Shown: positions 1-64,000 of the stretch, piece by piece
Numbering within the stretch: the first letter of the stretch is position 1
Layout of the letters: each line of letters starts with the position of its first letter
From: an uncultured Clostridia bacterium
GTDB lineage: Bacteria; Bacillota; Clostridia; Christensenellales; Borkfalkiaceae
NCBI GenBank assembly: GCA_947624225.1
Contig: CANQJF010000004.1
Coordinates: forward strand, 1 to 64,000
Direction of reading: 5' to 3'
DNA: 64,000 nucleotides
The notes under the pieces: generated by a model
Seen by the model: the letters and a program-made list of their open reading frames with translations, nothing else
What the model was told of the DNA's origin: nothing
The model's database searches: none
Position numbers and translations under genes: made by a program

Positions 1-3000
1 GAGGAAAAGGACACGCTTTCGCTTGCCATCGCGGGCACGGAGTTGCTAAAAGCGCTCGGCGTGGAGTTCAATCTCGGAGAGGCGAAAGTAGAGATCACCA
101 AGTCCGGAACAATCATCGTAGAGGCCTTGGACTTGGGTGCAACAATTATTATCTCGCAGGGCACACAGTTCACCGTAGACACCACTGGCTACATAGACAT
201 CGTTGCATATGCCAATACAATTGCAACACTAATCCAGGGTGGCTATCTCAGTGCGGATGTCTCTTACACCTCTGGCAAACTTAATATCACGGGGCAGATA
301 GATCTTGCGCTTGAAACCCTCAAAGTGCAGGGGACGCTCACGCTTAATTACGGAAAAACGAAACAACAAATAAAGGTCATTTATGGAGACAAAGTCGTCT
401 ATCTCGAATTGGGCGGCATGAAGATCCGTGCGAACGTAAACGATGCGGTGGCGCTCATTGGGCAGTTTATCGATCTTCCCCAAGGGGATACCCAAGAAAA
501 GGATCTCATCGAGAAGCTGCTTTCTCTCAAATTCGACGAAGTACTCACACTCACGGAGGAAAAGGACACGCTTTCGCTTGCCATTGCAGGCACGGAGTTG
601 CTAAACGCACTCGGCGTGGAGTTCAATCTCGGCAAAGTGGAAGTAGAAATCACTAAGTCCGGGACAATCACCGTAGAGGCCTCGGACTTGAATGCAACAA
701 TTGTAATCTCGCAGGGCGATCCGTTCACCGCAGACACCACGGGCTATATTGACATTGTCCAATACGCCAATACAATTGCAACGCTGATCAAGGATGGCTA
801 TCTCAGCGCGGATGTTTCCTACACTTCGGGCAAACTCACCGTTTCGGGGACCATTTCTTTGGGCATCGATCCCTTGAAAGCACAAGCCGAGTTCACGCTC
901 AAATATGACGAGGGCGCGCTCAAAAAGATCGGGGTCGTGTATGCGGGCGACGTGGTCTATCTCGCGGTTTACGACAAAGATCCCAAGCAAGGCCTTAAAG
1001 TGTGTCTCGATGTTAAGCAGGCGAGCGCGCTTGTCACCTCTCTTGTGGGAGCGAGTGGGGATACGAATGCGGAAACGCTCATCGAAAAGCTCTTCAACCT
1101 CGATTTGCGCGCCCTCATCCCTGTGTTTAAAGAGGTACAAAGCGGCGAAGATAATGTTCTTAATCTTACCGTTGCGGCCAACGAGCTCCTGAGCGCACTT
1201 GGCGTGGATTTCAAACTCGGCAATGTGGAAGTGGAGATCACCAAGACGGAGCTCGCCGCTCCCGAGGCGTCCACCGAGACCGGGACGATCACCGTAAAGG
1301 CCCTCGGTGCAACGATCACGATAAAGAGCGGCGTCGACTTCACCCCCGTCACAGAGGGCTATCTCGACCTCTCGCCCTTGCTCGAAAATATTCAAAAGAT
1401 CCTTACAGACAAAGCGGTTTCGTTCTATGGGGATCTCGTCCTGTTCTTAAATGACTTCGAGATCGACGTGGAGATCGAAAATGCCGTTCTCTCCTTTAAA
1501 GACGGGATAAAGGTCCAATTGCATGCCAACATTTATTTGCAGAAGAAAGTGCAGTTAGAGGTGTACCTCCGTTACGACGAGAAAGAGAATATGGTGAGCT
1601 TTGCATGCGGCTCGCTTGGCGCGAAGATCGTTATAAACGAAGTCGGCACCCTCCAAGAGGCGTTCCTCGATGTGTATGGCAACTTGTACAAGATCATCGA
1701 GAATATGCTTGTGGACAACAAGAATAATCCGCTTCCCGCGCCCGACGAATTGTTCAATTCGACCTCGAAAGATAGCCGATCCGATGGCGCTTCCTCCACT
1801 CCCCTGTGGGCGGAAATCGTCAAGGCGCTCACATTCGAAACGACGGAGAGCGATGTCTCTGTGCATTACGGCGATCTCCTTGCGCGGCTCTTCCTCCCGT
1901 CCGATGACAGCTTCCTCCCGTCCGATGATTCCAGCTTCCTCGGCTTGCAATTGAACGGCTCTCTCGGCTCCGCGCTTCGCCTCGGCGACAGCATGCTCTT
2001 CTTGAAGAACGCAACTTACAGCGGCACGGACGAGGAGGGGAATAACATTGTTGAATTCCCCGAAATGCCGAAGATCAACTATCTCGAAATGGCCGACTTC
2101 AAGGCGATCATCGGCTATCTCGGCTCCGCAGTGGATCTTCTCAACGCGACCGACCTCACGCTCACTTTTGAGGGTACGGTCACCTCGACCGACGACGCCT
2201 ATCAAGGATCTGATGGCGTCAAGTATGACATCAATGCGTCCATGTCGACGCACCGCGGCAGCAGCAACCTCATCCATCTCGATGTCGACGGGAAGAATCT
2301 TTGGGTGGATACCGATGTGTTCGCGCACGCATCCATCAATATTGAGGCGAGGAATAATGCGGACAGCAGCCTTTATATCGACCTCTATATCCTCGACGGC
2401 GCGCCCGAGATGGATGAAAACGGGGATGCGACGGTGAATAAAGAGGGTGCGAAGAAAGATAACATGCTCGACTTCTATGTCACGCTTTCGCAGTTCGGCG
2501 ACGTAAATTCCACCGCGGAGACGGTAACGGGCTACAATCCTGTGCGGTTGTATGCGCCATCGAACGAGATCCTCACGCTGCTTTCCTCGGCGCTTCCCAT
2601 GTTCGGCATAGACGTGGAGATCCTCAACAACTATATGATCTCCAAGTGGCTCTCGCTTGAAAATGTGGAGCAGCTCAAAGCGTTTGGCAACATCGTTTCC
2701 CCGCTTCTTTCGGGACTTCTCGGTGCCAAGGAAACGCCGTCGGAGCCCGCGGAACCCGCAGCATTGGCAGAGCCCGCAGAATCCGCCGACATGTTGCTCA
2801 TAAAGGACTATCTGAAAGAGCTTACGGTCGAGACGGATGCAGCCACCGACCTCACAACTCTCACCATTGCACTCAACTCCGAGAAACTCTATGGCATAAA
2901 GGGGCTGGCTGACGTCGAGGCGACCCTTACAAAAGAGGCCGACACCCAAGACGAACAAGACTATCATTACGGCCACTTTACAAGCCTCAATCTCTCCAAT

Positions 3001-5235
3001 ATCTATAATAAGGCGGGCACGGAGAACACAACGCTGAACGGCACCATTGATTACAACAAAGTGACGCCCTCTGTTCCGACTGGGACATATCAGAGCTTCC
3101 TCGGCGCGGAAAAGCTCATTCTCGCCATTGCAAAGAGCGCCACGCACGGCGTCAACGAGGCGGGCGAACAGACGGAGAAGATCATCTCGGGCGAAGAGAC
3201 GCCGCACCACTATCTCGTCAACAATTACTTCTACATCGATGGGAGTATCGGAGTAAACCTCCACCTCGGTAGTCTTGATTTGATCGAACTCAATATTAAA
3301 ATTGTCGCGATCTCCGTTACGGTTGACGAGCAGGGCAAACTTGCGCTCAATCTCCGTCTTGAATATGAGGGGAATTATAGTTCCATCGCCGCAATTGGGG
3401 GGTGGATTATAGGAATAGACGGACATATCATCAACGGTAACAGCACGGTAGATCTCACATTAAAGGACGACATGGTCTACATCAAGCGTGTGCAGACGAA
3501 CTATTATGATCGAGGTTGGAAAAATTACACCACACCCATTACCATCTACCGTGCAATGCCGGCGGCGAACTTCACCGCGAACATCTTCGATCATCTCGGC
3601 TTCCTCTTCAATATGGGCGACAAGTTGTGGGCGTATATCAGCGAACAAATCAACAGCTCGTCGAATAAGGAAACAGCTCCTGCCGAGAAAATCGACTTCG
3701 GGCAGCGGCTCGCCGATGTACTCAAATCTTACGTTTTCACTCCGGAAGAAGTCGACGCCGAGGGCAACACAAAGCCCGCCACGTGGGATCTCACGCTCAA
3801 CGGAGCCGCACTCGCCAAGGGCGTGCTCAATGACATCGTCGTCAATTTGAAAGAGGATACAGACGGCTACTTCCACGATATCAGCGTCTCGGCATCGATT
3901 GTTTCCGTAATCAATGCGTCAATCAACCTCCGTTGGCATAATCCCGGCGGTGTCATGGAAGCGGATGCAGAGGACAAAACGCAGAGTGCGTTTGTTGCCG
4001 ACCTCTCCGACAAGCATCGCGGGTTTGGCGGCATGGTGGAAAAGCTCAACGCCGAAAACGGTTGGACCCAAACGGCGGAGGACGGCTCCGTGGAGTACAA
4101 GTTCCTCGAGGGGCAGGAGACGACCGTTTCCTACAAGTACAAGACCTATGCGGGCGCCACGGCAGACCTCGGCACGCAGCAAGTGATCGTTTCCACGGGC
4201 AACGACGGAAATCCCGTCAACACTCTATATAGCGAACTCGTCTACCCCGCACTTCCCGTCGAAGACGTGCAATTTGCATATCATCCTCTCAATGGCTCCG
4301 CCGTTGCGGTCGGCGAGGAGGTTCCCACTTCGCGCGAACTCGTGATAGGAGAGCAGAGCATTCAGATGTATGAGGTCACATTCTACACGACGGATGAGGC
4401 GCTCGGCAAGCAATTCGGCTGGGATTACGATGGAGCAGAGCACAGATACTACCATAGTCAAGAGATGAAGTACGGTGCAGACATAGACCTTGGCGGGAAG
4501 CACCACACCGTCACGGGCGTCACGCAATTCGAACTCGCCGCTTCTCCCATATCCGACGGCGGAAGAGTGGGGGAATGGCAAGGAACTCCCGAGATCACGG
4601 GGGACGGCGCGAAGTTCAAGGCGACCTATCCCGCGATCATCACCTATCAAAGCGTAGTAACATTCACCATTGAGGGTTACGAGGCGACATCTGCCGACGG
4701 AATTTGGAGCTACACGACCCAATTCAACGCCACCGATTATAAACTTCTTACTCCCACATCAGATGGCTACACTTTCCTCGGTTGGTATTTCAAAGACGAG
4801 AACGGTTGGAGGCAAATCACGCAACTCAACGCTTCCGAAGTTTCCACCATCACCGTCGAAGCCCTGTGGGCAAAACCGATGTATAGCTTCACGATGAGTG
4901 GGAATAGTAGAATAAGCGGTTGGAATAAAGTTACATATGACGTTTCTATCGCTGAGACCCCGGAGACACTTGTAGGTGCATTTGCAAATGATAAGGGAAT
5001 CATCAAATCGGTTCAACGCAAATTCTCTATCGGGACCGACAAGAATAATCCTAATTATATAGAAAACAATGCAACATCTTATGAAACAACATTTGGCATA
5101 ACGACGAAGACCGTGTATGCACACGTAGAAGTTACCGTGACATATACCGATGGAAACGGTAACACGCTCTATGAGGTAGTCGTTCCCAAGTACGGTTCAT
5201 ATAATGTGCGTGGTGAATTATGTGAATTACCCTAA
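1..5235 (+). CDS. Giant repetitive surface or secreted protein (5' end outside window)
   Basis: The reading frame is open from base 1, and its first residues match a repeat copy further on, so the gene begins upstream of the window. About 1744 residues are visible. Near-identical units begin at bases 1 and 556 (185-residue period) and a diverged third begins near 1144. Each contains motifs such as LGVEFNLG, VEVEITK and YLSADVSYTSGKL, suggesting stacked beta-rich domains. A Pro-Ala-Glu linker lies near 2745-2795. Near the C-terminus GYTFLGWYF followed by ALWAKP resembles an InlB B-repeat (Listeria-Bacteroides repeat), common in extracellular Firmicute proteins. No LPXTG motif or C-terminal membrane helix is visible, so the anchoring mode is unknown. 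An adhesin-like role is inference only. The gene ends at a strong hairpin terminator. Confidence 0.8.
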   Translation, partial: EEKDTLSLAIAGTELLKALGVEFNLGEAKVEITKSGTIIVEALDLGATIIISQGTQFTVDTTGYIDIVAYANTIATLIQGGYLSADVSYTSGKLNITGQIDLALETLKVQGTLTLNYGKTKQQIKVIYGDKVVYLELGGMKIRANVNDAVALIGQFIDLPQGDTQEKDLIEKLLSLKFDEVLTLTEEKDTLSLAIAGTELLNALGVEFNLGKVEVEITKSGTITVEASDLNATIVISQGDPFTADTTGYIDIVQYANTIATLIKDGYLSADVSYTSGKLTVSGTISLGIDPLKAQAEFTLKYDEGALKKIGVVYAGDVVYLAVYDKDPKQGLKVCLDVKQASALVTSLVGASGDTNAETLIEKLFNLDLRALIPVFKEVQSGEDNVLNLTVAANELLSALGVDFKLGNVEVEITKTELAAPEASTETGTITVKALGATITIKSGVDFTPVTEGYLDLSPLLENIQKILTDKAVSFYGDLVLFLNDFEIDVEIENAVLSFKDGIKVQLHANIYLQKKVQLEVYLRYDEKENMVSFACGSLGAKIVINEVGTLQEAFLDVYGNLYKIIENMLVDNKNNPLPAPDELFNSTSKDSRSDGASSTPLWAEIVKALTFETTESDVSVHYGDLLARLFLPSDDSFLPSDDSSFLGLQLNGSLGSALRLGDSMLFLKNATYSGTDEEGNNIVEFPEMPKINYLEMADFKAIIGYLGSAVDLLNATDLTLTFEGTVTSTDDAYQGSDGVKYDINASMSTHRGSSNLIHLDVDGKNLWVDTDVFAHASINIEARNNADSSLYIDLYILDGAPEMDENGDATVNKEGAKKDNMLDFYVTLSQFGDVNSTAETVTGYNPVRLYAPSNEILTLLSSALPMFGIDVEILNNYMISKWLSLENVEQLKAFGNIVSPLLSGLLGAKETPSEPAEPAALAEPAESADMLLIKDYLKELTVETDAATDLTTLTIALNSEKLYGIKGLADVEATLTKEADTQDEQDYHYGHFTSLNLSNIYNKAGTENTTLNGTIDYNKVTPSVPTGTYQSFLGAEKLILAIAKSATHGVNEAGEQTEKIISGEETPHHYLVNNYFYIDGSIGVNLHLGSLDLIELNIKIVAISVTVDEQGKLALNLRLEYEGNYSSIAAIGGWIIGIDGHIINGNSTVDLTLKDDMVYIKRVQTNYYDRGWKNYTTPITIYRAMPAANFTANIFDHLGFLFNMGDKLWAYISEQINSSSNKETAPAEKIDFGQRLADVLKSYVFTPEEVDAEGNTKPATWDLTLNGAALAKGVLNDIVVNLKEDTDGYFHDISVSASIVSVINASINLRWHNPGGVMEADAEDKTQSAFVADLSDKHRGFGGMVEKLNAENGWTQTAEDGSVEYKFLEGQETTVSYKYKTYAGATADLGTQQVIVSTGNDGNPVNTLYSELVYPALPVEDVQFAYHPLNGSAVAVGEEVPTSRELVIGEQSIQMYEVTFYTTDEALGKQFGWDYDGAEHRYYHSQEMKYGADIDLGGKHHTVTGVTQFELAASPISDGGRVGEWQGTPEITGDGAKFKATYPAIITYQSVVTFTIEGYEATSADGIWSYTTQFNATDYKLLTPTSDGYTFLGWYFKDENGWRQITQLNASEVSTITVEALWAKPMYSFTMSGNSRISGWNKVTYDVSIAETPETLVGAFANDKGIIKSVQRKFSIGTDKNNPNYIENNATSYETTFGITTKTVYAHVEVTVTYTDGNGNTLYEVVVPKYGSYNVRGELCELP

Positions 5236-5280
5236 CAATAAGTTTTCTGAAAAATTTGGAACGTTGTAACAATCAAAATG

Positions 5281-5320
5281 GGAGCCGACGGCATTTTGCC
5301 GTCGGCTCCTTTCTTTTTGC
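5281..5320 (+). terminator. Rho-independent terminator of the giant repeat protein
   Basis: A perfect 12-bp stem, GGAGCCGACGGC with its reverse complement around an ATTTT loop, is followed by a T-rich tract (TTTCTTTTT). It lies 45 bases after the stop codon. Confidence 0.9.
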
Positions 5321-5340
5321 CCCCCTCCACGCGTGCGGAG

Positions 5341-5690
5341 CGACGCACTTGCCCCCTCCATGGGAGGGGGGGAGGGGGGTGGGGTGTCGACCAAGCGTGG
5401 TCGAGTCCTTGCTGTCCTCGCTGTCATACCGAGGGCGAAGCCCGAGTGTATCCCCTCAAACGAAGTCCGTGCCCCTTCCATGGGAGGGGGGGAGGGGGGT
5501 GGGGTGTCGACCAAGCGTGGTCGAGTCCTTGCTGTCCTCGCTGTCATACCGACCCCGAGGCGAAGCCGAGCGGGGAGTGTATCCCCTCAAACGAAGTCCG
5601 CTATTCTTGCCTTCCCCTTTGGGGAAGGTGCCCCGAAGGGGCGGATGAGGTGGGGTGGCGACGAGGTATGGTCATATCCCCAAAAAATTT
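5341..5690. repeat. Tandem palindromic intergenic repeat, 120-bp period
   Basis: The block CCATGGGAGGGGGGGAGG through GTCATACCGA occurs at about 5358 and again 120 bp later, nearly unchanged. Each copy holds a self-complementary CCTCCATGGGAGG-like core. A third, different module follows with hairpins CCTTCCCC-TTT-GGGGAAGG (5610-5628) and GCCCC-GAA-GGGGC (5630-5642). The stretch is open in several frames, but those frames are repeat-derived, lack ribosome-binding sites and are not genes. It looks like a mosaic of dispersed intergenic repeats. This explains most of the 538-base gap before the TetR gene. Confidence 0.75.
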
Positions 5691-5704
5691 TTTTGTCAAA
5701 ATAG

Positions 5705-5733
5705 TTGACACGGTGTCAGAATGGTGCTATAAT
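5705..5733 (+). promoter_or_regulatory. Consensus SigA promoter of the TetR operon
   Basis: TTGACA (5705-5710) and TATAAT (5728-5733) are both perfect and separated by the optimal 17 bases. The start of transcription should fall near 5740, inside the second operator. Confidence 0.9.
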
Positions 5734-5746
5734 TGACACAGTGTCA
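5706..5746 (+). promoter_or_regulatory. Twin TetR-type operators
   Basis: Two 13-bp palindromes fit TGACACNGTGTCA: 5706-5718 (centre G) and 5734-5746 (centre A). Their centres are 28 bp apart. The first covers the -35 box, the second starts at the last base of the -10 box and covers the expected start site. This is a classic layout for autorepression by the adjacent TetR protein. Confidence 0.85.
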
Positions 5747-5773
5747 GTAAAAATCCACATTGAGGAGCAGCAA

Positions 5774-6403
5774 ATGCCGAAAGGGTCCAAAGAATTGGCC
5801 GACGCAAGGAAAGAGGAGATCGTAAACGCCTGTGAAAAGCTCTATGCAACAATGAGCTTCAAGGAGATCACCATCAAGGAGATCGGGGCGGTCACCACGT
5901 TTACGCGCACGTCCATTTATAATTATTTTCAGACGAAAGAGGAGATCTTCCTCGCCCTCCTCAAACGGGAATACGAGACATGGATAGGGGCTCTGAATGC
6001 GCTATGTGAGGAGCATGAAAGTTTGTCTGCCGAGGAGCTCGCGGCGGCCCTTGCCCGCATTCTCGAAGACAGGCGGCTGCTTTTAAAACTCATGACGATG
6101 AACAACTATGACATGGAGGAGAACAGCCGTCCGGAGAACCTTGCCGAGTTCAAGGAGGCCTATGGCGAATCCATCCGTGCGCTCGACAGGTGTTTTGCAA
6201 AATTTACCCCGCTTGGGGAGGCCGAGCGCAAAGAGCTCTTGTATATCTTCCTCCCGTTTGTCTATGGCGTCTATCCGTATGCGGAAGTCACGGAGAAACA
6301 GCGCACCGCAATGGCGCGGGCAAACGTGCCGTTTGTATATCATTCCGTCTATGAACTCACCTATCACTGTGTAATCAACCTGCTGAGCAGGAAAGGAGAA
6401 TGA
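5774..6403 (+). CDS. TetR/AcrR family transcriptional regulator
   Basis: A 209-residue protein with a typical TetR N-terminal helix-turn-helix: FKEITIKEIGAVTTFTRTS then IYNYFQTKEEIF, the usual recognition-helix and YYHF-like segment. The C-terminal ligand domain is all-helical and diverged, so no ligand can be named. The ORF track starts upstream at 5705, but that lies inside the promoter. The ATG at 5774 follows GAGGAGCAGCAA, a good ribosome-binding site. The gene is first in an eight-gene operon and is followed after three bases by a flavodoxin gene. The two operators overlapping its promoter imply that it represses itself and the whole operon until an effector binds. Confidence 0.92.
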   Translation: MPKGSKELADARKEEIVNACEKLYATMSFKEITIKEIGAVTTFTRTSIYNYFQTKEEIFLALLKREYETWIGALNALCEEHESLSAEELAAALARILEDRRLLLKLMTMNNYDMEENSRPENLAEFKEAYGESIRALDRCFAKFTPLGEAERKELLYIFLPFVYGVYPYAEVTEKQRTAMARANVPFVYHSVYELTYHCVINLLSRKGE

Positions 6404-6406
6404 AGT

Positions 6407-6886
6407 ATGAATCAGAAAATTTTGGTGGCCTATTTCTCGGCAAGCGGTGTGACGAAGAGGGCGGCAAGCATTCTTGCAAAAGTTGCGAATGCAGACCTCT
6501 TTGAGATCCAACCCAAAACTCCCTACACGAGCGCCGACCTCGATTGGACGAACAAGCGAAGCCGCTCCACTTTGGAGATGAACGATCCCGCTTCTCGCCC
6601 CGAAATCGAAAGCCGTGTCGCGGACATGGGTGCCTTTGATGTCGTCTTTCTCGGTTTTCCCATCTGGTGGTACACCGCGCCGACGATTATCAAAACTTTC
6701 CTCGAAAGTTACGATTTTTCGGGCAAACAGATCGTCCTCTTTGCGACGAGCGGCGGCAGCGGGCTCGGCAAAACGGAGAGCGCACTTCGGCCCTGCGCCC
6801 CGAATGCCGTCTTTAAAGGCGGGAAGGTCATCAACGGCGCAAGCGAAAGCTCACTCAAATCTTGGGTGGAGAGCTTGAAGTTATGA
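6407..6886 (+). CDS. Flavodoxin-like protein
   Basis: 159 residues. The N-terminus ILVAYFSASGVTKRAA is the FMN phosphate-binding loop of the flavodoxin_4 type, and GFPIWWYTAPTII and FATSGGSGLG are the following isoalloxazine-contact loops. It should be a soluble cytosolic electron carrier or quinone/FMN oxidoreductase. AGGAAAGGAG overlaps the end of the TetR gene and serves as ribosome-binding site. The C-terminal flavodoxin domain of the lipoprotein at 10053-11597 is a clear paralogue (shared DMGAFDVV, PIWW, TFLESYDF), so this operon encodes one internal and one apparently exported version. The electron partner cannot be deduced. Confidence 0.9.
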   Translation: MNQKILVAYFSASGVTKRAASILAKVANADLFEIQPKTPYTSADLDWTNKRSRSTLEMNDPASRPEIESRVADMGAFDVVFLGFPIWWYTAPTIIKTFLESYDFSGKQIVLFATSGGSGLGKTESALRPCAPNAVFKGGKVINGASESSLKSWVESLKL

Positions 6887-6958
6887 AGAACGCGGTATCT
6901 GAATTCCACTGAAAAATTAGCAACAAGAGCCTAAAAAATCAATCAAAGGAGTTATTTT

Positions 6959-7711
6959 ATGAAGAAGATCACACAGGACGCGGGAAGAAAGGCTTTGGGG
7001 GAGTTTGCTCCCGACTTTGCGCACTACAACGACGACGTTCTCTTCGGCGAGAATTGGAACAACCAAGATATCGACCACAAGACGCGGTGCATCATCACGG
7101 TGGTCGCGCTCATGGCTTCGGGCATTACGGACAGTTCGCTCCGCTATCACCTCGAAAATGCCAAAAAGGCGGGCGTAACCAAGAAAGAGATCGCCGCGGT
7201 CGTCACGCACGTCGGTTTCTATGCCGGCTGGCCCAAGGCGTGGGCGGTATTCAACATGGCGAAAGATGTCTGGGCGGAAGAGAGCGCGGAAAGCGCTATG
7301 GCGGCGCACGAAAATGCGATGATCTTCCCGATTGGCGCGCCCAACGACGGCTTCAAACAGTATTTCAGCGGGAGGAGCTACCTCGCGCCCGTCTCCAAGA
7401 CCCAAGTCGGCATCTTCAACGTCACTTTCGAGCCGGGTTGCCGCAACAATTGGCACGTTCACCACGCCGCAAAGGGGGGCGGACAGATTTTGATCTGCGT
7501 CGCGGGGCGCGGCTGGTATCAGGAGTGGGGTAAGCAAGCCGTGGAGATGCACCCGGGCGACTGCATCAACATCCCCGCCGGCGTCAAGCATTGGCACGGT
7601 GCGGCGAAGAACAGCTGGTTTTCCCACCTCGCCATCGAGGTACCGGGTGAAAAGGGCTCGAACGAGTGGTTAGAGCCCGTTTCGGAAGAAGAATACAACC
7701 AACTCCCCTGA
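6959..7711 (+). CDS. Carboxymuconolactone decarboxylase-like and cupin fusion protein
   Basis: 250 residues with two domains. Residues ~1-110 match the carboxymuconolactone decarboxylase (CMD/AhpD-like) fold: HKTRCIITVVALMASG, KKAGVTKKEIAAVVTHVGFYAGWP. The AhpD CxxC peroxidase pair is absent. Residues ~125-240 are a cupin: FEPGCRNNWHVHHA supplies the first metal-binding histidines and PGDCINIPAGVKHWHGA the second motif. Such fusions are common in anaerobes beside flavodoxins and often act on small carbonyl or aromatic compounds, but the substrate is unknown. The start follows AAAGGAGTTATTTT. A 72-base gap separates it from the flavodoxin without a terminator, so I place it in the same operon. 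Confidence 0.88.
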   Translation: MKKITQDAGRKALGEFAPDFAHYNDDVLFGENWNNQDIDHKTRCIITVVALMASGITDSSLRYHLENAKKAGVTKKEIAAVVTHVGFYAGWPKAWAVFNMAKDVWAEESAESAMAAHENAMIFPIGAPNDGFKQYFSGRSYLAPVSKTQVGIFNVTFEPGCRNNWHVHHAAKGGGQILICVAGRGWYQEWGKQAVEMHPGDCINIPAGVKHWHGAAKNSWFSHLAIEVPGEKGSNEWLEPVSEEEYNQLP

Positions 7712-7719
7712 GGCAAAGC

Positions 7720-8013
7720 ATGGCATTTACGATCAATATCTACTATACGGGCAGCGACGGCAGCGCGAGAAAGTTTGCGGAGGAGATGAAAGCGAGCGGA
7801 CTTGTGGATGCCATTCGCGCCGAGCAAGGCAATCTTCGCTATGAATACTTCTTCCCCATGGACGATCCCGAAACGGTGCTCCTCATCGATGCTTGGGAAA
7901 GTGAGGAGGCTCTCGATTTCCATCACAAGAGCCCGATGATGAAAGAAATCGCCGCCCTCCGCGAGAAGTATCACCTCAAAATGCGCGTGCAAAAATTCAT
8001 CGAGGAGAAATAG
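7720..8013 (+). CDS. Antibiotic biosynthesis monooxygenase (ABM/YgiN-like) family protein
   Basis: 97 residues in the dimeric ferredoxin-like ABM fold: INIYYTGSDGSARKFAEEM, then NLRYEYFFPMDDPETVLLIDAWES and a downstream HHKSPMM helix. Family members are quinol monooxygenases or heme/quinone-binding proteins, usually without a cofactor. The ORF track begins at 7666 inside the previous gene; the ATG at 7720 after TGAGGCAAAGC fits the family start. It lies 8 bases after the cupin gene and 1 base before the amidohydrolase, so translation is probably coupled. Its position suggests action on the same aromatic or quinone substrate as its neighbours. Confidence 0.85.
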   Translation: MAFTINIYYTGSDGSARKFAEEMKASGLVDAIRAEQGNLRYEYFFPMDDPETVLLIDAWESEEALDFHHKSPMMKEIAALREKYHLKMRVQKFIEEK

Positions 8014-8014
8014 G

Positions 8015-8956
8015 ATGCCCATAGATTTTCATGCGCATATCATCACCCCCGCATACAAGTGTGGCTTAAAATCTTTGAATATCGACCCGCTTGCCGTAGA
8101 CGGGTTTGCGCTTCCCGATTGGAGCGAACGGGCCCATCTCGAATTTATGCGGGAAGCGGGGATTGAGCGGAGCATCCTCTCCTCGCCCACGCCGCACATT
8201 TGGTGTGACGACGCAAGGCTCACAGCAGAGATCCACAGGGAAGTCAATGCCTCTATGGCGGAAGTTTGCCAAAGGCACCCCGACGAGTTTTCCTTTGTCG
8301 CTTCCGTCCCTCTGCCGTATACGGATGCGGCGATAGAAGAATACCGCTTTGCCAAGGAAAAGCTCGGAGCGGTCGGGGTAAAACTTACTTCGCACGCGGG
8401 CGATGTCTATTTGGGCGATCCCTCGCTCGATGATTTTATGGCGGAACTGAACAGGGACCATGCCCTCGTCATCATCCACCCCCAGCGCGCCGCGGAGTAT
8501 CCCAAAACGCCCATCACGGGAACGGTCGCCGCGATCTATGAGTACCCGACCGACACGACGCGGGCTGTCCTCAACATGATGGCGCACAAAGTCATGACGC
8601 GCTTTGAGGGTATTCGCTTTATCGTCCCGCACACGGGGTCATTCCTGCCCTATATGTTGCAACGGTTTACGGGCGTTTCCGGCATTCTTGCCTCTATGGG
8701 CATGATGGAGCAAGTGGACGTACAAAAGGAGTTTCAAAACCTGTATTTTGACATTGCGGGCGATCCCGAACCCGTCGCGCTCGATATGCTCCTCTCTGTG
8801 GCGGGTGAAGAGAAGATCGTGTACGGGAGCGACTTCCCGCATTCTCCCGCGAAAGTCGTTCTCGCAAAGAAAAAGCATTTGGACGAAAATCCGAAATATC
8901 AAAATCTTCTCCGCAAAGTTTACGGAGAAAACGAAAAAAATTGTCTCGGCAAATGA
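8015..8956 (+). CDS. ACMSD-like metal-dependent amidohydrolase/decarboxylase
   Basis: 313 residues, amidohydrolase family 2 TIM barrel. Metal and catalytic residues are visible: H6 and H8 in DFHAHI, H155 in IIHPQR, H206 in VPHTG and D273 in YGSDFPH. This pattern fits 2-amino-3-carboxymuconate semialdehyde decarboxylase, 6-methylsalicylate or 2,3-dihydroxybenzoate decarboxylases and related hydrolases. Length is normal. The ribosome-binding site GAGGAGAAATAGG overlaps the end of the ABM gene. Together with the CMD-like and ABM genes it suggests an aromatic-ring or ring-cleavage product pathway; the reaction itself is not determined by sequence. Confidence 0.88.
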   Translation: MPIDFHAHIITPAYKCGLKSLNIDPLAVDGFALPDWSERAHLEFMREAGIERSILSSPTPHIWCDDARLTAEIHREVNASMAEVCQRHPDEFSFVASVPLPYTDAAIEEYRFAKEKLGAVGVKLTSHAGDVYLGDPSLDDFMAELNRDHALVIIHPQRAAEYPKTPITGTVAAIYEYPTDTTRAVLNMMAHKVMTRFEGIRFIVPHTGSFLPYMLQRFTGVSGILASMGMMEQVDVQKEFQNLYFDIAGDPEPVALDMLLSVAGEEKIVYGSDFPHSPAKVVLAKKKHLDENPKYQNLLRKVYGENEKNCLGK

Positions 8957-8973
8957 TTCCCAAGGAAGAAAAC

Positions 8974-9462
8974 ATGAAGAAAAAGTTTGTTTTTATTTTG
9001 ACAGCGCTCATGCTGTGCCTCATCCTTGCTCTCTCCGCTTGCGGGGGAAGCGGGACAGCGGCAGGGCAGGAGACAACGAACGAAAACGAAAATGAGGAAG
9101 AAATGATCGATACGATTTATTTGACGATAGGAACGCATAAAACCACCGTAAAACTCGAAGAGAATGCTGCAACGAAAGCCCTTGTCGAACTTCTGAAAGG
9201 GGGCGATATCACCTACACGGCGCACGACTATGGCGGCTTTGAAAAAGTGGGCGATTTGGGGCATACCCTTCCCCGCAAAGATCGACAGTTGATGACGGAG
9301 GCGGGCGACGTCATTCTCTACTCGGGCAATCAAATCGTCCTGTTTTACGGCAGTAATTCGTGGAGTTATACAAAGCTCGGCAAAATGCGGGGTTCCGCGA
9401 GCGAAATCAAGGCAATTCTCACGGAAAGTGACCCCGTCAGGGTGACGATCAGTTTGCAATAA
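8974..9462 (+). CDS. Lipoprotein with cyclophilin-like domain
   Basis: 162 residues. A lysine-rich N-terminus and hydrophobic stretch end in the lipobox LSAC (Cys23), followed by a Gly/Glu/Asn linker, so the protein should be lipidated and held on the outer face of the membrane. The rest (IYLTIGTHKTTVKLEENAATK, DVILYSGNQIVLFYGSNSW, YTKLGKM) matches the cyclophilin-like-2 fold often encoded beside, or fused to, flavodoxins in Clostridia and Bacteroidetes. The track start at 8941 is upstream; the ATG at 8974 after AAGGAAGAAAAC begins the signal peptide. The signal peptide is nearly identical at DNA level to that of the gene at 10053. Confidence 0.88.
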   Translation: MKKKFVFILTALMLCLILALSACGGSGTAAGQETTNENENEEEMIDTIYLTIGTHKTTVKLEENAATKALVELLKGGDITYTAHDYGGFEKVGDLGHTLPRKDRQLMTEAGDVILYSGNQIVLFYGSNSWSYTKLGKMRGSASEIKAILTESDPVRVTISLQ

Positions 9463-9477
9463 CCTCGGAGGATAATT

Positions 9478-10017
9478 ATGGACAAAAAAGTTTTGGTCAT
9501 CTCGTCAAGTTACAGGACAAAGGGCAATTCGGCGCGGCTTGCCGAGGAATTCGTGAAAGGCGCGGCCGAGGCGGGGAACGACATCGAATTTATCTCCCTG
9601 CACGACAAAAATATAGGCTTCTGCCGCGGGTGCCTTACTTGTCAAAAGACAAAGAGGTGCATCATTCACGACGATGCGGACATGATCCGCGAAAAAATGC
9701 TCCATGCGGACGCGGTTGTCTTTGCCACACCTGTTTACTACTATGGAATAAGCGGACAGCTGAAAACCCTGCTCGACCGCGCTAATCCGCTGTATGCTTC
9801 GGATTATCGATTTCGTGAAATTTATCTGCTCTTTGCGGCGGCGGAAGATGGCGAAGATGCCGAGAAAAGAACTCTTGCGGGCTTTGACGGCTGGGTCGTT
9901 TGCTATGATAAGGCGCACCTTGCGGGCTATGTGTTTTGCGGCGGCGTGAACGACGTCGGCGACATCGAAGGCAATCAAAAGCTCGAAGAAGCCTATCGGA
10001 TGGGGAAGTCACTATAA
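9478..10017 (+). CDS. NADPH-dependent FMN reductase / iron-sulfur flavoprotein-like oxidoreductase
   Basis: 179 residues. VLVISSSYRTKGNSARLAEEF is the FMN-binding loop of the NADPH-dependent FMN reductase family. The segment CRGCLTCQKTKRCIIHDD gives a cysteine cluster like that of iron-sulfur flavoproteins, although cluster binding is not certain. VVFATPVYYYGISGQLKTLLDR is the second flavin-contact motif. It is preceded by GGAGGATAATT. It may supply reduced flavin to the operon's flavodoxins or directly reduce a quinone or aromatic substrate. Confidence 0.87.
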   Translation: MDKKVLVISSSYRTKGNSARLAEEFVKGAAEAGNDIEFISLHDKNIGFCRGCLTCQKTKRCIIHDDADMIREKMLHADAVVFATPVYYYGISGQLKTLLDRANPLYASDYRFREIYLLFAAAEDGEDAEKRTLAGFDGWVVCYDKAHLAGYVFCGGVNDVGDIEGNQKLEEAYRMGKSL

Positions 10018-10052
10018 ATTTGCCCAAAATTTGCCCAAAAAAGGAGCAGATC

Positions 10053-11597
10053 ATGAAGAAGAAGTTTGTTTTTATTCTGACAGCGCTCGTGCTGTGCCTC
10101 ATCCTTGTCCTCTCCGCTTGCGGCGGCAATGGCGGCAACGGTGGCAATGGTGGCAATGGGGGTAATACCTATTATACGGTCACTTTCGATCCGCAGGGCG
10201 GGAGCGCGGTAGAAAGTCAGCGCGTTCTCGCGGGAAATCCCGTGCGCACACCATCCACGCCTACAAACGGCGAACTCCTGTTTCAAGGGTGGTTTGCTTC
10301 CGCAGACGCGAGCGCCGAGCAGTGGAACTTTGAAACAGGTCGCATTGGCGGCGATATGACGCTCTTTGCGCATTGGGCGGCGGATACGTCCGAGCCGACG
10401 GCAAGCATTACTTATGAAAAGACAGCGGATAATACGGGCTATATCGTCACGGGCGCGGGACAGGAAGCGAAGATCGTCATCCCCGAAACCTATGATAATT
10501 TGCCCGTCGTGGAGATCGGGGAAAGCGCGTTTGCCTATTCCAAGCATAAATCGAATATTATTTCTGTCACGATCCCCGATTCGGTCACGAAAATCGGTTT
10601 AAACGCTTTCTATAATCAAGACGCGCTCGAAACCGTGAACATCGGAACAAACAGCAAGCTCGCATCCATTGAAAACAACGCCTTTTCGGGCAATCGCGCG
10701 CTGAAAGGGTTTTATCTTCCCGCAGGCGCGATAGAGCTCGGCGACAGTGTGTTCAATAATTGCGGCTCGCTCGACAGTTTTACCGTCGCAAGCGGGAACA
10801 CGGCTTATTCGGGCGAGGGAAACAATTTGATAGACCGCGCCGCGCACACGATCATTCGCGGGAGCAACCAAAGCGTCATTCCCGAAACGGTCACAAAAAT
10901 CGGCGTTGCCGCGTTCCGCAGGGCGACCATGACGACGCTCACCATTCCCGCCTCCGTCACCGTCATTGAAAAGTACGCCTTTTCGGATAGTTCGATCGTC
11001 ACGATCAATTATAAAGGGACAGAGGAGGCGTGGGACAAAGCAGTTCGCGACGAAAACGGAAAGGAGCGGATGTGGAAATCGACGCGGCAAGACATTACCG
11101 TACATTGCGCGGATGCGACAACAACAAGTCTTGTCGCCTACTTCTCGGCAACGGGCAACACAGAAGCCGTTGCGGAGAAAATTGCGGAGGCGACGGGCGG
11201 CACGCTCTATGAGATCGTGCCAAAAGTTCCCTATACCAAGGAGGATCTCAATTACAGCGACAGCGCCACGCGTGCGACCAAGGAGCAACGAGATCCCGAT
11301 GCTCGGCCTCAAATTGAGGGCTCCGTTTCGGACATGGGTGCCTTCGATGTCGTCTATCTCGGTTATCCCATTTGGTGGGGGACCGCGCCGAAGATCATCT
11401 GCACTTTCCTTGAAAGCTATGATTTTACGGGCAAGACCGTCGTTCCGTTCTGTACCTCGGGATCCAGCGGGATCGCGCCGAGCATTCCCGCGCTGAAAGA
11501 GATAGCGCCCGCCGCGAATTGGCTTTCGGGCATGCGGTTTTCTTCCTCGGCCTCCAAGAGCGACGTGGAGAATTGGCTCGGCGGGTTGACCTATTAG
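10053..11597 (+). CDS. Chimeric lipoprotein: InlB-type repeat, BspA-like LRRs and C-terminal flavodoxin domain
   Basis: 514 residues. A signal peptide ends in lipobox LSAC (Cys23) followed by a GGN repeat linker. Residues ~40-110 form an InlB B-type repeat (VTFDPQGGSAV to TLFAHWA). Residues ~120-345 are BspA-type LRR_5 repeats (VTIPDSVTKIGLNAF, ASIENNAFSG, IPASVTVIEKYAF). Residues ~350-514 are a flavodoxin domain (LVAYFSATGNTEAVAEK, GYPIWWGTAPKII, CTSGSSG) closely related to the protein at 6407. The track start at 9936 lies in the previous gene; the ATG at 10053 follows AAGGAGCAGATC. If the signal peptide works, the flavodoxin is outside the cell, where FMN supply and electron donor are unexplained. 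This is the last gene of the operon. Confidence 0.9.
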   Translation: MKKKFVFILTALVLCLILVLSACGGNGGNGGNGGNGGNTYYTVTFDPQGGSAVESQRVLAGNPVRTPSTPTNGELLFQGWFASADASAEQWNFETGRIGGDMTLFAHWAADTSEPTASITYEKTADNTGYIVTGAGQEAKIVIPETYDNLPVVEIGESAFAYSKHKSNIISVTIPDSVTKIGLNAFYNQDALETVNIGTNSKLASIENNAFSGNRALKGFYLPAGAIELGDSVFNNCGSLDSFTVASGNTAYSGEGNNLIDRAAHTIIRGSNQSVIPETVTKIGVAAFRRATMTTLTIPASVTVIEKYAFSDSSIVTINYKGTEEAWDKAVRDENGKERMWKSTRQDITVHCADATTTSLVAYFSATGNTEAVAEKIAEATGGTLYEIVPKVPYTKEDLNYSDSATRATKEQRDPDARPQIEGSVSDMGAFDVVYLGYPIWWGTAPKIICTFLESYDFTGKTVVPFCTSGSSGIAPSIPALKEIAPAANWLSGMRFSSSASKSDVENWLGGLTY

Positions 11598-11613
11598 TCC
11601 GTTCTTTAACAAA

Positions 11614-11647
11614 AAGGCCTGTGCCAATCGGTGCAGGCCTTATTTTT
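11614..11647 (+). terminator. Terminator of the TetR-flavodoxin operon
   Basis: AAGGCCTGTGCC-AATC-GGTGCAGGCCTT forms a 12-bp stem with two G-U pairs and is followed by ATTTTTA. It closes the operon 16 bases after the last stop codon. Confidence 0.9.
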
Positions 11648-11757
11648 ACCATGTGTCTTTGCAGGATAAGCCGCCTGAGCTGCTCGTTCTTTGTTTGTTC
11701 GCGCTGTGCGAAAAGTTTTACTTTTAGGGCTATCCATAGAGAAATCCCGTATTTCGC

Positions 11758-11787
11758 TTGCCAACATTCGGCGCGGTATGATATTAT
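11758..11787 (+). promoter_or_regulatory. Probable promoter of the thioesterase gene
   Basis: TTGCCA (11758-11763) and TATTAT (11782-11787) are separated by 18 bases and lie 26 bases before the start codon. The -10 box is imperfect. Confidence 0.5.
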
Positions 11788-11813
11788 GAAAACATGTCAA
11801 TCGGGGGTAGTTT

Positions 11814-12323
11814 ATGAAAGTCATTGCCAAGCAGAGAAACAGCAAAATGTGTGCCATTTGCGGGTTAGACAACGTGTATGGCGTGCGCGCGCCCTTTTAT
11901 TCCATGGAGGACGGCAGCGTCGCGACGATTTTTTCCTATCGGGAAGAGCACCAGAGCTATCCGGGGAGGGTGCACGGCGGGATGATCACGGCCATGCTCG
12001 ATGAAATGGGCCTGCGCGCCCTGTGGGCCAAGGAGGGTGGCGAGTTCACTTACGGCGTCACGCTCTCCCTCGAAACAAAATACAGAAAGCCGGTGCCGTA
12101 CGGGGTCCCGCTCATCGGGTGGGGGAAGATCGTGCGCGAGACAGGCAATTTTCTCACGGCGGAGTGCTGCATCATGGACGAGGCCCGCGCCGTGCTCGCC
12201 AACGCGACGATCAAGTATATCAAGCTCACGCCCAAGCAGATCAGTGAGGGCGTCAACGAGCACGAGGAGATGTGTTATCTCATTCAAGACGGCGTTTCGG
12301 AGATCGATTTGCCCGTGGATTGA
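11814..12323 (+). CDS. Hotdog-fold thioesterase (PaaI/YbgC-like)
   Basis: 169 residues. The motif YPGRVHGGMITAMLDEMGLRAL is the conserved hotdog segment with the HGG active-site region of PaaI-type acyl-CoA thioesterases, followed by the strand LSLETKYRKPVPYGVPL. An N-terminal CAIC pair may bind metal but is unproven. The acyl substrate is unknown. The start follows GGGGGTAGTTT. The gene is monocistronic, between the operon terminator and a hairpin near 12488. Confidence 0.85.
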   Translation: MKVIAKQRNSKMCAICGLDNVYGVRAPFYSMEDGSVATIFSYREEHQSYPGRVHGGMITAMLDEMGLRALWAKEGGEFTYGVTLSLETKYRKPVPYGVPLIGWGKIVRETGNFLTAECCIMDEARAVLANATIKYIKLTPKQISEGVNEHEEMCYLIQDGVSEIDLPVD

Positions 12324-12487
12324 CCCCGCGGCAATTCTATCAAGGAAGCGAAACACGGCAGCGTGGCTCAATGTAAGAAAAGACAGAGGATGTGGGCACC
12401 ATGTCCGAGTGTAACGTGTAAAAACAGAGAAGTTGCATAAATTTATCGCCTTATCTGAGGGCGGATGTTTTTCGGACGAAAGAGTCC

Positions 12488-12512
12488 AAAGGACGGCCGT
12501 CCTTTTGTTTTG
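12488..12512 (+). terminator. Probable terminator after the thioesterase gene
   Basis: AAAGGAC-GGCC-GTCCTTT is a perfect 7-bp stem followed by TGTTTTG. The 258-base gap holding it otherwise shows only the carbonic anhydrase promoter. Confidence 0.65.
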
Positions 12513-12545
12513 TACGGAATGTGTCGATTCCCATCGTTTTGGCGC

Positions 12546-12575
12546 TTGACAAAAGCATTCTCCGCATGATACAAT
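12546..12575 (+). promoter_or_regulatory. Promoter of carbonic anhydrase; leaderless geometry
   Basis: TTGACA (12546-12551) and TACAAT (12570-12575) have an 18-base spacer. The -10 box ends six bases before the ATG, so transcription should begin at or within a base or two of the start codon. Confidence 0.8.
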
Positions 12576-12581
12576 GTTGTC

Positions 12582-13133
12582 ATGCAGACAAAGATCACCG
12601 CCGAGAAGGCGATCGAGAAACTATTGGAGGGCAACCGCCGCTTCCTCAAAGAAAAACAGTTGGGAAATTTTTCTCCCGAGATTCGCCGCCGCCTCTTCGA
12701 GGAGGGGCAGTCCCCATACGCTGTGATCGTGGCGTGCTCGGATTCCCGCGTCGTCCCCGAGGCGATTTTCGACGCCGGGCTGGGCGAGCTCTTCACCGTC
12801 CGCGTCGCGGGCAACGTCGTCGGCATGCCCCAGCTCGCCAGCATCGAATATGCTGTTTCGCATTTGGGCTGTCCGCTCGTCGTCGTGCTCGGGCACACGG
12901 GTTGCGGGGCGGTCGCCGCCGCACTCGAAGGGGGTGCACACGGGCTCATCTCCGCGCTGACGGACGAGATCCTCCGTGCGATTGCGCCGACCGATCTGCC
13001 CGAGGTCGCATGCCGCAAGAATGCGCGCTTCGTCGCGGAGGCCATCGGCGAGGCCCTGTCGAAAGAGGGGTGCTCGGTGCGCGTCGTCGCTGCCGTCTAT
13101 GATATCCGCGAGGGCTCGGTGGAGCTCCTGTGA
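12582..13133 (+). CDS. Beta-class carbonic anhydrase
   Basis: 183 residues; catalyses reversible CO2 hydration in the cytosol. The zinc ligands and catalytic dyad are visible: C52, D54 and R56 in ACSDSRVVPE, and H105 and C108 in GHTGCGAV. The N-terminal AIEKLLEGNRRF helix is typical of bacterial plant-type beta enzymes. Length matches the short clade. No Shine-Dalgarno precedes the ATG and the promoter -10 box lies immediately upstream, so the mRNA is probably leaderless. No in-frame downstream start with a ribosome-binding site offers a better alternative. Confidence 0.93.
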   Translation: MQTKITAEKAIEKLLEGNRRFLKEKQLGNFSPEIRRRLFEEGQSPYAVIVACSDSRVVPEAIFDAGLGELFTVRVAGNVVGMPQLASIEYAVSHLGCPLVVVLGHTGCGAVAAALEGGAHGLISALTDEILRAIAPTDLPEVACRKNARFVAEAIGEALSKEGCSVRVVAAVYDIREGSVELL

Positions 13134-13297
13134 CATCATCGGGCGATACCATGTCCGCGATGTATTGTTTTAAAAACCATTTCTTGAAAAATTTTTTCGA
13201 AGTGGGGACGCGCATTCACAACTTATGTTGAAAGGGCACAAAAGAAAAATTTTTCCAAAATGAATGCGCCTCGGATACATTTATCATGTGTTTGTGC

Positions 13298-13303
13298 TAT
13301 AAT
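13298..13303 (+). promoter_or_regulatory. Extended -10 promoter element of the HAD phosphatase gene
   Basis: TGC directly precedes a perfect TATAAT, giving an extended -10 element. No good -35 is visible. The expected leader is about 23 bases and contains GAGGAGC. Confidence 0.6.
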
Positions 13304-13331
13304 ATTGTAGAGAAGAAGCAAGAGGAGCGCT

Positions 13332-14153
13332 ATGAATACTTTATTTGTGACAGATTTAGACGGCACTCTGCTGACGCGCGAGGAGAAAGTCTCGCCGTAT
13401 AGTTGCGAGCACCTCAACCGCCTCATCGACGCGGGGATGCTCTTTACGTACGCCACGGCACGTTCTGCACGGAGCGCTTTCCGTGCGCTTGCGGGGTTGA
13501 ATCTCCGCGTGCCGGCGATCCTCTACAACGGCGGGGTGATTTACGATTTCAACACCGCAAAGACGCTTTCCTATTCTGTTTTCACCGACGATCAAAAGGG
13601 ATATTTGCTCGACGTGCTTCTTCGCCGCGGCATCATTCCCGTTGTATTCAGCGCGCATCCGGGGCGCGAGCAGGTGCGCTGGCTCAAAGGCGGCGAGAGC
13701 GAGGGCATCCGCCGCTATCTCTCTCGCAGATTAGATGACGACCGCCTCGTCCCCGCTTATTCGGAGCGCGATCTCCTCGACGGGACGGTGCTTTACTTTA
13801 AATGTATCGGTCCCCGCGAGCAGATCGAGGGGGCTTGGAATGTCTTGAAATACGATACGCGCTTCATCTGCATATTCCATCAGGAGACCTATCAAAACGA
13901 TTTTTGGATGGAGATCTCCCCCCGCGAGGCCACCAAGGCGAACGGCGTAAAATTTTTGCGAGAATATCTCGGATGCGATAGGATCGTCTGCTTTGGGGAT
14001 ACCTCCAACGATTCGGACATGTTCGATGTGTGCGATGAAAAGTATGCCGTCATGAATGCCGACGCATGGCTCAAAGAGAAAGCGACAGGCGTCATCGGCT
14101 ATTGCGAGGAGGACGGCGTGGCCAAGTTCCTCGAAGAGTACTTTAAAGGTTAA
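13332..14153 (+). CDS. Cof-type HAD-IIB family hydrolase
   Basis: 273 residues. Motif I is FVTDLDGTLL, motif II lies in YATARSARSA, and motif IV is CFGDTSNDSDMF preceded by the lysine region EATKANGVKFL. This is the layout of Cof-like sugar-phosphate or pyridoxal-phosphate phosphatases, with a C2B cap between motifs II and III. The substrate cannot be assigned. AGAGGAGCGCT precedes the ATG. The 3' end overlaps the opposing DUF1294-like gene by four bases. Confidence 0.9.
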   Translation: MNTLFVTDLDGTLLTREEKVSPYSCEHLNRLIDAGMLFTYATARSARSAFRALAGLNLRVPAILYNGGVIYDFNTAKTLSYSVFTDDQKGYLLDVLLRRGIIPVVFSAHPGREQVRWLKGGESEGIRRYLSRRLDDDRLVPAYSERDLLDGTVLYFKCIGPREQIEGAWNVLKYDTRFICIFHQETYQNDFWMEISPREATKANGVKFLREYLGCDRIVCFGDTSNDSDMFDVCDEKYAVMNADAWLKEKATGVIGYCEEDGVAKFLEEYFKG

Positions 14154-14440
14154 AGGAAGAGCCAGATGCCGCGGTAGGCGAGATAGAAGCAGAAGATATT
14201 AAAGACTGCAAGCATGGGAAGAAACACCATGAGGACAAAGCTCGAAAGACGGTATTTCATGGCGAGGAGGGAGACAAAGAGGGCGATGGCTCCGCCCATG
14301 ATCGCGGCGAGGAAGAGTTTTCCGTCGCCCGCAGCGGGTTCGCCCGCGTCCACACTGTCCCGTTGCGCCTTTACAAAGCGCCAGGCATAGAAGTTGACGG
14401 CCACGATGTATACTGTGAGGAGGATATAGAGAAACACCAT
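14150..14440 (-). CDS. Small membrane protein, DUF1294-like
   Basis: 96 residues with three predicted transmembrane segments: an N-terminal one, LFLAAIMGGAIALFVSLLAMKYR, and FVLMVFLPMLAVFNIFCFYLAY. The middle section, GGAIA then a basic KYRLSSF linker, resembles DUF1294 membrane proteins of unknown function. It is tail-to-tail with the HAD gene, overlapping it by four bases. The ribosome-binding site is weak. A CATACT box six bases before the ATG could be another leaderless start, but no matching -35 is seen. Confidence 0.65.
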   Translation of the reverse strand: MVFLYILLTVYIVAVNFYAWRFVKAQRDSVDAGEPAAGDGKLFLAAIMGGAIALFVSLLAMKYRLSSFVLMVFLPMLAVFNIFCFYLAYRGIWLFL

Positions 14441-14485
14441 ATCCGCAGTATGCGCGGTTTATAGAAAATAAAAGGACGGACACAT

Positions 14486-16009
14486 ATGGAAAAGAAGAGG
14501 GCGTATATCAGCGTATACGATAAGCGCGGCATTGTGGATTTTTGCCGTTACCTCGTGGAGTATGGCTATGAACTCATCGCCACGGAGGGGACGGCGCGTG
14601 CACTCTCGGAAGCGGGTCTGCCCGTGCTCTCCGCGCACGACCTGACGGGATATCCCGAGCCGCTCGGCGGCAAGGTTCGCGCCATGCACCCCGCCATCTA
14701 CATGGGGATCATTGCCGGGAGCCTCACTCCCGAACAGCTCAGAGAGCTCGATGACGGCGATGTCTATCCCATCCAGCTTGTCGTCGTCAATCTCTATCCG
14801 TTCCAAAAGGACATGGAGGCGGGGCTGTCTTTCGAGGAAGCCTCCTCGCACATCGATGTGGGCGGGGTAGCCCTGCTCGATGCGGCCGCCAAGAGCTTTT
14901 TGCAGACGGTGGTCGTGTGCGATCCCGACGATTACGACCGCGTCCTCTGTGATCTTGCGGCAGGCGTCATTCCCGCAGATGAGCGGAAATACCTCATGTA
15001 TAAGTCTTTCTCCTATACGGCATCATACGACGCCCTCGTGGCACAGTACCTTTCCCATGAACTGAACATTCCTTTCCCCAAGACGTTCACCGTCACCTTT
15101 GAGAAAGCGCAGGACATCCGCTATGGGGAAAACCCGCATCAGCGCGCCGCGGTCTACCGCGAACCGCTCCTCAAAGAGGGCTCGCTCGCGCGCGCCAAAC
15201 AGCTTGCGGGGCCCGCGCTCACTTACAACTGCATCGAGGACGCCAACATTGCGCTCGAACTGATCAAGGAATTCGAGACGCCCGCCGTCGTCTTATGCAA
15301 ACACTGTGCGATTGCGGCCGTCGGGGTGGGTGAGAGCGTTCACGGCGCCTTTGCGCGCGTCTTGGAGAGCGTGCCGGATCCCGCCAATATGATTGCCGCG
15401 GTCAACGGCATCGTGGATGCCCGCCTTGCCGATTGCTTCCGCGGGCTGGGGCTCGAAGCCGTGCTTGCCGTGGGCTTTACGCCCGAGGCGATGGCAGAAT
15501 TGCATTACTATCCCGAGCTCGTCCTCCTCGAAAGCCCGGATATCCGCAGCAAGGTGCAGTTCTCCACCTTTGATATGACCAAGATTTACGGCGGCCTGCT
15601 CGTGCAGACATATGACACCTCGCTCTTCGGCGACCGCGTCTCGATTACCAAGCGTGCGCCCACGGAGGAGGAGTACGCGGCATTGGAATTCAACTATAAA
15701 ATTGCCAAGCACGCCCGTTCGAGTGCCGTCGTGATCGGGACCAAGGAGGGGACGGTGGGCATCGGCACGGGGCAGGTCAAGCGCGGCTTCGCGCTGGATG
15801 TTGCGCTTTCTTTGGCGGGCCCGCGTGCCAAGGGGGCAGTCCTCGCCTCCGACGCGGGATTTGCAGACGCCGCGTTCGTCGCCAAGTGTCAAAAGGCGGG
15901 CATCACTGCCATTGTCTGTTCGGGGACGCCGTCCGACGAGGCCGTTGCGCTCTGTGACAGGTACAAGATGGCGCTCGTTGTGAGCGGAAGCCGCCATTTC
16001 AAGAACTGA
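14486..16009 (+). CDS. purH: Bifunctional AICAR formyltransferase / IMP cyclohydrolase
   Basis: 507 residues; catalyses the last two steps of IMP synthesis. The N-terminal MGS-like IMP cyclohydrolase domain shows AYISVYDKRGIVDF, IATEGTARAL and GGKVRAMHPAI; ENPHQ-type residues occur in RYGENPHQRAA. In the transformylase domain the catalytic Lys-His pair is K272-H273, but the usual KHxNPCG sequence reads KHCAIAAVG, and the DAFFPF region reads DAGFADAAF. The terminal GSRHFKN fits the family. Length is normal. Other purine genes are not adjacent; purA is 20 kb away. The start follows AAAGGACGGACACAT. Assignment is firm, but the transformylase half is divergent. Confidence 0.92.
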   Translation: MEKKRAYISVYDKRGIVDFCRYLVEYGYELIATEGTARALSEAGLPVLSAHDLTGYPEPLGGKVRAMHPAIYMGIIAGSLTPEQLRELDDGDVYPIQLVVVNLYPFQKDMEAGLSFEEASSHIDVGGVALLDAAAKSFLQTVVVCDPDDYDRVLCDLAAGVIPADERKYLMYKSFSYTASYDALVAQYLSHELNIPFPKTFTVTFEKAQDIRYGENPHQRAAVYREPLLKEGSLARAKQLAGPALTYNCIEDANIALELIKEFETPAVVLCKHCAIAAVGVGESVHGAFARVLESVPDPANMIAAVNGIVDARLADCFRGLGLEAVLAVGFTPEAMAELHYYPELVLLESPDIRSKVQFSTFDMTKIYGGLLVQTYDTSLFGDRVSITKRAPTEEEYAALEFNYKIAKHARSSAVVIGTKEGTVGIGTGQVKRGFALDVALSLAGPRAKGAVLASDAGFADAAFVAKCQKAGITAIVCSGTPSDEAVALCDRYKMALVVSGSRHFKN

Positions 16010-16029
16010 GTTCTGCATGAGGTCTACTT

Positions 16030-17235
16030 ATGGAATCTCTCAGGGAGCTTTATAAGATCGGCAGAGGGCCGTCGAGTTCGCATACGATGGGCCCCTCGCG
16101 TGCGGCGACCCAATTCGCGGCACAATATTCTGAGGCGACGCGCTTTGTCGCCACGCTTCACGGTTCCCTTGCGCTCACGGGCAAGGGGCATCTCACGGAT
16201 GTCGCCGTAACCGACGCATTTGCGCCCAAGCCGTGCGAGGTGCGTTTTTGCATGCAGCCGGAGGAACTTCCCCATCCCAATGTCTTGGACCTCGAAGCCT
16301 ATGCGGAGGACAAGCTGCTCGGCAAGGAGCGGTATCTCTCCGTCGGCGGGGGAACGGTCCGCCGAGAGGGGGAACCCGGCGCGCAGGCGGAGCATGTCTA
16401 TCCGTTTGCCGATTTCGGGGAGATCATGGCCTACTGCCAACGCGAAAATTTAAAGCCGGAGGAAGTGGTTTATCGCTTTGAGGGAGAGGGAATCCGTGAT
16501 TTTCTCTCGCAAATTTGGCAGACGATGGTCTCCACCATCCGCAAGGGGTTGCAGGCAACGGGCAAACTTCCCGGGAGCTTGAAAGTGGACCGCAAGGCAA
16601 AGACGCTGTTTGAAACGGTTGCGGAGGATGAACAGTTGGAGGAGCGCGAAAAACGGCTGCTCTGTGCGTTCGCCTTTGCCACGAGCGAGGAGAATGCCGC
16701 GGGCGGTACGATCGTCACGGCGCCCACTTGCGGCGCAAGCGGCATCCTGCCCGCCGTCCTCTACTATCTCTCCAACCGGCACGGGTTTTCCCAAAACCGC
16801 GTTCTCGCGGCGCTTGCAACGGCGGGGCTTATCGGCATCACCGTCAAGCAGAATGCCTCTGTGAGCGGTGCGGAAGCGGGCTGTCAGGCAGAAGTGGGCA
16901 CGGCAACCTCCATGGCGGCCGCGGCCGTGTGCCGTCTCTTTGACGCCGGACTCGAACAGATCGAATATGCGGCGGAGATCGCGCTCGAACACCAGCTCGG
17001 CCTCACTTGCGATCCCATCGGGGGGTATGTGCAGATCCCCTGCATCGAGCGGAATGCCGTTGCCAGCCTTCGGGCGCTCTCCTCCGCCGAACTTTCGCGC
17101 GTGCTCACGGGGACGCGCAAGATCTCTTTCGATACGGTGGTCCGCACGATGTATGAGACGGGCAAGGACCTCTCCTCCCGCTACCGCGAGACCTCGGAGG
17201 GGGGGCTTGCCACCGTCTATAAGAGTTGCGATTGA
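16030..17235 (+). CDS. sdaA: L-serine ammonia-lyase, iron-sulfur-dependent, single chain
   Basis: 401 residues; converts L-serine to pyruvate and ammonia. The beta-like half comes first (GPSSSHTMGPSRAA), followed by the alpha-like half. Probable [4Fe-4S] ligands are C234 in PTCGASG, C285 in AGCQAEVG and C327 in LTCDPIGG, the three-cysteine set of the family. It is somewhat shorter than typical ~450-residue one-chain enzymes, with a compact beta domain. GAGGT is the ribosome-binding site, 20 bases after purH, so it may be co-transcribed with it. Confidence 0.93.
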   Translation: MESLRELYKIGRGPSSSHTMGPSRAATQFAAQYSEATRFVATLHGSLALTGKGHLTDVAVTDAFAPKPCEVRFCMQPEELPHPNVLDLEAYAEDKLLGKERYLSVGGGTVRREGEPGAQAEHVYPFADFGEIMAYCQRENLKPEEVVYRFEGEGIRDFLSQIWQTMVSTIRKGLQATGKLPGSLKVDRKAKTLFETVAEDEQLEEREKRLLCAFAFATSEENAAGGTIVTAPTCGASGILPAVLYYLSNRHGFSQNRVLAALATAGLIGITVKQNASVSGAEAGCQAEVGTATSMAAAAVCRLFDAGLEQIEYAAEIALEHQLGLTCDPIGGYVQIPCIERNAVASLRALSSAELSRVLTGTRKISFDTVVRTMYETGKDLSSRYRETSEGGLATVYKSCD

Positions 17236-17324
17236 AAAGGGCCGCCCATCTTGGGCGAAAGAGGGGACTTTGCGTCGAGGGCGCCGTGCCCCGCATGCAA
17301 GGGATACAATTGGATACAAAAATG

Positions 17325-17355
17325 AAAGCGGGCGACAGGGAATGTCGCCCGCTTT
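17325..17355. terminator. Bidirectional terminator between sdaA and the TSCPD gene
   Basis: A perfect 13-bp stem AAAGCGGGCGACA with a GGGAA loop lies between convergent genes. On the minus strand it is followed by CATTTTTG; on the plus strand T-richness is weaker. Confidence 0.8.
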
Positions 17356-17369
17356 GGGTCATAGATCGG

Positions 17370-17621
17370 TTATTTTTTGGTTGTCATATACGGTTCGAGC
17401 GCGAGCGCGAGCTGATCCGGGCAGGATGTGTTTTGGCGGCACCGGATCCCTTTCAAAAGGGGAACGACCTCATCGGGCGTCTTGCCCTCGACGAGACGGC
17501 TGATCCCCTGCAAATTGCCCGAACATCCGCCGATGAATTTCACGCCGTGAATGCGGTTTGCATCATCGAGCTCGAAGATGATCTGTTTGCTGCATGTGCC
17601 TTTTGTCGAATATGTGATCAT
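17370..17621 (-). CDS. TSCPD domain protein (TIGR03905 family)
   Basis: 83 residues. The motif NTSCPDQLALAL is the family signature, and FIGGCSGNLQGI precedes it. The same module is found at the C-terminus of some vitamin B12-dependent ribonucleotide reductases and as stand-alone proteins in Firmicutes; the free form has no proven function. The cysteines could bind metal. Preceded by GGAGGAAAATCAA on the minus strand and 14 bases downstream of the DUF4364 gene, probably in one operon. Confidence 0.85.
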   Translation of the reverse strand: MITYSTKGTCSKQIIFELDDANRIHGVKFIGGCSGNLQGISRLVEGKTPDEVVPLLKGIRCRQNTSCPDQLALALEPYMTTKK

Positions 17622-17635
17622 TTGATTTTCCTCCT

Positions 17636-18160
17636 TTAATCCACAAGGGTTTCGTACACGACAGAGTAGAGTTCGGCGGCCTTATCTTCCCATTTTTTGT
17701 AGATGCGGCTGGCGGTTTTTTTGTCCGGGACGACAAATTTGAGTTCGAGCATGGGCTGGACAGGGGCGAGGATCTTCAAAAATACGGTATACGTTCCGTC
17801 CTTGTTTTGGTAGTAATCCGAGCGGCATTCCTGCCTCGTCCTGAACTTTGCGCCGTTTGTCTTGACATAGCGGGAAATTTCCTCGCGGGAGCTTCGCGGA
17901 ATATTGATGTAGAAGTTCGCGAGCGTCTCCCTGCCCTCCGGGGTGATGGTGTAGAGAGGATCGTCGCCGCCGGGGATCTCGCAGATAAAACCGTCGGAGA
18001 GCATTTTGTGGATGAGCACGACACAGTCCATATAATTGATCCAATCATTGGAGGATGTGCACATATCCACGAGCGTACGCTCCGAGAGGGGGCTTTCCAT
18101 CTTGTCAAAGACAAAGAGGAGAATAAGTTTGTTGACCGAAGTCTCGCCTTTTATCTGCAT
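17636..18160 (-). CDS. DUF4364 family protein, winged-helix-like
   Basis: 174 residues. The N-terminal half looks like a winged-helix regulator (KLILLFVFDKME, LVDMCTSSNDWINYMD, YTITPEGRETLANF) and the C-terminal half is a conserved DUF4364 domain (LKILAPVQPMLELKFVVPDK). Family members are widespread in Clostridia and presumed to be DNA-binding, but no target is known. It is followed by the TSCPD gene. The ribosome-binding region is weak. Confidence 0.8.
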   Translation of the reverse strand: MQIKGETSVNKLILLFVFDKMESPLSERTLVDMCTSSNDWINYMDCVVLIHKMLSDGFICEIPGGDDPLYTITPEGRETLANFYINIPRSSREEISRYVKTNGAKFRTRQECRSDYYQNKDGTYTVFLKILAPVQPMLELKFVVPDKKTASRIYKKWEDKAAELYSVVYETLVD

Positions 18161-18202
18161 GGGTATTTTTTATCGGGAATTCTTCCTGAAATCGCTTTAA
18201 GA

Positions 18203-18237
18203 CAAACAAGTCGCTTAAATCCTAAGCGACTTGTTTG
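18203..18237. terminator. Terminator downstream of the HPr-like gene
   Basis: A perfect 15-bp stem CAAACAAGTCGCTTA with a 5-base loop. It lies 3' of the minus-strand HPr-like gene. The minus-strand T-tract is poor, but the stem is strong. Confidence 0.75.
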
Positions 18238-18281
18238 CTTTCGCCTTTCGAAATTATTTGGCCGCCAAAGCGGATGGGATC

Positions 18282-18509
18282 TTACGCCTGGAATTTCGCA
18301 AGTTTCGCAAGAAGGTCTGCGCAATCGTCGTTAAAGATCTCAACGGTGAGAGGCTTGGAGGTGTCGAGGCTGAAAAGACCGAGGATGGACTTCGCGTCGA
18401 CGACAAAGCGGCCGCTCTTGATAACGATCTCATAGTCATAGCTTTGCGTGATGTTGACAAATTCTTTCACGCTGCTCGACATTTCGAGATTTATGGTAAT
18501 GGATTTCAT
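18282..18509 (-). CDS. HPr-like protein without the active-site histidine
   Basis: 75 residues, the length of HPr. The regulatory segment DAKSILGLFSLD matches the HPr Ser46 region (S41 here). The segment where HPr carries TGLHARPA reads MSSSVKEF, so the phosphorylatable histidine is missing and the protein cannot pass phosphate to sugar transporters. Loss of His15 with retention of Ser46 is the pattern of Crh, the catabolite-repression co-factor, so a regulatory role is possible. No HPr kinase gene is in the window. GAGGGAAATCCACC precedes the ATG on the minus strand. Confidence 0.78.
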   Translation of the reverse strand: MKSITINLEMSSSVKEFVNITQSYDYEIVIKSGRFVVDAKSILGLFSLDTSKPLTVEIFNDDCADLLAKLAKFQA

Positions 18510-18670
18510 GGTGGATTTCCCTCCCGAATGGATTTGGTCATATTATACATGAAAACTCGGATAAAAGCAAGGCTTTTCCGAAAAATATTTTGCAAAAAAA
18601 TCAAAGACGGGAAATTGTGCAAATTGCAAGGTTTTTTTCAAAAACACTTTCGCAATCGCCGAAATTGTGC

Positions 18671-18676
18671 TATAAT
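18671..18676 (+). promoter_or_regulatory. Extended -10 element upstream of the 18722 gene
   Basis: TGC followed by a perfect TATAAT. The -35 is weak (TTTCGC, 17 bases upstream). The leader of about 40 bases contains GAGGAACG just before the ATG. Confidence 0.6.
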
Positions 18677-18721
18677 GAAAAAAAAGAGAAAAAGGGGCAG
18701 GCGCCCTGCCAAAGAGGAACG

Positions 18722-19441
18722 ATGGAAGAAAAATACGAGCGCATCGCGCGGTTTTTGGAGAGTTGCACTTCGCTCATGCAATGCGATTATCGCTTGGCCG
18801 GAGCCAAAATCACGGAGATCTTGCAGGACATCGCGTCCAGCAAGGAGCTCACACAGCTATTCACGGCAGTCACCAAGGGATTCAACTATGCGGCGGCCAA
18901 CAGGGACTATCTTCGCTATCCCGCGTCTCCCGGCGCAACGCACGGCGCGGCATATCTTCCCGCAGAGCGCAAAGACGTCTTGGCCTTTGTATTCTGCCTC
19001 TTGGTGGAGTTCGACGCGGGGACCAAGAAACTCGACGACTTTTTGCTCCGCTACTTCTATGTGGACGGCAGCTACACGGCGGGATTTCTCATCTTTACCG
19101 ACCGCGTCATCAAGCCTTTCCGCGACATCGTGGCGGATTGCTTCCCCGAACTTTCCGGGGCGGCGGAGACGCATGTTGCGGAGGCGCCGGGGCCCGCCGA
19201 GGCAGATCCGTTTGCCCGCGTTCCCGCAATGATCGCTGCCGAGCGCACCCGCTTTGCCTCGTTCTCTTTGGGCGAAGAGGGCAGCGCCGCGGCACAGCTC
19301 ATCTTCACGGGTCTGCTCTCTGCCGGCGAACGGCGGGATACCGCCGCATTCACGGCAATGCTTGCGGGGTATAAATATTTGCTCCGCTTTTACGGGATCA
19401 ATGAGCCCACAGACCTTTTCGCGTTTGCCGCTTCACTGTAA
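18722..19441 (+). CDS. Hypothetical protein, unrecognised
   Basis: 239 residues; I do not recognise the family. The N-terminal two thirds are predicted helical and rich in aromatic residues (KLDDFLLRYFYVDGSYTAGFLIFTDRVIKPF), followed by an Ala/Glu/Pro-rich linker near 155-170 and another helical segment. No signal peptide or membrane helix is seen. The track starts at 18590, but the ATG at 18722 follows GAGGAACG and lies downstream of the TATAAT box. The gene precedes the ADP-ribose pyrophosphatase by 41 bases in the same direction and may share its transcript. Confidence 0.7.
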   Translation: MEEKYERIARFLESCTSLMQCDYRLAGAKITEILQDIASSKELTQLFTAVTKGFNYAAANRDYLRYPASPGATHGAAYLPAERKDVLAFVFCLLVEFDAGTKKLDDFLLRYFYVDGSYTAGFLIFTDRVIKPFRDIVADCFPELSGAAETHVAEAPGPAEADPFARVPAMIAAERTRFASFSLGEEGSAAAQLIFTGLLSAGERRDTAAFTAMLAGYKYLLRFYGINEPTDLFAFAASL

Positions 19442-19482
19442 GGGCAAAGGAATGGATGCGGAGGCTTTTGCATAGATAAAAT

Positions 19483-20010
19483 ATGGTCCTCACAGAAAAA
19501 ACCGTCAACAAAAACTACATCTACCGCGGGAAGATCATCAACGTGCGTTGCGACGACGCCCAACTTCCCGACGGAAAGCCCTGCAAGCGCGAGCTCGTGG
19601 AGCACCCGGGCGGAGCTTGCGTGATCGCCGTCTTGGAGGGTAAGATCGCGCTGGTGCGCCAATTCCGTTATGCTTACGGGGAAGAATTGTTCGAGATCCC
19701 CGCGGGCAAGTTGGAGAGGGGAGAAGATCCCGCCAATGCCGCCCTGAGAGAGCTCGGGGAGGAGACGGGGCTATCCGCGGATCGCTTGGAGCCCTTGTTC
19801 ACGATCTATCCCACCCCGGGCTATACGAACGAGAAGATCTACATCTATGAGGCCCGGAACGTGAAACGGGGCGAGGCGCATCCCGACGACGGAGAATTCC
19901 TCGGCGTGGAATACATCCCGCTTGCCGAGGCCTTTGCAATGGTGCAGGATGGGCGTATCAAGGATGCAAAGACGATCATCGCCCTGCAATATTTAAAAAA
20001 CCGCGGATAG
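19483..20010 (+). CDS. nudF: Nudix ADP-ribose pyrophosphatase
   Basis: 175 residues. The Nudix box is complete: GKLERGEDPANAALRELGEETG fits GX5EX7REUXEEXG. The N-terminal TVNKNYIYRGKIINVRCDDAQLP and the proline-rich TIYPTPGYTNEKIYIYEA after the box are typical of ADP-ribose pyrophosphatases, which recycle ADP-ribose to AMP and ribose 5-phosphate. No clear Shine-Dalgarno sits near the ATG; a GGAGG 19 bases upstream is too distant. It is probably co-transcribed with the preceding hypothetical gene. Confidence 0.9.
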   Translation: MVLTEKTVNKNYIYRGKIINVRCDDAQLPDGKPCKRELVEHPGGACVIAVLEGKIALVRQFRYAYGEELFEIPAGKLERGEDPANAALRELGEETGLSADRLEPLFTIYPTPGYTNEKIYIYEARNVKRGEAHPDDGEFLGVEYIPLAEAFAMVQDGRIKDAKTIIALQYLKNRG

Positions 20011-20027
20011 ACCCGCACGCAAGAAAT

Positions 20028-20055
20028 ATCCCCGCGCCGTTGCGCGGGGATTTCT
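20028..20055. terminator. Terminator between convergent genes
   Basis: ATCCCCGCGC-CGTT-GCGCGGGGAT is a perfect 10-bp stem followed by TTCT on the plus strand and ATTTCTTGC on the minus strand, so it can serve both flanking genes. Confidence 0.85.
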
Positions 20056-20076
20056 CTAAGGGATCGGATTCCAAAC

Positions 20077-20283
20077 TCAGCCGTTGCAGCCGCAGCCGCC
20101 GAGGTTCCCGAGCAGGCGGGAGAGGGTACCGTTCTTGCACATGCAATATGCGAGGGCGACAAGAAGGGGCCATCCGCAACCTTGAAGCGCTCTCGAATTG
20201 AGCAGGTTGGTGCCGTTCGACCCGAGCAGGAGCGCGATGATGAGAATCCAAAGGCAGCTATTGCTATTCAAGCAACCGTTCAT
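20077..20283 (-). CDS. Small hydrophobic Cys/Gly-rich protein
   Basis: 68 residues beginning MNGCLNSNSCLWILIIALLLG, with a second hydrophobic run WPLLVALAYCMC and a GGCGCNG tail. Six cysteines are visible. A near-ideal ribosome-binding site, AAGGAGGAAGAACT, and a shared terminator support a real gene despite its size. It resembles the short YjcZ-like or chorion-like membrane peptides that some spore formers make, but the resemblance is compositional. Location and function are unknown. Confidence 0.7.
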   Translation of the reverse strand: MNGCLNSNSCLWILIIALLLGSNGTNLLNSRALQGCGWPLLVALAYCMCKNGTLSRLLGNLGGCGCNG

Positions 20284-20396
20284 AGTTCTTCCTCCTTGAA
20301 GTGGCCGCAGAGTATGTAATCTTGGATCCTGCGGTGTTCTATTCCATCATATGGATAGAAAGGGGAAAAATGTTACGGCGGAGTTGGTTCATTCGG

Positions 20397-20425
20397 TTGC
20401 CAAATAAAAAAAACTCTGTTATAAT
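20397..20425 (+). promoter_or_regulatory. Promoter of the ECF-coaX-hom operon leader
   Basis: TTGCCA (20397-20402) and TATAAT (20420-20425) are separated by 17 bases. Transcription should start near 20432, about 230-245 bases before the first gene. Confidence 0.8.
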
Positions 20426-20431
20426 AGATAG

Positions 20432-20660
20432 GACCCCCGCGGAAAGGAGCGGCACGCGCGCACGGTGCGGCCGTATCCGTTGAATTTCCCAAGGGCTCCC
20501 CTCGGCGCCCTGTAAGGGGAGCTCCGCCGATGCCTTTTCGGCTGTGACCGATTGAGGCTTCTGTTTGTGCTACTAAAATCGACGCGGGCGCGTAAGTAGG
20601 GGTTTCAAAACCCTTTCGGCACACGTTTTCTACGGATACCCTCGCCTAAGGAGGGATCCG
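20432..20660 (+). ncRNA. Structured 5' leader, candidate riboswitch
   Basis: The ~230-base GC-rich leader holds several hairpins (e.g. GGCTCCCCT with AGGGGAGCT; GCCGA-TGCCTTT-TCGGC; GGGTTT-CA-AAACCC). GTATCCGT (20473-20480) is perfectly complementary to ACGGATAC (20632-20639), while CGGATaCCCTC (20633-20643) is complementary to GAGGGATCCG (20651-20660). The two pairings share bases and exclude each other; the second buries part of an AAGGAGGG Shine-Dalgarno. I do not recognise a known riboswitch class, and a stand-alone small RNA is not excluded. This accounts for the 392-base gap. Confidence 0.55.
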
Positions 20661-20675
20661 ATGGAGGTAAAATTT

Positions 20676-21347
20676 ATGGAAGCGAAGAAATTCTTCTCCG
20701 CAAAGAACATCGCGTACACCGCGGTGCTTCTGGCTCTCGTGGTCGTGTTGCAAATTTGGGGCGGATTTATCCGAATCAGCGACACATCGCTTAGCTTTGT
20801 GCTTGTCCCCATTGTATTGGGAGCGCTCCTGCTCGGCATCGGGGGAGGCGCATTGCTCGGTTTATCCTTTGGCATTATCACGCTTGTGCAGGGGATCTTG
20901 GTCGATCCGTTTACGAGCACGCTGTTTTCAGCCTCCCCTGTCATGACGGTGCTCATTTGCCTCGTAAAAGGAACAGCCGCCGGGGTAATTCCCGCGGTCC
21001 TGTATCGGCTCATCAAGAACAAGAATCAAATCGTTGCGGTCTTTATCGCCGCCGCAAGCGCGCCGATTGCCAACACGGGGATCTTTATCTTGGGATGTCT
21101 CATGATCAGCGGGGCAATCGGGGCGAACTTCACGGCGACAGGCGCAATGTCTGAGGTGGTCTATTTCCTCTTCATCCTATGCGCGGGCACCAACTTCCTT
21201 GTTGAATTTGCCATCAACCTCGTGTTGGCTCCGGTCATCTACCGCGTGGTTGTCATTACTGAAAAATATATCCTGAAAAAACATGCGGGAAAAGGAAAGG
21301 CTGAACCTGCCCAACCCGCCGCACAATCCACGGAGCAAGATCAATGA
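20676..21347 (+). CDS. ECF transporter S component, probably pantothenate-related
   Basis: 223 residues from this start, with about six membrane helices, as in substrate-binding S components that join a shared EcfAA'T energising module (not encoded here). Features include KNIAYTAVLLALVVVLQIWGGF at the N-terminus and repeated Gly-rich helices. An ATG at 20661 is also possible, but the ATG at 20676 has GGAGG at 8-base spacing. The stop overlaps coaX by four bases, so pantothenate or a related CoA precursor is a reasonable inferred substrate. A hydrophilic Ala/Gln tail follows the last helix. Confidence 0.85.
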   Translation: MEAKKFFSAKNIAYTAVLLALVVVLQIWGGFIRISDTSLSFVLVPIVLGALLLGIGGGALLGLSFGIITLVQGILVDPFTSTLFSASPVMTVLICLVKGTAAGVIPAVLYRLIKNKNQIVAVFIAAASAPIANTGIFILGCLMISGAIGANFTATGAMSEVVYFLFILCAGTNFLVEFAINLVLAPVIYRVVVITEKYILKKHAGKGKAEPAQPAAQSTEQDQ

Positions 21348-22126
21348 TCATCTGCATCGATATCGGCAATACCAACATCAAATACGGCGTCTATGACGGC
21401 GACGCGCTCAAAATATCTTTCCGCGTTGCCACCGACCATAAAAAGACGTCCGATGAATACGGCTCCCAGCTCATCTCCATGCTCTCCGTTGCGGGTTTGC
21501 AGGCGGCGGACATCACGGGCGGGATCATCTCCTCCGTCGTCCCCAGCCTCGACTACACAATGGAGCACATGCTTGCCGTCTACCTCTCGGTGCGGCCCAA
21601 GCAGATCGGCCCCGGCATCAAGACGGGGCTCAAAATGCTTGCGGACAACGCCAAGGAAGTGGGGGCCGACCGCGTCGTCAACAATGTCGCGGCGCTCAAA
21701 AAATACGGTGCCGGGCGGCCCATCATCGTCGTGGATTTCGGCACGGCGACGACGTTCAACATCATCAAAGAGAGCGCTTTCATCGGGGGCGTCATCGCGC
21801 CCGGCATCAAGGGCTCTTTGGATAGCCTCATCAGCGGGACGGCCAAACTTCCCCGCGTGGAGATCGAGGCGCCCAAGAGCGTCATCGCGACCAATACCGT
21901 CACCAACATGCAGGCGGGCATCGTGTTCGGCTTTGCCGGTCTTGTCGAATACATCGTCAAGAAGATTAAGAATGAATTGGGCACCCAAGATGTGCTCACC
22001 GTCGCAACGGGCGGGTTTTCCGAAGTCATGGCCAAAGAGACCAAGTGCATCGACGTCATCGACAGGATGCTCACGCTCGACGGCTTGAAATATTTATATG
22101 AACTCAATTCGGAGGAAGGGAAATGA
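21344..22126 (+). CDS. coaX: Type III pantothenate kinase
   Basis: 260 residues; phosphorylates pantothenate, the first step of CoA synthesis. The ASKHA-fold phosphate-1 motif is CIDIGNTNIKYGVY, phosphate-2 is VVDFGTATTFNI, and GADRVVNNVAAL and GGVIAPGIKGSLDSL match family regions. Length is normal. The start codon overlaps the ECF gene stop (ATGA) and the end overlaps hom in the same way, showing tight translational coupling in a three-gene operon. Confidence 0.95.
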   Translation: MIICIDIGNTNIKYGVYDGDALKISFRVATDHKKTSDEYGSQLISMLSVAGLQAADITGGIISSVVPSLDYTMEHMLAVYLSVRPKQIGPGIKTGLKMLADNAKEVGADRVVNNVAALKKYGAGRPIIVVDFGTATTFNIIKESAFIGGVIAPGIKGSLDSLISGTAKLPRVEIEAPKSVIATNTVTNMQAGIVFGFAGLVEYIVKKIKNELGTQDVLTVATGGFSEVMAKETKCIDVIDRMLTLDGLKYLYELNSEEGK

Positions 22127-23400
22127 AGAAGGTGGGGGTATCCATCCTCGGGCTCGGTGTCGTCGGGGGCGGGACTTACAAGATCCTCAAAGAGCATGCG
22201 GAATTTTACCGCGCAACACAGTGTGTGGACATTGTCGTAGAGAGCGTTTTCGAGCGCAACAAGGAGCGCGTGGAAGCGCTCGGGATCCCGCCCGAGAAAC
22301 TCGCTTCCAACATTGCGGAAGTGGTCTTGGATCCCGACGTCAACATCGTTGTGGAATGTATCGGCGGCGTTACGGATGCGAAAGACTATGTGCTCGACGC
22401 GCTCAATGCGGGCAAGACGGTCGTCACATCCAACAAGGAGCTCTTCTGCAAGTATTGGCACGAACTCGAACGGGCGGCCAAGCACCACAATGCGGGGCTC
22501 TTCTATGAAGCCAGCTGTGTCGGCGGCGTGCCCATCATCCGTACCCTGCTCGACGGCCTGCAAGCAAACGAGATCTCCTCGATTGTCGGGATCATCAACG
22601 GAACGACCAATTACATCCTGACCGATATGGCCGAGAAGAAGATCTCCTATTCGGAGGCGCTGGCACAGGCCGTTGCGCTCGGCTATGCCGAGGCGGACCC
22701 GGCGGCGGACGTCGAGGGGTATGACGCGGCCTACAAGCTCTCCATCCTCGCCTCGCTTGCCTTTCATACAAAGGTGCCTTTCAATAAAGTTTTTCGGGAG
22801 GGCATCACCGACGTCTCCCCGACGGACATTGCAGACGGTGCGGCCCTCGGCTATGCGTTAAAGCTGCTCGCCGTCGGAAAGAACACGCCCGCCGGCATCG
22901 AGGTGCGCGTGCATCCCGCTTTTATCGAAAAGGGGCATCCGCTTGCGTCGGTCGGCGGGAGCTACAATGCGATCTTTGTCACGGGAGACAGCGTGGGAGA
23001 TATCATGCTCTATGGCCGCGGCGCGGGAGAACTCCCCACAGGCAGTGCGATCGTCTCCGACATCATCTATGCCGCGACGCACACCGAGCTGCACTATGCA
23101 ACATTCAAAAACACGGCCGCGCCCGATAAAAACGTCAACTTTGTCTCTGACTTTGCGAGCGCTTACTACCTCCGGATGACGGTGGCCGATGAGCCGGGCG
23201 TGCTCGCCAAGATCGCCGCGGTGCTCGCGCGCGGGAACATCTCCATCGATAAACTGACCCAGCGCGTCTCTGACGACGGCAAGGCGACGCTCGTTGTCGT
23301 GACGCACATGACGCACGAGGCGGCCGTCAAGTCGGCAGTCGCCAAGGTGACGGCAACCGGGCTCGCCGAAGTCAATTCGGTGCTCCGCGTGATCCTCTGA
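22123..23400 (+). CDS. hom: Homoserine dehydrogenase
   Basis: 425 residues; reduces aspartate semialdehyde to homoserine for threonine and methionine synthesis. A Rossmann motif GLGVVGGGTYKIL starts the protein; EASCVGGVPIIRTL and VEGYDAAYKLSILASLAF carry the catalytic and substrate regions. Residues ~345-425 are an ACT domain (YYLRMTVADEPGVLAKIA), suggesting feedback control by threonine or a related amino acid. It overlaps coaX by four bases. The operon ends at a strong terminator. Confidence 0.95.
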   Translation: MKKVGVSILGLGVVGGGTYKILKEHAEFYRATQCVDIVVESVFERNKERVEALGIPPEKLASNIAEVVLDPDVNIVVECIGGVTDAKDYVLDALNAGKTVVTSNKELFCKYWHELERAAKHHNAGLFYEASCVGGVPIIRTLLDGLQANEISSIVGIINGTTNYILTDMAEKKISYSEALAQAVALGYAEADPAADVEGYDAAYKLSILASLAFHTKVPFNKVFREGITDVSPTDIADGAALGYALKLLAVGKNTPAGIEVRVHPAFIEKGHPLASVGGSYNAIFVTGDSVGDIMLYGRGAGELPTGSAIVSDIIYAATHTELHYATFKNTAAPDKNVNFVSDFASAYYLRMTVADEPGVLAKIAAVLARGNISIDKLTQRVSDDGKATLVVVTHMTHEAAVKSAVAKVTATGLAEVNSVLRVIL

Positions 23401-23406
23401 ACACAT

Positions 23407-23436
23407 AAAAAGCGCGGCAACGCGCTTTTTTCTTTT
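23407..23436 (+). terminator. Terminator of the ECF-coaX-hom operon
   Basis: AAAAAGCGCG-GCAA-CGCGCTTTTTT with a T-rich tail, seven bases after the hom stop codon. Confidence 0.93.
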
Positions 23437-23519
23437 CTGCTTTGGGCAGGGCGGTTTTGTATCCCGTCGGCACTTTTTTGTGTGCGGCGACGTCTGCCGC
23501 GGGGGGGGGCTATCATATC

Positions 23520-24389
23520 ATGAAAGCAGTCATTCTTGTCAATCCGTTTTTGAGCACGGAGCGTGAGTTCTATCAGCCCCGCCGCATCGCGGAGGAATTG
23601 AAAGCGCGCGGCGTGAGGGCAACCGTTCTCGCCAATGCGTGGGTGACCTCCGTCGGCCGCACGGGGCGGGCGGATATTCTATCCCGGAATTACGATTTTT
23701 GCGTCTATCTCGATAAAGATAAATACGCGCCCCGCATCCTCGAAGCGGAGGGGATGCGGCTCTTTAACCGTGCCTCCGCCGTGGAGCTCTGTGACGATAA
23801 AATGCTGACCCATATCGCCCTCGCGGGGAAGGTCCCCATGCCTGAGACGTATCCCGCGCCGCTGTGCTACAAGGCAGGCTCCGCCGCGGAGGACGCCAAG
23901 GCGATAGGGGATGCGCTCGGCTGGCCCGTGGTCGTCAAGGAGTGCTTCGGGTCGTTCGGGGAGCAGGTCTATCTCGCGCGGGACGGCGCGGAACTTGCCG
24001 CCCTGTCGGAACGGCTCAAACTCCGTCCGCACCTCTTGCAGGAATTCATCTCCGAGAGCGCGGGGACGGACATGCGCGTCATCGCGGTGGGGGGCGAGGC
24101 AGTCGCCTGCATGAAGCGCACCTCGGGGCAGGACTTCCGTTCCAATCTCGCTTGCGGCGGCAAGGGGGAGCCCGTTGCGCCGACGGATGAAGTGCGCGCC
24201 ATCGCCGAGACGGTGAGCCGCACGTTGCAGCTGGACTACTGTGGGATCGATCTCCTCTTCGGGAGAGAGGGGATGCTCCTCTGTGAAGTGAACTCAAACG
24301 CCTTTTTCGGCGGCATCGAAGAGGTGACGGGCGTCAACGTCGCAGGGGCCTATGCCGCCCACATCTGCCGCGAAATAGCGAAATTTTGA
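23520..24389 (+). CDS. ATP-grasp family ligase (RimK/LysX-like)
   Basis: 289 residues. The N-terminal pre-ATP-grasp fold is followed by ATP-grasp elements: WPVVVKECFGSFGEQVYL (nucleotide-binding lysine and glycine loop), LLQEFIS, DMRVIAVGGEAVACMKR and the metal-binding ELNSN-like CEVNSNAFFGGIEEVTG. RimK-type enzymes join an amino acid to a carboxylate, often glutamate to a protein or cofactor. The substrate is unknown and there is no pathway neighbour. The track start at 23442 is rejected; the ATG at 23520 begins the conserved fold. A ten-base G/C run precedes it rather than a normal Shine-Dalgarno. Confidence 0.85.
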   Translation: MKAVILVNPFLSTEREFYQPRRIAEELKARGVRATVLANAWVTSVGRTGRADILSRNYDFCVYLDKDKYAPRILEAEGMRLFNRASAVELCDDKMLTHIALAGKVPMPETYPAPLCYKAGSAAEDAKAIGDALGWPVVVKECFGSFGEQVYLARDGAELAALSERLKLRPHLLQEFISESAGTDMRVIAVGGEAVACMKRTSGQDFRSNLACGGKGEPVAPTDEVRAIAETVSRTLQLDYCGIDLLFGREGMLLCEVNSNAFFGGIEEVTGVNVAGAYAAHICREIAKF

Positions 24390-24433
24390 TACTATGTCAG
24401 GCATAAGCATAGTATTTTGTCAGACATAGTATC
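24388..24433. repeat. Dispersed palindromic motif, copy A
   Basis: GATACTATGTC at 24388 and its exact reverse complement GACATAGTATC at 24423 flank an inner GCATAGTAT. Read on the minus strand, it follows GGTTTTGCGA as in copy B near 28942. Confidence 0.7.
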
Positions 24434-24465
24434 TCGCAAAACCGTCAAAAACGGGTAAAATCAAC

Positions 24466-24492
24466 AAGCCTCCGCCGAAGCGGAGGCTTTTT
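24466..24492 (+). terminator. Terminator of the ATP-grasp gene
   Basis: AAGCCTCCGC-CGAA-GCGGAGGCTT followed by TTTCC; perfect 10-bp stem between convergent genes. Confidence 0.88.
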
Positions 24493-24544
24493 CCGAGAGA
24501 AATTTGTTTTGCTTTGTGTGGGGGAGGAAATTGGGGAAGCGAGC

Positions 24545-25276
24545 TCACCACGCTTGGGCTAACCGTTCCGGCAGGGCGGCAATGATCTCGTCCTCCTCGA
24601 TCTCGTAGTCGTTTTTGAGCGAGTCGATCTCGAAGTGCAATTCCTTGATCTCGGACGGCGCGTCGCCCGGGCACGAGCAGTCGAACTCTTCGTCATCCAT
24701 TTTCAGCACATCTCCTTGCAGGGACAATGCAGTGGGCATGGGGCCGGACGGGCGGAAGTATTTCATCAGTTTGAGATAGTCGTTGAGAACGGTGTCGAAT
24801 GCGATCTTGCGCGATTCGCTGTCGTCCATGCCGCAGTACTTCAAGAAGCCGTCGACAAGGAAGAAGAGATCCATCCTCTCCTCGGGTTCGAGCTCGAAGC
24901 GCGTCGTGCGGAGGGGGATGCAGAGTGGTTCGCTGTCGGTGTAGAATCTTCCGCCGTGCGCGTCGAAATATTCGGCGATCTCGGTCGCGGCGTTCATCCC
25001 GCCGTCCTTGCCGCCGACGCCGGAGGCCACAACGGGGACGTCCTCAAAGCGGCCGATATTTGCCTCGATGAGCGCCATGAGTTCTTCCGGGCAGCCGCCC
25101 TCTTCCTCATGGGTGAAGATCCAGATGCCGTCGAGCTCGCCGGGAGCGGGGAGGGGGAGGGCGGGGTCGTAAACGGTGACTTCCGCATCCTTTCCGATGA
25201 GCTTTTGCGTTTCCTCGGCGAACTGACGCTCCAAAGAATGTTTGCCGTAGTCGCCAAGTAAAAATAAGATTTTCAT
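24545..25276 (-). CDS. Flavodoxin-fold-like protein, unrecognised family
   Basis: 243 residues. The N-terminus KILFLLGDYGKHSLERQFAEE, then GIWIFTHEEEGGCPEELMALI and VPVVASGVGGKDGG, follow the alternating strand-loop pattern of flavodoxin-like or NADPH-FMN reductase-like proteins, but the FMN-binding loop is not canonical. The C-terminal third is acidic, with a CSCP pair and a long charged helix. The track start 19 residues upstream is less likely than the ATG at 25276, which begins the first beta strand. A TATAAA box seven bases before this ATG and no Shine-Dalgarno suggest a leaderless start, weakly supported. It sits downstream of leuS on the same strand. Confidence 0.65.
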   Translation of the reverse strand: MKILFLLGDYGKHSLERQFAEETQKLIGKDAEVTVYDPALPLPAPGELDGIWIFTHEEEGGCPEELMALIEANIGRFEDVPVVASGVGGKDGGMNAATEIAEYFDAHGGRFYTDSEPLCIPLRTTRFELEPEERMDLFFLVDGFLKYCGMDDSESRKIAFDTVLNDYLKLMKYFRPSGPMPTALSLQGDVLKMDDEEFDCSCPGDAPSEIKELHFEIDSLKNDYEIEEDEIIAALPERLAQAW

Positions 25277-25381
25277 ATCAACATTTATACATTTTACATG
25301 GGGGATGGATGCGCGCCATTGTGTGTGGCGCATCCCCGATTGCTTTACGATTGTCCACGGCGGCCGCCGCGGCAGAGGGCG

Positions 25382-27811
25382 TTAGCCGACGATGAGATTG
25401 ACGAGCCGCCCGGGAACGACGATGCACTTCTTCACGCTCTTTCCGGCCGCCTTTGCCATGACCTCGGGCAGGGAGAGCGCATGGGCTTGGATCTCCTCGT
25501 TGGTCGCCGAGGTGGGGATCATCGTCTTGCATACGATCTTACTGTTGACCTGCACGGCATATTCTTTCTCGTCGAGCAGGAGCGCGGCGGGATTTTCCTT
25601 GGGGAACTCATGTTCGAGCACAAAGCCCTTGCCGCCCATCTCCTCCCAAAGCTCATCCGCGAAGTGGGGCGCGAAGGGGCCCATGAGGAGCACGAGGTCT
25701 TTTGCGGCCGCTTTCATCAGCGCGGTGTTTTTGTTTTCGAGGGAGTCATATTTATACAGTGCATTGACGAATTCCATGATCCGCGCCACGGCGGTGTTAA
25801 AGGAGAAAGCGTCGAGATCCTTTGAGACACGTTGAATGGCAAAGTTTCTCGCATAGTCGAGCGCCTTTTCCTCTGTGCCGAATGGCTCGTCGCGCTTTGT
25901 CTTGTATTCGCCGATCTTCAAGACGATTTTCTCGATGCGGTCTAAAAAGCGCGCAATCGCCTTGATCCCGTCGTCGTTCCACGGCCCGCCCTCGGTATAG
26001 GAAAATCCGAACATCAGATAGAGACGGAAAGCGTCGGCGCCGTATTCGTTGACATAGTCGTCGGGGGAGACGATATTGCCGTGCGACTTGGACATGCGGT
26101 TGCCGTCGGGCCCGAGAATGACGCCCTGGTGTACGAGCCGCTGAAAGGGTTCGTCGAAGTCGAGATACCCCATGTCGCGGAGCGCCTTGGTGAAGAAGCG
26201 GGCATAGAGCAGGTGCATGCAGGCATGCTCGGCGCCGCCCACATAGGTATCGACGGGCAGAAGTTTGTCGACGCACTCCCTGTCAAAGGGCATCTTTGCG
26301 TTCTTGGGATCGGCATAGCGGAGATAATACCAGCTCGAACACACGAAGGTGTCCAACGTGTCGGGATCGCGTTGCGCCGCGCCGCCGCACTTGGGACAGG
26401 CGGTGTTCATGAATTTCTCGCACTTGGCGAGAGGGGACTTTCCGTCCGGGCGGAACTCCACGTCATAGGGGAGCTTTACGGGGAGCTCCTCTTCGGGAAC
26501 GGGCACGATGCCGCACTTGGGGCAGTGGACGACGGGGATGGGTGCCCCCCAATAGCGTTGGCGGGAGACGAGCCAGTCGCGCAGGCGATAGTTGACTTTC
26601 TTGCCGCCCTTGCCGAGTTTGGAGATGTAGGTCGCGACGGCATCGCGCGCCTCCTCTCCGACGAGCCCGTCAAATTGCAGCGAGCCGACCATGATGCCGT
26701 CCTCGGTGAAAGGGAGCACGGTCTCGCCGCCTTTCTTTTCGATGACTTTCTCGATGGGAAGTTGATACTTGGTCGCAAAGGCGAAATCCCGTTCGTCGTG
26801 GGCGGGCACGGCCATGACCGCACCTGTCCCGTAGGAAGCGAGCACATAGTCTGCAAGCCAAATGGGCACGCGTCTGCCGTTTACCGGGTTGATGGCGTAT
26901 GAACCCGTAAAGACGCCCGTTTTTTCGCGGTCGGAGGAGAGGCGCTCGATCTCATTGGACTTGGAGGCAAACTCGATGTATGCCTTGACGGCCTCCTCCT
27001 GTTCGGGCGTCGTCAGTTTGAGCGCGAGCGGGTGCTCGGGCGCCAACACGACGTAAGTCACTCCGAACACGGTATCGCAACGGGTGGTAAAGACGCGGAA
27101 TTTTTCGCCCTGCTCGGTCTCGAATTCTATCTCGCAGCCCGTCGATTTTCCGATCCAGTTGCGCTGCATGTTCTTGGTCTTTTCGGGCCAATCGAGGCCG
27201 TCGAGCCCGGTGAGGAGCTCCTCGGCGTATTCGGTGATCTTAAAGAACCATTGCGTGAGATTTTTGCGCACGACAACGGTGGAGCAGCGCTCGCAGACGC
27301 CGTCGACGACTTGTTCGTTGGCGAGCACGGTGTTGCAGGAAGGGCACCAGTTGACGGGCGCCTCCTTGCGGTAGGCGAGGCCCTTTTTGTAGAGCTGCAA
27401 AAACATCCATTGCGTCCAGCGGTAATAGTCCTCTTCGCAGGTCTTGATCTCCGCCGACCAGTCGAACATGGCGCCCATCGCTTTGAGCTGATTTTCCATC
27501 GTGGCGATGTTCTTTTCCGTGGAATCCTTGGGGTGGATGCCCGTCTTGATGGCGTAATTTTCGGCGGGGAGCCCGAAAGCGTCGAATCCCATGGGCTGGA
27601 ACACATTGTAGCCTTGCATGCGCTTAAAGCGCGCATAACTGTCTGTGGGGCCGTAGTTATACCAGTGGCCGACGTGCAGTTTGGCGCCCGAGGGATAGGA
27701 GAACATTTCGAGCACGTACAGCTTGGGCGCGTCCGATTTCTTATCGAAGCCGTGCAGCTTGGCCTTTTCCCAGCGCGCCTGCCATTTTTTTTCGATTGAT
27801 TTCAAATCCAT
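25382..27811 (-). CDS. leuS: Leucyl-tRNA synthetase
   Basis: 809 residues; charges tRNA-Leu. The class I signatures are HVGH (in [13 protein letters not shown]) and RMSKSHGN. A large insertion at residues ~210-400 is the editing domain, and paired CPSC/CERC and CPKC/CPKC motifs mark zinc-binding segments. The track begins 79 residues upstream in a non-conserved stretch; the ATG at 27811, preceded by AGAGG at 8 bases, begins [15 protein letters not shown] as in the family. No T-box was recognised upstream. It is transcribed away from ytxC. Confidence 0.97.
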
Positions 27812-27984
27812 TCCGAAACCTCTTGCTTTTCTGATTGGAATAATTTTACCGTATTGCCGAAAAAAAGTCAAGTGAATGTAAATCCATATTGTGAATTCGT
27901 GGCCCGAAAAGGCAAAAATCCGCGCCGTTCGGGCGGGAAAGAGGGTCGTAAAAAGTTTTTCCATAAATAAATCCGCACATTCGG

Positions 27985-27992
27985 CATACAAT
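27985..27992 (+). promoter_or_regulatory. SigE-like -10 element of ytxC
   Basis: CATACAAT matches the SigE -10 consensus, with AT-rich ATAAAT 12 bases upstream as a candidate -35. The box ends six bases before the GTG start. Confidence 0.5.
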
Positions 27993-27998
27993 AAAGGC

Positions 27999-28685
27999 GT
28001 GGAACTTGTCACGGTCTCGGATGCGAGGGAGCACGGCGCCTTCGTCACCTATCTATACAATGCCGTCATGGGGGAAGTCATGCGGACGGGCGGCAGCGGC
28101 GAGCTCCTCTTTTCGGAGAGCCGCACGGCGGCACAGTTCAAATTGGCAAGGAAAGATGTGTGGGTCCGCCTTGCCGACCAGCTGTGCGAGATCGTCGGGG
28201 TGGGGTATAAGTACACCTTTCTGCAACAGAACCTCAAAGCATGCCTGTCCGTGCGGGAGCGGCGCCTTTTGTGCGCTGCCCTCATCGCCGCCGATTACGA
28301 GGGGGATATCCGCTTCATCCGCGACAAGCTGGTGCTGTCCGACGAGATCTGCATAGACGGCTTCTACACATTCCGCCTCGGCCTGCTCAGGGAGAAGTGG
28401 TCGCGAATTCTCGACTACATCCCCATAGCTTTCTCCGAACGCGACCTCCGCCAATTTTGCGAGTTTCTGGTGGGGGAGAGCAAGCATAAGATCTATGTGA
28501 AAGGGAACGCCGTTTACGGCGAGAACTTTGCGCCCCTTCGCCGCAGCCGCCTGACGGGCGAGGAGGATGTCGAGACGGAGATCATGCTCGCCGATGCGGG
28601 CTTTGTCTACTGTGTGGGAGAGGTGGAGGAGTCGGTGGGGAAATTTTTGCAAAAATATTATGCGGAGCGGGCGATATTCTCTTGA
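27999..28685 (+). CDS. ytxC: Putative sporulation protein YtxC
   Basis: 228 residues. The N-terminal region with [16 protein letters not shown] and the C-terminal helical region resemble the YtxC family, which is conserved in endospore formers and classically lies directly before thrS, as here. Function is unknown. The track start at 27891 is upstream of a SigE-like -10 box; the GTG at 27999 is six bases after that box, with no Shine-Dalgarno, so a leaderless mRNA is likely. The stop codon overlaps the -35 box of the thrS promoter. Confidence 0.78.
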
Positions 28686-28710
28686 CAAATGCTTCGCGAA
28701 AGCGTACAAT
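28682..28710 (+). promoter_or_regulatory. SigA promoter of the thrS T-box leader
   Basis: TTGACA (28682-28687) and TACAAT (28705-28710) with a 17-base spacer. The TGA of ytxC lies inside the -35 box. Confidence 0.88.
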
Positions 28711-28716
28711 TTCCGA

Positions 28717-28920
28717 TGTTGAGACAAGTAGCCTCCGCATGGCGCTTTGACAGAGAGGAGATCCCCGGCTGAAAGATCTTCAAGAGCGGCGGAGCGTGAA
28801 ACCGCTCTGCATTTTTCAAACCGAACAGAGTGGCGCCCGATGGCGCAATTAAGGTGGAACCGCGCAAGCATTTTGCGTCCTTAAAATTCCCTCCGAGGGG
28901 CTTTTAAGGGCGTTTTTTGT
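28717..28920 (+). ncRNA. T-box leader of thrS
   Basis: Recognisable T-box elements occur in order: AGAGAGG, the stem I loop GCTGAAAGATCTTC, a specifier region GTGAAACCGC in which ACC would be the threonine codon, AACAGAGTGG, and the antiterminator AAGGTGGAACCGCG (28851-28864). A terminator follows (GCGTCCTTAAAA with TTTTAAGGGCGT, then TTTTTT). Uncharged tRNA-Thr should favour the antiterminator and switch thrS on. Confidence 0.92.
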
Positions 28921-28941
28921 TGATTTTTGCGGTTTTGCGAA

Positions 28942-28966
28942 GTACTATGTCACACATAATAAGCAC
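28942..28966. repeat. Dispersed palindromic motif, copy B
   Basis: GTACTATGTCACACATAATA follows GCGGTTTTGCGAA between the T-box terminator and thrS. It matches minus-strand copies A and C in both the motif and its left flank. Confidence 0.65.
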
Positions 28967-28984
28967 AGAAAAAGGAGAAATGCT

Positions 28985-30940
28985 ATGAATATTACACTGA
29001 AAAACGGCGACAAGCTCGCCGTGGAGGAAGGCGCTACCGCGTTTGCGGCGGCACAGGCAATTTCCGAGGGGCTCGCGCGCGCGGCCGTGGCGGCAAAGGT
29101 GAACGGCGTGCTCGTCGACCTCGCCGCCGTCCTGCACGAGGGTGATACTTTGGAGATCGTCACGCTCAAAGACAGAGAGGGGCTCGAAGTCTACCGGCAC
29201 ACATGCGCACATGTGCTTGCACAGGCCCTCAAAACCATCTATCCCACCTGCAAACTTGCCATCGGGCCCACCGTGGAGAACGGCTTCTATTACGATGTGG
29301 ACTTTAAGACGCCCATCACGCTGGATGACTTCTCGAAGATAGAGGCGGAGATGAAGAAGATCATCAAGAGCAATCTTCCCATCGAGCGCTTCACGCTTCC
29401 CCGCGAGGAGGCGCTTGCCCTCATGAGCAAATATCACGAAAACTACAAGGCCGAGATCATCCGCGACCTGCCCGAGGGGGAGACGATCAGCTTCTATAAG
29501 CAGGGCGCTTTCACCGATCTTTGCCGCGGGCCGCATCTCCCCTCCACGGGCAAGATCAAGGCATTCAAGCTGACGTCGCTTGCGGGCGCCTATTGGCGGG
29601 GCGATGAAAAGAAGAAGATGCTCACCCGCATCTATGGCACTGCCTTTGCCAAGAAAGAGGAGCTCGACGAGTACTTGCAGCGCCTCGAAGAGGCCAAAAA
29701 GCGCGACCACAACAAATTGGGGCGCGATCTCGGCCTGTTCATGACGAGCGATGTCGTGGGGCAGGGCTTGCCCATCCTCATGCCCAAGGGCGCCAAGATC
29801 TTGCAGATCCTCACCCGTTTCGTGGAGGATGAAGAGGCCAAGCGCGGATTCATGATCACCAAGACGCCCAACATGGCCAAGTCCGACCTCTATAAGATCT
29901 CCGGGCATTGGTCGCACTACCGCGACAAGATGTTCGTGCTCGGCGAAGTGGACGAAAAGGGCGAACCCGCGCGCGAGGGGGAGGAGATCATGGCGCTCCG
30001 TCCCATGACCTGCCCGTTCCAATACCAGATCTATAAGAACGGCCTAAAATCCTACCGCGACCTGCCCTGCCGCTATTCGGAGACGGCGACGGAGTTCCGC
30101 AACGAGGCCTCGGGCGAGATGCACGGCCTCATCCGCGTGCGCCAGTTCACGCTGTCCGACGGCCACATCATCTGCACCAAGGAGCAGGTGGAGGGGGAGT
30201 TCAAGCGCTGCCTCGACCTCTCCTATTATATCCTCGACTGCCTCGGCATGCGCGGCGATGTCACTTTCCGCTTCTCCAAGCGCAAGAAAGGGTCGGATAA
30301 ATACATCGACGACGACGAGGCGTGGGACAACACCGAGGCCATGATGAAAGTCATTCTCGACGATCTCGGGCTCGACTACGTGGAGGCCGAGGACGAGGCC
30401 GCTTTCTACGGCCCCAAGCTCGACGTGCAGGCGAAGAACGTATACGGCAAAGAGGACACGCTCATCACCATCCAGATAGATTTTGCCGCGGGCCATTCTT
30501 TCGACATGCAATATGTGGATGCGGACGGCATCAAAAAGACGGCCTATGTCATTCACAGGAGCTCCATCGGCTGCTATGAGCGCACGCTTGCCCTGCTCAT
30601 CGAGAAATACGCCGGGGCATTTCCGCTCTGGTTTGCGCCCGTGCAGGTCAAGGTGTTGCCCATCACCGACCGCGCCGCGGACTATGCGCAACAGCTCGTC
30701 GAAGCGCTCTCCATGCTCGGGCTTCGCGCGGAGGCAGACCTCAGGAACGAGAAGATCGGCCGCAAGATCGTGGACGCGGAGAACGAAAAGGTGCCCTACA
30801 AACTTGTCATCGGCGACAAGGAAGTGGAGGAGGGGACCGTCTCCGTCAGAAAGCGCGGCGAGGGCGACATCGGCGCGATGAAAAAGGAAGAGTTCTTCGC
30901 ACTCTGCAAGAAAGAAAACGACGAGAAAGTAATTTTCTGA
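28985..30940 (+). CDS. thrS: Threonyl-tRNA synthetase
   Basis: 651 residues. The N-terminal TGS domain (~1-60) and the alanyl/threonyl editing domain (HTCAHVLAQAL) precede the class II catalytic core: motif 2 YRDLPCRYSETATEFRNEASGEMHGLIRVRQF and motif 3 IGCYERTLALLIEKYAG. The C-terminal anticodon domain (APVQVKVLPITDRAADYA) is complete. AAAAAGGAG precedes the ATG. Controlled by the T-box upstream. Confidence 0.97.
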   Translation: MNITLKNGDKLAVEEGATAFAAAQAISEGLARAAVAAKVNGVLVDLAAVLHEGDTLEIVTLKDREGLEVYRHTCAHVLAQALKTIYPTCKLAIGPTVENGFYYDVDFKTPITLDDFSKIEAEMKKIIKSNLPIERFTLPREEALALMSKYHENYKAEIIRDLPEGETISFYKQGAFTDLCRGPHLPSTGKIKAFKLTSLAGAYWRGDEKKKMLTRIYGTAFAKKEELDEYLQRLEEAKKRDHNKLGRDLGLFMTSDVVGQGLPILMPKGAKILQILTRFVEDEEAKRGFMITKTPNMAKSDLYKISGHWSHYRDKMFVLGEVDEKGEPAREGEEIMALRPMTCPFQYQIYKNGLKSYRDLPCRYSETATEFRNEASGEMHGLIRVRQFTLSDGHIICTKEQVEGEFKRCLDLSYYILDCLGMRGDVTFRFSKRKKGSDKYIDDDEAWDNTEAMMKVILDDLGLDYVEAEDEAAFYGPKLDVQAKNVYGKEDTLITIQIDFAAGHSFDMQYVDADGIKKTAYVIHRSSIGCYERTLALLIEKYAGAFPLWFAPVQVKVLPITDRAADYAQQLVEALSMLGLRAEADLRNEKIGRKIVDAENEKVPYKLVIGDKEVEEGTVSVRKRGEGDIGAMKKEEFFALCKKENDEKVIF

Positions 30941-31040
30941 TTTTCTCGGTGCCCAACCGTTCAGGGTATCCCGGAGTGCGTTGCCGCGGAGCAGCGTAAG
31001 AAGCTCTGAGAAAAATTTTCCCGAAATTGTCTAAAAACGT

Positions 31041-31069
31041 TTGACAATCGGGGGAAAGGGTGATATACT
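31041..31069 (+). promoter_or_regulatory. Promoter of the infC-rpmI-rplT operon
   Basis: TTGACA (31041-31046), a 17-base spacer and TATACT (31064-31069). The expected start is near 31077. Confidence 0.85.
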
Positions 31070-31076
31070 CATAAAG

Positions 31077-31196
31077 TCAAGCAGAGGTCAACCCTTCTCC
31101 CCGGATCGCGAAAACGTTTGCGACGGGCCGATAATCGGAAGCAAAGCGCGGATTGCGCTTTTTCGACGGGTTGCTTTTGCAACTCGTCTTTTTTTG
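31077..31196 (+). ncRNA. Ribosomal protein L20-type leader with attenuator
   Basis: A structured ~120-base leader sits directly upstream of infC-rpmI-rplT, the position of the L20 autoregulatory leader of Firmicutes. It ends in a terminator-like hairpin GACGGGTTGC-TTTT-GCAACTCGTC followed by seven or eight Ts (31165-31195). Excess L20 would be expected to favour termination here. Covariation with the Rfam family was not checked. Confidence 0.75.
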
Positions 31197-31204
31197 GGAG
31201 GAAT

Positions 31205-31720
31205 ATGGCTGCAACAAAGAACCAACATCAGTTGAACGGCGAGATCCGCGACCGCGAAGTGCGCGTGATCTCATCGTCGGGGGAAATGCTCGGCGTGATG
31301 TCTCCGCGTGAGGCGATCCGCCTTGCGGAGGACGAGGGGCTCGATCTCGTAAAGATCTCTCCCACTGCGATCCCGCCCGTCTGCAAGATCATGGATTACG
31401 GAAAGTTCAAGTTCGAGCAGGCGAAAAAGGCCAAGGAGAACAAGCAGAAAGTCGTTGAGCTCAAAGAAGTCCAGCTCTCTATGACCATCGACGTCGGCGA
31501 TATCAACGTCAAGGCCAAGCAGGCGACAAAGTTTTTGGAGCAGGGCAACAAGGTGAAGGTTACGATCCGTCTTAGGGGCAGGCAGATGGCGCATGCGAAT
31601 CTTGCAAAAGATGTCATCATGAACTTCTGTGATATGCTCAAAGAGGTCGCCGTCATCGAGAAGCCGCTCAATCTCGAGGGGAGAAATTTGATTTTGATCC
31701 TCGGCCCCATCAAAAAGTGA
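31205..31720 (+). CDS. infC: Translation initiation factor IF-3
   Basis: 171 residues; binds the 30S subunit and discriminates initiator tRNA. The N-terminal domain begins QLNGEIRDREVRVI and the linker and C-terminal domain show PPVCKIMDYGKFKFEQAKK and IRLRGRQMAH. The track start at 31118 lies in the leader; the ATG at 31205 follows GGGAGGAAT. First gene of the operon with L35 and L20. Confidence 0.97.
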   Translation: MAATKNQHQLNGEIRDREVRVISSSGEMLGVMSPREAIRLAEDEGLDLVKISPTAIPPVCKIMDYGKFKFEQAKKAKENKQKVVELKEVQLSMTIDVGDINVKAKQATKFLEQGNKVKVTIRLRGRQMAHANLAKDVIMNFCDMLKEVAVIEKPLNLEGRNLILILGPIKK

Positions 31721-31759
31721 CAAAAATCAGGTAAAAGAACATTTTGGAGGATATTAGTT

Positions 31760-31960
31760 ATGCCGAAACAGAAATCGCACTCGAGTTCCAAAAAGCGCTT
31801 CTGGCTCACCGGCTCGGGAAAGGTCAACAGATCCCATGGCGGCAAGAACCACAAGGCTGAAACCAAGAACAGAAAGAGAAAGAGAAATCTCCGTCAAGTG
31901 ACGCTCGTCTCCTCGACGCAGGAGAACACCGTCAAGCGGATGATCCCGTACAAGGACTAA
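31760..31960 (+). CDS. rpmI: 50S ribosomal protein L35
   Basis: 66 residues, very basic: MPKQKSHSSSKKRFWLTGSGK and the C-terminal RKRNLRQ segment are conserved L35 sequence. It lies between infC and rplT with GGAGGATATTAGTT upstream. Confidence 0.97.
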   Translation: MPKQKSHSSSKKRFWLTGSGKVNRSHGGKNHKAETKNRKRKRNLRQVTLVSSTQENTVKRMIPYKD

Positions 31961-31977
31961 GGTAGGAGGGACGGAAT

Positions 31978-32328
31978 ATGCGTATTAAGAGAGCAGTCAA
32001 CGCAGTCAAAAAGCGCAGAAAGATCTTTAAACTTTCCAAGGGCTATTTCGGATGTAAGAGCAAGAACTATCGGATCGCGCGTCAGGCGGTCATGAAGTCT
32101 TTGAACTATGCTTACGTCGGCAGAAAGAGAAGAAAGCGCGACATGCGCAGCCTTTGGATCGCCCGCATCAACGCAGGCGCGCGCCTCAACGGCATTTCTT
32201 ATTCCAAGCTGATGCACGGCCTCAAAGTCGCGGGGATCGACCTCAACCGCAAGGTCCTCGCCGATCTCGCCGTCACCGATGCGCCCGCCTTTGCAGAGCT
32301 CTGCAACAAGGCCAAGGCCGCACTCTAA
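31978..32328 (+). CDS. rplT: 50S ribosomal protein L20
   Basis: 116 residues. [32 protein letters not shown]-like and the [23 protein letters not shown] region are diagnostic. L20 assembles early on 23S rRNA and in Firmicutes also represses its own operon through the leader. GGTAGGAGGGACGGAAT precedes the ATG. Confidence 0.97.
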
Positions 32329-32332
32329 AATC

Positions 32333-32359
32333 AAAAAGCCTTTTTCGAAAGGCTTTTTT
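32333..32359 (+). terminator. Terminator of the infC operon
   Basis: AAAAAGCCTTT-TTCG-AAAGGCTTTTTT: 11-bp stem with built-in T tract, four bases after rplT. Confidence 0.93.
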
Positions 32360-32371
32360 CACATGTGACCC

Positions 32372-33139
32372 ATGGTCATCGTATCCAAACAAAATCCTGT
32401 CGTAAAAGAGCTCGCCTCCCTCAAAGAAAAAAAGGGGAGGAGAGCGCGGGGGACCTTTCTCGTAGAGGGCGACAAGATGTTCGGTGAGTGCGCGGAGAGC
32501 GGAATGCAGATCGTGCGCGTTGCCCTGCTTGCCACCCGAGAGCGCCTTGCCCTTGCGGAGACGCCCCTTTTCAAAGACCATCTCGGCGCGGGAGAACTCG
32601 TCCTGCTCGGGGAGGATGCTTTCAAGGCCGTCTCCGACGAAAAGACGCCGCAAGGCATTCTCGCGGAGGTAAAACTCCCGGACGCATCGCTGCAACCGCC
32701 CCGTGGCCGCTGTCTCCTGCTCGACGGAGTTGCCGATCCCGCCAATGTCGGAGCCGTCATACGGACTGCCGCCGCAGCGGGCTACCGCGAGATCTATCTC
32801 GCCGATTGCACCGATCCCTATGCTCCCAAGAGCGTGCGTTCCTCGATGTCGGGGGTGTTCTATTGCAAGCTCATGCGCGGGACGCGGGAGGAGATCTTGG
32901 AGCAACTCGACGGGATCCCTCTCATTGCGGCAGATATGGGCGGCGAGGATGTATTCGCGTTCACACCGCCCGAAAGACATTGCATCTGCATCGGGAACGA
33001 GGGAAACGGTCTCTCGGAGGCGGTGCGCGGGAGGGCAGACTTCACGGTCGGCATCCCCATGCAGGGCCCCATGGAGAGCCTCAATGCGGCCGTCTCGGCC
33101 GGGATCATGATGTACCTTTTGGGACACGCAAAGAAATAA
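32372..33139 (+). CDS. TrmH/SpoU family RNA 2'-O-methyltransferase
   Basis: 255 residues. The N-terminal substrate-binding domain (NPVVKELASLKEKKGRRARGTFLVEGDKMF) is followed by the SPOUT knot: DGVADPANVGAVIRTAAAAGY, CIGNEGNGLSEAVRG and IPMQGPMESLNAAVSAGI are motifs 1-3. Probable target is 23S rRNA or tRNA. The ATG lies 13 bases after the infC operon terminator with no visible Shine-Dalgarno; the initiation signal is unexplained. Confidence 0.92.
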   Translation: MVIVSKQNPVVKELASLKEKKGRRARGTFLVEGDKMFGECAESGMQIVRVALLATRERLALAETPLFKDHLGAGELVLLGEDAFKAVSDEKTPQGILAEVKLPDASLQPPRGRCLLLDGVADPANVGAVIRTAAAAGYREIYLADCTDPYAPKSVRSSMSGVFYCKLMRGTREEILEQLDGIPLIAADMGGEDVFAFTPPERHCICIGNEGNGLSEAVRGRADFTVGIPMQGPMESLNAAVSAGIMMYLLGHAKK

Positions 33140-33151
33140 AGGAGGAATGAT

Positions 33152-33892
33152 ATGTCCGGACACAGCAAATGGCATAACATACAGGTAAAGAAAGGCAAGG
33201 CAGACGCGGCACGCGGGCGGCTCTTCACCAAGATCGGCAGGGAGATCGCCGTTGCGGCAAAGGGGAATCCAAACCCCTCCACCAACTCCAAGCTCGCCGA
33301 CGTCATCGCAAAGGCCAAGGCGGCCAACATGCCCAACGACAACATCGAGCGCTCCATCAAGAAGGCGGCGGGCGAGATGGGCGATAAGGACTACAAGGAG
33401 CTCACCTACGAGGGCTACGGCGCAGGCGGCGCGGCCGTCATCATCTCCACGCTCACGGATAACAACAACCGCACGGCGGGGGATGTGCGCGCCATCATGT
33501 CGAAGTGCGGCGGCTCTCTCGGCACGACGGGCAGCGTCTCCTATATGTTCGACAACAAGGGCCTCATCGTCGTGGAGGCCAAGCCGGGGCTCACGGAGGA
33601 CGAAGTGACCGAGCTCGCCATCGAGGCGGGCGCCGACGACGTCGTTCCCGTGGAGGATGCCTTTGAGGTATACACCTCGGTGGGGGCTTTCTCCGAGGCG
33701 AGAAAATATCTCGAAGAGAAAGGGATGACTTTCTTGCAGGCCGAACTCACGATGATCCCGCAGAACAAGATCACGCTCGAAGGCGAAAAGCTCGACCTCT
33801 TCTTGAAGATGCTCGACAAGCTCGAAGAGAACGACGACGTGCAGGATGTCTACCACAACGTCGATCTTCCCGAGGACGACGAAGAGGAATAA
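33152..33892 (+). CDS. yebC: YebC/PmpR family protein
   Basis: 246 residues. MSGHSKWHNIQVKKGKADAARGRLFTKIGREI is the invariant start, and YEGYGAGGAAVIISTLTDNNNRT is the central motif. Family members were described as DNA-binding regulators and more recently as translation factors that relieve proline stalling; which applies here is open. AAAGGAGGAATGAT precedes the ATG; 12 bases follow the methyltransferase gene. Confidence 0.95.
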   Translation: MSGHSKWHNIQVKKGKADAARGRLFTKIGREIAVAAKGNPNPSTNSKLADVIAKAKAANMPNDNIERSIKKAAGEMGDKDYKELTYEGYGAGGAAVIISTLTDNNNRTAGDVRAIMSKCGGSLGTTGSVSYMFDNKGLIVVEAKPGLTEDEVTELAIEAGADDVVPVEDAFEVYTSVGAFSEARKYLEEKGMTFLQAELTMIPQNKITLEGEKLDLFLKMLDKLEENDDVQDVYHNVDLPEDDEEE

Positions 33893-33909
33893 ACGATTTT
33901 TGACGGAAA

Positions 33910-33947
33910 GCACGCGCTTATATTCGATAAGCGCGTGCCTTTTTTTT
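33910..33947 (+). terminator. Terminator of yebC
   Basis: GCACGCGCTTAT-ATTCG-ATAAGCGCGTGC, a perfect 12-bp stem, followed by CTTTTTTTT. Confidence 0.95.
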
Positions 33948-33973
33948 GCTTTGAATTTTTGAATATAAGATTT

Positions 33974-34001
33974 AAGGGAGACAGCGTCTCCCTTGTTTTT
34001 T
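33974..34001 (+). terminator. Second terminator-like hairpin
   Basis: AAGGGAGAC-AGC-GTCTCCCTT then GTTTTTTG. A backup for the yebC terminator; its T-tract points in the same direction, not toward the minus-strand Nudix gene. Confidence 0.7.
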
Positions 34002-34037
34002 GGGGGCACCCACCCGGGCAGGCGGGGTGTTCAAGGT

Positions 34038-34529
34038 TTACTTCTTTCTGCCGAGCTCCTTGATGGCGATGTTCAAGAAGTATTCCGCCGTGGAATTCTT
34101 GCGGATGATCTCCTTTGCTTCCTCGGGCGTGCACCAGCGCACCTCGGAGATCTCCTCGTTGAGCGAGATGTCCCCGTCGTCGCAAGTGACGAGGTAGCCG
34201 AGCATCAGAATGTCCTTTGCGTCGTGATAGCGGGAGGCGAGATATTTCCATTTGAGCGCATTGAGCGTCGTCTCCTCTTTGAGTTCGCGCGGGATGGTTT
34301 TCTCGGCGCTGTCGCCCTTCTTGATATAGCCCGCGATCAGTTTGTAGTCGTCGTCACCGACGTGTTTAGCGAGCAAGAGCTTGTTGTCCGAGCGACGTAC
34401 GACGACCATAGAAACAGCCACGGGGAAGAAGGGGAACTTAAATTTGCCGCATTTGGGGCAGAAAGGCACGAGCCCTTCGTTTTCCTTGAATCTGAGCGAA
34501 AGTTTTTCGCCGCAGTCTCTGCAAAACAT
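34038..34529 (-). CDS. Zinc-ribbon Nudix protein with degenerate Nudix box
   Basis: 163 residues. An N-terminal zinc ribbon (CRDCG and CPKCG, residues ~3-32) precedes a Nudix domain, the layout of NADH pyrophosphatase NudC. The Nudix box reads GYIKKGDSAEKTIPRELKEETT: the GX5E glutamate aligns with Asp or Ser and the final glycine of EExG is Thr. REL-EE, which carries the metal ligands, is retained, so activity is possible but substrate use is uncertain. The ATG at 34529 follows GGAGGAGAAGATC and is preferred over the upstream ATG at 34556. Confidence 0.85.
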   Translation of the reverse strand: MFCRDCGEKLSLRFKENEGLVPFCPKCGKFKFPFFPVAVSMVVVRRSDNKLLLAKHVGDDDYKLIAGYIKKGDSAEKTIPRELKEETTLNALKWKYLASRYHDAKDILMLGYLVTCDDGDISLNEEISEVRWCTPEEAKEIIRKNSTAEYFLNIAIKELGRKK

Positions 34530-34558
34530 GATCTTCTCCTCCAATGTTGTGTTCATTC

Positions 34559-34587
34559 ATTATACCGCGTTTTTGCAGCCTTGTCAA
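34559..34587 (-). promoter_or_regulatory. SigA promoter of the zinc-ribbon Nudix gene
   Basis: On the minus strand, TTGACA (34587-34582), 17 bases, TATAAT (34564-34559): both boxes perfect. Confidence 0.9.
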
Positions 34588-34728
34588 GCCCCAAATGTGA
34601 ATTAAATGCAAAAAATGTTCGAAATTTGAAGAAACCCCGCCCGCCGCACGCATTTTGTTCGGGTGTGGATAAAGATGAATATTCAATATATTTATGCAAC
34701 AATGCTCCATAAAAACCCTGCTTGTTAC

Positions 34729-34758
34729 TTGACGGGATTTGGGAGAATATGTTATAAT
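34729..34758 (+). promoter_or_regulatory. Promoter of the purA operon
   Basis: TTGACG (34729-34734) and TATAAT (34753-34758) with an 18-base spacer, about 70 bases before purA. Confidence 0.8.
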
Positions 34759-34829
34759 AATGTTATGATAACAAAGCAGAGATCCGCTTCGCGGCGAATT
34801 TTCATGTTTTGGCAAAAAAAGGAGAAAAA

Positions 34830-36104
34830 ATGCTTACATCCGTTTGCGGGATCAATTGGGGCGACGAGGGCAAGGGCAAGATGGTCGATATGCTCTCGGA
34901 GGATTACGACATTGTCTGCCGCTATCAGGGCGGGAACAATGCGGGGCATACCGTCATCAACGAGCGGGGGAAATTTATCCTCAATCTGCTCCCCTCGGGC
35001 ATTCTGAGGGAAAACGTCGTCAATGTGCTCGGCATGGGCATGGTCATCGACATCAAACACCTCACCGAGGAGATGGCGCGTCTCCGGGAAAAGGGTGTAA
35101 AGATCACCCCCGAGAATCTCAAAATTTCCGATAGGGCCGTCATAACCATGCCCTATCACGTGCTCTTGGACTGCCTCGAAGAGGATCGCCTCGCGGGCAA
35201 GAAGTTCGGGTCCACCCGCCGCGGCATTGCGCCCGTCTATGCCGACAGATATATGAAGAAGTGCTTCCGCATGGGGGAACTTCTGCATCCCGACAAGCTG
35301 TATTCCCGCGTCAAGGACATCGTGGAATGGAAAAATCTCACCGTGGAGAAAGGCTATGGCCATGCGCCCATTTCCGTCGACGAGATGATCGGATACTTCA
35401 AACAATACGGCGAGCCGCTCAAAGAGTATATCTGTGATACGGGCATGCTCATCGAGCGCGCGCACAGGGCGGGCAAGAAGATCATGTTCGAAGCCCAACT
35501 TGGCGCACTCAGAGACATAGATTACGGCATTTTGCCCTACACCTCTTCTTCCCAGACCATTGCCTCCTATGCGCCCATCGGCGCGGGCGTACCCAATCTC
35601 CGCCTCGATAAGTCCATCGGCATCATGAAAGCCTACTCCACCTGTGTGGGCGAGGGGCCGTTCACGGCGGAATACTTCGGCGAAAAGGCAGAAAAATTGC
35701 GCGCCGCGGGAGGGGAATACGGTGCAGCGACGGGGCGCCCGAGAAGAGTGGGGCCTTTCGATGTCGTCGCGTCCTCCTATGGGATCCGCTGTCAGGGAGC
35801 CGACGAGGTCGTCTTGACCAAGCTCGACATCCTCTCCATCTATGAGGAGATCGAGGTGTGCACGGCATACGAACTGAACGGCGAACGCATCCACGACTTC
35901 CCGTATCCCGACGCCCTCGACGACTGTAACCCTGTGTTTGAAAAGGTGAAAGGGTGGCATACGGACATCACCAAGTGCCGCAAAAAGGAGGACCTCCCCA
36001 AGGAGGCGCTCGATTACATCGCCTTTATCGAGCAGGCGTGCAACTGCAACATCACCTATGTGGCCGTGGGTGCGGAGCGGGATGCGGTCATCCGCTTAAA
36101 GTGA
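34830..36104 (+). CDS. purA: Adenylosuccinate synthetase
   Basis: 424 residues; makes adenylosuccinate from IMP, aspartate and GTP. GINWGDEGKGKMVD is the P-loop, GGNNAGHTV carries the catalytic histidine, and GSTRRGIAPVYADRY matches the IMP site. Two notes: the usual QWGDEGKGK reads NWGDEGKGK, and the GT-rich signature is otherwise intact. The track start at 34809 is rejected because AAAAAAGGAGAAAA directly precedes the ATG at 34830. Confidence 0.96.
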   Translation: MLTSVCGINWGDEGKGKMVDMLSEDYDIVCRYQGGNNAGHTVINERGKFILNLLPSGILRENVVNVLGMGMVIDIKHLTEEMARLREKGVKITPENLKISDRAVITMPYHVLLDCLEEDRLAGKKFGSTRRGIAPVYADRYMKKCFRMGELLHPDKLYSRVKDIVEWKNLTVEKGYGHAPISVDEMIGYFKQYGEPLKEYICDTGMLIERAHRAGKKIMFEAQLGALRDIDYGILPYTSSSQTIASYAPIGAGVPNLRLDKSIGIMKAYSTCVGEGPFTAEYFGEKAEKLRAAGGEYGAATGRPRRVGPFDVVASSYGIRCQGADEVVLTKLDILSIYEEIEVCTAYELNGERIHDFPYPDALDDCNPVFEKVKGWHTDITKCRKKEDLPKEALDYIAFIEQACNCNITYVAVGAERDAVIRLK

Positions 36105-36124
36105 TCGCGCAAGGAGAATAAAAT

Positions 36125-36973
36125 ATGCAACAGACTTTCTATAAATTTCACGGGATCGGGAACGACTACATCTATTTCGATTGCTTTGATTGGACGCCCA
36201 AGCGTCCCGCAGTGCTCGCGCGCAAGTTGTCCGATAGGCATTTTTCCATCGGAGGGGACGGCATCGTCCTCATTCTTCCGAGCAAGGTTGCCGATGCCGA
36301 AATGCGCATGTTCAATGCAGACGGCAGCGAGGGCAGGATGTGCGGGAACGCCATCCGTTGCGTTGCCAAATATCTCTATGATTTTAAGGGCATCCACAAG
36401 CGCGATTTTACGATCGATACGGCGGCGGGCATCAAAAAACTTCATCTCGTCTCGCGGAGCTGGGACAAAGAGCACGCCAATCTGTTCACCGTCGATATGG
36501 GGAAGCCCAAGTTCGATCCCGCGCGCATTCCCGCCCTGTTCGAGGGGGATCGGATCGTCGATCATCCGCTCATCGTCAACGACACGACTTACCGCGTGAC
36601 CTGCCTTTCGATGGGCAATCCGCATTGCGTCGTCTTTACGGAGGATCCGGGGAGCCTCGATCTGGAAGCAGTGGGCCCTTATTTTGAAACGCATCCCGCT
36701 TTCCCGGAGCGGATCAACACGGAGTTCGTGCGCGTGTGCGGGGAAAACCAGCTTGAAATGCGCGTCTGGGAGCGAGGAAGCGGCGAAACGCTCGCCTGTG
36801 GCACGGGCGCTTGTGCGGCAGCCGTCGCCGCCGTGTGCAACGGCTTCTGCCAAAAGAATTCCGAGATCACGGTGCACCTCGCGGGCGGCATATTGAGGGT
36901 CGTCTACACCGGAAAGACGGTGCTTTTGACGGGACCCGCGGAGCTCGCCTTTACAGGCACGGTGGAAGTTTGA
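36125..36973 (+). CDS. dapF: Diaminopimelate epimerase
   Basis: 282 residues; converts LL- to meso-diaminopimelate for lysine and peptidoglycan. The two catalytic cysteines are C73 in [10 protein letters not shown] and C225 in LACGTGACA. It starts with [15 protein letters not shown] as in the family. It is 20 bases after purA and 13 bases before pyrG. Together with dapL at 38602 it completes the aminotransferase route. Confidence 0.96.
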
Positions 36974-36986
36974 CCCGAGGGTGCAT

Positions 36987-38591
36987 ATGACGAAATACAT
37001 CTTTGTGACAGGCGGTGTTGTCTCGGGGCTCGGAAAGGGGATCACGGCGGCTTCGTTGGGGCGCCTTTTGAAGATGCGCGGCTACAAGGTCGCCTCGCAG
37101 AAATTGGATCCCTATATCAATATCGACCCCGGCACGATGAATCCATTCCAGCACGGAGAGGTCTTTGTGACGGAGGATGGCGCGGAGACAGATCTCGATC
37201 TCGGCCATTACGAGCGGTTCATCGATGAAAATCTCAACAAATTTTCCAATCTTACGACCGGGAAGGTCTATTGGAATGTTTTGAACAACGAGCGCAACGG
37301 GGCCTATCAGGGGCAGACGGTGCAAGTCATCCCGCACGTCACAAACGAGATCAAGTCGTTTATCTACCGCGTGGGGGAGGCTTCCGGCGCCGATATCGTC
37401 ATCACCGAGATCGGCGGGACGACGGGCGACATCGAGAGCCAGCCCTTTTTGGAGGCGATCCGTCAGGTCGCGCGCGAAGTGGGGAGAGACAATTGCTGTT
37501 TCATCCATGTCACGCTCGTTCCCTATATTTCGGGATCGTGCGAATTCAAGAGCAAGCCCACCCAGCACTCCGTGAAAGAGTTGCAGGGAATGGGGATCTT
37601 CCCCGACATCATCGTTGCGCGCGTGGATGCGCCCATGCCGTCATCCATCCGCGAGAAAATTGCCATGTTCTGCAACGTCGCCCCCGATTGTTGCATCGAG
37701 AACCTCACGGTGCCGGTGCTCTATGAAGCGCCCATGATGCTCGAACGGAGCAATTTCTCCACCACCGTGTGCAAGATCCTGCACCTCGACCCCAAGGAGA
37801 TCGACCTCCGCGAATGGGAGGAGATGCTCAACCGTATCCATCGGCGCAGTAAGCAGGTAAAGATCGCACTTTGCGGAAAATATGTGGATCTGCACGACGC
37901 CTATCTGTCCGTCGCCGAGGCGCTGGCGCACGGCGGCTATGAGACGGATGCAAAGGTGGAGATCGAATGGGTGGATTCCGAAAAACTGAACGAAAACAAT
38001 ATCGCGGAGCGTCTGCAAGGGGTAGACGGGATCCTCATCCCCGGAGGGTTTGGGCCGCGCGGTGTGGAGGGCAAGATCCTCGCCTGCAAATATGCCCGCG
38101 AGAACAACATTCCCTACCTCGGGATCTGTTTGGGCATGCAGGTGGCCGTCATCGAGTTTGCGAGAAACGTGCTCGGCCTCTCCGATGCAAATTCCTCCGA
38201 GTTCTTCCCCGAGGGCAAGCATTCCGTCATCGACCTCATGCCCGATCAATACGGGGTGCGCATGGGGGGCACCATGCGTTTGGGGGCATATCCCTGCAAG
38301 GTATTGGGCAAACAGATGCAGGCGGCGTATGGCAAAGAGATGGTCTCCGAGCGTCACCGCCACCGCTATGAATTCAACAATGATTACAGGGAATCCTTTA
38401 CGAATGGCGGCATGACCATCGCGGGGACCTCCCCGGACGGCACGCTCTGTGAGGCGGTGGAATTGGATGGCAACGACTTCTTTGTGGGCGTGCAATTCCA
38501 TCCGGAATTCAAATCCCGTCCCAACAATGCGCACCCGCTGTTCCGTGAATTTATCCGCGCAGCTGTTGTATATCACGAAAAGAATTCGTGA
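36987..38591 (+). CDS. pyrG: CTP synthase
   Basis: 534 residues; aminates UTP to CTP. The N-terminal synthetase domain starts [23 protein letters not shown] (P-loop), and the C-terminal glutamine amidotransferase has the nucleophile in GICLGMQ and the histidine-glutamate pair in FHPEF. The GTG at 36981 used by the track is less likely than the ATG at 36987, which lies six bases after GAGG. Confidence 0.97.
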
Positions 38592-38601
38592 TCGAGGAAC
38601 T

Positions 38602-39795
38602 ATGAAAATCAATCAAAACTTTCTGAATTTGCAGGGCTCATACCTCTTTTCCACGGTAGGGGCCAAGTGTGCCACCTATCGGGCGGAGCATCCGGACCGT
38701 GAGGTCATCAAACTTTCCATCGGAGATGTCACCCGTCCGCTTGCACCCATCGTGGTAGATGCCATGAAGCGTGCCGCAGACGAGATGGCCGATGCCGCCA
38801 CGTTCAAGGGGTACGGCCCCGATGCGACCTGTTACGGGTACGAGCAATTGATCGGATCGATCCGCGCCCATTATGCGCGCCGCGGAGTCGTCCTCGCGTC
38901 GGATGAAATCTTCATCTCCGACGGCGCAAAGAGCGACCTCTCCAACATTCTCGATCTGTTCTCCGCAGACAATACCGTTCTCGTGCCCGATCCCGTCTAT
39001 CCCGTCTATGTGGATACCAATATCATGGCGGGGCGCCGCATCCTGTATGCGGACGCAAACCGGGAGAACGATTTCCTGCCGCTTCCCGATCCCGAGGTGC
39101 ATGCCGACATCATCTACATCTGTTCGCCCAACAATCCGACGGGTGCGGCTTATCAAAGGGAAGGGCTGAAAGCGTGGGTGGACTATGCGCTCCGCGAGGA
39201 TGCGCTCATCCTCTATGATGCGGCATATGAGGCCTTTCTCGAGGGAGACCTGCCTCACTCCATCTTTGAGATCGAGGGCGCGCGCGATTGCGCCGTGGAA
39301 GTTTGTTCGTATTCCAAGACGGCCGGCTTCACGGGCGTGCGTTGCGGATACACCGTCATCCCGAGCACATTGAAGCGCGAGGGCGTCTCTATCGGCAAAC
39401 TGTGGGCGCGGAGACAGTCGACAAAATTCAATGGCGTGAGCTATATTACGCAGATGGGGGCGGCGGCCGTCTTTACCGAGGAGGGGGAGAGACAGATCCG
39501 CGAAAACATTGCATACTACAAGCGCAATGCGCAGACGATCGGCCGCATGCTCGATGCACATGGCATCTATTATACGGGCGGGAAGCATTCCCCCTACATT
39601 TGGATGCAATGCCCGGCGGGCATGAAGAGTTGGGAATTCTTTGACTTGCTTCTCGAAAACGCCAACGTGGTAGGGACCCCCGGAAGCGGATTCGGGAAAA
39701 ACGGCGAGGGCTTTTTCCGCCTTACGGCATTTGCCACAGCGGAGAACACGGAGAAAGCGTGCGCGCGCATGGGAGATTATATTAAAACCTTATGA
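38602..39795 (+). CDS. dapL: LL-diaminopimelate aminotransferase
   Basis: 397 residues, class I/II PLP aminotransferase. The family start INQNFLNLQGSYLFSTVGAK and SIGDVTRPLAPIVVDAM identify DapL rather than a general aminotransferase. K239 in YSKTAGFTGVRCGY is the PLP lysine. It transfers an amino group from glutamate to tetrahydrodipicolinate, bypassing the succinylase and acetylase routes. CGAGGAACT precedes the ATG. The end overlaps malQ by four bases. Confidence 0.95.
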   Translation: MKINQNFLNLQGSYLFSTVGAKCATYRAEHPDREVIKLSIGDVTRPLAPIVVDAMKRAADEMADAATFKGYGPDATCYGYEQLIGSIRAHYARRGVVLASDEIFISDGAKSDLSNILDLFSADNTVLVPDPVYPVYVDTNIMAGRRILYADANRENDFLPLPDPEVHADIIYICSPNNPTGAAYQREGLKAWVDYALREDALILYDAAYEAFLEGDLPHSIFEIEGARDCAVEVCSYSKTAGFTGVRCGYTVIPSTLKREGVSIGKLWARRQSTKFNGVSYITQMGAAAVFTEEGERQIRENIAYYKRNAQTIGRMLDAHGIYYTGGKHSPYIWMQCPAGMKSWEFFDLLLENANVVGTPGSGFGKNGEGFFRLTAFATAENTEKACARMGDYIKTL

Positions 39796-41282
39796 AAATT
39801 CATCGTTCGGCAGGCGTCCTTTGCCACATCTCCGAACTTCCCGGAGATTACGGAGTGGGTTCGCTCGGGAAGAGAGCATATGACTTCGCACGGCTCCTCG
39901 CGAGGAGCGGCGTGAAATACTGGCAAATTTTGCCCCTGGTACAGACGGGATTCGGAGATTCTCCCTATCAATCCGTGGCGTGCAACTCGGGGAATCCCTA
40001 TTTTATTGACCTCGAATTGCTCTGCAAGGAGAAACTCCTCACCAGGGAGGAACTGAAAGCGGCCGTGCGCAAGCCCGGCAGCGTCGATTTCGGCGACCTC
40101 TATCAGTCGCGGTATCCCCTCCTCAGAAAGGCGTTTTCGCGGTTTGCGTTTGATAACGAGACGTTCCGCACCTTTGTGAAGCAGGGCAAATTTGAGGATT
40201 ACGCCCTTTTCATGACGGCGAAGTCGGTTTTCGGCGGTACTTTCTCGGATTGGGAGGAGGGACTCCGCTTCCGCGATCCCGCGGCAATCGAGGCGCTTCG
40301 CACCGAATATCACGAAGAATATCTCTTCTGGCAGTTTTTGCAATACGAGTTCTGGAAGCAGTGGGAGGCGCTGCATGCCTATTGCCGAAAATTGGGGTTG
40401 ATGATCGTGGGCGATATCCCGCTCTATGTCGCATACGACAGCGCAGATGTCTGGGCACACCCCGATCTCTTCAAATTGGATGAAGAGCTGAAACCCGCCA
40501 AAGTGTCCGGCGTTCCGCCCGACTATTTTTCCGAAAAAGGGCAGCTTTGGGGCAATCCCGTCTATGATTGGGGTGCCAACGAGGCGAGCGGATTTGCCTG
40601 GTGGACGGAGCGGCTGAGAACTGCACTCACGACGTATGACGTCGTGCGCATCGATCATTTCCGCGGGATCGACCGCTATTATGAGATCGACGCGGCCGCC
40701 GAGGATGCAACGGCGGGTACGTGGCAAAAGGGCCCGGGGGAGGCGCTCTTCTCCCTGCTCGGCGAGGGGAGAGACCACATCATTGCAGAGGACCTCGGCC
40801 TCATTGATGAGGGCGTCCGCGCCCTTTTGAAGAGGACAGGCTTCCCCGGCATGAAAGTGCTTCTCTTTGCGTTCGACGGCAATGAGAACAACGACTATCT
40901 TCCCAAAAACATCGGCGAGAACAGTATCGTCTACACGGGCACGCACGACAATGACACCGTGCGCGGTTATGTCGACAGATTGACGGCGGAGGAATACATC
41001 CTGCTCCGTTCCCGCGTCGCCGCCGCTCTCGAAACGGAGAACATCGAAATGAACATAGGCGCGCAGGGGGAGGGAATGTGCGAGGCATTCGTCCGTCTCG
41101 CGCTCTCCTGCAAGGCGTCGCTTGCGATCATCCCCGTGCACGACCTGCTCGGTCTCGGGGAAGAAGCTCGCATGAATACCCCGGGGACAGATAGGAACAA
41201 TTGGCAGTTCCGGTTAAAGAAGCAACCCTCCGCCCGCGCGATGGGCCGGTTGAAAAAAATGATAAAAATTTATCGGAGGTAA
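39792..41282 (+). CDS. malQ: 4-alpha-glucanotransferase (amylomaltase)
   Basis: 496 residues, GH77. RSAGVLCHISELPGDYGVGSLG opens the family, VRIDHFRGI contains the catalytic aspartate, IIAEDLGLI the acid/base glutamate and GTHDNDTVRGY the third acidic residue. It rearranges alpha-1,4 glucans during maltodextrin or glycogen use. It overlaps dapL (ATGA) although the pathways are unrelated, so the link is probably transcriptional only. Confidence 0.95.
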   Translation: MKIHRSAGVLCHISELPGDYGVGSLGKRAYDFARLLARSGVKYWQILPLVQTGFGDSPYQSVACNSGNPYFIDLELLCKEKLLTREELKAAVRKPGSVDFGDLYQSRYPLLRKAFSRFAFDNETFRTFVKQGKFEDYALFMTAKSVFGGTFSDWEEGLRFRDPAAIEALRTEYHEEYLFWQFLQYEFWKQWEALHAYCRKLGLMIVGDIPLYVAYDSADVWAHPDLFKLDEELKPAKVSGVPPDYFSEKGQLWGNPVYDWGANEASGFAWWTERLRTALTTYDVVRIDHFRGIDRYYEIDAAAEDATAGTWQKGPGEALFSLLGEGRDHIIAEDLGLIDEGVRALLKRTGFPGMKVLLFAFDGNENNDYLPKNIGENSIVYTGTHDNDTVRGYVDRLTAEEYILLRSRVAAALETENIEMNIGAQGEGMCEAFVRLALSCKASLAIIPVHDLLGLGEEARMNTPGTDRNNWQFRLKKQPSARAMGRLKKMIKIYRR

Positions 41283-41286
41283 CTTT

Positions 41287-41787
41287 ATGGCAAACAAGAA
41301 GGGCTTTTTTGCGGAATTTAAGGAATTTATTTCCCGCGGAAACGTGCTCGACATGGCAGTCGGCATCATCATCGGCGGCGCTTTTACAGCGATCATTACG
41401 GCGCTCGTAAACGGCGTTTTGACCCCGCTGTTGCAGGTGATCGGCGTGAACGAGAGCGGATTCGGTGCCCTGCAAGTCGTGTTGAAAGAGGCGACCGTAG
41501 ACAGTGCCGGTGCGGTTATCGCGGATGCAATTGTGCTTGACTTCGGCATCGTGATCTCTGCAATCATCACATTCCTGCTCACGGCACTCGTGCTGTTCAT
41601 CATCGTCCGCACGGTCAATCATATTCATGCGAAAGCGGAAGAGTTCAAACTCAGGAAAGAGGAGGAGCAAGCAGCGCCCGCACCCGAGCCCGCGCCTGCA
41701 CCCGAACCCGCAGCGCCCCCCGCACCGACGACGGAAGAGCTGCTCTCGGAGATCAGAGATCTTCTCAAAGAAAAGAAAGAATCATAA
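41287..41787 (+). CDS. mscL: Large-conductance mechanosensitive channel
   Basis: 166 residues. FKEFISRGNVLDMAVGIIIGGAFTAIITALV is the first membrane helix with the gate-lining region, and VISAIITFLLTALVLFIIVRTVN the second. An unusually long Ala/Pro/Glu tail (APEPAPAPEPAAPPAP) sits before the terminal cytoplasmic helix EELLSEIRDLL. The channel releases solutes on hypo-osmotic shock. Preceded by CGGAGGTAACTTT; ends at a strong terminator. Confidence 0.95.
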   Translation: MANKKGFFAEFKEFISRGNVLDMAVGIIIGGAFTAIITALVNGVLTPLLQVIGVNESGFGALQVVLKEATVDSAGAVIADAIVLDFGIVISAIITFLLTALVLFIIVRTVNHIHAKAEEFKLRKEEEQAAPAPEPAPAPEPAAPPAPTTEELLSEIRDLLKEKKES

Positions 41788-41795
41788 ACGAAACG

Positions 41796-41826
41796 GAGGG
41801 AATGCCGCGCGGCATTCCCTCTCTTG
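41796..41826 (+). terminator. Terminator of the purA-mscL unit
   Basis: GAGGGAATGCC-GCGC-GGCATTCCCTC, a perfect 11-bp stem, followed by TCTTGT. The T tract is modest. Confidence 0.8.
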
Positions 41827-41863
41827 TCACATTTTTGCGGCGAGAATGATACAATGATATGGA

Positions 41864-42535
41864 ATGCGCATATGTTTTGTGACAAGCGGGGCTCTTGATG
41901 ACTTCGCAAAAAAATACGAAGGGGGAGCAGACGTCGTCTGTTTTTCCTTTCAAGCGCTCGGAGAAGTCAGCTATGAGCGCGAGCTCAAAGGGGAAACAAG
42001 CCTCTTCGAGGATGTGGCCCTGCTTTCGAAAGAGAGCGACTGTATCATTGTGTCCGGCTGCTATACCGACGCACGCAGTATCCGCCGAAAGTCCGTTGTC
42101 GTCGCGGAAAAAGGGAAGATCTTGGGCGTTTCGGATATGGTAAACCGCATCGACGGCGGCCAATATCGGTGCGGCGCGGGCGTAAAAATTTTTGATACGG
42201 GAGTGGGGAAACTCGGCATCATTGTTGCGGAGGACCTCTATTTTCCCCGCATTGCAGAGACGCTCTCCGTTTGCGGTGCGGAGCTCGCGATCTGTATTTA
42301 CGAACAGCTCGATGGCAGTCTCGAACAGACGCTCATGCGCGCACAGGCCTTTTCGTTTGGGGTGCCCATCTGTGTCTGTGCCTATGGCTATGCGCAGGCG
42401 GCGGATATCGGGGGAAAACTTCGCTTTGCATCCCCAAAGAATCTCTGCATGTACGATTTTGAGCGGGAGCAGGAATATCACCTTGTGGAGACGCGCCAGC
42501 GAGGGTTTTATCGCAAGAAAAAGAACGGATTTTGA
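41864..42535 (+). CDS. Carbon-nitrogen hydrolase-fold protein lacking the catalytic triad
   Basis: 223 residues with the nitrilase superfamily layout: ADVVCFSFQALG, CIIVSGCYTD, RKSVVVAEKGKILGVSDM and GKLGIIVAEDLYFPR. The residues that make the Glu-Lys-Cys triad are changed: the FPE glutamate position reads Phe29, and the nucleophile in GxxICYDxxFP reads Ala122 (IVAEDLYFP); no lysine sits at the usual KxHL position. The protein is therefore probably inactive, possibly a binding or scaffold protein. A TACAAT box ends eight bases before the ATG, with no Shine-Dalgarno, so the transcript is near-leaderless. The -35 spacing (20) is poor. Confidence 0.75.
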   Translation: MRICFVTSGALDDFAKKYEGGADVVCFSFQALGEVSYERELKGETSLFEDVALLSKESDCIIVSGCYTDARSIRRKSVVVAEKGKILGVSDMVNRIDGGQYRCGAGVKIFDTGVGKLGIIVAEDLYFPRIAETLSVCGAELAICIYEQLDGSLEQTLMRAQAFSFGVPICVCAYGYAQAADIGGKLRFASPKNLCMYDFEREQEYHLVETRQRGFYRKKKNGF

Positions 42536-42544
42536 CGGCGGGGC

Positions 42545-42573
42545 TTGCAATTTTGCAAATTGCATGCTATACT
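42545..42573 (+). promoter_or_regulatory. Promoter of the CBS-domain gene; leaderless geometry
   Basis: TTGCAA (42545-42550), 17 bases, TATACT (42568-42573). The -10 box ends six bases before the ATG. Confidence 0.75.
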
Positions 42574-42579
42574 GAGAGC

Positions 42580-43275
42580 ATGAGCAATGCCACAGATTTC
42601 ATTTCCGCTTACAATACCGTGGACGCCCGCATGCGCGCGATGTATCGCGGCAAGGGCAGTCTGCAATTTGTCGACCTCGTGCGCCGCTGTGCCGAATTTA
42701 ATTCCACGGTCAAAAAATATGAGGACGAGCTGCTCTCCTTTGCCAAATTGCGCAATGCAATCGTGCATGAGAGCAACCGGGAACGCATCATTGCCGAGCC
42801 GTGCGACGAAGTTACACAGCTCTTTCTGCACATTGCAGAGATGCTTTCGAGGCCGCCCAAACTCGGCAGTTTAAAGCCCATGAATGTGATGGGCATCGAG
42901 GGAGACCGTCCGCTTGCCGAGGCCGTAGTGCGCATGTCCGAGCGCCAATATTCCAATCTGCCCGTCTACACGGGCGGGAAGCTCGTCGGGATGCTCAACA
43001 ACCGCCGCATCGTGCGGGTCGTCGGCAATGCCCTCAGAAACGGAACGGACGTGGAGGACACCCTTACGATGAGTTGTCGCGATGCCGTCGACGACGCGGA
43101 CATGATCAAGTATTATAAACTTCTCACGACGCAGAATACCATACAGGAGGCCGTGGACGCGTTCGGGGAGAACAGGAAATTGTTTGCCGTTCTCGTGACG
43201 GGGCCCGACGGCGATCTCGCCAACTTGCTCACCGCCTCCGATCTTCCCCGCCTCTTGAAATTGCTGGAAGAATGA
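42580..43275 (+). CDS. HEPN-like/CBS-domain protein
   Basis: 231 residues. Residues ~1-90 are helical and carry R58-N-A-I-V-H63, matching the RX4-6H motif of HEPN domains with a polar residue after the arginine. Residues ~95-230 hold a CBS pair (LAEAVVRMSERQYSNLPVYTGGKLVGMLN and a second copy ending TASDLPRLLKLL), which usually binds adenosine nucleotides. The combination would link nucleotide sensing to a possible RNA-cleaving or RNA-binding module; this is inference. No antitoxin-like partner is adjacent. The track start at 42532 lies within the promoter, so the ATG at 42580 is used. Confidence 0.72.
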   Translation: MSNATDFISAYNTVDARMRAMYRGKGSLQFVDLVRRCAEFNSTVKKYEDELLSFAKLRNAIVHESNRERIIAEPCDEVTQLFLHIAEMLSRPPKLGSLKPMNVMGIEGDRPLAEAVVRMSERQYSNLPVYTGGKLVGMLNNRRIVRVVGNALRNGTDVEDTLTMSCRDAVDDADMIKYYKLLTTQNTIQEAVDAFGENRKLFAVLVTGPDGDLANLLTASDLPRLLKLLEE

Positions 43276-43373
43276 CGGATGGACGGCCCAAAGGGTCGGC
43301 CTTTCCTATGTTCGCATAGTGGGATATTTTACGGAAACGGCGGATAAATTCACAGCCGCTTTCCTCTACAATT

Positions 43374-43428
43374 TTCGGCATATTCCGACGGGATATGCCC
43401 TTTTTTATGCACCGAAAAAATTTATAAT
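43374..43428 (+). promoter_or_regulatory. spoIIG promoter region with candidate Spo0A box
   Basis: TATAAT (43423-43428) lies 21 bases before spoIIGA and lacks a good -35. TTCGGCA (43374-43380) fits the 0A-box core TTCGNCA, about 43 bases upstream of the -10. In Bacillus the spoIIG promoter is SigA- and Spo0A-dependent with a poorly spaced -35; the layout here is consistent with that. Confidence 0.5.
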
Positions 43429-43449
43429 GGCAGTCACGGAGCCGGGGAT

Positions 43450-44247
43450 ATGCAGGTATATATCGAGTTCGCGTTCTTGGAAAATTTTTTGCTCGACGGT
43501 GTGCTTTTATACCTTGCGCTGGCGTGCGCGCGCTTGAAGGTATCCGCATGGAGACTGATCCTCGCGAGTGCGGTCGGGGCGATTGAGGCCATTGTGTTCC
43601 CGCTCATCTCCATGCCCGCATGGGCGGCCTATCTCGTAAAAATATTGGGCGGCACGCTCCTCGCGTTGATCGCGGCAAGAGGGCGACCCAAGCAGATCTG
43701 CATTGCCGCCGCGCTCTTTTTTCTCTTGACCTTTGCGCTCGGAGGCTTGCTCACGGCCGTCTACTCTTTCTTTGGGATCGCCTATGAGGAGGGAGCGGGA
43801 TACCTCGTCGAGCAGGCGCCGGTGGGGCTTGTCATCGGCGGCGCGGCGATGTTTGCCATCTTGACCGTTTGTGCGGCCAAAACACTCTATCGTTACCGAA
43901 AGCATCAAAAAAACATCCTGCCCTGTGTGGTTGCCGTCGGGGAAAGGGAAGTGCGCTGGAAAGGATTTGCCGACAGCGGCAACAATCTCTTCTTTCACGG
44001 GGACCCCGTATGCGTGACTTCGGCAATCGCACTTTTGGCGCTCTATGGAAAGGAGAAGATGCGCGAGGCGGGCAGGATGGAGATCTCGACCGTCAACGGC
44101 GGCCGCGAAGCGCCCGTGTTCACATGCGACCGCCTCGATATTTGCGCCAATGGAAAGACATTTTCGTGGAAAGACGTCTATCTGACCGTAGGGGATGTGG
44201 GGGACAGTTGCCAACTCATCCTGAACACCGCACTCATGGAGGCATGA
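43450..44247 (+). CDS. spoIIGA: Sporulation sigma-E factor-processing peptidase SpoIIGA
   Basis: 265 residues. About five N-terminal membrane helices (YIEFAFLENFLLDGVLLYLALACA and following) precede a C-terminal aspartic-protease-like domain with D175 in FADSGNNLFFHGDPV. It is the membrane protease that removes the pro-sequence of SigE in the mother cell after septation. The stop codon touches the sigE start, the classic spoIIG arrangement. Confidence 0.93.
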   Translation: MQVYIEFAFLENFLLDGVLLYLALACARLKVSAWRLILASAVGAIEAIVFPLISMPAWAAYLVKILGGTLLALIAARGRPKQICIAAALFFLLTFALGGLLTAVYSFFGIAYEEGAGYLVEQAPVGLVIGGAAMFAILTVCAAKTLYRYRKHQKNILPCVVAVGEREVRWKGFADSGNNLFFHGDPVCVTSAIALLALYGKEKMREAGRMEISTVNGGREAPVFTCDRLDICANGKTFSWKDVYLTVGDVGDSCQLILNTALMEA

Positions 44248-44958
44248 ATGAATATATTTGCGCGTTTAAAAGAGTGGTTGCAGACCATCCGGGGCAGCGA
44301 GAACGTCGTTCACTATCTGTGTGGGAACGAAGCGCTTCCGCTCCCGCTTTCGCCTGAGGAGGAGGGCGAGTTGATCTCCAAACTCGAACGGGGGGAGGAG
44401 GCCGAATCCGTCAAGGCAAAACTCATCGAGCACAATCTGAGGCTTGTCGTCTACATTTCGAGAAAATTCGAAAATACCGGCGTGGATGCGGACGACCTCA
44501 TTTCAATCGGCACCATCGGGCTCATCAAAGCCATCAATTCCTTTCGCGGAGATAAGAATATCAAGCTCGCGACGTACGCATCGCGCTGTATCGAAAATGA
44601 GATCCTGATGTATCTGAGACGCACGGTGCGCCTCAAAAGCGAGATCTCCTTTGACGAACCGCTCAATACGGATTTCGAGGGGAACGAGCTGTTGCTCTCG
44701 GATATTCTCGGCACCGATTGCGAGAGCGTTTACGGCGGCGTGGAGTCGGGCGTGGAGAAAGAACTTTTGCGCGACGCACTGAAAAAACTGCCCGAACGCG
44801 AGCAAAAGATCATGTATCTTCGGTTTGGATTGGGAGGAGGGGAAGAATTGACGCAAAAGGATGTCGCCGACCGTCTCGGCATCTCCCAAAGCTACATTTC
44901 CCGTTTGGAAAAGAAGATCATCGAGCGGCTCAAACGGGAAATCTCCAAGCTGGTTTGA
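44248..44958 (+). CDS. sigE: RNA polymerase sporulation sigma factor SigE
   Basis: 236 residues. An N-terminal amphipathic pro-sequence ends near [13 protein letters not shown], the region cut by SpoIIGA. Region 2 is [34 protein letters not shown] and region 4 is [25 protein letters not shown]. It directs early mother-cell transcription. GGAGG in the end of spoIIGA is its ribosome-binding site. A candidate SigE-like -10 box occurs upstream of ytxC and of the ylmC-like gene. Confidence 0.96.
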
Positions 44959-44976
44959 GCGCTTTCTTGCAAACGG

Positions 44977-45005
44977 TTGACAATTCGGGCGCGAGGCTGT
45001 ATAAT
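44977..45005 (+). promoter_or_regulatory. Consensus SigA promoter of the GH27 gene
   Basis: Perfect TTGACA (44977-44982) and TATAAT (45000-45005), 17-base spacer, starting 18 bases after the sigE stop. Confidence 0.93.
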
Positions 45006-45031
45006 GAAGCTATGCAAAAGGAGAACATACG

Positions 45032-46156
45032 ATGATCAAAAATATCCCCCCCATGGGTTGGAACACTTGGAATACGTTTGCGGAAAACATCAACGAAGAA
45101 CTCATCTTGCGCTCGGCGGATACCATGATCGCCACGGGACTCAAAGATGCGGGCTATGAATACGTCGTCATTGACGACTGCTGGGCGCTCAAAGAACGCG
45201 ATGGAAAGGGACGGCTGGTGCCCGATCCCGCAAAATTCCCGCACGGCATGAAGTATGTTGCCGACTATATTCACAAATTGGGGTTAAAGTTCGGCATGTA
45301 TTCCTGTGCCGGTCTCATGACTTGCGCGGGCTATCCGTCGAGCTTTGACCGGGAATTTCTCGATGCGGAGACGTTTGCCGAATGGGGCGTGGACTTCTTG
45401 AAATATGACTACTGTTTCAAGCCCGCCTCCGTCGACGGGACCACGCTCTATCGGCGCATGGGACTTGCGCTTGCCAAGTGCGGCAGGGACATCCTGTTCA
45501 GCGCTTGCAGCTGGGGCGCGGACGAGACGCACCGCTGGATCGGGACGACGGGAGCCAACATGTGGCGCTCCACGGGCGATATCGTCGACACGTGGGATTC
45601 CGTCAAGGATCTGATCAAAAAGCAATACGACATCCTGCCCTATGGCGGCATGGGCTGTTTCAACGATATGGATATGCTCATCGTCGGCATGCACGGCAAG
45701 GGGCATGTCGGGCTCAAAGGCTGCACCGAGGAAGAATATCGCCTGCACTTTGCCGCATGGTGCCTTTTGGGCTCTCCGCTGATGATCGGTTGCGACATCC
45801 GCAACATGGATGAGGCGACCCAAAAGATCCTCACGAATCAAACGCTCATCGGTATCCAGCAGGATGCCCGCGGCTTGCGGCCCTATATCGTAAAGCAGTG
45901 GGGCAACGACGACCTCCCGATGATCGTTCGCTATCTCGAAAATGGCGATATTGCGCTCGGCTTCTTCAATTTGAGCGAGGGCCCCGCAGGCTTTTGGATC
46001 ACGGCGGACGATTTGGGCGTTCCGACGATCTCGGGGCGGACGCTTACAGGCGAGGAAGCGTATACTGGCCAGAGCCTGTGCTCGAAAAACGGTGTTCTGA
46101 CTGTCGATGTCAGGCCGCATTCGTGTGCGGTGTATCGCTTGCGGATCGTGAAATGA
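45032..46156 (+). CDS. GH27 family alpha-galactosidase (or related glycoside hydrolase)
   Basis: 374 residues, no signal peptide, so probably cytosolic. PPMGWNTWNTF opens the (beta/alpha)8 barrel, D126 in FLKYDYCF is the nucleophile and D183 in MWRSTGDIVDTW the acid/base. CFNDMDMLIVG and LMIGCDIRNM match GH27. The C-terminal beta domain is complete. It has its own consensus vegetative promoter and AAAAGGAGAACATACG. It sits between sigE and sigG, genes normally adjacent in Clostridia, and has no transporter or sugar-use neighbour. Confidence 0.9.
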   Translation: MIKNIPPMGWNTWNTFAENINEELILRSADTMIATGLKDAGYEYVVIDDCWALKERDGKGRLVPDPAKFPHGMKYVADYIHKLGLKFGMYSCAGLMTCAGYPSSFDREFLDAETFAEWGVDFLKYDYCFKPASVDGTTLYRRMGLALAKCGRDILFSACSWGADETHRWIGTTGANMWRSTGDIVDTWDSVKDLIKKQYDILPYGGMGCFNDMDMLIVGMHGKGHVGLKGCTEEEYRLHFAAWCLLGSPLMIGCDIRNMDEATQKILTNQTLIGIQQDARGLRPYIVKQWGNDDLPMIVRYLENGDIALGFFNLSEGPAGFWITADDLGVPTISGRTLTGEEAYTGQSLCSKNGVLTVDVRPHSCAVYRLRIVK

Positions 46157-46344
46157 GATGCGGCAAGTGCGGCCGCGGCCTTACTTTCAATGAGCTCGGC
46201 CTCAATCGAAAATTTAATGCCAACGACAGCCGGTCGCTCTGCAAGGAGTGTCTTGCGGAAAAATTGGGCGTGACCGTAGCGCGGCTCGATGAGAAGATCG
46301 AGGAGTTTTTGGGAAGCGGATGCAAGCTGTTCGTCCGTGCATAA
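46153..46344 (+). CDS. Small zinc-ribbon-like protein
   Basis: 63 residues, overlapping the GH27 stop by four bases (ATGA). CGKCG at the start and CKEC about 30 residues later form a potential Cys4 zinc site; the C-terminal part is a helix (LDEKIEEFLGSGCKLF). I do not recognise the family. Translation must be coupled to the GH27 gene because no separate ribosome-binding site is seen. It is too short to stand as its own line in the ORF track, where it appears as the tail of a longer frame. Confidence 0.72.
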   Translation: MRCGKCGRGLTFNELGLNRKFNANDSRSLCKECLAEKLGVTVARLDEKIEEFLGSGCKLFVRA

Positions 46345-46405
46345 AATTCCTCGGGTTGCAGATACTTCTTGTCTCATACATAGCAAAGTCTATGGGAGGT
46401 GAAGT

Positions 46406-47176
46406 ATGCTGAGTAAAGTTGTCATTTGCGGTGTGGACACCACAGGGCTCCCCAAACTTTCCCGGGAAGAGAATGAGGAGCTGATCGTAAAATTGAAAAA
46501 CGGGGACAAGGCGGCCCGCGATCGGTTTATCGTGGGAAACATGCGCCTTGTCCTTTCGCTTGTCAAGCGCTTTTGGGCAAAGAATGCGAACGCCGACGAT
46601 GTCTTTCAAGCGGGTTGCGTGGGGCTCATCAAGGCCATCGATAACTTCGATTTGAAATTCGGCGTGAAGTTCTCGACGTATGCCGTCCCCATGATTTTGG
46701 GCGAGATCAAGCGCTTTCTCCGCGACGGAAACAGCCTGAGGGTCTCCCGTTCCATTCGGGATACCGCCTACCGCATTTTAAAGGTGCGGGAGGGGATCGA
46801 GGAGCGCGACGAGGAGGCGACCATCGAAAAAATTGCCGCCGAGATGCAGGTGCGGGAACGGGAGGTCGTCTACTGTCTCGATGCTATTTCCGATCCCGTC
46901 TCGCTTTACGATCCCGTCTACAACAAAGCGGGGGATACGCTGCAAATTGTTGACCAGCTGTGCGACGAGAGCCAAAGCGAGGAAATTTGGACGGAGCATG
47001 TGGCGCTCAGGGAGGCCATCGACCGCCTGACCGAGCGGGAGAGAAAGATCCTTCGGCTCAGGTATTACGAGGGAAAGACGCAGACGGAAATTTCCGCCGA
47101 AGTGGGGATCTCTCAGGCGCAGGTCTCCCGCCTCGAAAAAAATGCGCTCGCGAGCGTGAGAAAAGAAATTTCCTGA
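46406..47176 (+). CDS. sigG: RNA polymerase sporulation sigma factor SigG
   Basis: 256 residues. The N-terminus KVVICGVDTTGLPKLSREENEEL is characteristic of SigG, which carries the anti-sigma-binding region. Region 2 is NMRLVLSLVKRFWAKNANADDVFQAGCVGLIKAI and region 4 ends KTQTEISAEVGISQAQVSRLEKNAL. It controls late forespore transcription. GGGAGGTGAAGT precedes the ATG. A CATACATA box lies about 35 bases upstream and could be a sporulation-sigma -10, without a convincing -35. Confidence 0.96.
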   Translation: MLSKVVICGVDTTGLPKLSREENEELIVKLKNGDKAARDRFIVGNMRLVLSLVKRFWAKNANADDVFQAGCVGLIKAIDNFDLKFGVKFSTYAVPMILGEIKRFLRDGNSLRVSRSIRDTAYRILKVREGIEERDEEATIEKIAAEMQVREREVVYCLDAISDPVSLYDPVYNKAGDTLQIVDQLCDESQSEEIWTEHVALREAIDRLTERERKILRLRYYEGKTQTEISAEVGISQAQVSRLEKNALASVRKEIS

Positions 47177-47203
47177 CCCGCGGAAACATTTCGACATTTT
47201 CCG

Positions 47204-47211
47204 CATACGAT
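47204..47211 (+). promoter_or_regulatory. SigE-like -10 element of the ylmC-like gene
   Basis: CATACGAT fits the SigE -10 pattern; ACATTT lies 12 bases upstream as a candidate -35. The box ends six bases before the GTG, as for ytxC. Confidence 0.45.
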
Positions 47212-47217
47212 AGAGGT

Positions 47218-47547
47218 GTGGAAACAAGTTTTGTTGAATTGAAGCGAAAGGAAACGGTCAACCTTGTCGATGGGAAACAGCTCGGCAAGGTTTGCGATGT
47301 GGTTTTCACTTGGCCGGAGGGAAGAGTGCAGGGCATCGTCGTCCCCGGCGGAAAGGGCTTTCGATGGGGGAAAGCCGATCTCTTCATCGATCTCAAATGC
47401 GTCAAAAAGATCGGGGTCGATGTCATCCTTGTGGAGATCAAGGCCGCCCCTAAGCCGGATAAAAAGCGCGGGAAGTGGGAAGATGCGCCGCCTCCGCCCC
47501 CGTCCCCGCCTCCCTTCGACAGAAGAGATTACGGAGAGTACGAATAG
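47218..47547 (+). CDS. YlmC/YmxH family PRC-barrel sporulation protein
   Basis: 109 residues. ELKRKETVNLVDGKQLGKVCDVVF and GRVQGIVVPG are the conserved PRC-barrel segment of YlmC/YmxH proteins, which in many Clostridia follow sigG. The C-terminus is an unusual Pro-rich acidic tail (PPPPPSPPP). The track has the frame open from 46960, inside sigG; the GTG at 47218 is placed by the promoter and homology. No function beyond a sporulation association is known. Confidence 0.8.
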   Translation: METSFVELKRKETVNLVDGKQLGKVCDVVFTWPEGRVQGIVVPGGKGFRWGKADLFIDLKCVKKIGVDVILVEIKAAPKPDKKRGKWEDAPPPPPSPPPFDRRDYGEYE

Positions 47548-47595
47548 ACAAAAACACGTTGATAGGGGACAATTTCTGCAATATTTTGGCATTTG

Positions 47596-47622
47596 GCATA
47601 GTATTGTGTCAAACATAGTACT
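47596..47622. repeat. Dispersed palindromic motif, copy C
   Basis: GGCATAGTATTGTGTCAAAC then ATAGTACT; on the minus strand it follows TTTTGCGGTTT, the same flank seen at copies A and B. Confidence 0.7.
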
Positions 47623-47647
47623 CTCTTAAACCGCAAAATATAACATT

Positions 47648-47678
47648 CAGTCCCTCCCCCATTGCAGGGGAGGGACTG
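47648..47678 (-). terminator. Palindromic hairpin, probable terminator of the DnaD-like gene
   Basis: CAGTCCCTCCCC and GGGGAGGGACTG form a 12-bp stem around CATTGCA. It lies 3' of the minus-strand gene, but the following tract (AATGTTATATTTT) is only loosely T-rich. It resembles the CCTCCATGGGAGG cores at 5341, so it may be another intergenic repeat. Confidence 0.55.
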
Positions 47679-47714
47679 ATATTTTCCTGTGATTGAGGTA
47701 GAGTTTTAAACGGC

Positions 47715-49415
47715 CTATGATGACTTCGGATAGCAATCGCAGATGTGGCCATCGGGGAGGAAGCCCGTATCCGAGCATTTCTTGCAGACAAAGACGGGGA
47801 TAAAATCTTCCTCGGTGAGGTGCAGGCGGGCGAGCGCTTCGGCGCGATTTCGGTGTGCGGCATCGAGCGCTTCCCTGAGGGAGGGAGCCCGGCTCGGGTC
47901 GTAGAGTTCTGCCTTGGCAAGTTCCCGTTCTCCGTCGCGGATGGCGCGTTCCGCCTCGGCAAACTGTCTATCCTTTCTGGCCGTCTCTTTCACGCGGGCG
48001 ACTTTGCCGAGCGCGGCTTCCCGGCGGGCGGTGTAGAACTGTTCCCGCACGGCACGCTCGTCGATTGCCGCCGCTACTTCGCTTTTGGCCTTTCCGTAAG
48101 GTCCGTCTGCCGGGATCTCGGATGGCGTGAACGCTCCCGCCTGTTTCCAATCGGAGAGCAGTTTATTCATGTAGGGGAGGGGAGACGCTGCATTTGCGCT
48201 TCGTTTTGCCGCTTCGAGGATCATTTCTTCTGAAAAACCCCAATTGCGCCACTCGGCGATCATATCGAGGGTCGCCTCGGATTTTTTGACGACGCCGCAA
48301 ATCGATTGAATGCTCTGCAAGAGCTTGAACTGTTTTGCACGGGCGGAACAATATGCTTTGACGCGGTCGGGGTCGACGATCCCGGCATTGTAGAGTTTTT
48401 CCAGCAGGGTGTCATATTCCTGGAAGCCATAGGAGAGCCGCAGACCCAACGCGGCAACCATGGTGAGGCTCTCTTCCCGGTATCCGTGTTTGATCCACTT
48501 CGAGGCGTATTCCTCGATGTACGGACGGGGATTTTGAACTTTTATGCCCAATTTTTGCGCCACTTTGAATACGACCGTGGCGAGCGATTCGCGCTCTCTG
48601 AGGTAGTCGCGCGCCTCCCGTTCCGAGTGCAGGCCGTGCTGAATGAGTTCGCCCACGAGCTGCCCGAGGGTCTCCATGGAGCCCTTTTTCAGTGCCTCGG
48701 CACAGGCGGTAACGGCGCCCGGCTCCACCTCTTTCACCCATTCGGAATAGAGCCGGTAATCGTCGTCGGTCAGCCGTCTCCGGATGCCGAGAAGTTGCAG
48801 AATGCGTGAAAGCTCCTGCTCGCCCGCGCGGTAATCGGCGTATTCTGCCTCGACCTGTTCGTATGTATACTTGTGTTCGCGGACAAGTTTGTTTGCGGCA
48901 TTCAGAATATGGGCGACCGTGAGCTTTTCGCCCTGTTTTTTGACGTAATATTCCACGACGAGCAGGAACGCCTCGTGTTCCATCGGGTTATTTTCGAGAA
49001 ATTCGAGAATGCGCTGTTGCTCGTAGGGGCGCAGGTCCTTTCCCGCCCGTTGCAAAAGTTTGAAGAGCGCGCGGTTGAAGTCGGCATATTTTTCGGGGCG
49101 GAGAGGCTTGGGTTTCCCCATGGCCGCACTCACCGGCAGATACTCGACATAGATCGGGTCGCGGGAGAGCACCTGTACGAGGCCGCATTCCTCCCAAAAA
49201 TCATAGATCTCCACAAGGGCGGAATAGGGGATATGCAGAAGTTTTGCCGCGCTTTCGCCGTCGAGCTCCTCCTTGGAGGCGCAAAGATACAGCCCGAAGA
49301 GGTAGACGCGCACGGCGTCTCCGCTTGCCTCCGGCAGATACTTTGTGATGAACCGGTTTTCAACGCTCGTAAACGAATTTTCGGCAAAATCTTTGGAGAA
49401 AGAACCGAATGACAT
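47715..49415 (-). CDS. DnaD-like replication protein with DnaC-type zinc-finger tail
   Basis: 566 residues. Residues ~1-120 are a DnaD/DnaB2-type winged helix (ENRFITKYLPEASGDAVRVYLFGLYL). Following are two helical DnaD-like segments, the second near IEEYASKWIKHGYREESLTMVAA. The last 35 residues, with FVCKKCSDTGFLPDGHICDCY, match the zinc finger at the N-terminus of DnaC/DnaI helicase loaders, but no AAA+ domain follows. The track extends 293 residues too far upstream; the ATG at 49415 follows AAGGAAGGAAATT. Probable role is primosome assembly or helicase loading. Confidence 0.82.
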   Translation of the reverse strand: MSFGSFSKDFAENSFTSVENRFITKYLPEASGDAVRVYLFGLYLCASKEELDGESAAKLLHIPYSALVEIYDFWEECGLVQVLSRDPIYVEYLPVSAAMGKPKPLRPEKYADFNRALFKLLQRAGKDLRPYEQQRILEFLENNPMEHEAFLLVVEYYVKKQGEKLTVAHILNAANKLVREHKYTYEQVEAEYADYRAGEQELSRILQLLGIRRRLTDDDYRLYSEWVKEVEPGAVTACAEALKKGSMETLGQLVGELIQHGLHSEREARDYLRERESLATVVFKVAQKLGIKVQNPRPYIEEYASKWIKHGYREESLTMVAALGLRLSYGFQEYDTLLEKLYNAGIVDPDRVKAYCSARAKQFKLLQSIQSICGVVKKSEATLDMIAEWRNWGFSEEMILEAAKRSANAASPLPYMNKLLSDWKQAGAFTPSEIPADGPYGKAKSEVAAAIDERAVREQFYTARREAALGKVARVKETARKDRQFAEAERAIRDGERELAKAELYDPSRAPSLREALDAAHRNRAEALARLHLTEEDFIPVFVCKKCSDTGFLPDGHICDCYPKSS

Positions 49416-49565
49416 AATTTCCTTCCTTTGTGTGGAGTTTTTTCCCGAATCTCCCAACAACGCTTGCTTTTTTCCTTTGGGCGTTGTATAATAGTATAGC
49501 ATATCGCTCGCAAAAAGCAAAGTGTTTTCGAAGCGTGCGGAAATTTTTTCAAGACTACCCGTAAT

Positions 49566-50720
49566 ATGAGAATTCTTCACACATCCGATTGGCATCTCGG
49601 CAAACGCCTCATGGACCGCGAACGACTCCCCGAACAGATCGAAGTGATCGAGGAGATCGTGTCCATTTGCAATGAAAAGAATGTCGACCTCGTCCTCGTT
49701 GCGGGCGATGTCTTTGATACATATCTTCCGTCCGCGGAGGCGGAGGCAGTCTTTTACCGCACGATCTTGCGCCTCGCCAAGGACAGAGCGGTCGTCGTGG
49801 TGAGCGGAAACCACGATGACGGCGTCCGTCTGGCGGCTTCGGCTCCTCTCGCGGCCGAGCACGGGATCTATCTCTTCGGCGGAGAGGCCGTCTCGGGAAC
49901 GACGGAGGGCGAGGGCCGACGCGTGGGCGCCGTTGAACTTTCGGATAACCACGTCATCATTGCAAAGGGCGATGAGCGCGTCTATATCAATGCGCTTCCC
50001 TATCCCAACGAGGCACGCATAAAAGCGGCGTGGAAAGGTTCTTACGAAGAGACCGTCGGCGCCCTCATTGCGGCGGGCGACGCGGCATACGACGGCACAA
50101 TGCCCCGTATTTTGCTCTCGCACCTCTTCGTTGCCCACGGCAGCATCTCCGAGGGGGAGCGGGATATTTCCCTCGGCGGCGCAAGACTGGTCCCCGCCGA
50201 GATTTTCCCCAAAAACGGCTATACCGCACTCGGGCACCTGCATAAAAAACAGAGATGGGGGGAAAACATCCGTTACAGCGGCTCCATCCTGCAATATTCC
50301 TTTGATGAAGCGGGCACGGAGAAGTGCGTCGTTCTCATCGAGACGCAGGGGAACGATGTGCTGGTCAAGGAGGAGATCCCGTTAAAGGCCGGCAAGCGCC
50401 TCGTGCGCTTGGAGGCAAACAGCGTAGAGGACGGGATCGCGCTCGTACTTCCCCTCGATGGCTGCTATATCGAGCTCACCCTGCATCTCTCCGCTCCCTT
50501 GACGGCGGAGGATACAAAGCGCTTGCGCGAGGCAAACGAGGGGCTCGTCTCTCTGATCCCCCTCGTGAAAGAGGGAGAGGCCTCCTCCATCGTGCGCCGC
50601 GCCGAACTCAATGCAAGAGAACTCTTCGAGGAATATTACCGCATCAAGTGCGACGGAAAGGACCCGGAGAAAGATCTGATCGAGGAATTCCTGTTTCTCC
50701 TCGGGGAGGCGGAAGCATGA
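49566..50720 (+). CDS. sbcD: DNA double-strand break nuclease subunit SbcD
   Basis: 384 residues, Mre11-type phosphoesterase. Metal-binding motifs: RILHTSDWHLGKRL, VLVAGDVFDTYLPS, VVVVSGNHDD and LLSHLFVAHG then GYTALGHLHKKQ. Works with SbcC to open hairpins and process blocked ends. It overlaps sbcC by four bases. A divergent promoter region (TATAAT-like on both strands near 49480-49500) separates it from the DnaD-like gene; no clear Shine-Dalgarno precedes the ATG. Confidence 0.95.
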   Translation: MRILHTSDWHLGKRLMDRERLPEQIEVIEEIVSICNEKNVDLVLVAGDVFDTYLPSAEAEAVFYRTILRLAKDRAVVVVSGNHDDGVRLAASAPLAAEHGIYLFGGEAVSGTTEGEGRRVGAVELSDNHVIIAKGDERVYINALPYPNEARIKAAWKGSYEETVGALIAAGDAAYDGTMPRILLSHLFVAHGSISEGERDISLGGARLVPAEIFPKNGYTALGHLHKKQRWGENIRYSGSILQYSFDEAGTEKCVVLIETQGNDVLVKEEIPLKAGKRLVRLEANSVEDGIALVLPLDGCYIELTLHLSAPLTAEDTKRLREANEGLVSLIPLVKEGEASSIVRRAELNARELFEEYYRIKCDGKDPEKDLIEEFLFLLGEAEA

Positions 50721-53281
50721 AGCCCATCCGCTTGGAATTTTGCGGGATCAATTCCTTTTCGGAGCCCGCCGTCATCGATTTTCGCCGTCTCACGGACTAT
50801 GGCCTCTTCGGGATCTTCGGGGATACGGGCTCGGGCAAGAGCACCATCCTCGATTGCATCGTCTATGCGCTGTACGGGACCACGCCCCGTCTGCCGCAGA
50901 ACAGCTATGTCGAATTCCTCAATTACCGCTGCCGTGAAGCATACATCGATTTTACGTTTGAGATCGTCTATGCCGGCAAGCGCAGGACATACAGAGTCAT
51001 CCACAAGCTCAAACGCCAAGGGACGGACGCCCACACCGTCTCTCTTTCCGAACTTACCGAGGATGGAGAGGTGCCCATTTCATCGGGCGTGAGGGAGGCA
51101 TACGAGAAGCTCGAAGAGATCGTGGGGCTGAATCAAAACGACTTTTCCAAGTGTATCGCGCTCCCGCAGGGGGAATTCTCGCAGTTTGTCAAATCGCCCG
51201 CGCGCGACCGCCTTCGGTTGATCGCCGGGCTGTTCGATCTCGAAAAATATGGATTGCGGCTCACGCAACGCATCAACGAACAGAGCGGGGCGGTCAAGGT
51301 TCGCGTGGACGTGTTGGATGCGAAGTTGGAGGCCTTTGAGGACATCACCGAGGAGGGGAATGAGGCGCTCAAAGTGCACATCGCCGACTTGAAACGGGAG
51401 AAAGATGACTTGGATGCCGCCGTCCGTTCGCTTCACGAGGAGGAAAAGGACTATTCTACCCGCCTTGCTCGCCGCCGTGAGGCAGAGGAGGCCGCGCGGC
51501 GCTTTGCGGAATTCGAGAAGAGGCTTCCCGCCATGGAGGAGCTCGGCAAACAACTTTCGCTCTTGGAGCGTGCCGTCGCCGTATGCAGCGCCGCCAAAGA
51601 GGGCGCGGAACTTCGCAGACGCGCCACGCTTGCCGATCAGCGGTATGAGGATGCCGTCCGCAAAAAGAATTCCTCCGCCGACGCGTTGGAGGCCTTTCCC
51701 CCGGAGCGCGGAGAGGCGTTGGACGGCGAGATCGCCGGGCTCAACGCGCTTGCCGTTCAGGCGGAGGCGGCGGAGGAGCGGAAAGAGGCAATGGCCCGCG
51801 CCGAGAGCCGGCTTCGGGAGGTCCTCCGTCAGCTGGAAAGGGAGGGGCAAGGCGTCGGATTTTCCTATGAGGAAGAGAAGCGCGCCCTCGAAGAAAAACT
51901 TTCTGCCTGTGGAGAGGAGGACTTCTTCTCGTTTGCGGAGACGCGCGGCAAGGCCGCCTTGCTTCGCGGCGAATATGCACAATTCAGCGCGGAACTCGAT
52001 ACTCTTACTCAAAAATATCCCGAGATCTCGCCCGACAGCGTTCCTCTGGCGGAAAAGTACAGAGCGCTCTCGCGGGGAGACGGGACAGATTTCACGCGGC
52101 TCCGTCAAGCGTATGAAGCGCTCGAAAGCGAGAAGAAGCGTTTGAGGGACTGTCTGCTCGCACTTGAAGAAAAACGCGGCGCTCATGCGCTCAAAGCGCA
52201 GCGCATCGAACACCTTACGGCCGAAAAGGGGCGCTTGGAAGAGGAACTCGCCGCCTATCGGGAGATACAAGAACTGCCGCCGGCCAAGACGGTGCGGGCG
52301 CAGTTGAGAGCAAAACAGGAAGAGAAGAGAAAGTTCTCCGAACTCAGCCGCAAGTCGGCGGAGGAATACAGTGCCGCGCAGGCAGCCCTTGCAGCCGCGG
52401 AGGAGCGAAAAAACGGCGCTCACCTTGCGCTTGAAGAGGGGATCGCTCGATACCGCGAGACGATGAAAGCGGGCGGATTTTCCTCTCCCGAGGAAGCGGA
52501 AGCCCTGGTCGCAAAGTATGGGGAGGGCGACGCCCGCGGGGAATACGAACGCTTCATGCACGACTACACGGTCGCCAAAGCCAAGTGTGCAGACCTCCCC
52601 GAGGAGGACTTCTCGGCCATCACCCCGGAGGGTTTGGCGGCATTGAGAGGGGAAATCGCGCAAAAGGAGACGGCGCGCGCAGACTGCATCAAGGAACTCG
52701 CGCTCGCGGAGGACAGGCTCGCCGCCTGCATCGAGGGTTTCAAAGAAAAGCGCGCGCTCCTCGAAGAGCGCACGGAGATTTACAAGCGCTATCGTCGCTT
52801 GCTGCTGTTAAAAAAGCTGATCGAGGGCAACCGCTTTGTCGAATTTGTCGCGGAGGAGTATCTCCAAACGGTCGCCGTCAACGCAAGCACGCGGCTCCTG
52901 TCGTTGACTGACGGAAGATATTTTTTGCGCTATGAAAAGGGCTTCACGGTCGGCGACAACTTCAATGGCGGGCTTGCACGCCCCGTATACACGCTTTCCG
53001 GCGGAGAGACGTTTCTCGTTTCTCTTTCGCTTGCTCTGGCGCTCGGCGCGGAGATATGCGCCCGCTCCTTGCGGCCCATCGAGTTCTTCTTTTTGGACGA
53101 GGGCTTCGGCACGCTGGACAACAAGCTTGTGGATACGGTGATGGACAGCCTCGAACGTCTCAGAAACGAACATTTTACGATAGGGATCATTTCCCACGTC
53201 GAAGAGTTGAAATGCAGGATCGACCGCAAGATCCTTGTGGAAAAAGCAACGGAAGAAAGCGGTTCGAAAATCAAGGAATGA
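50717..53281 (+). CDS. sbcC: DNA repair ATPase SbcC (Rad50-like)
   Basis: 854 residues. The Walker A motif GDTGSGKST is at ~35-43, the ABC signature LSGGETF and Walker B FFFLDEGFGTLD are at the C-terminus, and long coiled coils lie between. I see no clear CXXC zinc hook in the middle, and the protein is shorter than the usual ~1000-1200 residues, so the coils are reduced. The track start at 50324 is in an alternate frame of sbcD and is rejected; the ATG at 50717 overlaps the sbcD stop. Confidence 0.93.
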   Translation: MKPIRLEFCGINSFSEPAVIDFRRLTDYGLFGIFGDTGSGKSTILDCIVYALYGTTPRLPQNSYVEFLNYRCREAYIDFTFEIVYAGKRRTYRVIHKLKRQGTDAHTVSLSELTEDGEVPISSGVREAYEKLEEIVGLNQNDFSKCIALPQGEFSQFVKSPARDRLRLIAGLFDLEKYGLRLTQRINEQSGAVKVRVDVLDAKLEAFEDITEEGNEALKVHIADLKREKDDLDAAVRSLHEEEKDYSTRLARRREAEEAARRFAEFEKRLPAMEELGKQLSLLERAVAVCSAAKEGAELRRRATLADQRYEDAVRKKNSSADALEAFPPERGEALDGEIAGLNALAVQAEAAEERKEAMARAESRLREVLRQLEREGQGVGFSYEEEKRALEEKLSACGEEDFFSFAETRGKAALLRGEYAQFSAELDTLTQKYPEISPDSVPLAEKYRALSRGDGTDFTRLRQAYEALESEKKRLRDCLLALEEKRGAHALKAQRIEHLTAEKGRLEEELAAYREIQELPPAKTVRAQLRAKQEEKRKFSELSRKSAEEYSAAQAALAAAEERKNGAHLALEEGIARYRETMKAGGFSSPEEAEALVAKYGEGDARGEYERFMHDYTVAKAKCADLPEEDFSAITPEGLAALRGEIAQKETARADCIKELALAEDRLAACIEGFKEKRALLEERTEIYKRYRRLLLLKKLIEGNRFVEFVAEEYLQTVAVNASTRLLSLTDGRYFLRYEKGFTVGDNFNGGLARPVYTLSGGETFLVSLSLALALGAEICARSLRPIEFFFLDEGFGTLDNKLVDTVMDSLERLRNEHFTIGIISHVEELKCRIDRKILVEKATEESGSKIKE

Positions 53282-53291
53282 GGTGAGTGCT

Positions 53292-54974
53292 TTGGCGATC
53301 TTGACCCCAATAACATTATGGCAGGACTTTGACGATTCTCTTCCCTCCAACGAGGAACCCATCTCGGAGCGCAGGGAGGACGGGATCGTTTGGCGCGATC
53401 TGTATCTCTATGGGCGCAACGTCGGCTCGGGGGCGGGGCGGGTAAAAATATACGCCAGCTATGTGTACCCGGAGGACAAGGAGAGCTTTCCCACCGTCAT
53501 GATCCTGTTCGAGGCAGGCCTTCTCTTTGACAAGAGGCTGGTCTTGCGCTATGTGAAGAACGGTTACGGCGTGCTCTGTGTGGACTATTCGGGGGAACGC
53601 CCGGACGGATATTACACGGTCTATCCCAAAATCGTGGACTATGCGAATTTTGCGCGCGCCGGCAGACACATCGACCATTGCGACCAATCCGCCAAGGAGA
53701 CGAGTTGGTATGAATGGGCGTCGGTGGCGCGGTATGCGTTCAACTATCTGCACCGGAGGCCGGAGGTGAGCGCCATCGGGGCGATCGGGCTCCGCACGGG
53801 CGGGGAGATCCTGTTCAAACTCGCGCCCTATGTTCCGCTCTCCTGCATGATCTCCGTCTGTGCCGCCGGCTGGCTTGCCTACCGCGGCATTGCGAAATTT
53901 ACCGGAGACGAAAAGCGCATTCTCGACGAAGAGCGGCACCGTTTCATCGCGGGGATCGATTCGCAGACGTATGCGCCGCTCGTCAAATGTCCCGTTCTCC
54001 TCGTTTCCGCCATCAACGACAGAAAATATAATTTCGACCGCGTGTTCGATACTTTCCGCCAAATCAATCCCGAAGCGGAAAAGGCGCTGCTCTTTTCGGC
54101 GCACGGGAGCGGGTTGGTGGGGGAGCATTCGCTCAAAGATATCGATCTCTTCTTGGATAAATACTTGCGCGGGAGAACAGTCTTTCTCACCAAGCCCATC
54201 TCCGTCGCGGTGGGAGAGGACGCGGAGGGCAACCTCGTCGTCACGGGAACGTTTGACGCCACCGGCGAGATTAAAGAGTTCGGCATCTTCTATACGGAGG
54301 ACGTTGTCTCCTCCACGACGCGCGATTGGACGCGCATCTTGGGGCGGCCCGAAGATCTCGACGGAAATGTGGGCAAGGTCCCGCTTTCCCTCTACAACGG
54401 CACCTCCAAGGCGCTCGTCTATGCCTTTGTCTGCTATTCCAACAGCTTTTCGGCGACCTCCAAGATCCTCGAAATCAACGTGAATAAGAAGTATCATAAC
54501 GCCTGTCCCCGCAGCCGCGTCATTTACAGCGAACAGGACGAATTCAACGGGTTTTCCATTTTCCGCCGCAGAATGGCCGCCGTCGCGGATTGCTTTTCCG
54601 AGGGTGCGAGGGCTTCGGTGAGAAGGCTCCCGGGCTTTGGCGGCATCAAGGGGCTTGCGGCGGCTCCCGGGTTGATATCTTACCGCGTGGGAGACCCGCG
54701 GTTCAAGGCTCCCGAGGGCACATCTTTCTGTCTCGATGCCTATTCCGCCGTCCCCGCAAAACTTCGGATCACGTTTTATTGCGACGAAGAGGAAAAGGTT
54801 GGCTACTCCACGGAAGTGAATGTTCCCGCGGGGGGAACATGGTCGTGCTATCTGTTCGACCCCGATGATTTTAAGACGCAGGCGGGGGCAGTTCTCGAAA
54901 GTTTCTCCGAAGTCGTCTCCGTTGTATTTGTCAGCGAAGAGGATGTGCTCATCAACAATGTGTTATGGATCTGA
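53292..54974 (+). CDS. Alpha/beta-hydrolase-like protein with C-terminal beta domain
   Basis: 560 residues. Residues ~1-310 look like an alpha/beta hydrolase: FPTVMILFEAGLLFDKRLVLRYVKNGYGVLCVDYSGERP, and a nucleophile-elbow region AIGLRTGGEI in which the usual Ser of GXSXG is Thr or absent. CPVLLVSAINDRKYNFD and FSAHGSGLVGEH fit the acid and histidine regions. The remainder is beta-rich, ligand-binding-like. The TTG at 53292, six bases after GAGGTG, is my preferred start; GTG at 53283 is possible. Substrate is unknown. It lies between sbcC and lepB in one apparent transcription unit. Confidence 0.72.
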   Translation: MAILTPITLWQDFDDSLPSNEEPISERREDGIVWRDLYLYGRNVGSGAGRVKIYASYVYPEDKESFPTVMILFEAGLLFDKRLVLRYVKNGYGVLCVDYSGERPDGYYTVYPKIVDYANFARAGRHIDHCDQSAKETSWYEWASVARYAFNYLHRRPEVSAIGAIGLRTGGEILFKLAPYVPLSCMISVCAAGWLAYRGIAKFTGDEKRILDEERHRFIAGIDSQTYAPLVKCPVLLVSAINDRKYNFDRVFDTFRQINPEAEKALLFSAHGSGLVGEHSLKDIDLFLDKYLRGRTVFLTKPISVAVGEDAEGNLVVTGTFDATGEIKEFGIFYTEDVVSSTTRDWTRILGRPEDLDGNVGKVPLSLYNGTSKALVYAFVCYSNSFSATSKILEINVNKKYHNACPRSRVIYSEQDEFNGFSIFRRRMAAVADCFSEGARASVRRLPGFGGIKGLAAAPGLISYRVGDPRFKAPEGTSFCLDAYSAVPAKLRITFYCDEEEKVGYSTEVNVPAGGTWSCYLFDPDDFKTQAGAVLESFSEVVSVVFVSEEDVLINNVLWI

Positions 54975-54975
54975 T

Positions 54976-55668
54976 ATGAAAGAAACCGGCGAAGGATATC
55001 AAGGTCTGAACAACAGAATAAAGCGCCCCGAGATGCTTGCCAAGAGGGGCGAGCAGCGCGACATTCTTTGGTATATTTTTTACTTCATTCTCCTCTTTGC
55101 CGCACTGTTCCTCTTGGGGAAAATGTGGGCGGTCTCCAATTACATCGTCGTGCAAGTGCAGGGTCCCTCGATGCTCGATACGCTGTATGGGGGAGAATTG
55201 GTGGGAAACCACACCTATGAGGGGGGCGATTATCTCTATGTGCGGCGCACATCCGAGGCCCAAAGGGGGGATATCGTCATTGTGGACGTCTCCCAAAATC
55301 CCACCTTTACCGACGACAAGATCATCAAGCGCCTCATTGCCACAGGAGGGGACCGTATTTACGCGGAGGACGGCGTCGTCTACTTGCAGAAAGCTGGCTC
55401 CTCTCGGTTCGAACCCCTGCAAGAGGATTACGTCAAATCATACGGCGACCATTCGGATTATGAGATCGAATTTGAAGAGGTCGACCTCAAAGAGGGGGAG
55501 ATCTTCGTGATGGGCGACAACCGCGAGATCAGTGCGGATTCCCGGTTTCTTTCCGTTCCGCTCAAAGAGACAGACATTTTGGGAGTCGTCGCCGAATGGA
55601 ATTTGCGCTCTCCGGAGGGATGGGCGGCGGTAGAGGCATTCTTCGTCCGCACCTTTCTCAAAATATAA
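54976..55668 (+). CDS. lepB: Signal peptidase I
   Basis: 230 residues. One N-terminal membrane helix (ILWYIFYFILLFAALFLLG) precedes the catalytic domain. The catalytic dyad is S65 in QGPSMLDTL and K118 in DKIIKRLIATGGD, and the C-terminal box MGDNREISADSR is intact. It cleaves signal peptides of exported proteins. It starts one base after the hydrolase stop and shows no own ribosome-binding site, so it is probably coupled. Confidence 0.93.
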   Translation: MKETGEGYQGLNNRIKRPEMLAKRGEQRDILWYIFYFILLFAALFLLGKMWAVSNYIVVQVQGPSMLDTLYGGELVGNHTYEGGDYLYVRRTSEAQRGDIVIVDVSQNPTFTDDKIIKRLIATGGDRIYAEDGVVYLQKAGSSRFEPLQEDYVKSYGDHSDYEIEFEEVDLKEGEIFVMGDNREISADSRFLSVPLKETDILGVVAEWNLRSPEGWAAVEAFFVRTFLKI

Positions 55669-55701
55669 AAAATCACAAGGAAAATACATTAGGAGGATCA
55701 T

Positions 55702-56544
55702 ATGAATATCCAACTCACAGCAGACAGCACATGCGACCTCGGCCCTTATGTGGAAGAACGCGGGATCGGTATCATGCCCCTCTCCGTAATTCTCGGAGAG
55801 CAATCTTATCGCGACGGCGTTGACATCGTGCCGAAAGATATCTTCGATTACTATGAAAAGACGGGAGGACTTCCCAAGACCGCCGCACCGAGCATCGGCG
55901 ACTTCGAGGAGTTTTTCGGGAACTATGTGGAGGAGGGCAAGACGGTGATCCACTACAACATCTCGGCAAAATCTTCCTCTTCGCATGCGTATGCGGTCGA
56001 GGCGGCCAAAAAGTTCCCCGGGCGGGTCTATGTGGTGGATAGCAAGGCGCTCTCATCGGGGCAGGGGCTTCTCGTGATGAAAGCATCCGACATGCTCTCG
56101 GAGGGGAAAGAGGCCGAGGAGATCGTGGTGGTCACCAACGCGCTTCGCCCCAAGGTGAACACCTCCTTTATTCCGGATCGTCTCGACTATCTGTATAAGG
56201 GCGGAAGATGCTCGCGCATGACGATGTATGCCGCAAATGTGCTCAAAATCCATCCCCTCATCGAAATGCAGGACGGACAACTTGTTGCGGAGACTAAGTA
56301 TCGCGGCAGCATGCAGAAGTGCATCGACAAATATATCGATGATCTTGCCATAAAATATCCGGTATATGACAAGAGACGCTGTTTCATCACGCACAGCAGC
56401 GCCGACAAGGAGCTCGTGGAGTTTGCAAAGAAAAAAGTGGCGGAAAAGTTTGACTTCCAGGAGATCCTCGAAACGGTCGCCGGTTCCGTGATCACCGGGC
56501 ATTGCGGGCGGAATACGCTTGGCGTGCTCTTTATCGCAAAGTGA
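55702..56544 (+). CDS. DegV family fatty-acid-binding protein
   Basis: 280 residues. QLTADSTCDL at the start and NTSFIPDRLDYLYKGGRCSRM are conserved DegV/FakB elements, and the C-terminal ITGHCGRNTLGVLF is typical. Family members bind a fatty acid and present it to FakA kinase, which is not in this window. AGGAGGATCAT precedes the ATG. Confidence 0.92.
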   Translation: MNIQLTADSTCDLGPYVEERGIGIMPLSVILGEQSYRDGVDIVPKDIFDYYEKTGGLPKTAAPSIGDFEEFFGNYVEEGKTVIHYNISAKSSSSHAYAVEAAKKFPGRVYVVDSKALSSGQGLLVMKASDMLSEGKEAEEIVVVTNALRPKVNTSFIPDRLDYLYKGGRCSRMTMYAANVLKIHPLIEMQDGQLVAETKYRGSMQKCIDKYIDDLAIKYPVYDKRRCFITHSSADKELVEFAKKKVAEKFDFQEILETVAGSVITGHCGRNTLGVLFIAK

Positions 56545-56550
56545 GGGAGT

Positions 56551-57063
56551 ATGGAAAAGCTATATCGGGATGCAGACCTATGGGATTGCGTCATTCAGCG
56601 GCGTAAAATCCTTGCCGTATATTGGGCTGTTACGGCGGCGGTATTCGGGATATTTTTGGGATTTACGATCGGCTATACCCAGCTTCCGTATCAGGATCCC
56701 GCGGGGCCGTGGTTGATCGCAGCCACCTGTGTCGCAGTGGCAGCCTACCTGATTTTTGCGTTTCCTTTCATGGGGATCAAGTTCAAACGTTGCAATGCCT
56801 ACTGCAAAATGCTCAAATTTATCTCCGTCGGGCTCAAAGAGTACGCAGTGATGCCTTTCGAGGATATCGAAGATTGGGTCACGCACGACGGGGTGGATTG
56901 CAATGTCGCCGTGTTTGCGGTAAAAAACATAAAAAAAGATGAGCTTTTGCGTCGTCAGGTGTTTGTGGATGGCGAGAAAGAGTTCCCGCCCTTTGAAGTG
57001 GGAACGTCTGCACGGGTGATTTTGCAAGGCAATCTGCTCATTGAATACGAACTGCTCGATTGA
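56551..57063 (+). CDS. Hypothetical protein with two membrane helices
   Basis: 170 residues; family not recognised. Two adjacent helices (AVYWAVTAAVFGIFLGFTIGY and WLIAATCVAVAAYLIFAFPF) precede a soluble C-terminal domain of about 90 residues with alternating strands (DCNVAVFAVKNIKKDELLRRQVFVD, ARVILQGNLLIEYELL). The topology suggests a membrane-anchored cytoplasmic domain. It is six bases after the degV stop and has weak GAGGGAGT upstream, so it belongs to that transcription unit. Confidence 0.75.
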   Translation: MEKLYRDADLWDCVIQRRKILAVYWAVTAAVFGIFLGFTIGYTQLPYQDPAGPWLIAATCVAVAAYLIFAFPFMGIKFKRCNAYCKMLKFISVGLKEYAVMPFEDIEDWVTHDGVDCNVAVFAVKNIKKDELLRRQVFVDGEKEFPPFEVGTSARVILQGNLLIEYELLD

Positions 57064-57121
57064 GCCGTAAGAGCCGTTTTTTCGGCAAAAATAAAAAACA
57101 ATCTCAAAGGAGTAACGGAAA

Positions 57122-58891
57122 ATGGAAAGAAAGGATGTACAGCAGAAATATAAGTGGCGTGTCGAGGACGTGTTCCCGAGCGACGAAGCATGGGAAGAGG
57201 CCTTTGCGAAACTTGACGGCATGATCAATTTTAAGCAATTTCGCGGCACGTTGAATACCGCCGAGAACATTCTTGCCTATTTTAAGGCGGAAGAGGAGTT
57301 CAGCATTGCGGCCATGCGCGTTTATCTCTATGCCTTTTTGAAGCATGACGAAGATGTGCGCATCACAAAATATAATTCGTACCTGGCCAAGATCATGTCT
57401 CTCTTGACGCGTGCGGGTGCCGAGACGGCGTTTGCAACCCCCGAACTCACGGCGCTATCGGAGGAGACGTTGGATGCGCTGATCGCCGATCCGAGGCTCA
57501 AAGATTACGATTATCTCCTCATGCGGACAAAGCAAAGCAAGCGGTATACGCTTTCCGAACGGGAGGAGATCATCTTGACGCAGGCAAGCGAGCCTCTCAG
57601 TGCGGCGGGCGATGTCTTTGAAATGTTAGACAATGCCGAGCTCGATCTTCCCGAGATGGAGTATGAGGGGAAAAAGCTCCGCTTGACGCACGGAATGTAT
57701 TCTGTCATCATGAACGGCAAGAACCGTGCAAAGCGGGAGGAGGCGTTCAAGCTCTACTATTCTGCCTATCGAAAGATTTTGAATACATTGGCCACGACTT
57801 ATTACGGGAACGTAAAGGCAGACATCTTCTACAAGACCGTGCGCGGCCATGAGAGCTGCCTGAAAAAGGCGCTGTTTGAGGAGGATGTGGATCCGAGCGT
57901 ATATGAGCGTCTGGTGGAGTGCGTCAATGCGGCAACGCCCGTGATGCACCGCTATATGGCGCTCCGCAAGAAAGTGATGGGGCTCGAAGAGATGCACATG
58001 TACGACATCTATCCCTCTTTGGTGGAGGATGCCGAATTGAAGCTCTCTTTCGAAGAGGCCTATGAACTGTGCATCAAGGGACTTGCCCCGCTCGGGGAAG
58101 AATATCTCGAACTCTTCAAGAAAGGGAGAGATGAGGGATGGATCGACGTGGAGGAGACGGACGGAAAGCGAAGCGGCGCTTATTCCATCGGCATCTATGG
58201 GAATCACCCGTTCGTCCTCTTGAACTATCGCCCGACCACGCACGACGTATTCACCATCGCTCATGAGATGGGCCATTCCCTGCATTCCTACTATTCCAAC
58301 ACGTTTGAGCCGTATTCGAAGTCGGATTACCGCATCTTTGTGGCCGAAGTCGCCTCGACCGTCAACGAGGTGCTCCTCCTCAAATATCTCTTAAAGACCA
58401 CGGAGGACGGGCAACTTCAAAAGTATCTTCTCAACTACTTCCTCGACATGATCCGCACGACGCTCTTCCGTCAAACACAGTTTGCGGAGTTCGAAGAGAA
58501 AGCGCATGCGCTTGCAGAGAGCGGCGAGCCCTTGAACAAGGATAACTTGTCCGCACTCTATCTGGATCTCAACAAGAAGTACTATGGGGACGCCGTCGTG
58601 CACGATGAAGAAATTTCTTTCGAGTGGGCGCGCATTCCGCACTTCTATCGCTCATTCTATGTGTACAAGTATGCGACGGGGATCACTGCCGCCATTTGTA
58701 TTGCCAACCGCATCATTGAGGAGGGGGAAAAGGCCGTTGAGGACTACAAGCGCTTCCTGAAAGGGGGCTGTTCGACGGATCCCGTATCTCTTCTCAAACT
58801 CGCCGGGGCAGATCTCACGACGGAAAAACCTTTCAAGGCCGCGCTCGCCGAGTTTGAAGCCGCGCTCGAACGTTTCGAGAAGCTGTCGTAA
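57122..58891 (+). CDS. pepF: Oligoendopeptidase F
   Basis: 589 residues, M3B metallopeptidase. The zinc motif is H381-E-M-G-H385 in TIAHEMGHSLHSYYSN, with the third ligand in VAEVASTVNEVLLL. It cleaves 7-17-residue peptides in the cytosol. It starts VQQKYKWRVEDVFPSDEAWEE as the family does. AAAGGAGTAACGGAAA precedes the ATG. Confidence 0.95.
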   Translation: MERKDVQQKYKWRVEDVFPSDEAWEEAFAKLDGMINFKQFRGTLNTAENILAYFKAEEEFSIAAMRVYLYAFLKHDEDVRITKYNSYLAKIMSLLTRAGAETAFATPELTALSEETLDALIADPRLKDYDYLLMRTKQSKRYTLSEREEIILTQASEPLSAAGDVFEMLDNAELDLPEMEYEGKKLRLTHGMYSVIMNGKNRAKREEAFKLYYSAYRKILNTLATTYYGNVKADIFYKTVRGHESCLKKALFEEDVDPSVYERLVECVNAATPVMHRYMALRKKVMGLEEMHMYDIYPSLVEDAELKLSFEEAYELCIKGLAPLGEEYLELFKKGRDEGWIDVEETDGKRSGAYSIGIYGNHPFVLLNYRPTTHDVFTIAHEMGHSLHSYYSNTFEPYSKSDYRIFVAEVASTVNEVLLLKYLLKTTEDGQLQKYLLNYFLDMIRTTLFRQTQFAEFEEKAHALAESGEPLNKDNLSALYLDLNKKYYGDAVVHDEEISFEWARIPHFYRSFYVYKYATGITAAICIANRIIEEGEKAVEDYKRFLKGGCSTDPVSLLKLAGADLTTEKPFKAALAEFEAALERFEKLS

Positions 58892-58914
58892 TTTTCTTCA
58901 AAGGGGGTCGATCC

Positions 58915-60360
58915 ATGCCGAATAACCAGATGCCGCACACGCTCGATGCGGAGGCGGCCTTGCTCGGTTGCCTCATCCTTGACGAAGAGGTGCAAACGGA
59001 TGTTTTGGAAGCGCTCAGGGAAGAGGACTTTTATCAAGAGTCACACAGGCTGATTTTGGATGCGATGAAGCGCATCACCGCTGCCCACAAGACGGTAGAC
59101 ACAGTCACGCTGATCGATCAATTGACGCGCGACGGCACTTTGGAGCGTGCGGGCGGCCTGCAAGCCGTCATCGATCTTTCAGGCAACCTTCCCTCGGTCG
59201 CGAACTACAAGCAGTATTTTTCCATCGTGCGCAGGGATGCCGTCAACAGGTCGCTCATCCGTGCCTCCCGCGACATTGCGGAGAACAGCGCCAAGTCGCC
59301 CGAGGAGCGGTCTGCCATAGATTTTGCGGAGAAAAAGATATTCGATATCTCTCAGCAGGAGGATGGGAACACACTTTCCGACCTCTCCGACGGCGTCATT
59401 CTCTCGCAAATCATCGATAAGTTTGAACAGATCGAGCACGATCCGACGGTCTTTCGCGGGTTAGAGACGGGGTTTTCACACCTCGACCAGATCACGCACG
59501 GTCTCCAAAAGGGGAGCCTCGTCATCATTGCCGCCCGTCCCGGGATGGGCAAGACTTCGCTTGCGATGAATATCGTGGAGTATGCCTGCCTTAGAAAAGG
59601 GAACGTTGCGGCCGTATTTTCCCTTGAAATGCCGCGCTCGGAGATCACGCAGAGGCTGCTTTGCGCCTATGCCGAGACGAGTATGGAGCAGGCGCTCTCC
59701 GGAACGCTCAGAGGATCGGATTGGAAAAACCTCCTCGCCGCGAGCGACAGGTTGCGCGCGAGTAAAATTTATATCGACGACTCTTCGAGCATCAAGCCGT
59801 CGGAGATCTTGTCGAAGTGCAGAAGATTAAAGGCGGCAGAGGGGAAGTTGGACCTTGTCATGATCGACTACATCCAGCTCATGCAGAGCGATGAGCGCAT
59901 GGGCGGCGGGGAGTTCAACCGGCAACAGGAGATCGCTTCCATTACAAGATTTTTAAAGATCATGGCCAAGGAGCTCGATGTGCCGGTGATCGCGCTCTCC
60001 CAGCTCAGGCGCATCCAGACAAAGGAGCCGCAACTTTCCGACCTCCGCGAGTCGGGCGCCATCGAGCAGGATGCCGACCTCGTCATGTTCATCAACCGCC
60101 CCGATGTCGGTGCGACCTCCGAGGAGATGGCAAAGGGGGGGATCGTGAAAGGCGGGGCCTATTTGCAGATCGCAAAGCACAGAAACGGTCGGTCGGATGT
60201 CCGCATTCAATTGCGCTTCATCGGCGAGACGACCAAGTTTATCGAGGTTGAGGATCAAGGCAAGCCGCGCGAGGAGCCCGTTTACGGAAAGAAAAAACCC
60301 GAGCTCGCGGATCCCGACGATGCCTTTCCGGGCGGGGAGGATGACCTTCCTTTCGACTGA
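58915..60360 (+). CDS. dnaB: Replicative DNA helicase
   Basis: 481 residues. The N-terminal domain (PHTLDAEAALLGCLILDEE) is followed by the RecA-like motor: Walker A ARPGMGKTSLAMN, Walker B LDLVMIDYIQLM and the switch region LSQLRRIQTKEPQLSDLRESGAIEQDAD. The acidic C-terminal tail may interact with other primosome proteins. AAAGGGGGTCGATCC precedes the ATG. The probable loader-like gene is at 47715. Confidence 0.97.
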   Translation: MPNNQMPHTLDAEAALLGCLILDEEVQTDVLEALREEDFYQESHRLILDAMKRITAAHKTVDTVTLIDQLTRDGTLERAGGLQAVIDLSGNLPSVANYKQYFSIVRRDAVNRSLIRASRDIAENSAKSPEERSAIDFAEKKIFDISQQEDGNTLSDLSDGVILSQIIDKFEQIEHDPTVFRGLETGFSHLDQITHGLQKGSLVIIAARPGMGKTSLAMNIVEYACLRKGNVAAVFSLEMPRSEITQRLLCAYAETSMEQALSGTLRGSDWKNLLAASDRLRASKIYIDDSSSIKPSEILSKCRRLKAAEGKLDLVMIDYIQLMQSDERMGGGEFNRQQEIASITRFLKIMAKELDVPVIALSQLRRIQTKEPQLSDLRESGAIEQDADLVMFINRPDVGATSEEMAKGGIVKGGAYLQIAKHRNGRSDVRIQLRFIGETTKFIEVEDQGKPREEPVYGKKKPELADPDDAFPGGEDDLPFD

Positions 60361-60371
60361 GGGAATGAGCT

Positions 60372-61367
60372 ATGCAAACGAAGATTTTGAGCCCCTCCCG
60401 CGAGTGGCTCGAACTTGCAAAGAAATATATCCAAGCGGGCGAGGTCGTTGCTTTCCACACCGAGACGGTGTACGGCTTGGGCGCCGACGCCTTTTCGGAT
60501 GAGGCCGTGCAGAAGATCTATGCCCTCAAAGGGAGGCCCTCCGACAATCCGCTGATCGTGCATGTCCACAGAGAGTATGACATCGCACGGCTCATCGACG
60601 GAGAGCCGCCGTATGCGGCGTCACTTCGGAGTGCATTTCTCCCCGGGCCGCTCACCATGGTATATCCGTCTACGGGAAAGGTATCGAAATATGTCTCATG
60701 CGGGTTGAATACGCTCGCCATCCGCGTTCCCTCGTCGCCTGCGGCGCAAGCGTTTTTGCGCGAAGTAGACCTGCCCATTGCAGCTCCCAGCGCAAACATC
60801 TCCAAGCACGTTTCGCCCGTCACCGCGCGGCATGTCTATGACGATTTTAACGGGAAGATCCCGCTCATTCTCGACGGCGGCGCCTGCAATGGCGGGATCG
60901 AGAGCACCGTCCTCGATTGCACGGGGGAGATCCCCGTCATTTTGCGGGAAGGGCTCGTCACGCGGGAAATGATCGCGTCTGTCGCCGGAGATTGCGGCAT
61001 CTACAAGATGAAAGAGGGGGAGAAGCCCAAGAGCCCGGGCATGGCATACAAGCACTATTCCCCCCGTTGCAAGACGGCATATTTCATTGCCGAGGCGCTG
61101 GAAGATGCAATTGCGTGCTACGAGGCCGAGGTAAAGAGCGGCGCTCCCTGTTTTTTGTGCGAGACCGCGGTTTGCGCCCGTTTGAACGGATATGAGACGC
61201 TCGATTTGGGTGGAACGCCCGAGGAGATGGCGCGCCGCCTGTATATGCTTCTCAGAAAGGGGGAGCGGCAGGCAACGCTTCTCATCGGCATCGAGCCGTC
61301 GGAGCACGGCGGAGTTATGGCGGGCGTCTTGAATCGCCTGCACCGCGCCTTTGGGGTGAATGTATGA
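60372..61367 (+). CDS. Threonylcarbamoyl-AMP synthase (Sua5 type)
   Basis: 331 residues: a YrdC domain (~1-200) with GEVVAFHTETVYGLGADAF, KGRPSDNPLIVHV and LPIAAPSANISKHVSPV, plus a C-terminal Sua5 domain. It makes the intermediate for t6A37 tRNA modification. It starts 12 bases after dnaB and overlaps the next gene by four bases. Confidence 0.95.
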   Translation: MQTKILSPSREWLELAKKYIQAGEVVAFHTETVYGLGADAFSDEAVQKIYALKGRPSDNPLIVHVHREYDIARLIDGEPPYAASLRSAFLPGPLTMVYPSTGKVSKYVSCGLNTLAIRVPSSPAAQAFLREVDLPIAAPSANISKHVSPVTARHVYDDFNGKIPLILDGGACNGGIESTVLDCTGEIPVILREGLVTREMIASVAGDCGIYKMKEGEKPKSPGMAYKHYSPRCKTAYFIAEALEDAIACYEAEVKSGAPCFLCETAVCARLNGYETLDLGGTPEEMARRLYMLLRKGERQATLLIGIEPSEHGGVMAGVLNRLHRAFGVNV

Positions 61368-61831
61368 AACACAAAAAAATCGTCTTTGTGTGCACGGGCA
61401 ACACCTGCCGTTCTCCCATGGCGGAGGCCGCCCTGAGGCAGGAGTTGAAGAGAAAGAAAATCGGATGGTATCGGGTCTCCTCGGCGGGGCTTGCAACGCA
61501 AGAGGGGATACCCATGTCCGAAAACAGCCGACGCGCGCTGACCGAAGCGGGCATTCCTTTTGACGAAGCGTTCGGTTCGCATCAACTCACTGAGAGGGAG
61601 CTCCGGGAAGCGGATACCGTCATCTGTATGACGTCGTCGCAACACAGAAAACTCGCGGGATATTCCAATGTCACGAGCTTCACCGCACTGTGCGGCATAG
61701 AGATCCCCGATCCATACGGCCAAGGGATCGAGATATATCGGGCGACGCTGCGCGCGATCCGCGCCTGCCTGCCAAAAATCATTGCGGAATATTGTCCGCC
61801 CATCAATCAAAAAAAAGGAGAAGAATCATGA
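61364..61831 (+). CDS. ywlE: Low-molecular-weight protein phosphatase, YwlE-like (probable arginine phosphatase)
   Basis: 155 residues. The phosphatase loop is C10-T-G-N-T14-C-R16-S and the general acid lies in IPDPYG. Thr at position 14 corresponds to the Thr that distinguishes the protein-arginine phosphatase YwlE from tyrosine phosphatases with a bulky residue. Arginine phosphatase is therefore the better call, but the partner kinase McsB is outside the window. Overlaps the Sua5 gene and rpiB by four bases each, an arrangement common in Firmicutes. Confidence 0.87.
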   Translation: MKHKKIVFVCTGNTCRSPMAEAALRQELKRKKIGWYRVSSAGLATQEGIPMSENSRRALTEAGIPFDEAFGSHQLTERELREADTVICMTSSQHRKLAGYSNVTSFTALCGIEIPDPYGQGIEIYRATLRAIRACLPKIIAEYCPPINQKKGEES

Positions 61832-62280
61832 AAATTGCTTTCGCATGCGATCACGGTGGACTCACGCTCAAAAATCATCTGATCGGATATCTCAAAAAAG
61901 AGGGATATGAAATTTACGATTTCGGGACCAAGACGTACGACTCGTGCGACTACCCCGATTTCGGCATTGCAGCCGCCGAGGCGGTGGCAAAAGGGGAGTT
62001 TGAGCGGGGGATTGTCGTCTGCACCACCGGGATCGGGATCTCGATTGCGGCAAATAAGATCCCCGGCATCCGCTGTGCGCTCTGCACCGAACCGCTGTCG
62101 GCGCGCATGACCCGACTTCACAACGATGCGAACATGCTTGCGCTCGGCGGGGGATTCACGGGACCCAACTTGGCGGTCGAGATCGTGAAGAACTTCCTTG
62201 AAACGCCTTTCTCGGGGGAGGCGAAGCATCAGCGGCGAATTGATAAGATAGCGGCCGTTGAACAGAAATATAAGAAGTAA
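61828..62280 (+). CDS. rpiB: Ribose-5-phosphate isomerase B
   Basis: 150 residues. CDHGGLTLKNHL carries the phosphate-binding start, C65 in VVCTTGIGISIAANK is the catalytic cysteine position, and RLHNDANMLALGGG follows. It interconverts ribulose and ribose 5-phosphate. The start overlaps the ywlE-like stop; AAAAGGAGAAGAATC is the ribosome-binding site. The track start at 61690 is rejected. Confidence 0.95.
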   Translation: MKIAFACDHGGLTLKNHLIGYLKKEGYEIYDFGTKTYDSCDYPDFGIAAAEAVAKGEFERGIVVCTTGIGISIAANKIPGIRCALCTEPLSARMTRLHNDANMLALGGGFTGPNLAVEIVKNFLETPFSGEAKHQRRIDKIAAVEQKYKK

Positions 62281-62305
62281 TATGTCTGACATAATACCAT
62301 GCTGA
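62279..62305. repeat. Dispersed palindromic motif, copy D
   Basis: TAATATGTCTGACATAATAC then CATGC overlaps the rpiB stop region and lies 22 bases before the DUF1538 gene. It is the best palindromic version of the motif in the window. Confidence 0.6.
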
Positions 62306-62326
62306 ACCGTTTGGAGTGGCTCTATT

Positions 62327-63865
62327 ATGAAGAATCAAGCCTTGCGCGGCAAACTCAGAGAATCTTTGACTTCGATTTTGCCCATAGCGCTTATCATTAT
62401 TGCACTTGCGCTCACATTTACGCCCCTTGACAGCGGCAATTTTGTCCTGTTTCTGCTGGGGGTCGTCCTGCTCATTTTCGGGATGGGGCTCTTTACGCAG
62501 GGCGCCGATATGTCCATGCTGGTCATCGGCGAAAAGATCGGTTCCTCCATCACCAAGACGCGAAAGGTTTGGCTCATTGCGCTCGTCGCATTTGTCATCG
62601 GGATCATCGTCACGGTCGCGGAGCCCGATCTGCAAATTCTCGCCGAACAAGTCCCCGCCATTGCGGAAAAGACGCCGCTGGGGAATTATCTCTTGATCTT
62701 CACCGTTGCGGTGGGGGTGGGGATCTTTCTCACGATTGCCATGTTGCGGATCGTGCTACATATTCGTCTCTCCTATCTCTTGATCGGTTTCTATGCGCTT
62801 GCCTTTGTGCTCAGCGTCTTTGTGTCTCCCTCCTTTTGGGCCGTCTCGTTTGATGCCGGAGGTGTGACGACGGGGCCGATGACGGTTCCCTTTATCATTT
62901 CCCTCGGCGTCGGTGTCGCCTCATTGCGTGCGGGCGAAGGGCAGGATGACTCTTTCGGCCTCGTCTCGCTTGCCAGCGTTGGACCTATCATCACGGTGTT
63001 GACGCTCGGTATCATCTTTCAAGTCAACGGGCTCGATTATCCGTATGCCGTCATCGAGGCTCCCGAGACCACCCGAAACGTACTTTATTCTTATGTCGAG
63101 GGATTGATCGACTATTCAAAAGAGGTCGCCGTCGCCATCTCGCCCATCATTCTCTTTTTCCTGCTCTTTCAGATTTTCAGCAGGTCCTTTCAAAGGAGAA
63201 GCGTGGTTCGTATCTTCATCGGATTTTTGTATACGTTTGTGGGGCTGGTCCTCTTTCTCGCGGGAGCCAATGTGGGATTTATGCCGATCGGGCGAAGCAT
63301 CGGTGAGGTGCTTGCAACCTTGTGGGGCGGTTGGCTGTTGATACCCATCGGCATGCTCATCGGTTATTTTGTCGTGGCCGCGGAACCTGCCGTACATGTC
63401 TTGAATAAACAGGTGGAACGCATGTCTGCGGGTGCCATCAGTGCCTCATCCATGAAGCGTGCGCTCTGCATCGGCGTCTGCATCTCATTGGGCCTCGCCA
63501 TGGCGCGCATTTTGACGGGGATCAACATCATGTGGGTCCTCATCCCCGGCTATGCGCTCGCTCTACTTTTGACGTTCTTCACTCCGCCCGTTTTTACCGG
63601 TATTGCCTTTGACTCGGGCGGTGTCGCGAGCGGCGCCATGGTCTCCTCCTTTGTTCTTCCGCTTGCCATCGGTGCATGCTACACCTTGAACGGCGGAGAC
63701 ACTTCGTTTATCATGACACAGGCATTCGGATGCGTGGCATTTGTTGCATTGACGCCGCTGATATCCATTCAAATTTTGGGGATCGGCTATCGTCTCAAAA
63801 CGAGAAAAATCAAGCACAACTTCCTCACGGCGGAGGAAAAGATCCTGGTATACGAGGTGGATTGA
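62327..63865 (+). CDS. DUF1538 family membrane protein
   Basis: 512 residues with about 12 membrane helices in two homologous halves; FDAGGVTTGPMTVPFIISLGVGVA in the first half is repeated as FDSGGVASGAMVSSFVLPLAIGA in the second, typical of inverted or tandem-repeat transporters. Each half contains a GEKIG/NKQVE-like polar loop. Family function is unproven but it often pairs with a P-II-like protein. The next gene starts at the stop codon. Confidence 0.9.
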   Translation: MKNQALRGKLRESLTSILPIALIIIALALTFTPLDSGNFVLFLLGVVLLIFGMGLFTQGADMSMLVIGEKIGSSITKTRKVWLIALVAFVIGIIVTVAEPDLQILAEQVPAIAEKTPLGNYLLIFTVAVGVGIFLTIAMLRIVLHIRLSYLLIGFYALAFVLSVFVSPSFWAVSFDAGGVTTGPMTVPFIISLGVGVASLRAGEGQDDSFGLVSLASVGPIITVLTLGIIFQVNGLDYPYAVIEAPETTRNVLYSYVEGLIDYSKEVAVAISPIILFFLLFQIFSRSFQRRSVVRIFIGFLYTFVGLVLFLAGANVGFMPIGRSIGEVLATLWGGWLLIPIGMLIGYFVVAAEPAVHVLNKQVERMSAGAISASSMKRALCIGVCISLGLAMARILTGINIMWVLIPGYALALLLTFFTPPVFTGIAFDSGGVASGAMVSSFVLPLAIGACYTLNGGDTSFIMTQAFGCVAFVALTPLISIQILGIGYRLKTRKIKHNFLTAEEKILVYEVD

Positions 63866-64000
63866 TGTTCAAACGCAAGGCATCACGGGAGGAAGAAACA
63901 AACAAAAAAACACCCGCCGCCGCTCCCATATCGCGGACGCCTTTGGTGGCGAAAGTGGGAGAACGGGTGGGCGTCGTCAGGCCGCAAGAGCAGCGGGGGC
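63865..64000 (+). CDS. Start of a further gene, possibly the DUF1538 partner (3' end outside window)
   Basis: The ATG overlaps the last base of the DUF1538 stop codon (TGATG). Only 45 residues are visible: a basic, Lys/Glu-rich start and Ala-rich stretch, then PLVAKVGERVGVV. This is too little to assign a family. Confidence 0.6.
   Translation, partial: MFKRKASREEETNKKTPAAAPISRTPLVAKVGERVGVVRPQEQRG

Follow-up and report, generated by a model that had tools for sequence, protein, structure and literature searches.

The window, as we call the whole stretch of 64,000 nucleotides analysed here, belongs to an uncultured Clostridia bacterium with a genome of 1.9 Mb (98% complete), and contains a short operon headed by the following promoter.

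20397 to 20425, forward strand: promoter read from the sequence, with a -35 box TTGCCA (20397-20402), a 17-nt spacer and a -10 box TATAAT (20420-20425).
20676 to 21347, forward strand: S component of an ECF transporter, probably PanT, for pantothenate (PF12822, E 1.3e-11; best PDB chain 4rfs_S, E 3.7e-6).
21344 to 22126, forward strand: coaX, type III pantothenate kinase (NF009855, E 2.7e-93; PF03309).
22123 to 23400, forward strand: hom, homoserine dehydrogenase of the same operon (NF004976, E 8e-146; PF00742).

The start of coaX overlaps the stop of the S-component gene by 4 nt, and the start of hom overlaps the stop of coaX to the same extent. Transcription would start near 20432, and a leader of about 245 nt lies between the promoter and the S-component gene. 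A divergent 68-aa hydrophobic peptide rich in Cys and Gly (MNGCLNSNSCLWILIIALLLGSNG...), matching no Pfam family, is encoded upstream of the leader on the minus strand (20077-20283), and its start region is apparently kept upstream of the leader in relatives, for example at L008.

Chain 4rfs_S is designated the PanT of L. brevis (PMC7755397). The profile of the S-component family scored FolT and PanT chains in the PDB alike, and because of this ambiguity the protein is assigned only as a probable PanT, with support from the 4rfs_S match, the neighbouring coaX, and the absence of PanB and PanC from the genome and of PanC from the genus. Neither PanB nor PanC was found in the window genome, which is therefore probably dependent on pantothenate uptake. 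PanC was found in none of the 103 genomes of the genus, 60 high-quality ones included, and vitamin B5 auxotrophy appears to hold across the genus. Judged by gene content, this is probably an operon for the uptake and activation of vitamin B5 in gut bacteria apparently unable to make the vitamin.

With the S-component protein as query, 89 of the 103 genus genomes were matched, and upstream DNA was gathered at 88 genus loci via the downstream ECF gene. At every genus locus among those listed, coaX comes next in the same orientation. Sixty-two non-redundant leaders make up alignment A1, which was used for the covariation counts. The leaders share a conserved promoter (TTGCCA/TTGCAA ... TATAAT, recurring in nearly all of them) and then, in order, a first hairpin, a linker with a median length of 29 nt, and a second hairpin running into GGAGG. 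In the window these elements are placed as follows.

20446 to 20478, forward strand: hairpin 1, matching the structural descriptor given below, with outer pairs GGA/UCC, bulged A20475, 5 bp GCGGC/GCCGU (one G-U), bulged A20454 and inner pairs CG/CG.
20628 to 20666, forward strand: hairpin 2, sequestering the Shine-Dalgarno sequence (from RNAalifold and pair counts), with a base UUCUA/UGGAG, bulged A20661, 5 bp CGGAU/AUCCG, bulged A20638, CCCUC/GAGGG and a loop at 20644-20650.
20663 to 20668, forward strand: Shine-Dalgarno sequence GGAGGT, mostly within hairpin 2, its GGAGG (20663-20667) lying on the 3' arm 8 nt before the ATG at 20676.

The leader is a real, conserved regulatory RNA, made up of two tandem hairpins with bulges and of pairing to the Shine-Dalgarno sequence. 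Both strands of each hairpin carry a bulged A, the two lying exactly 5 bp apart, and these A's are near-invariant among the genus relatives; the hairpin loops are variable (GNRA, UUCG and others). In hairpin 1, 11 of the 12 pairs have changed on both sides among the 62 relatives, while hairpin 2 is paired in 97.6% of cells in the 62 aligned leaders. For both hairpins jointly, 95.5% of cells are paired and double-sided changes are found in 18 of 25 pairs. The covariation score is 0.470, compared with 0.228 in shuffles, and none of 500 shuffles reached it. When one mismatch and a shorter inner stem were allowed, both hairpins were present in 86 of the 88 leaders, 74 of them having no mismatch.

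The same layout was recovered with a descriptor independent of sequence (3 bp, A, 5 bp, A, 2 bp), which was written after the genus alignment and the consensus of the pan RNA motif (see below) had been seen, the order-wide and phylum-wide sets not being used for the writing. All 87 leaders searched contained at least one match and 52 contained two, against 0.2 and 0 in shuffles. Only a spacing of k=5 rose above shuffles in the genus; k=3 and k=4 remained at or below shuffle level, k=6 and k=7 gave no matches, and tandem bulges of other letter pairs were not found in the genus leaders by the descriptor search. The 64 kb contain a single instance of the tandem double-A-bulge pattern, at the leader (A20454, A20475, A20638 and A20661), where a tandem scoring model whose training set included six genus sequences gave 50.5 compared to a maximum of 21.4 elsewhere in the window.

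Folding of the window sequence agrees with this arrangement, with predicted probabilities of 0.973 for the core of hairpin 2 and 0.964 for hairpin 1, and the leader folds better than chance (z = -2.38). For exactly 20432-20676, the RNAfold minimum free energy structure is arranged otherwise and includes some long-range pairing; the addition of 14 nt makes hairpins 1 and 2 the minimum free energy structure. The flanks of hairpin 1 (A1 columns 1-25 and 62-80) also tend to pair with each other as a possible outer helix, with an own score of 16.1 against a mean of 13.3 and a maximum of 14.2 in 50 cross-paired controls, which suggests an extra helix enclosing hairpin 1.

The GGAGG is nearly invariant in the genus relatives, and unguided RNAalifold carried hairpin 2 through it, pairing UCUR with YGGA. 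In the window, the predicted unpaired probability is 0.00-0.34 over GGAGG and 0.85 at the last U. In 73 of 87 leaders, the accessibility of the Shine-Dalgarno hexamer was lower than when the upstream sequence was shuffled (mean 0.18 vs 0.32). Hairpin 2 is thus predicted to cover the Shine-Dalgarno sequence as the default fold.

This architecture is that of the pan RNA motif (RF01749), a feature the preliminary description had missed. The pan motif has two conserved bulged A's, occurs mostly as tandem hairpins and is found at pantothenate genes (Weinberg et al. 2010, PMC2864571); the original description covered panB/C/D operons only (PMC2864571). It has been an orphan candidate since 2010, and in the literature found, no regulator or ligand of the RNA was named. 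The Rfam consensus reads uGG-gcgGU(A)UC..GA-ACcgc(A)CC for one hairpin and CuG-CCUgG(A)UCc..gGA-CcGGG(A)CaG-AaGG for the other. The leader and pan thus both show, twice over, a bulge on the 3' strand nearer the base, 5 bp and a bulge on the 5' strand, with the consensus then continuing into AaGG. They also share a position 5' of pantothenate or CoA genes, in the leader of the transcript, and a hairpin 2 that adjoins or overlaps the Shine-Dalgarno sequence. At k=5, the dominant spacing there, the descriptor matched 21 of the 30 best Rfam pan hits.

The two differ in that the stem sequences of the leader have diverged beyond Rfam's reach, and in that the leader heads uptake and kinase genes (S component-coaX-hom) rather than panB/C/D. 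Unlike pan, hairpin 2 of the leader base pairs directly with GGAGG, and the window linker holds a 0.12-kb repeat insertion. At the Rfam gathering threshold (36.2 bits), the pan model had no match in the window, genus or order, the best score being 29.2 bits in family f19, and at E<=10 it had none in the window or its genus relatives. No relevant match to any Rfam family was found at gathering or at E<=10 in the window, relatives or order loci, so that no known unrelated RNA sits at the site. Leaders of other vitamin S-component genes carry THF, TPP and FMN riboswitches; their architecture is unrelated, and the leader had no Rfam match to any of them.

Searched blind with the Rfam pan model, 151 genomes of the order gave seven matches at E<=1, all below threshold, and three of these (L117, L120 and L121; 25.5-29.2 bits) lie directly before a membrane protein-coaX operon. 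R1, a covariance model trained on the genus leaders, found 13 further leaders beyond the genus (E<=2e-4), each of them heading a coaX operon. Two weak R1 matches in the order (L149 and L150) were judged by context to be chance. Of 80 stretches upstream of coaX, taken from members of the order that lie outside the window's family, 26 contained a match to the tandem descriptor, compared with 0 on the reverse strand and 0, 0 and 1 in three shuffled sets. Hairpin 2 in these 26 cases mostly abuts GGAGG, 0.55-0.95 kb before coaX, and some of the hairpin 1 partners in cases with long gaps may be chance. In several order cases hairpin 1 is near the pan consensus, such as GGCGGU(A)UC..GAACCGC(A)CA in L252. 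When these order-wide variants were aligned, MAFFT misplaced the 3' arms of hairpin 1.

Different S-component-like membrane proteins, unmatched by the window protein in tblastn and in two cases lacking a Pfam hit, lie between the RNA and coaX at L117, L138 and L139. Other genera keep the RNA although the S-like protein before coaX differs, which links the RNA more closely with the CoA pathway than with any single transporter.

Over-threshold pan RNAs occur in 122 of 349 genomes of the phylum, and most of the 40 pan loci inspected lie upstream of pantothenate-synthesis genes. Six over-threshold pan RNAs (L186, L199, L202, L212, L218 and L222) precede an S-component gene and coaX within the fetched stretch, so the operon type of the window is also headed by RNAs that Rfam itself recognises; at two more (L204 and L216) the S gene was seen downstream in the fetched stretch, and sub-threshold examples precede S-component operons at L195 and L203. 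At L195 (sub-threshold) and at L199 and L212 (over threshold) the pan RNA heads a birA-S-component-coaX operon, which connects BirA, the biotin ligase/regulator, with genes for pantothenate uptake, and birA homologues lie downstream of panD at L187, L196, L197, L208, L209 and L213.

R1 recognised no pan RNA in the wider phylum. Its matches there outside the window had no window-type S, coaX or hom gene nearby and were taken as chance. Of 29 pan loci, a tandem model trained on the order variants hit the pan site at 12 and another site at 2, and picked no site at the other 15. With no pan RNA recognised by R1, homology with pan rests on architecture, context and a few intermediates, and common ancestry is likely rather than proven. 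The leader is very probably a pan-type element. It scores below the Rfam threshold and heads genes other than panB/C/D, and for these reasons we file it as a divergent pan-type variant and not as a member of RF01749. The pan architecture is thereby extended to a large group of uncultured Clostridia, at pantothenate uptake and kinase genes where Rfam had missed it, and over-threshold pan RNAs are seen before (birA-)S-component-coaX operons elsewhere in the phylum.

The explanation that best fits the whole, and in which we place considerable confidence, is that a divergent tandem pan-type RNA controls translation of the PanT-like-coaX-hom operon. By default hairpin 2 would be folded and the Shine-Dalgarno sequence of the S-component gene hidden. 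When CoA (or pantothenate) is plentiful, a trans-acting factor would recognise the bulged-A pairs on both hairpins and, once bound, lock hairpin 2 and turn off translation of S component-coaX-hom, the 4-nt overlaps carrying the effect on to coaX and hom. When CoA is short, the factor would leave, and the weak, G-U-containing base of hairpin 2 would open to ribosomes. We infer what is sensed, in which direction control runs and what the factor is; that translation is repressed when CoA or pantothenate is sufficient seems reasonably likely. Since PanC is missing from all 103 genus genomes, PanC cannot serve as the regulator, and the signal should be pantothenate or a later compound of the pathway.

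The factor is quite probably a protein rather than a ligand, and would more probably be a dimeric RNA-binding protein than a small molecule. A protein is favoured over a compact aptamer because the sites are tandem two-hairpin ones, the loops vary and linkers of 23-153 nt are tolerated. A true riboswitch, in which CoA, dephospho-CoA, phosphopantothenate or pantothenate itself binds to the tandem bulged-A hairpins and stabilises hairpin 2, is unlikely, though conserved unpaired A's at fixed spacing, the pathway-specific gene context and the small two-hairpin layout would suit one. In genomes lacking PanC, no intermediate of pantothenate synthesis can act as the signal. Against it, four A's are very few conserved unpaired nucleotides for an aptamer, and the variable loops and stretching linker speak the same way. 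The guanidine-II (mini-ykkC) riboswitch, with two short tandem stem-loops controlling the downstream gene, offers a likeness for such ligand binding; its hairpins are thought to kiss via their loops, whereas in the leader it is bulged A's within the stems that are conserved, and the loops differ between relatives. The simple dimeric structure of pan has itself been judged suggestive of a protein site (Weinberg et al., PMC2864571), and a 2022 review, which we also count against a riboswitch, lists CoA among the fundamental molecules without a validated riboswitch class.

That the pan-type tandem hairpins as a whole, the leader together with Rfam pan, directly sense CoA or some phosphorylated derivative of pantothenate is rather improbable. 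If they did, they would make up a riboswitch class of wide distribution for a cofactor still lacking a validated one, in a form serving uptake genes in organisms auxotrophic for vitamin B5. As the signal should be pantothenate or lie downstream of it and PanC is excluded as regulator, the pan question becomes testable, with few ligands to try and about 90 natural variants at hand.

It is also improbable that the leader belongs to a new and unrelated family of leaders that sequester the Shine-Dalgarno sequence and have converged on the bulged-A layout at CoA genes. Such convergence would account for the failure of the Rfam pan model to score the leaders and of R1 to find classic pan RNAs. It would have to reproduce, however, an identical layout in both hairpins, down to the strands of the bulges, the 5-bp spacing and the tandem arrangement. 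The same type of operon is also found under over-threshold pan RNAs, sub-threshold pan matches occur in the same order, and of the 14 pan loci at which the order-trained tandem model picked any site, 12 gave one overlapping the Rfam pan match.

The leader had been described before as a candidate riboswitch with mutually exclusive pairings, in which a long-range helix of GTATCCGT (20473-20480) with ACGGATAC (20632-20639) competes with a local hairpin of CGGATACCCTC (20633-20643) with GAGGGATCCG (20651-20660) covering AAGGAGGG (20648-20655). All of these strings are present, and the local hairpin is real and conserved, being only the upper part of the longer hairpin 2 with its two bulged A's. 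The long-range helix is coincidental. In the 62 aligned leaders its covariation score is 0.110 vs 0.114 for shuffles, 384 of 500 of which reach the score, and it is paired in 83.2% of cells vs 83.5%; its two outermost pairs fail in 22 and 30 leaders, and constrained folding gives it a probability of 0.015 in the window. In L107 and L063 hairpin 2 has become CAGAC/GUCUG and CAGAC/GUUUG, and the upstream long-range partner has not followed. Conserved mutually exclusive structures, the mark of metabolite riboswitches, were not found for this helix, the alternative that was tested. The complementarity arises because both hairpins use GGAU/AUCC-type arms. Hence an allosteric riboswitch, with GTATCCGT paired to ACGGATAC in one state and the Shine-Dalgarno hairpin free to form in the other, has next to no likelihood: the exact 8-bp complement in the window and the frequency of UAUCC and CGGAUA among relatives speak for it, but the lack of covariation, the low probability, the failing outermost pairs and the changes in L063 and L107 that are not followed upstream all tell against it. 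AAGGAGGG is not supported as the ribosome-binding site: it falls within the loop and the upper arm of hairpin 2 and lacks conservation, and the conserved Shine-Dalgarno sequence is the GGAGG at 20663-20667. What finds support in the earlier interpretation is that the leader is structured, stands before an ECF S-component-coaX operon and acts in cis on access to translation signals, with pantothenate or CoA as the relevant pathway.

The length of the window leader was also explained by sequence that the preliminary description had not recognised as foreign to the relatives.

20501 to 20624, forward strand: insertion derived from interspersed repeats, between the two hairpins (from repeat copies and linker lengths).

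The window linker (153 nt) is the longest of the genus set, in which lengths of 23-153 nt occur. We regard the long central part of the leader as a repeat-derived insertion, absent from relatives, because its segments have copies elsewhere: 20501-20546 on five other contigs of the same genome and also in G014, 20546-20593 once, on another contig of the same genome, and 20598-20624 in repeats of G010 and G024. Both hairpins are intact on either side of this insertion of about 0.12 kb. That the leader is a constitutive structure or repeat debris with no regulatory role, as the interspersed repeats of the window copy might suggest, is highly implausible in view of the strong covariation, the near-invariant bulged A's over about 88 genus leaders and the hairpins left intact by the insertion. 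The inserted sequence is itself a mosaic of interspersed palindromic repeats of the GGCGCCCTGTAAGGGGAGCTCCGCC type, with several copies in the genome and eight matches in G014.
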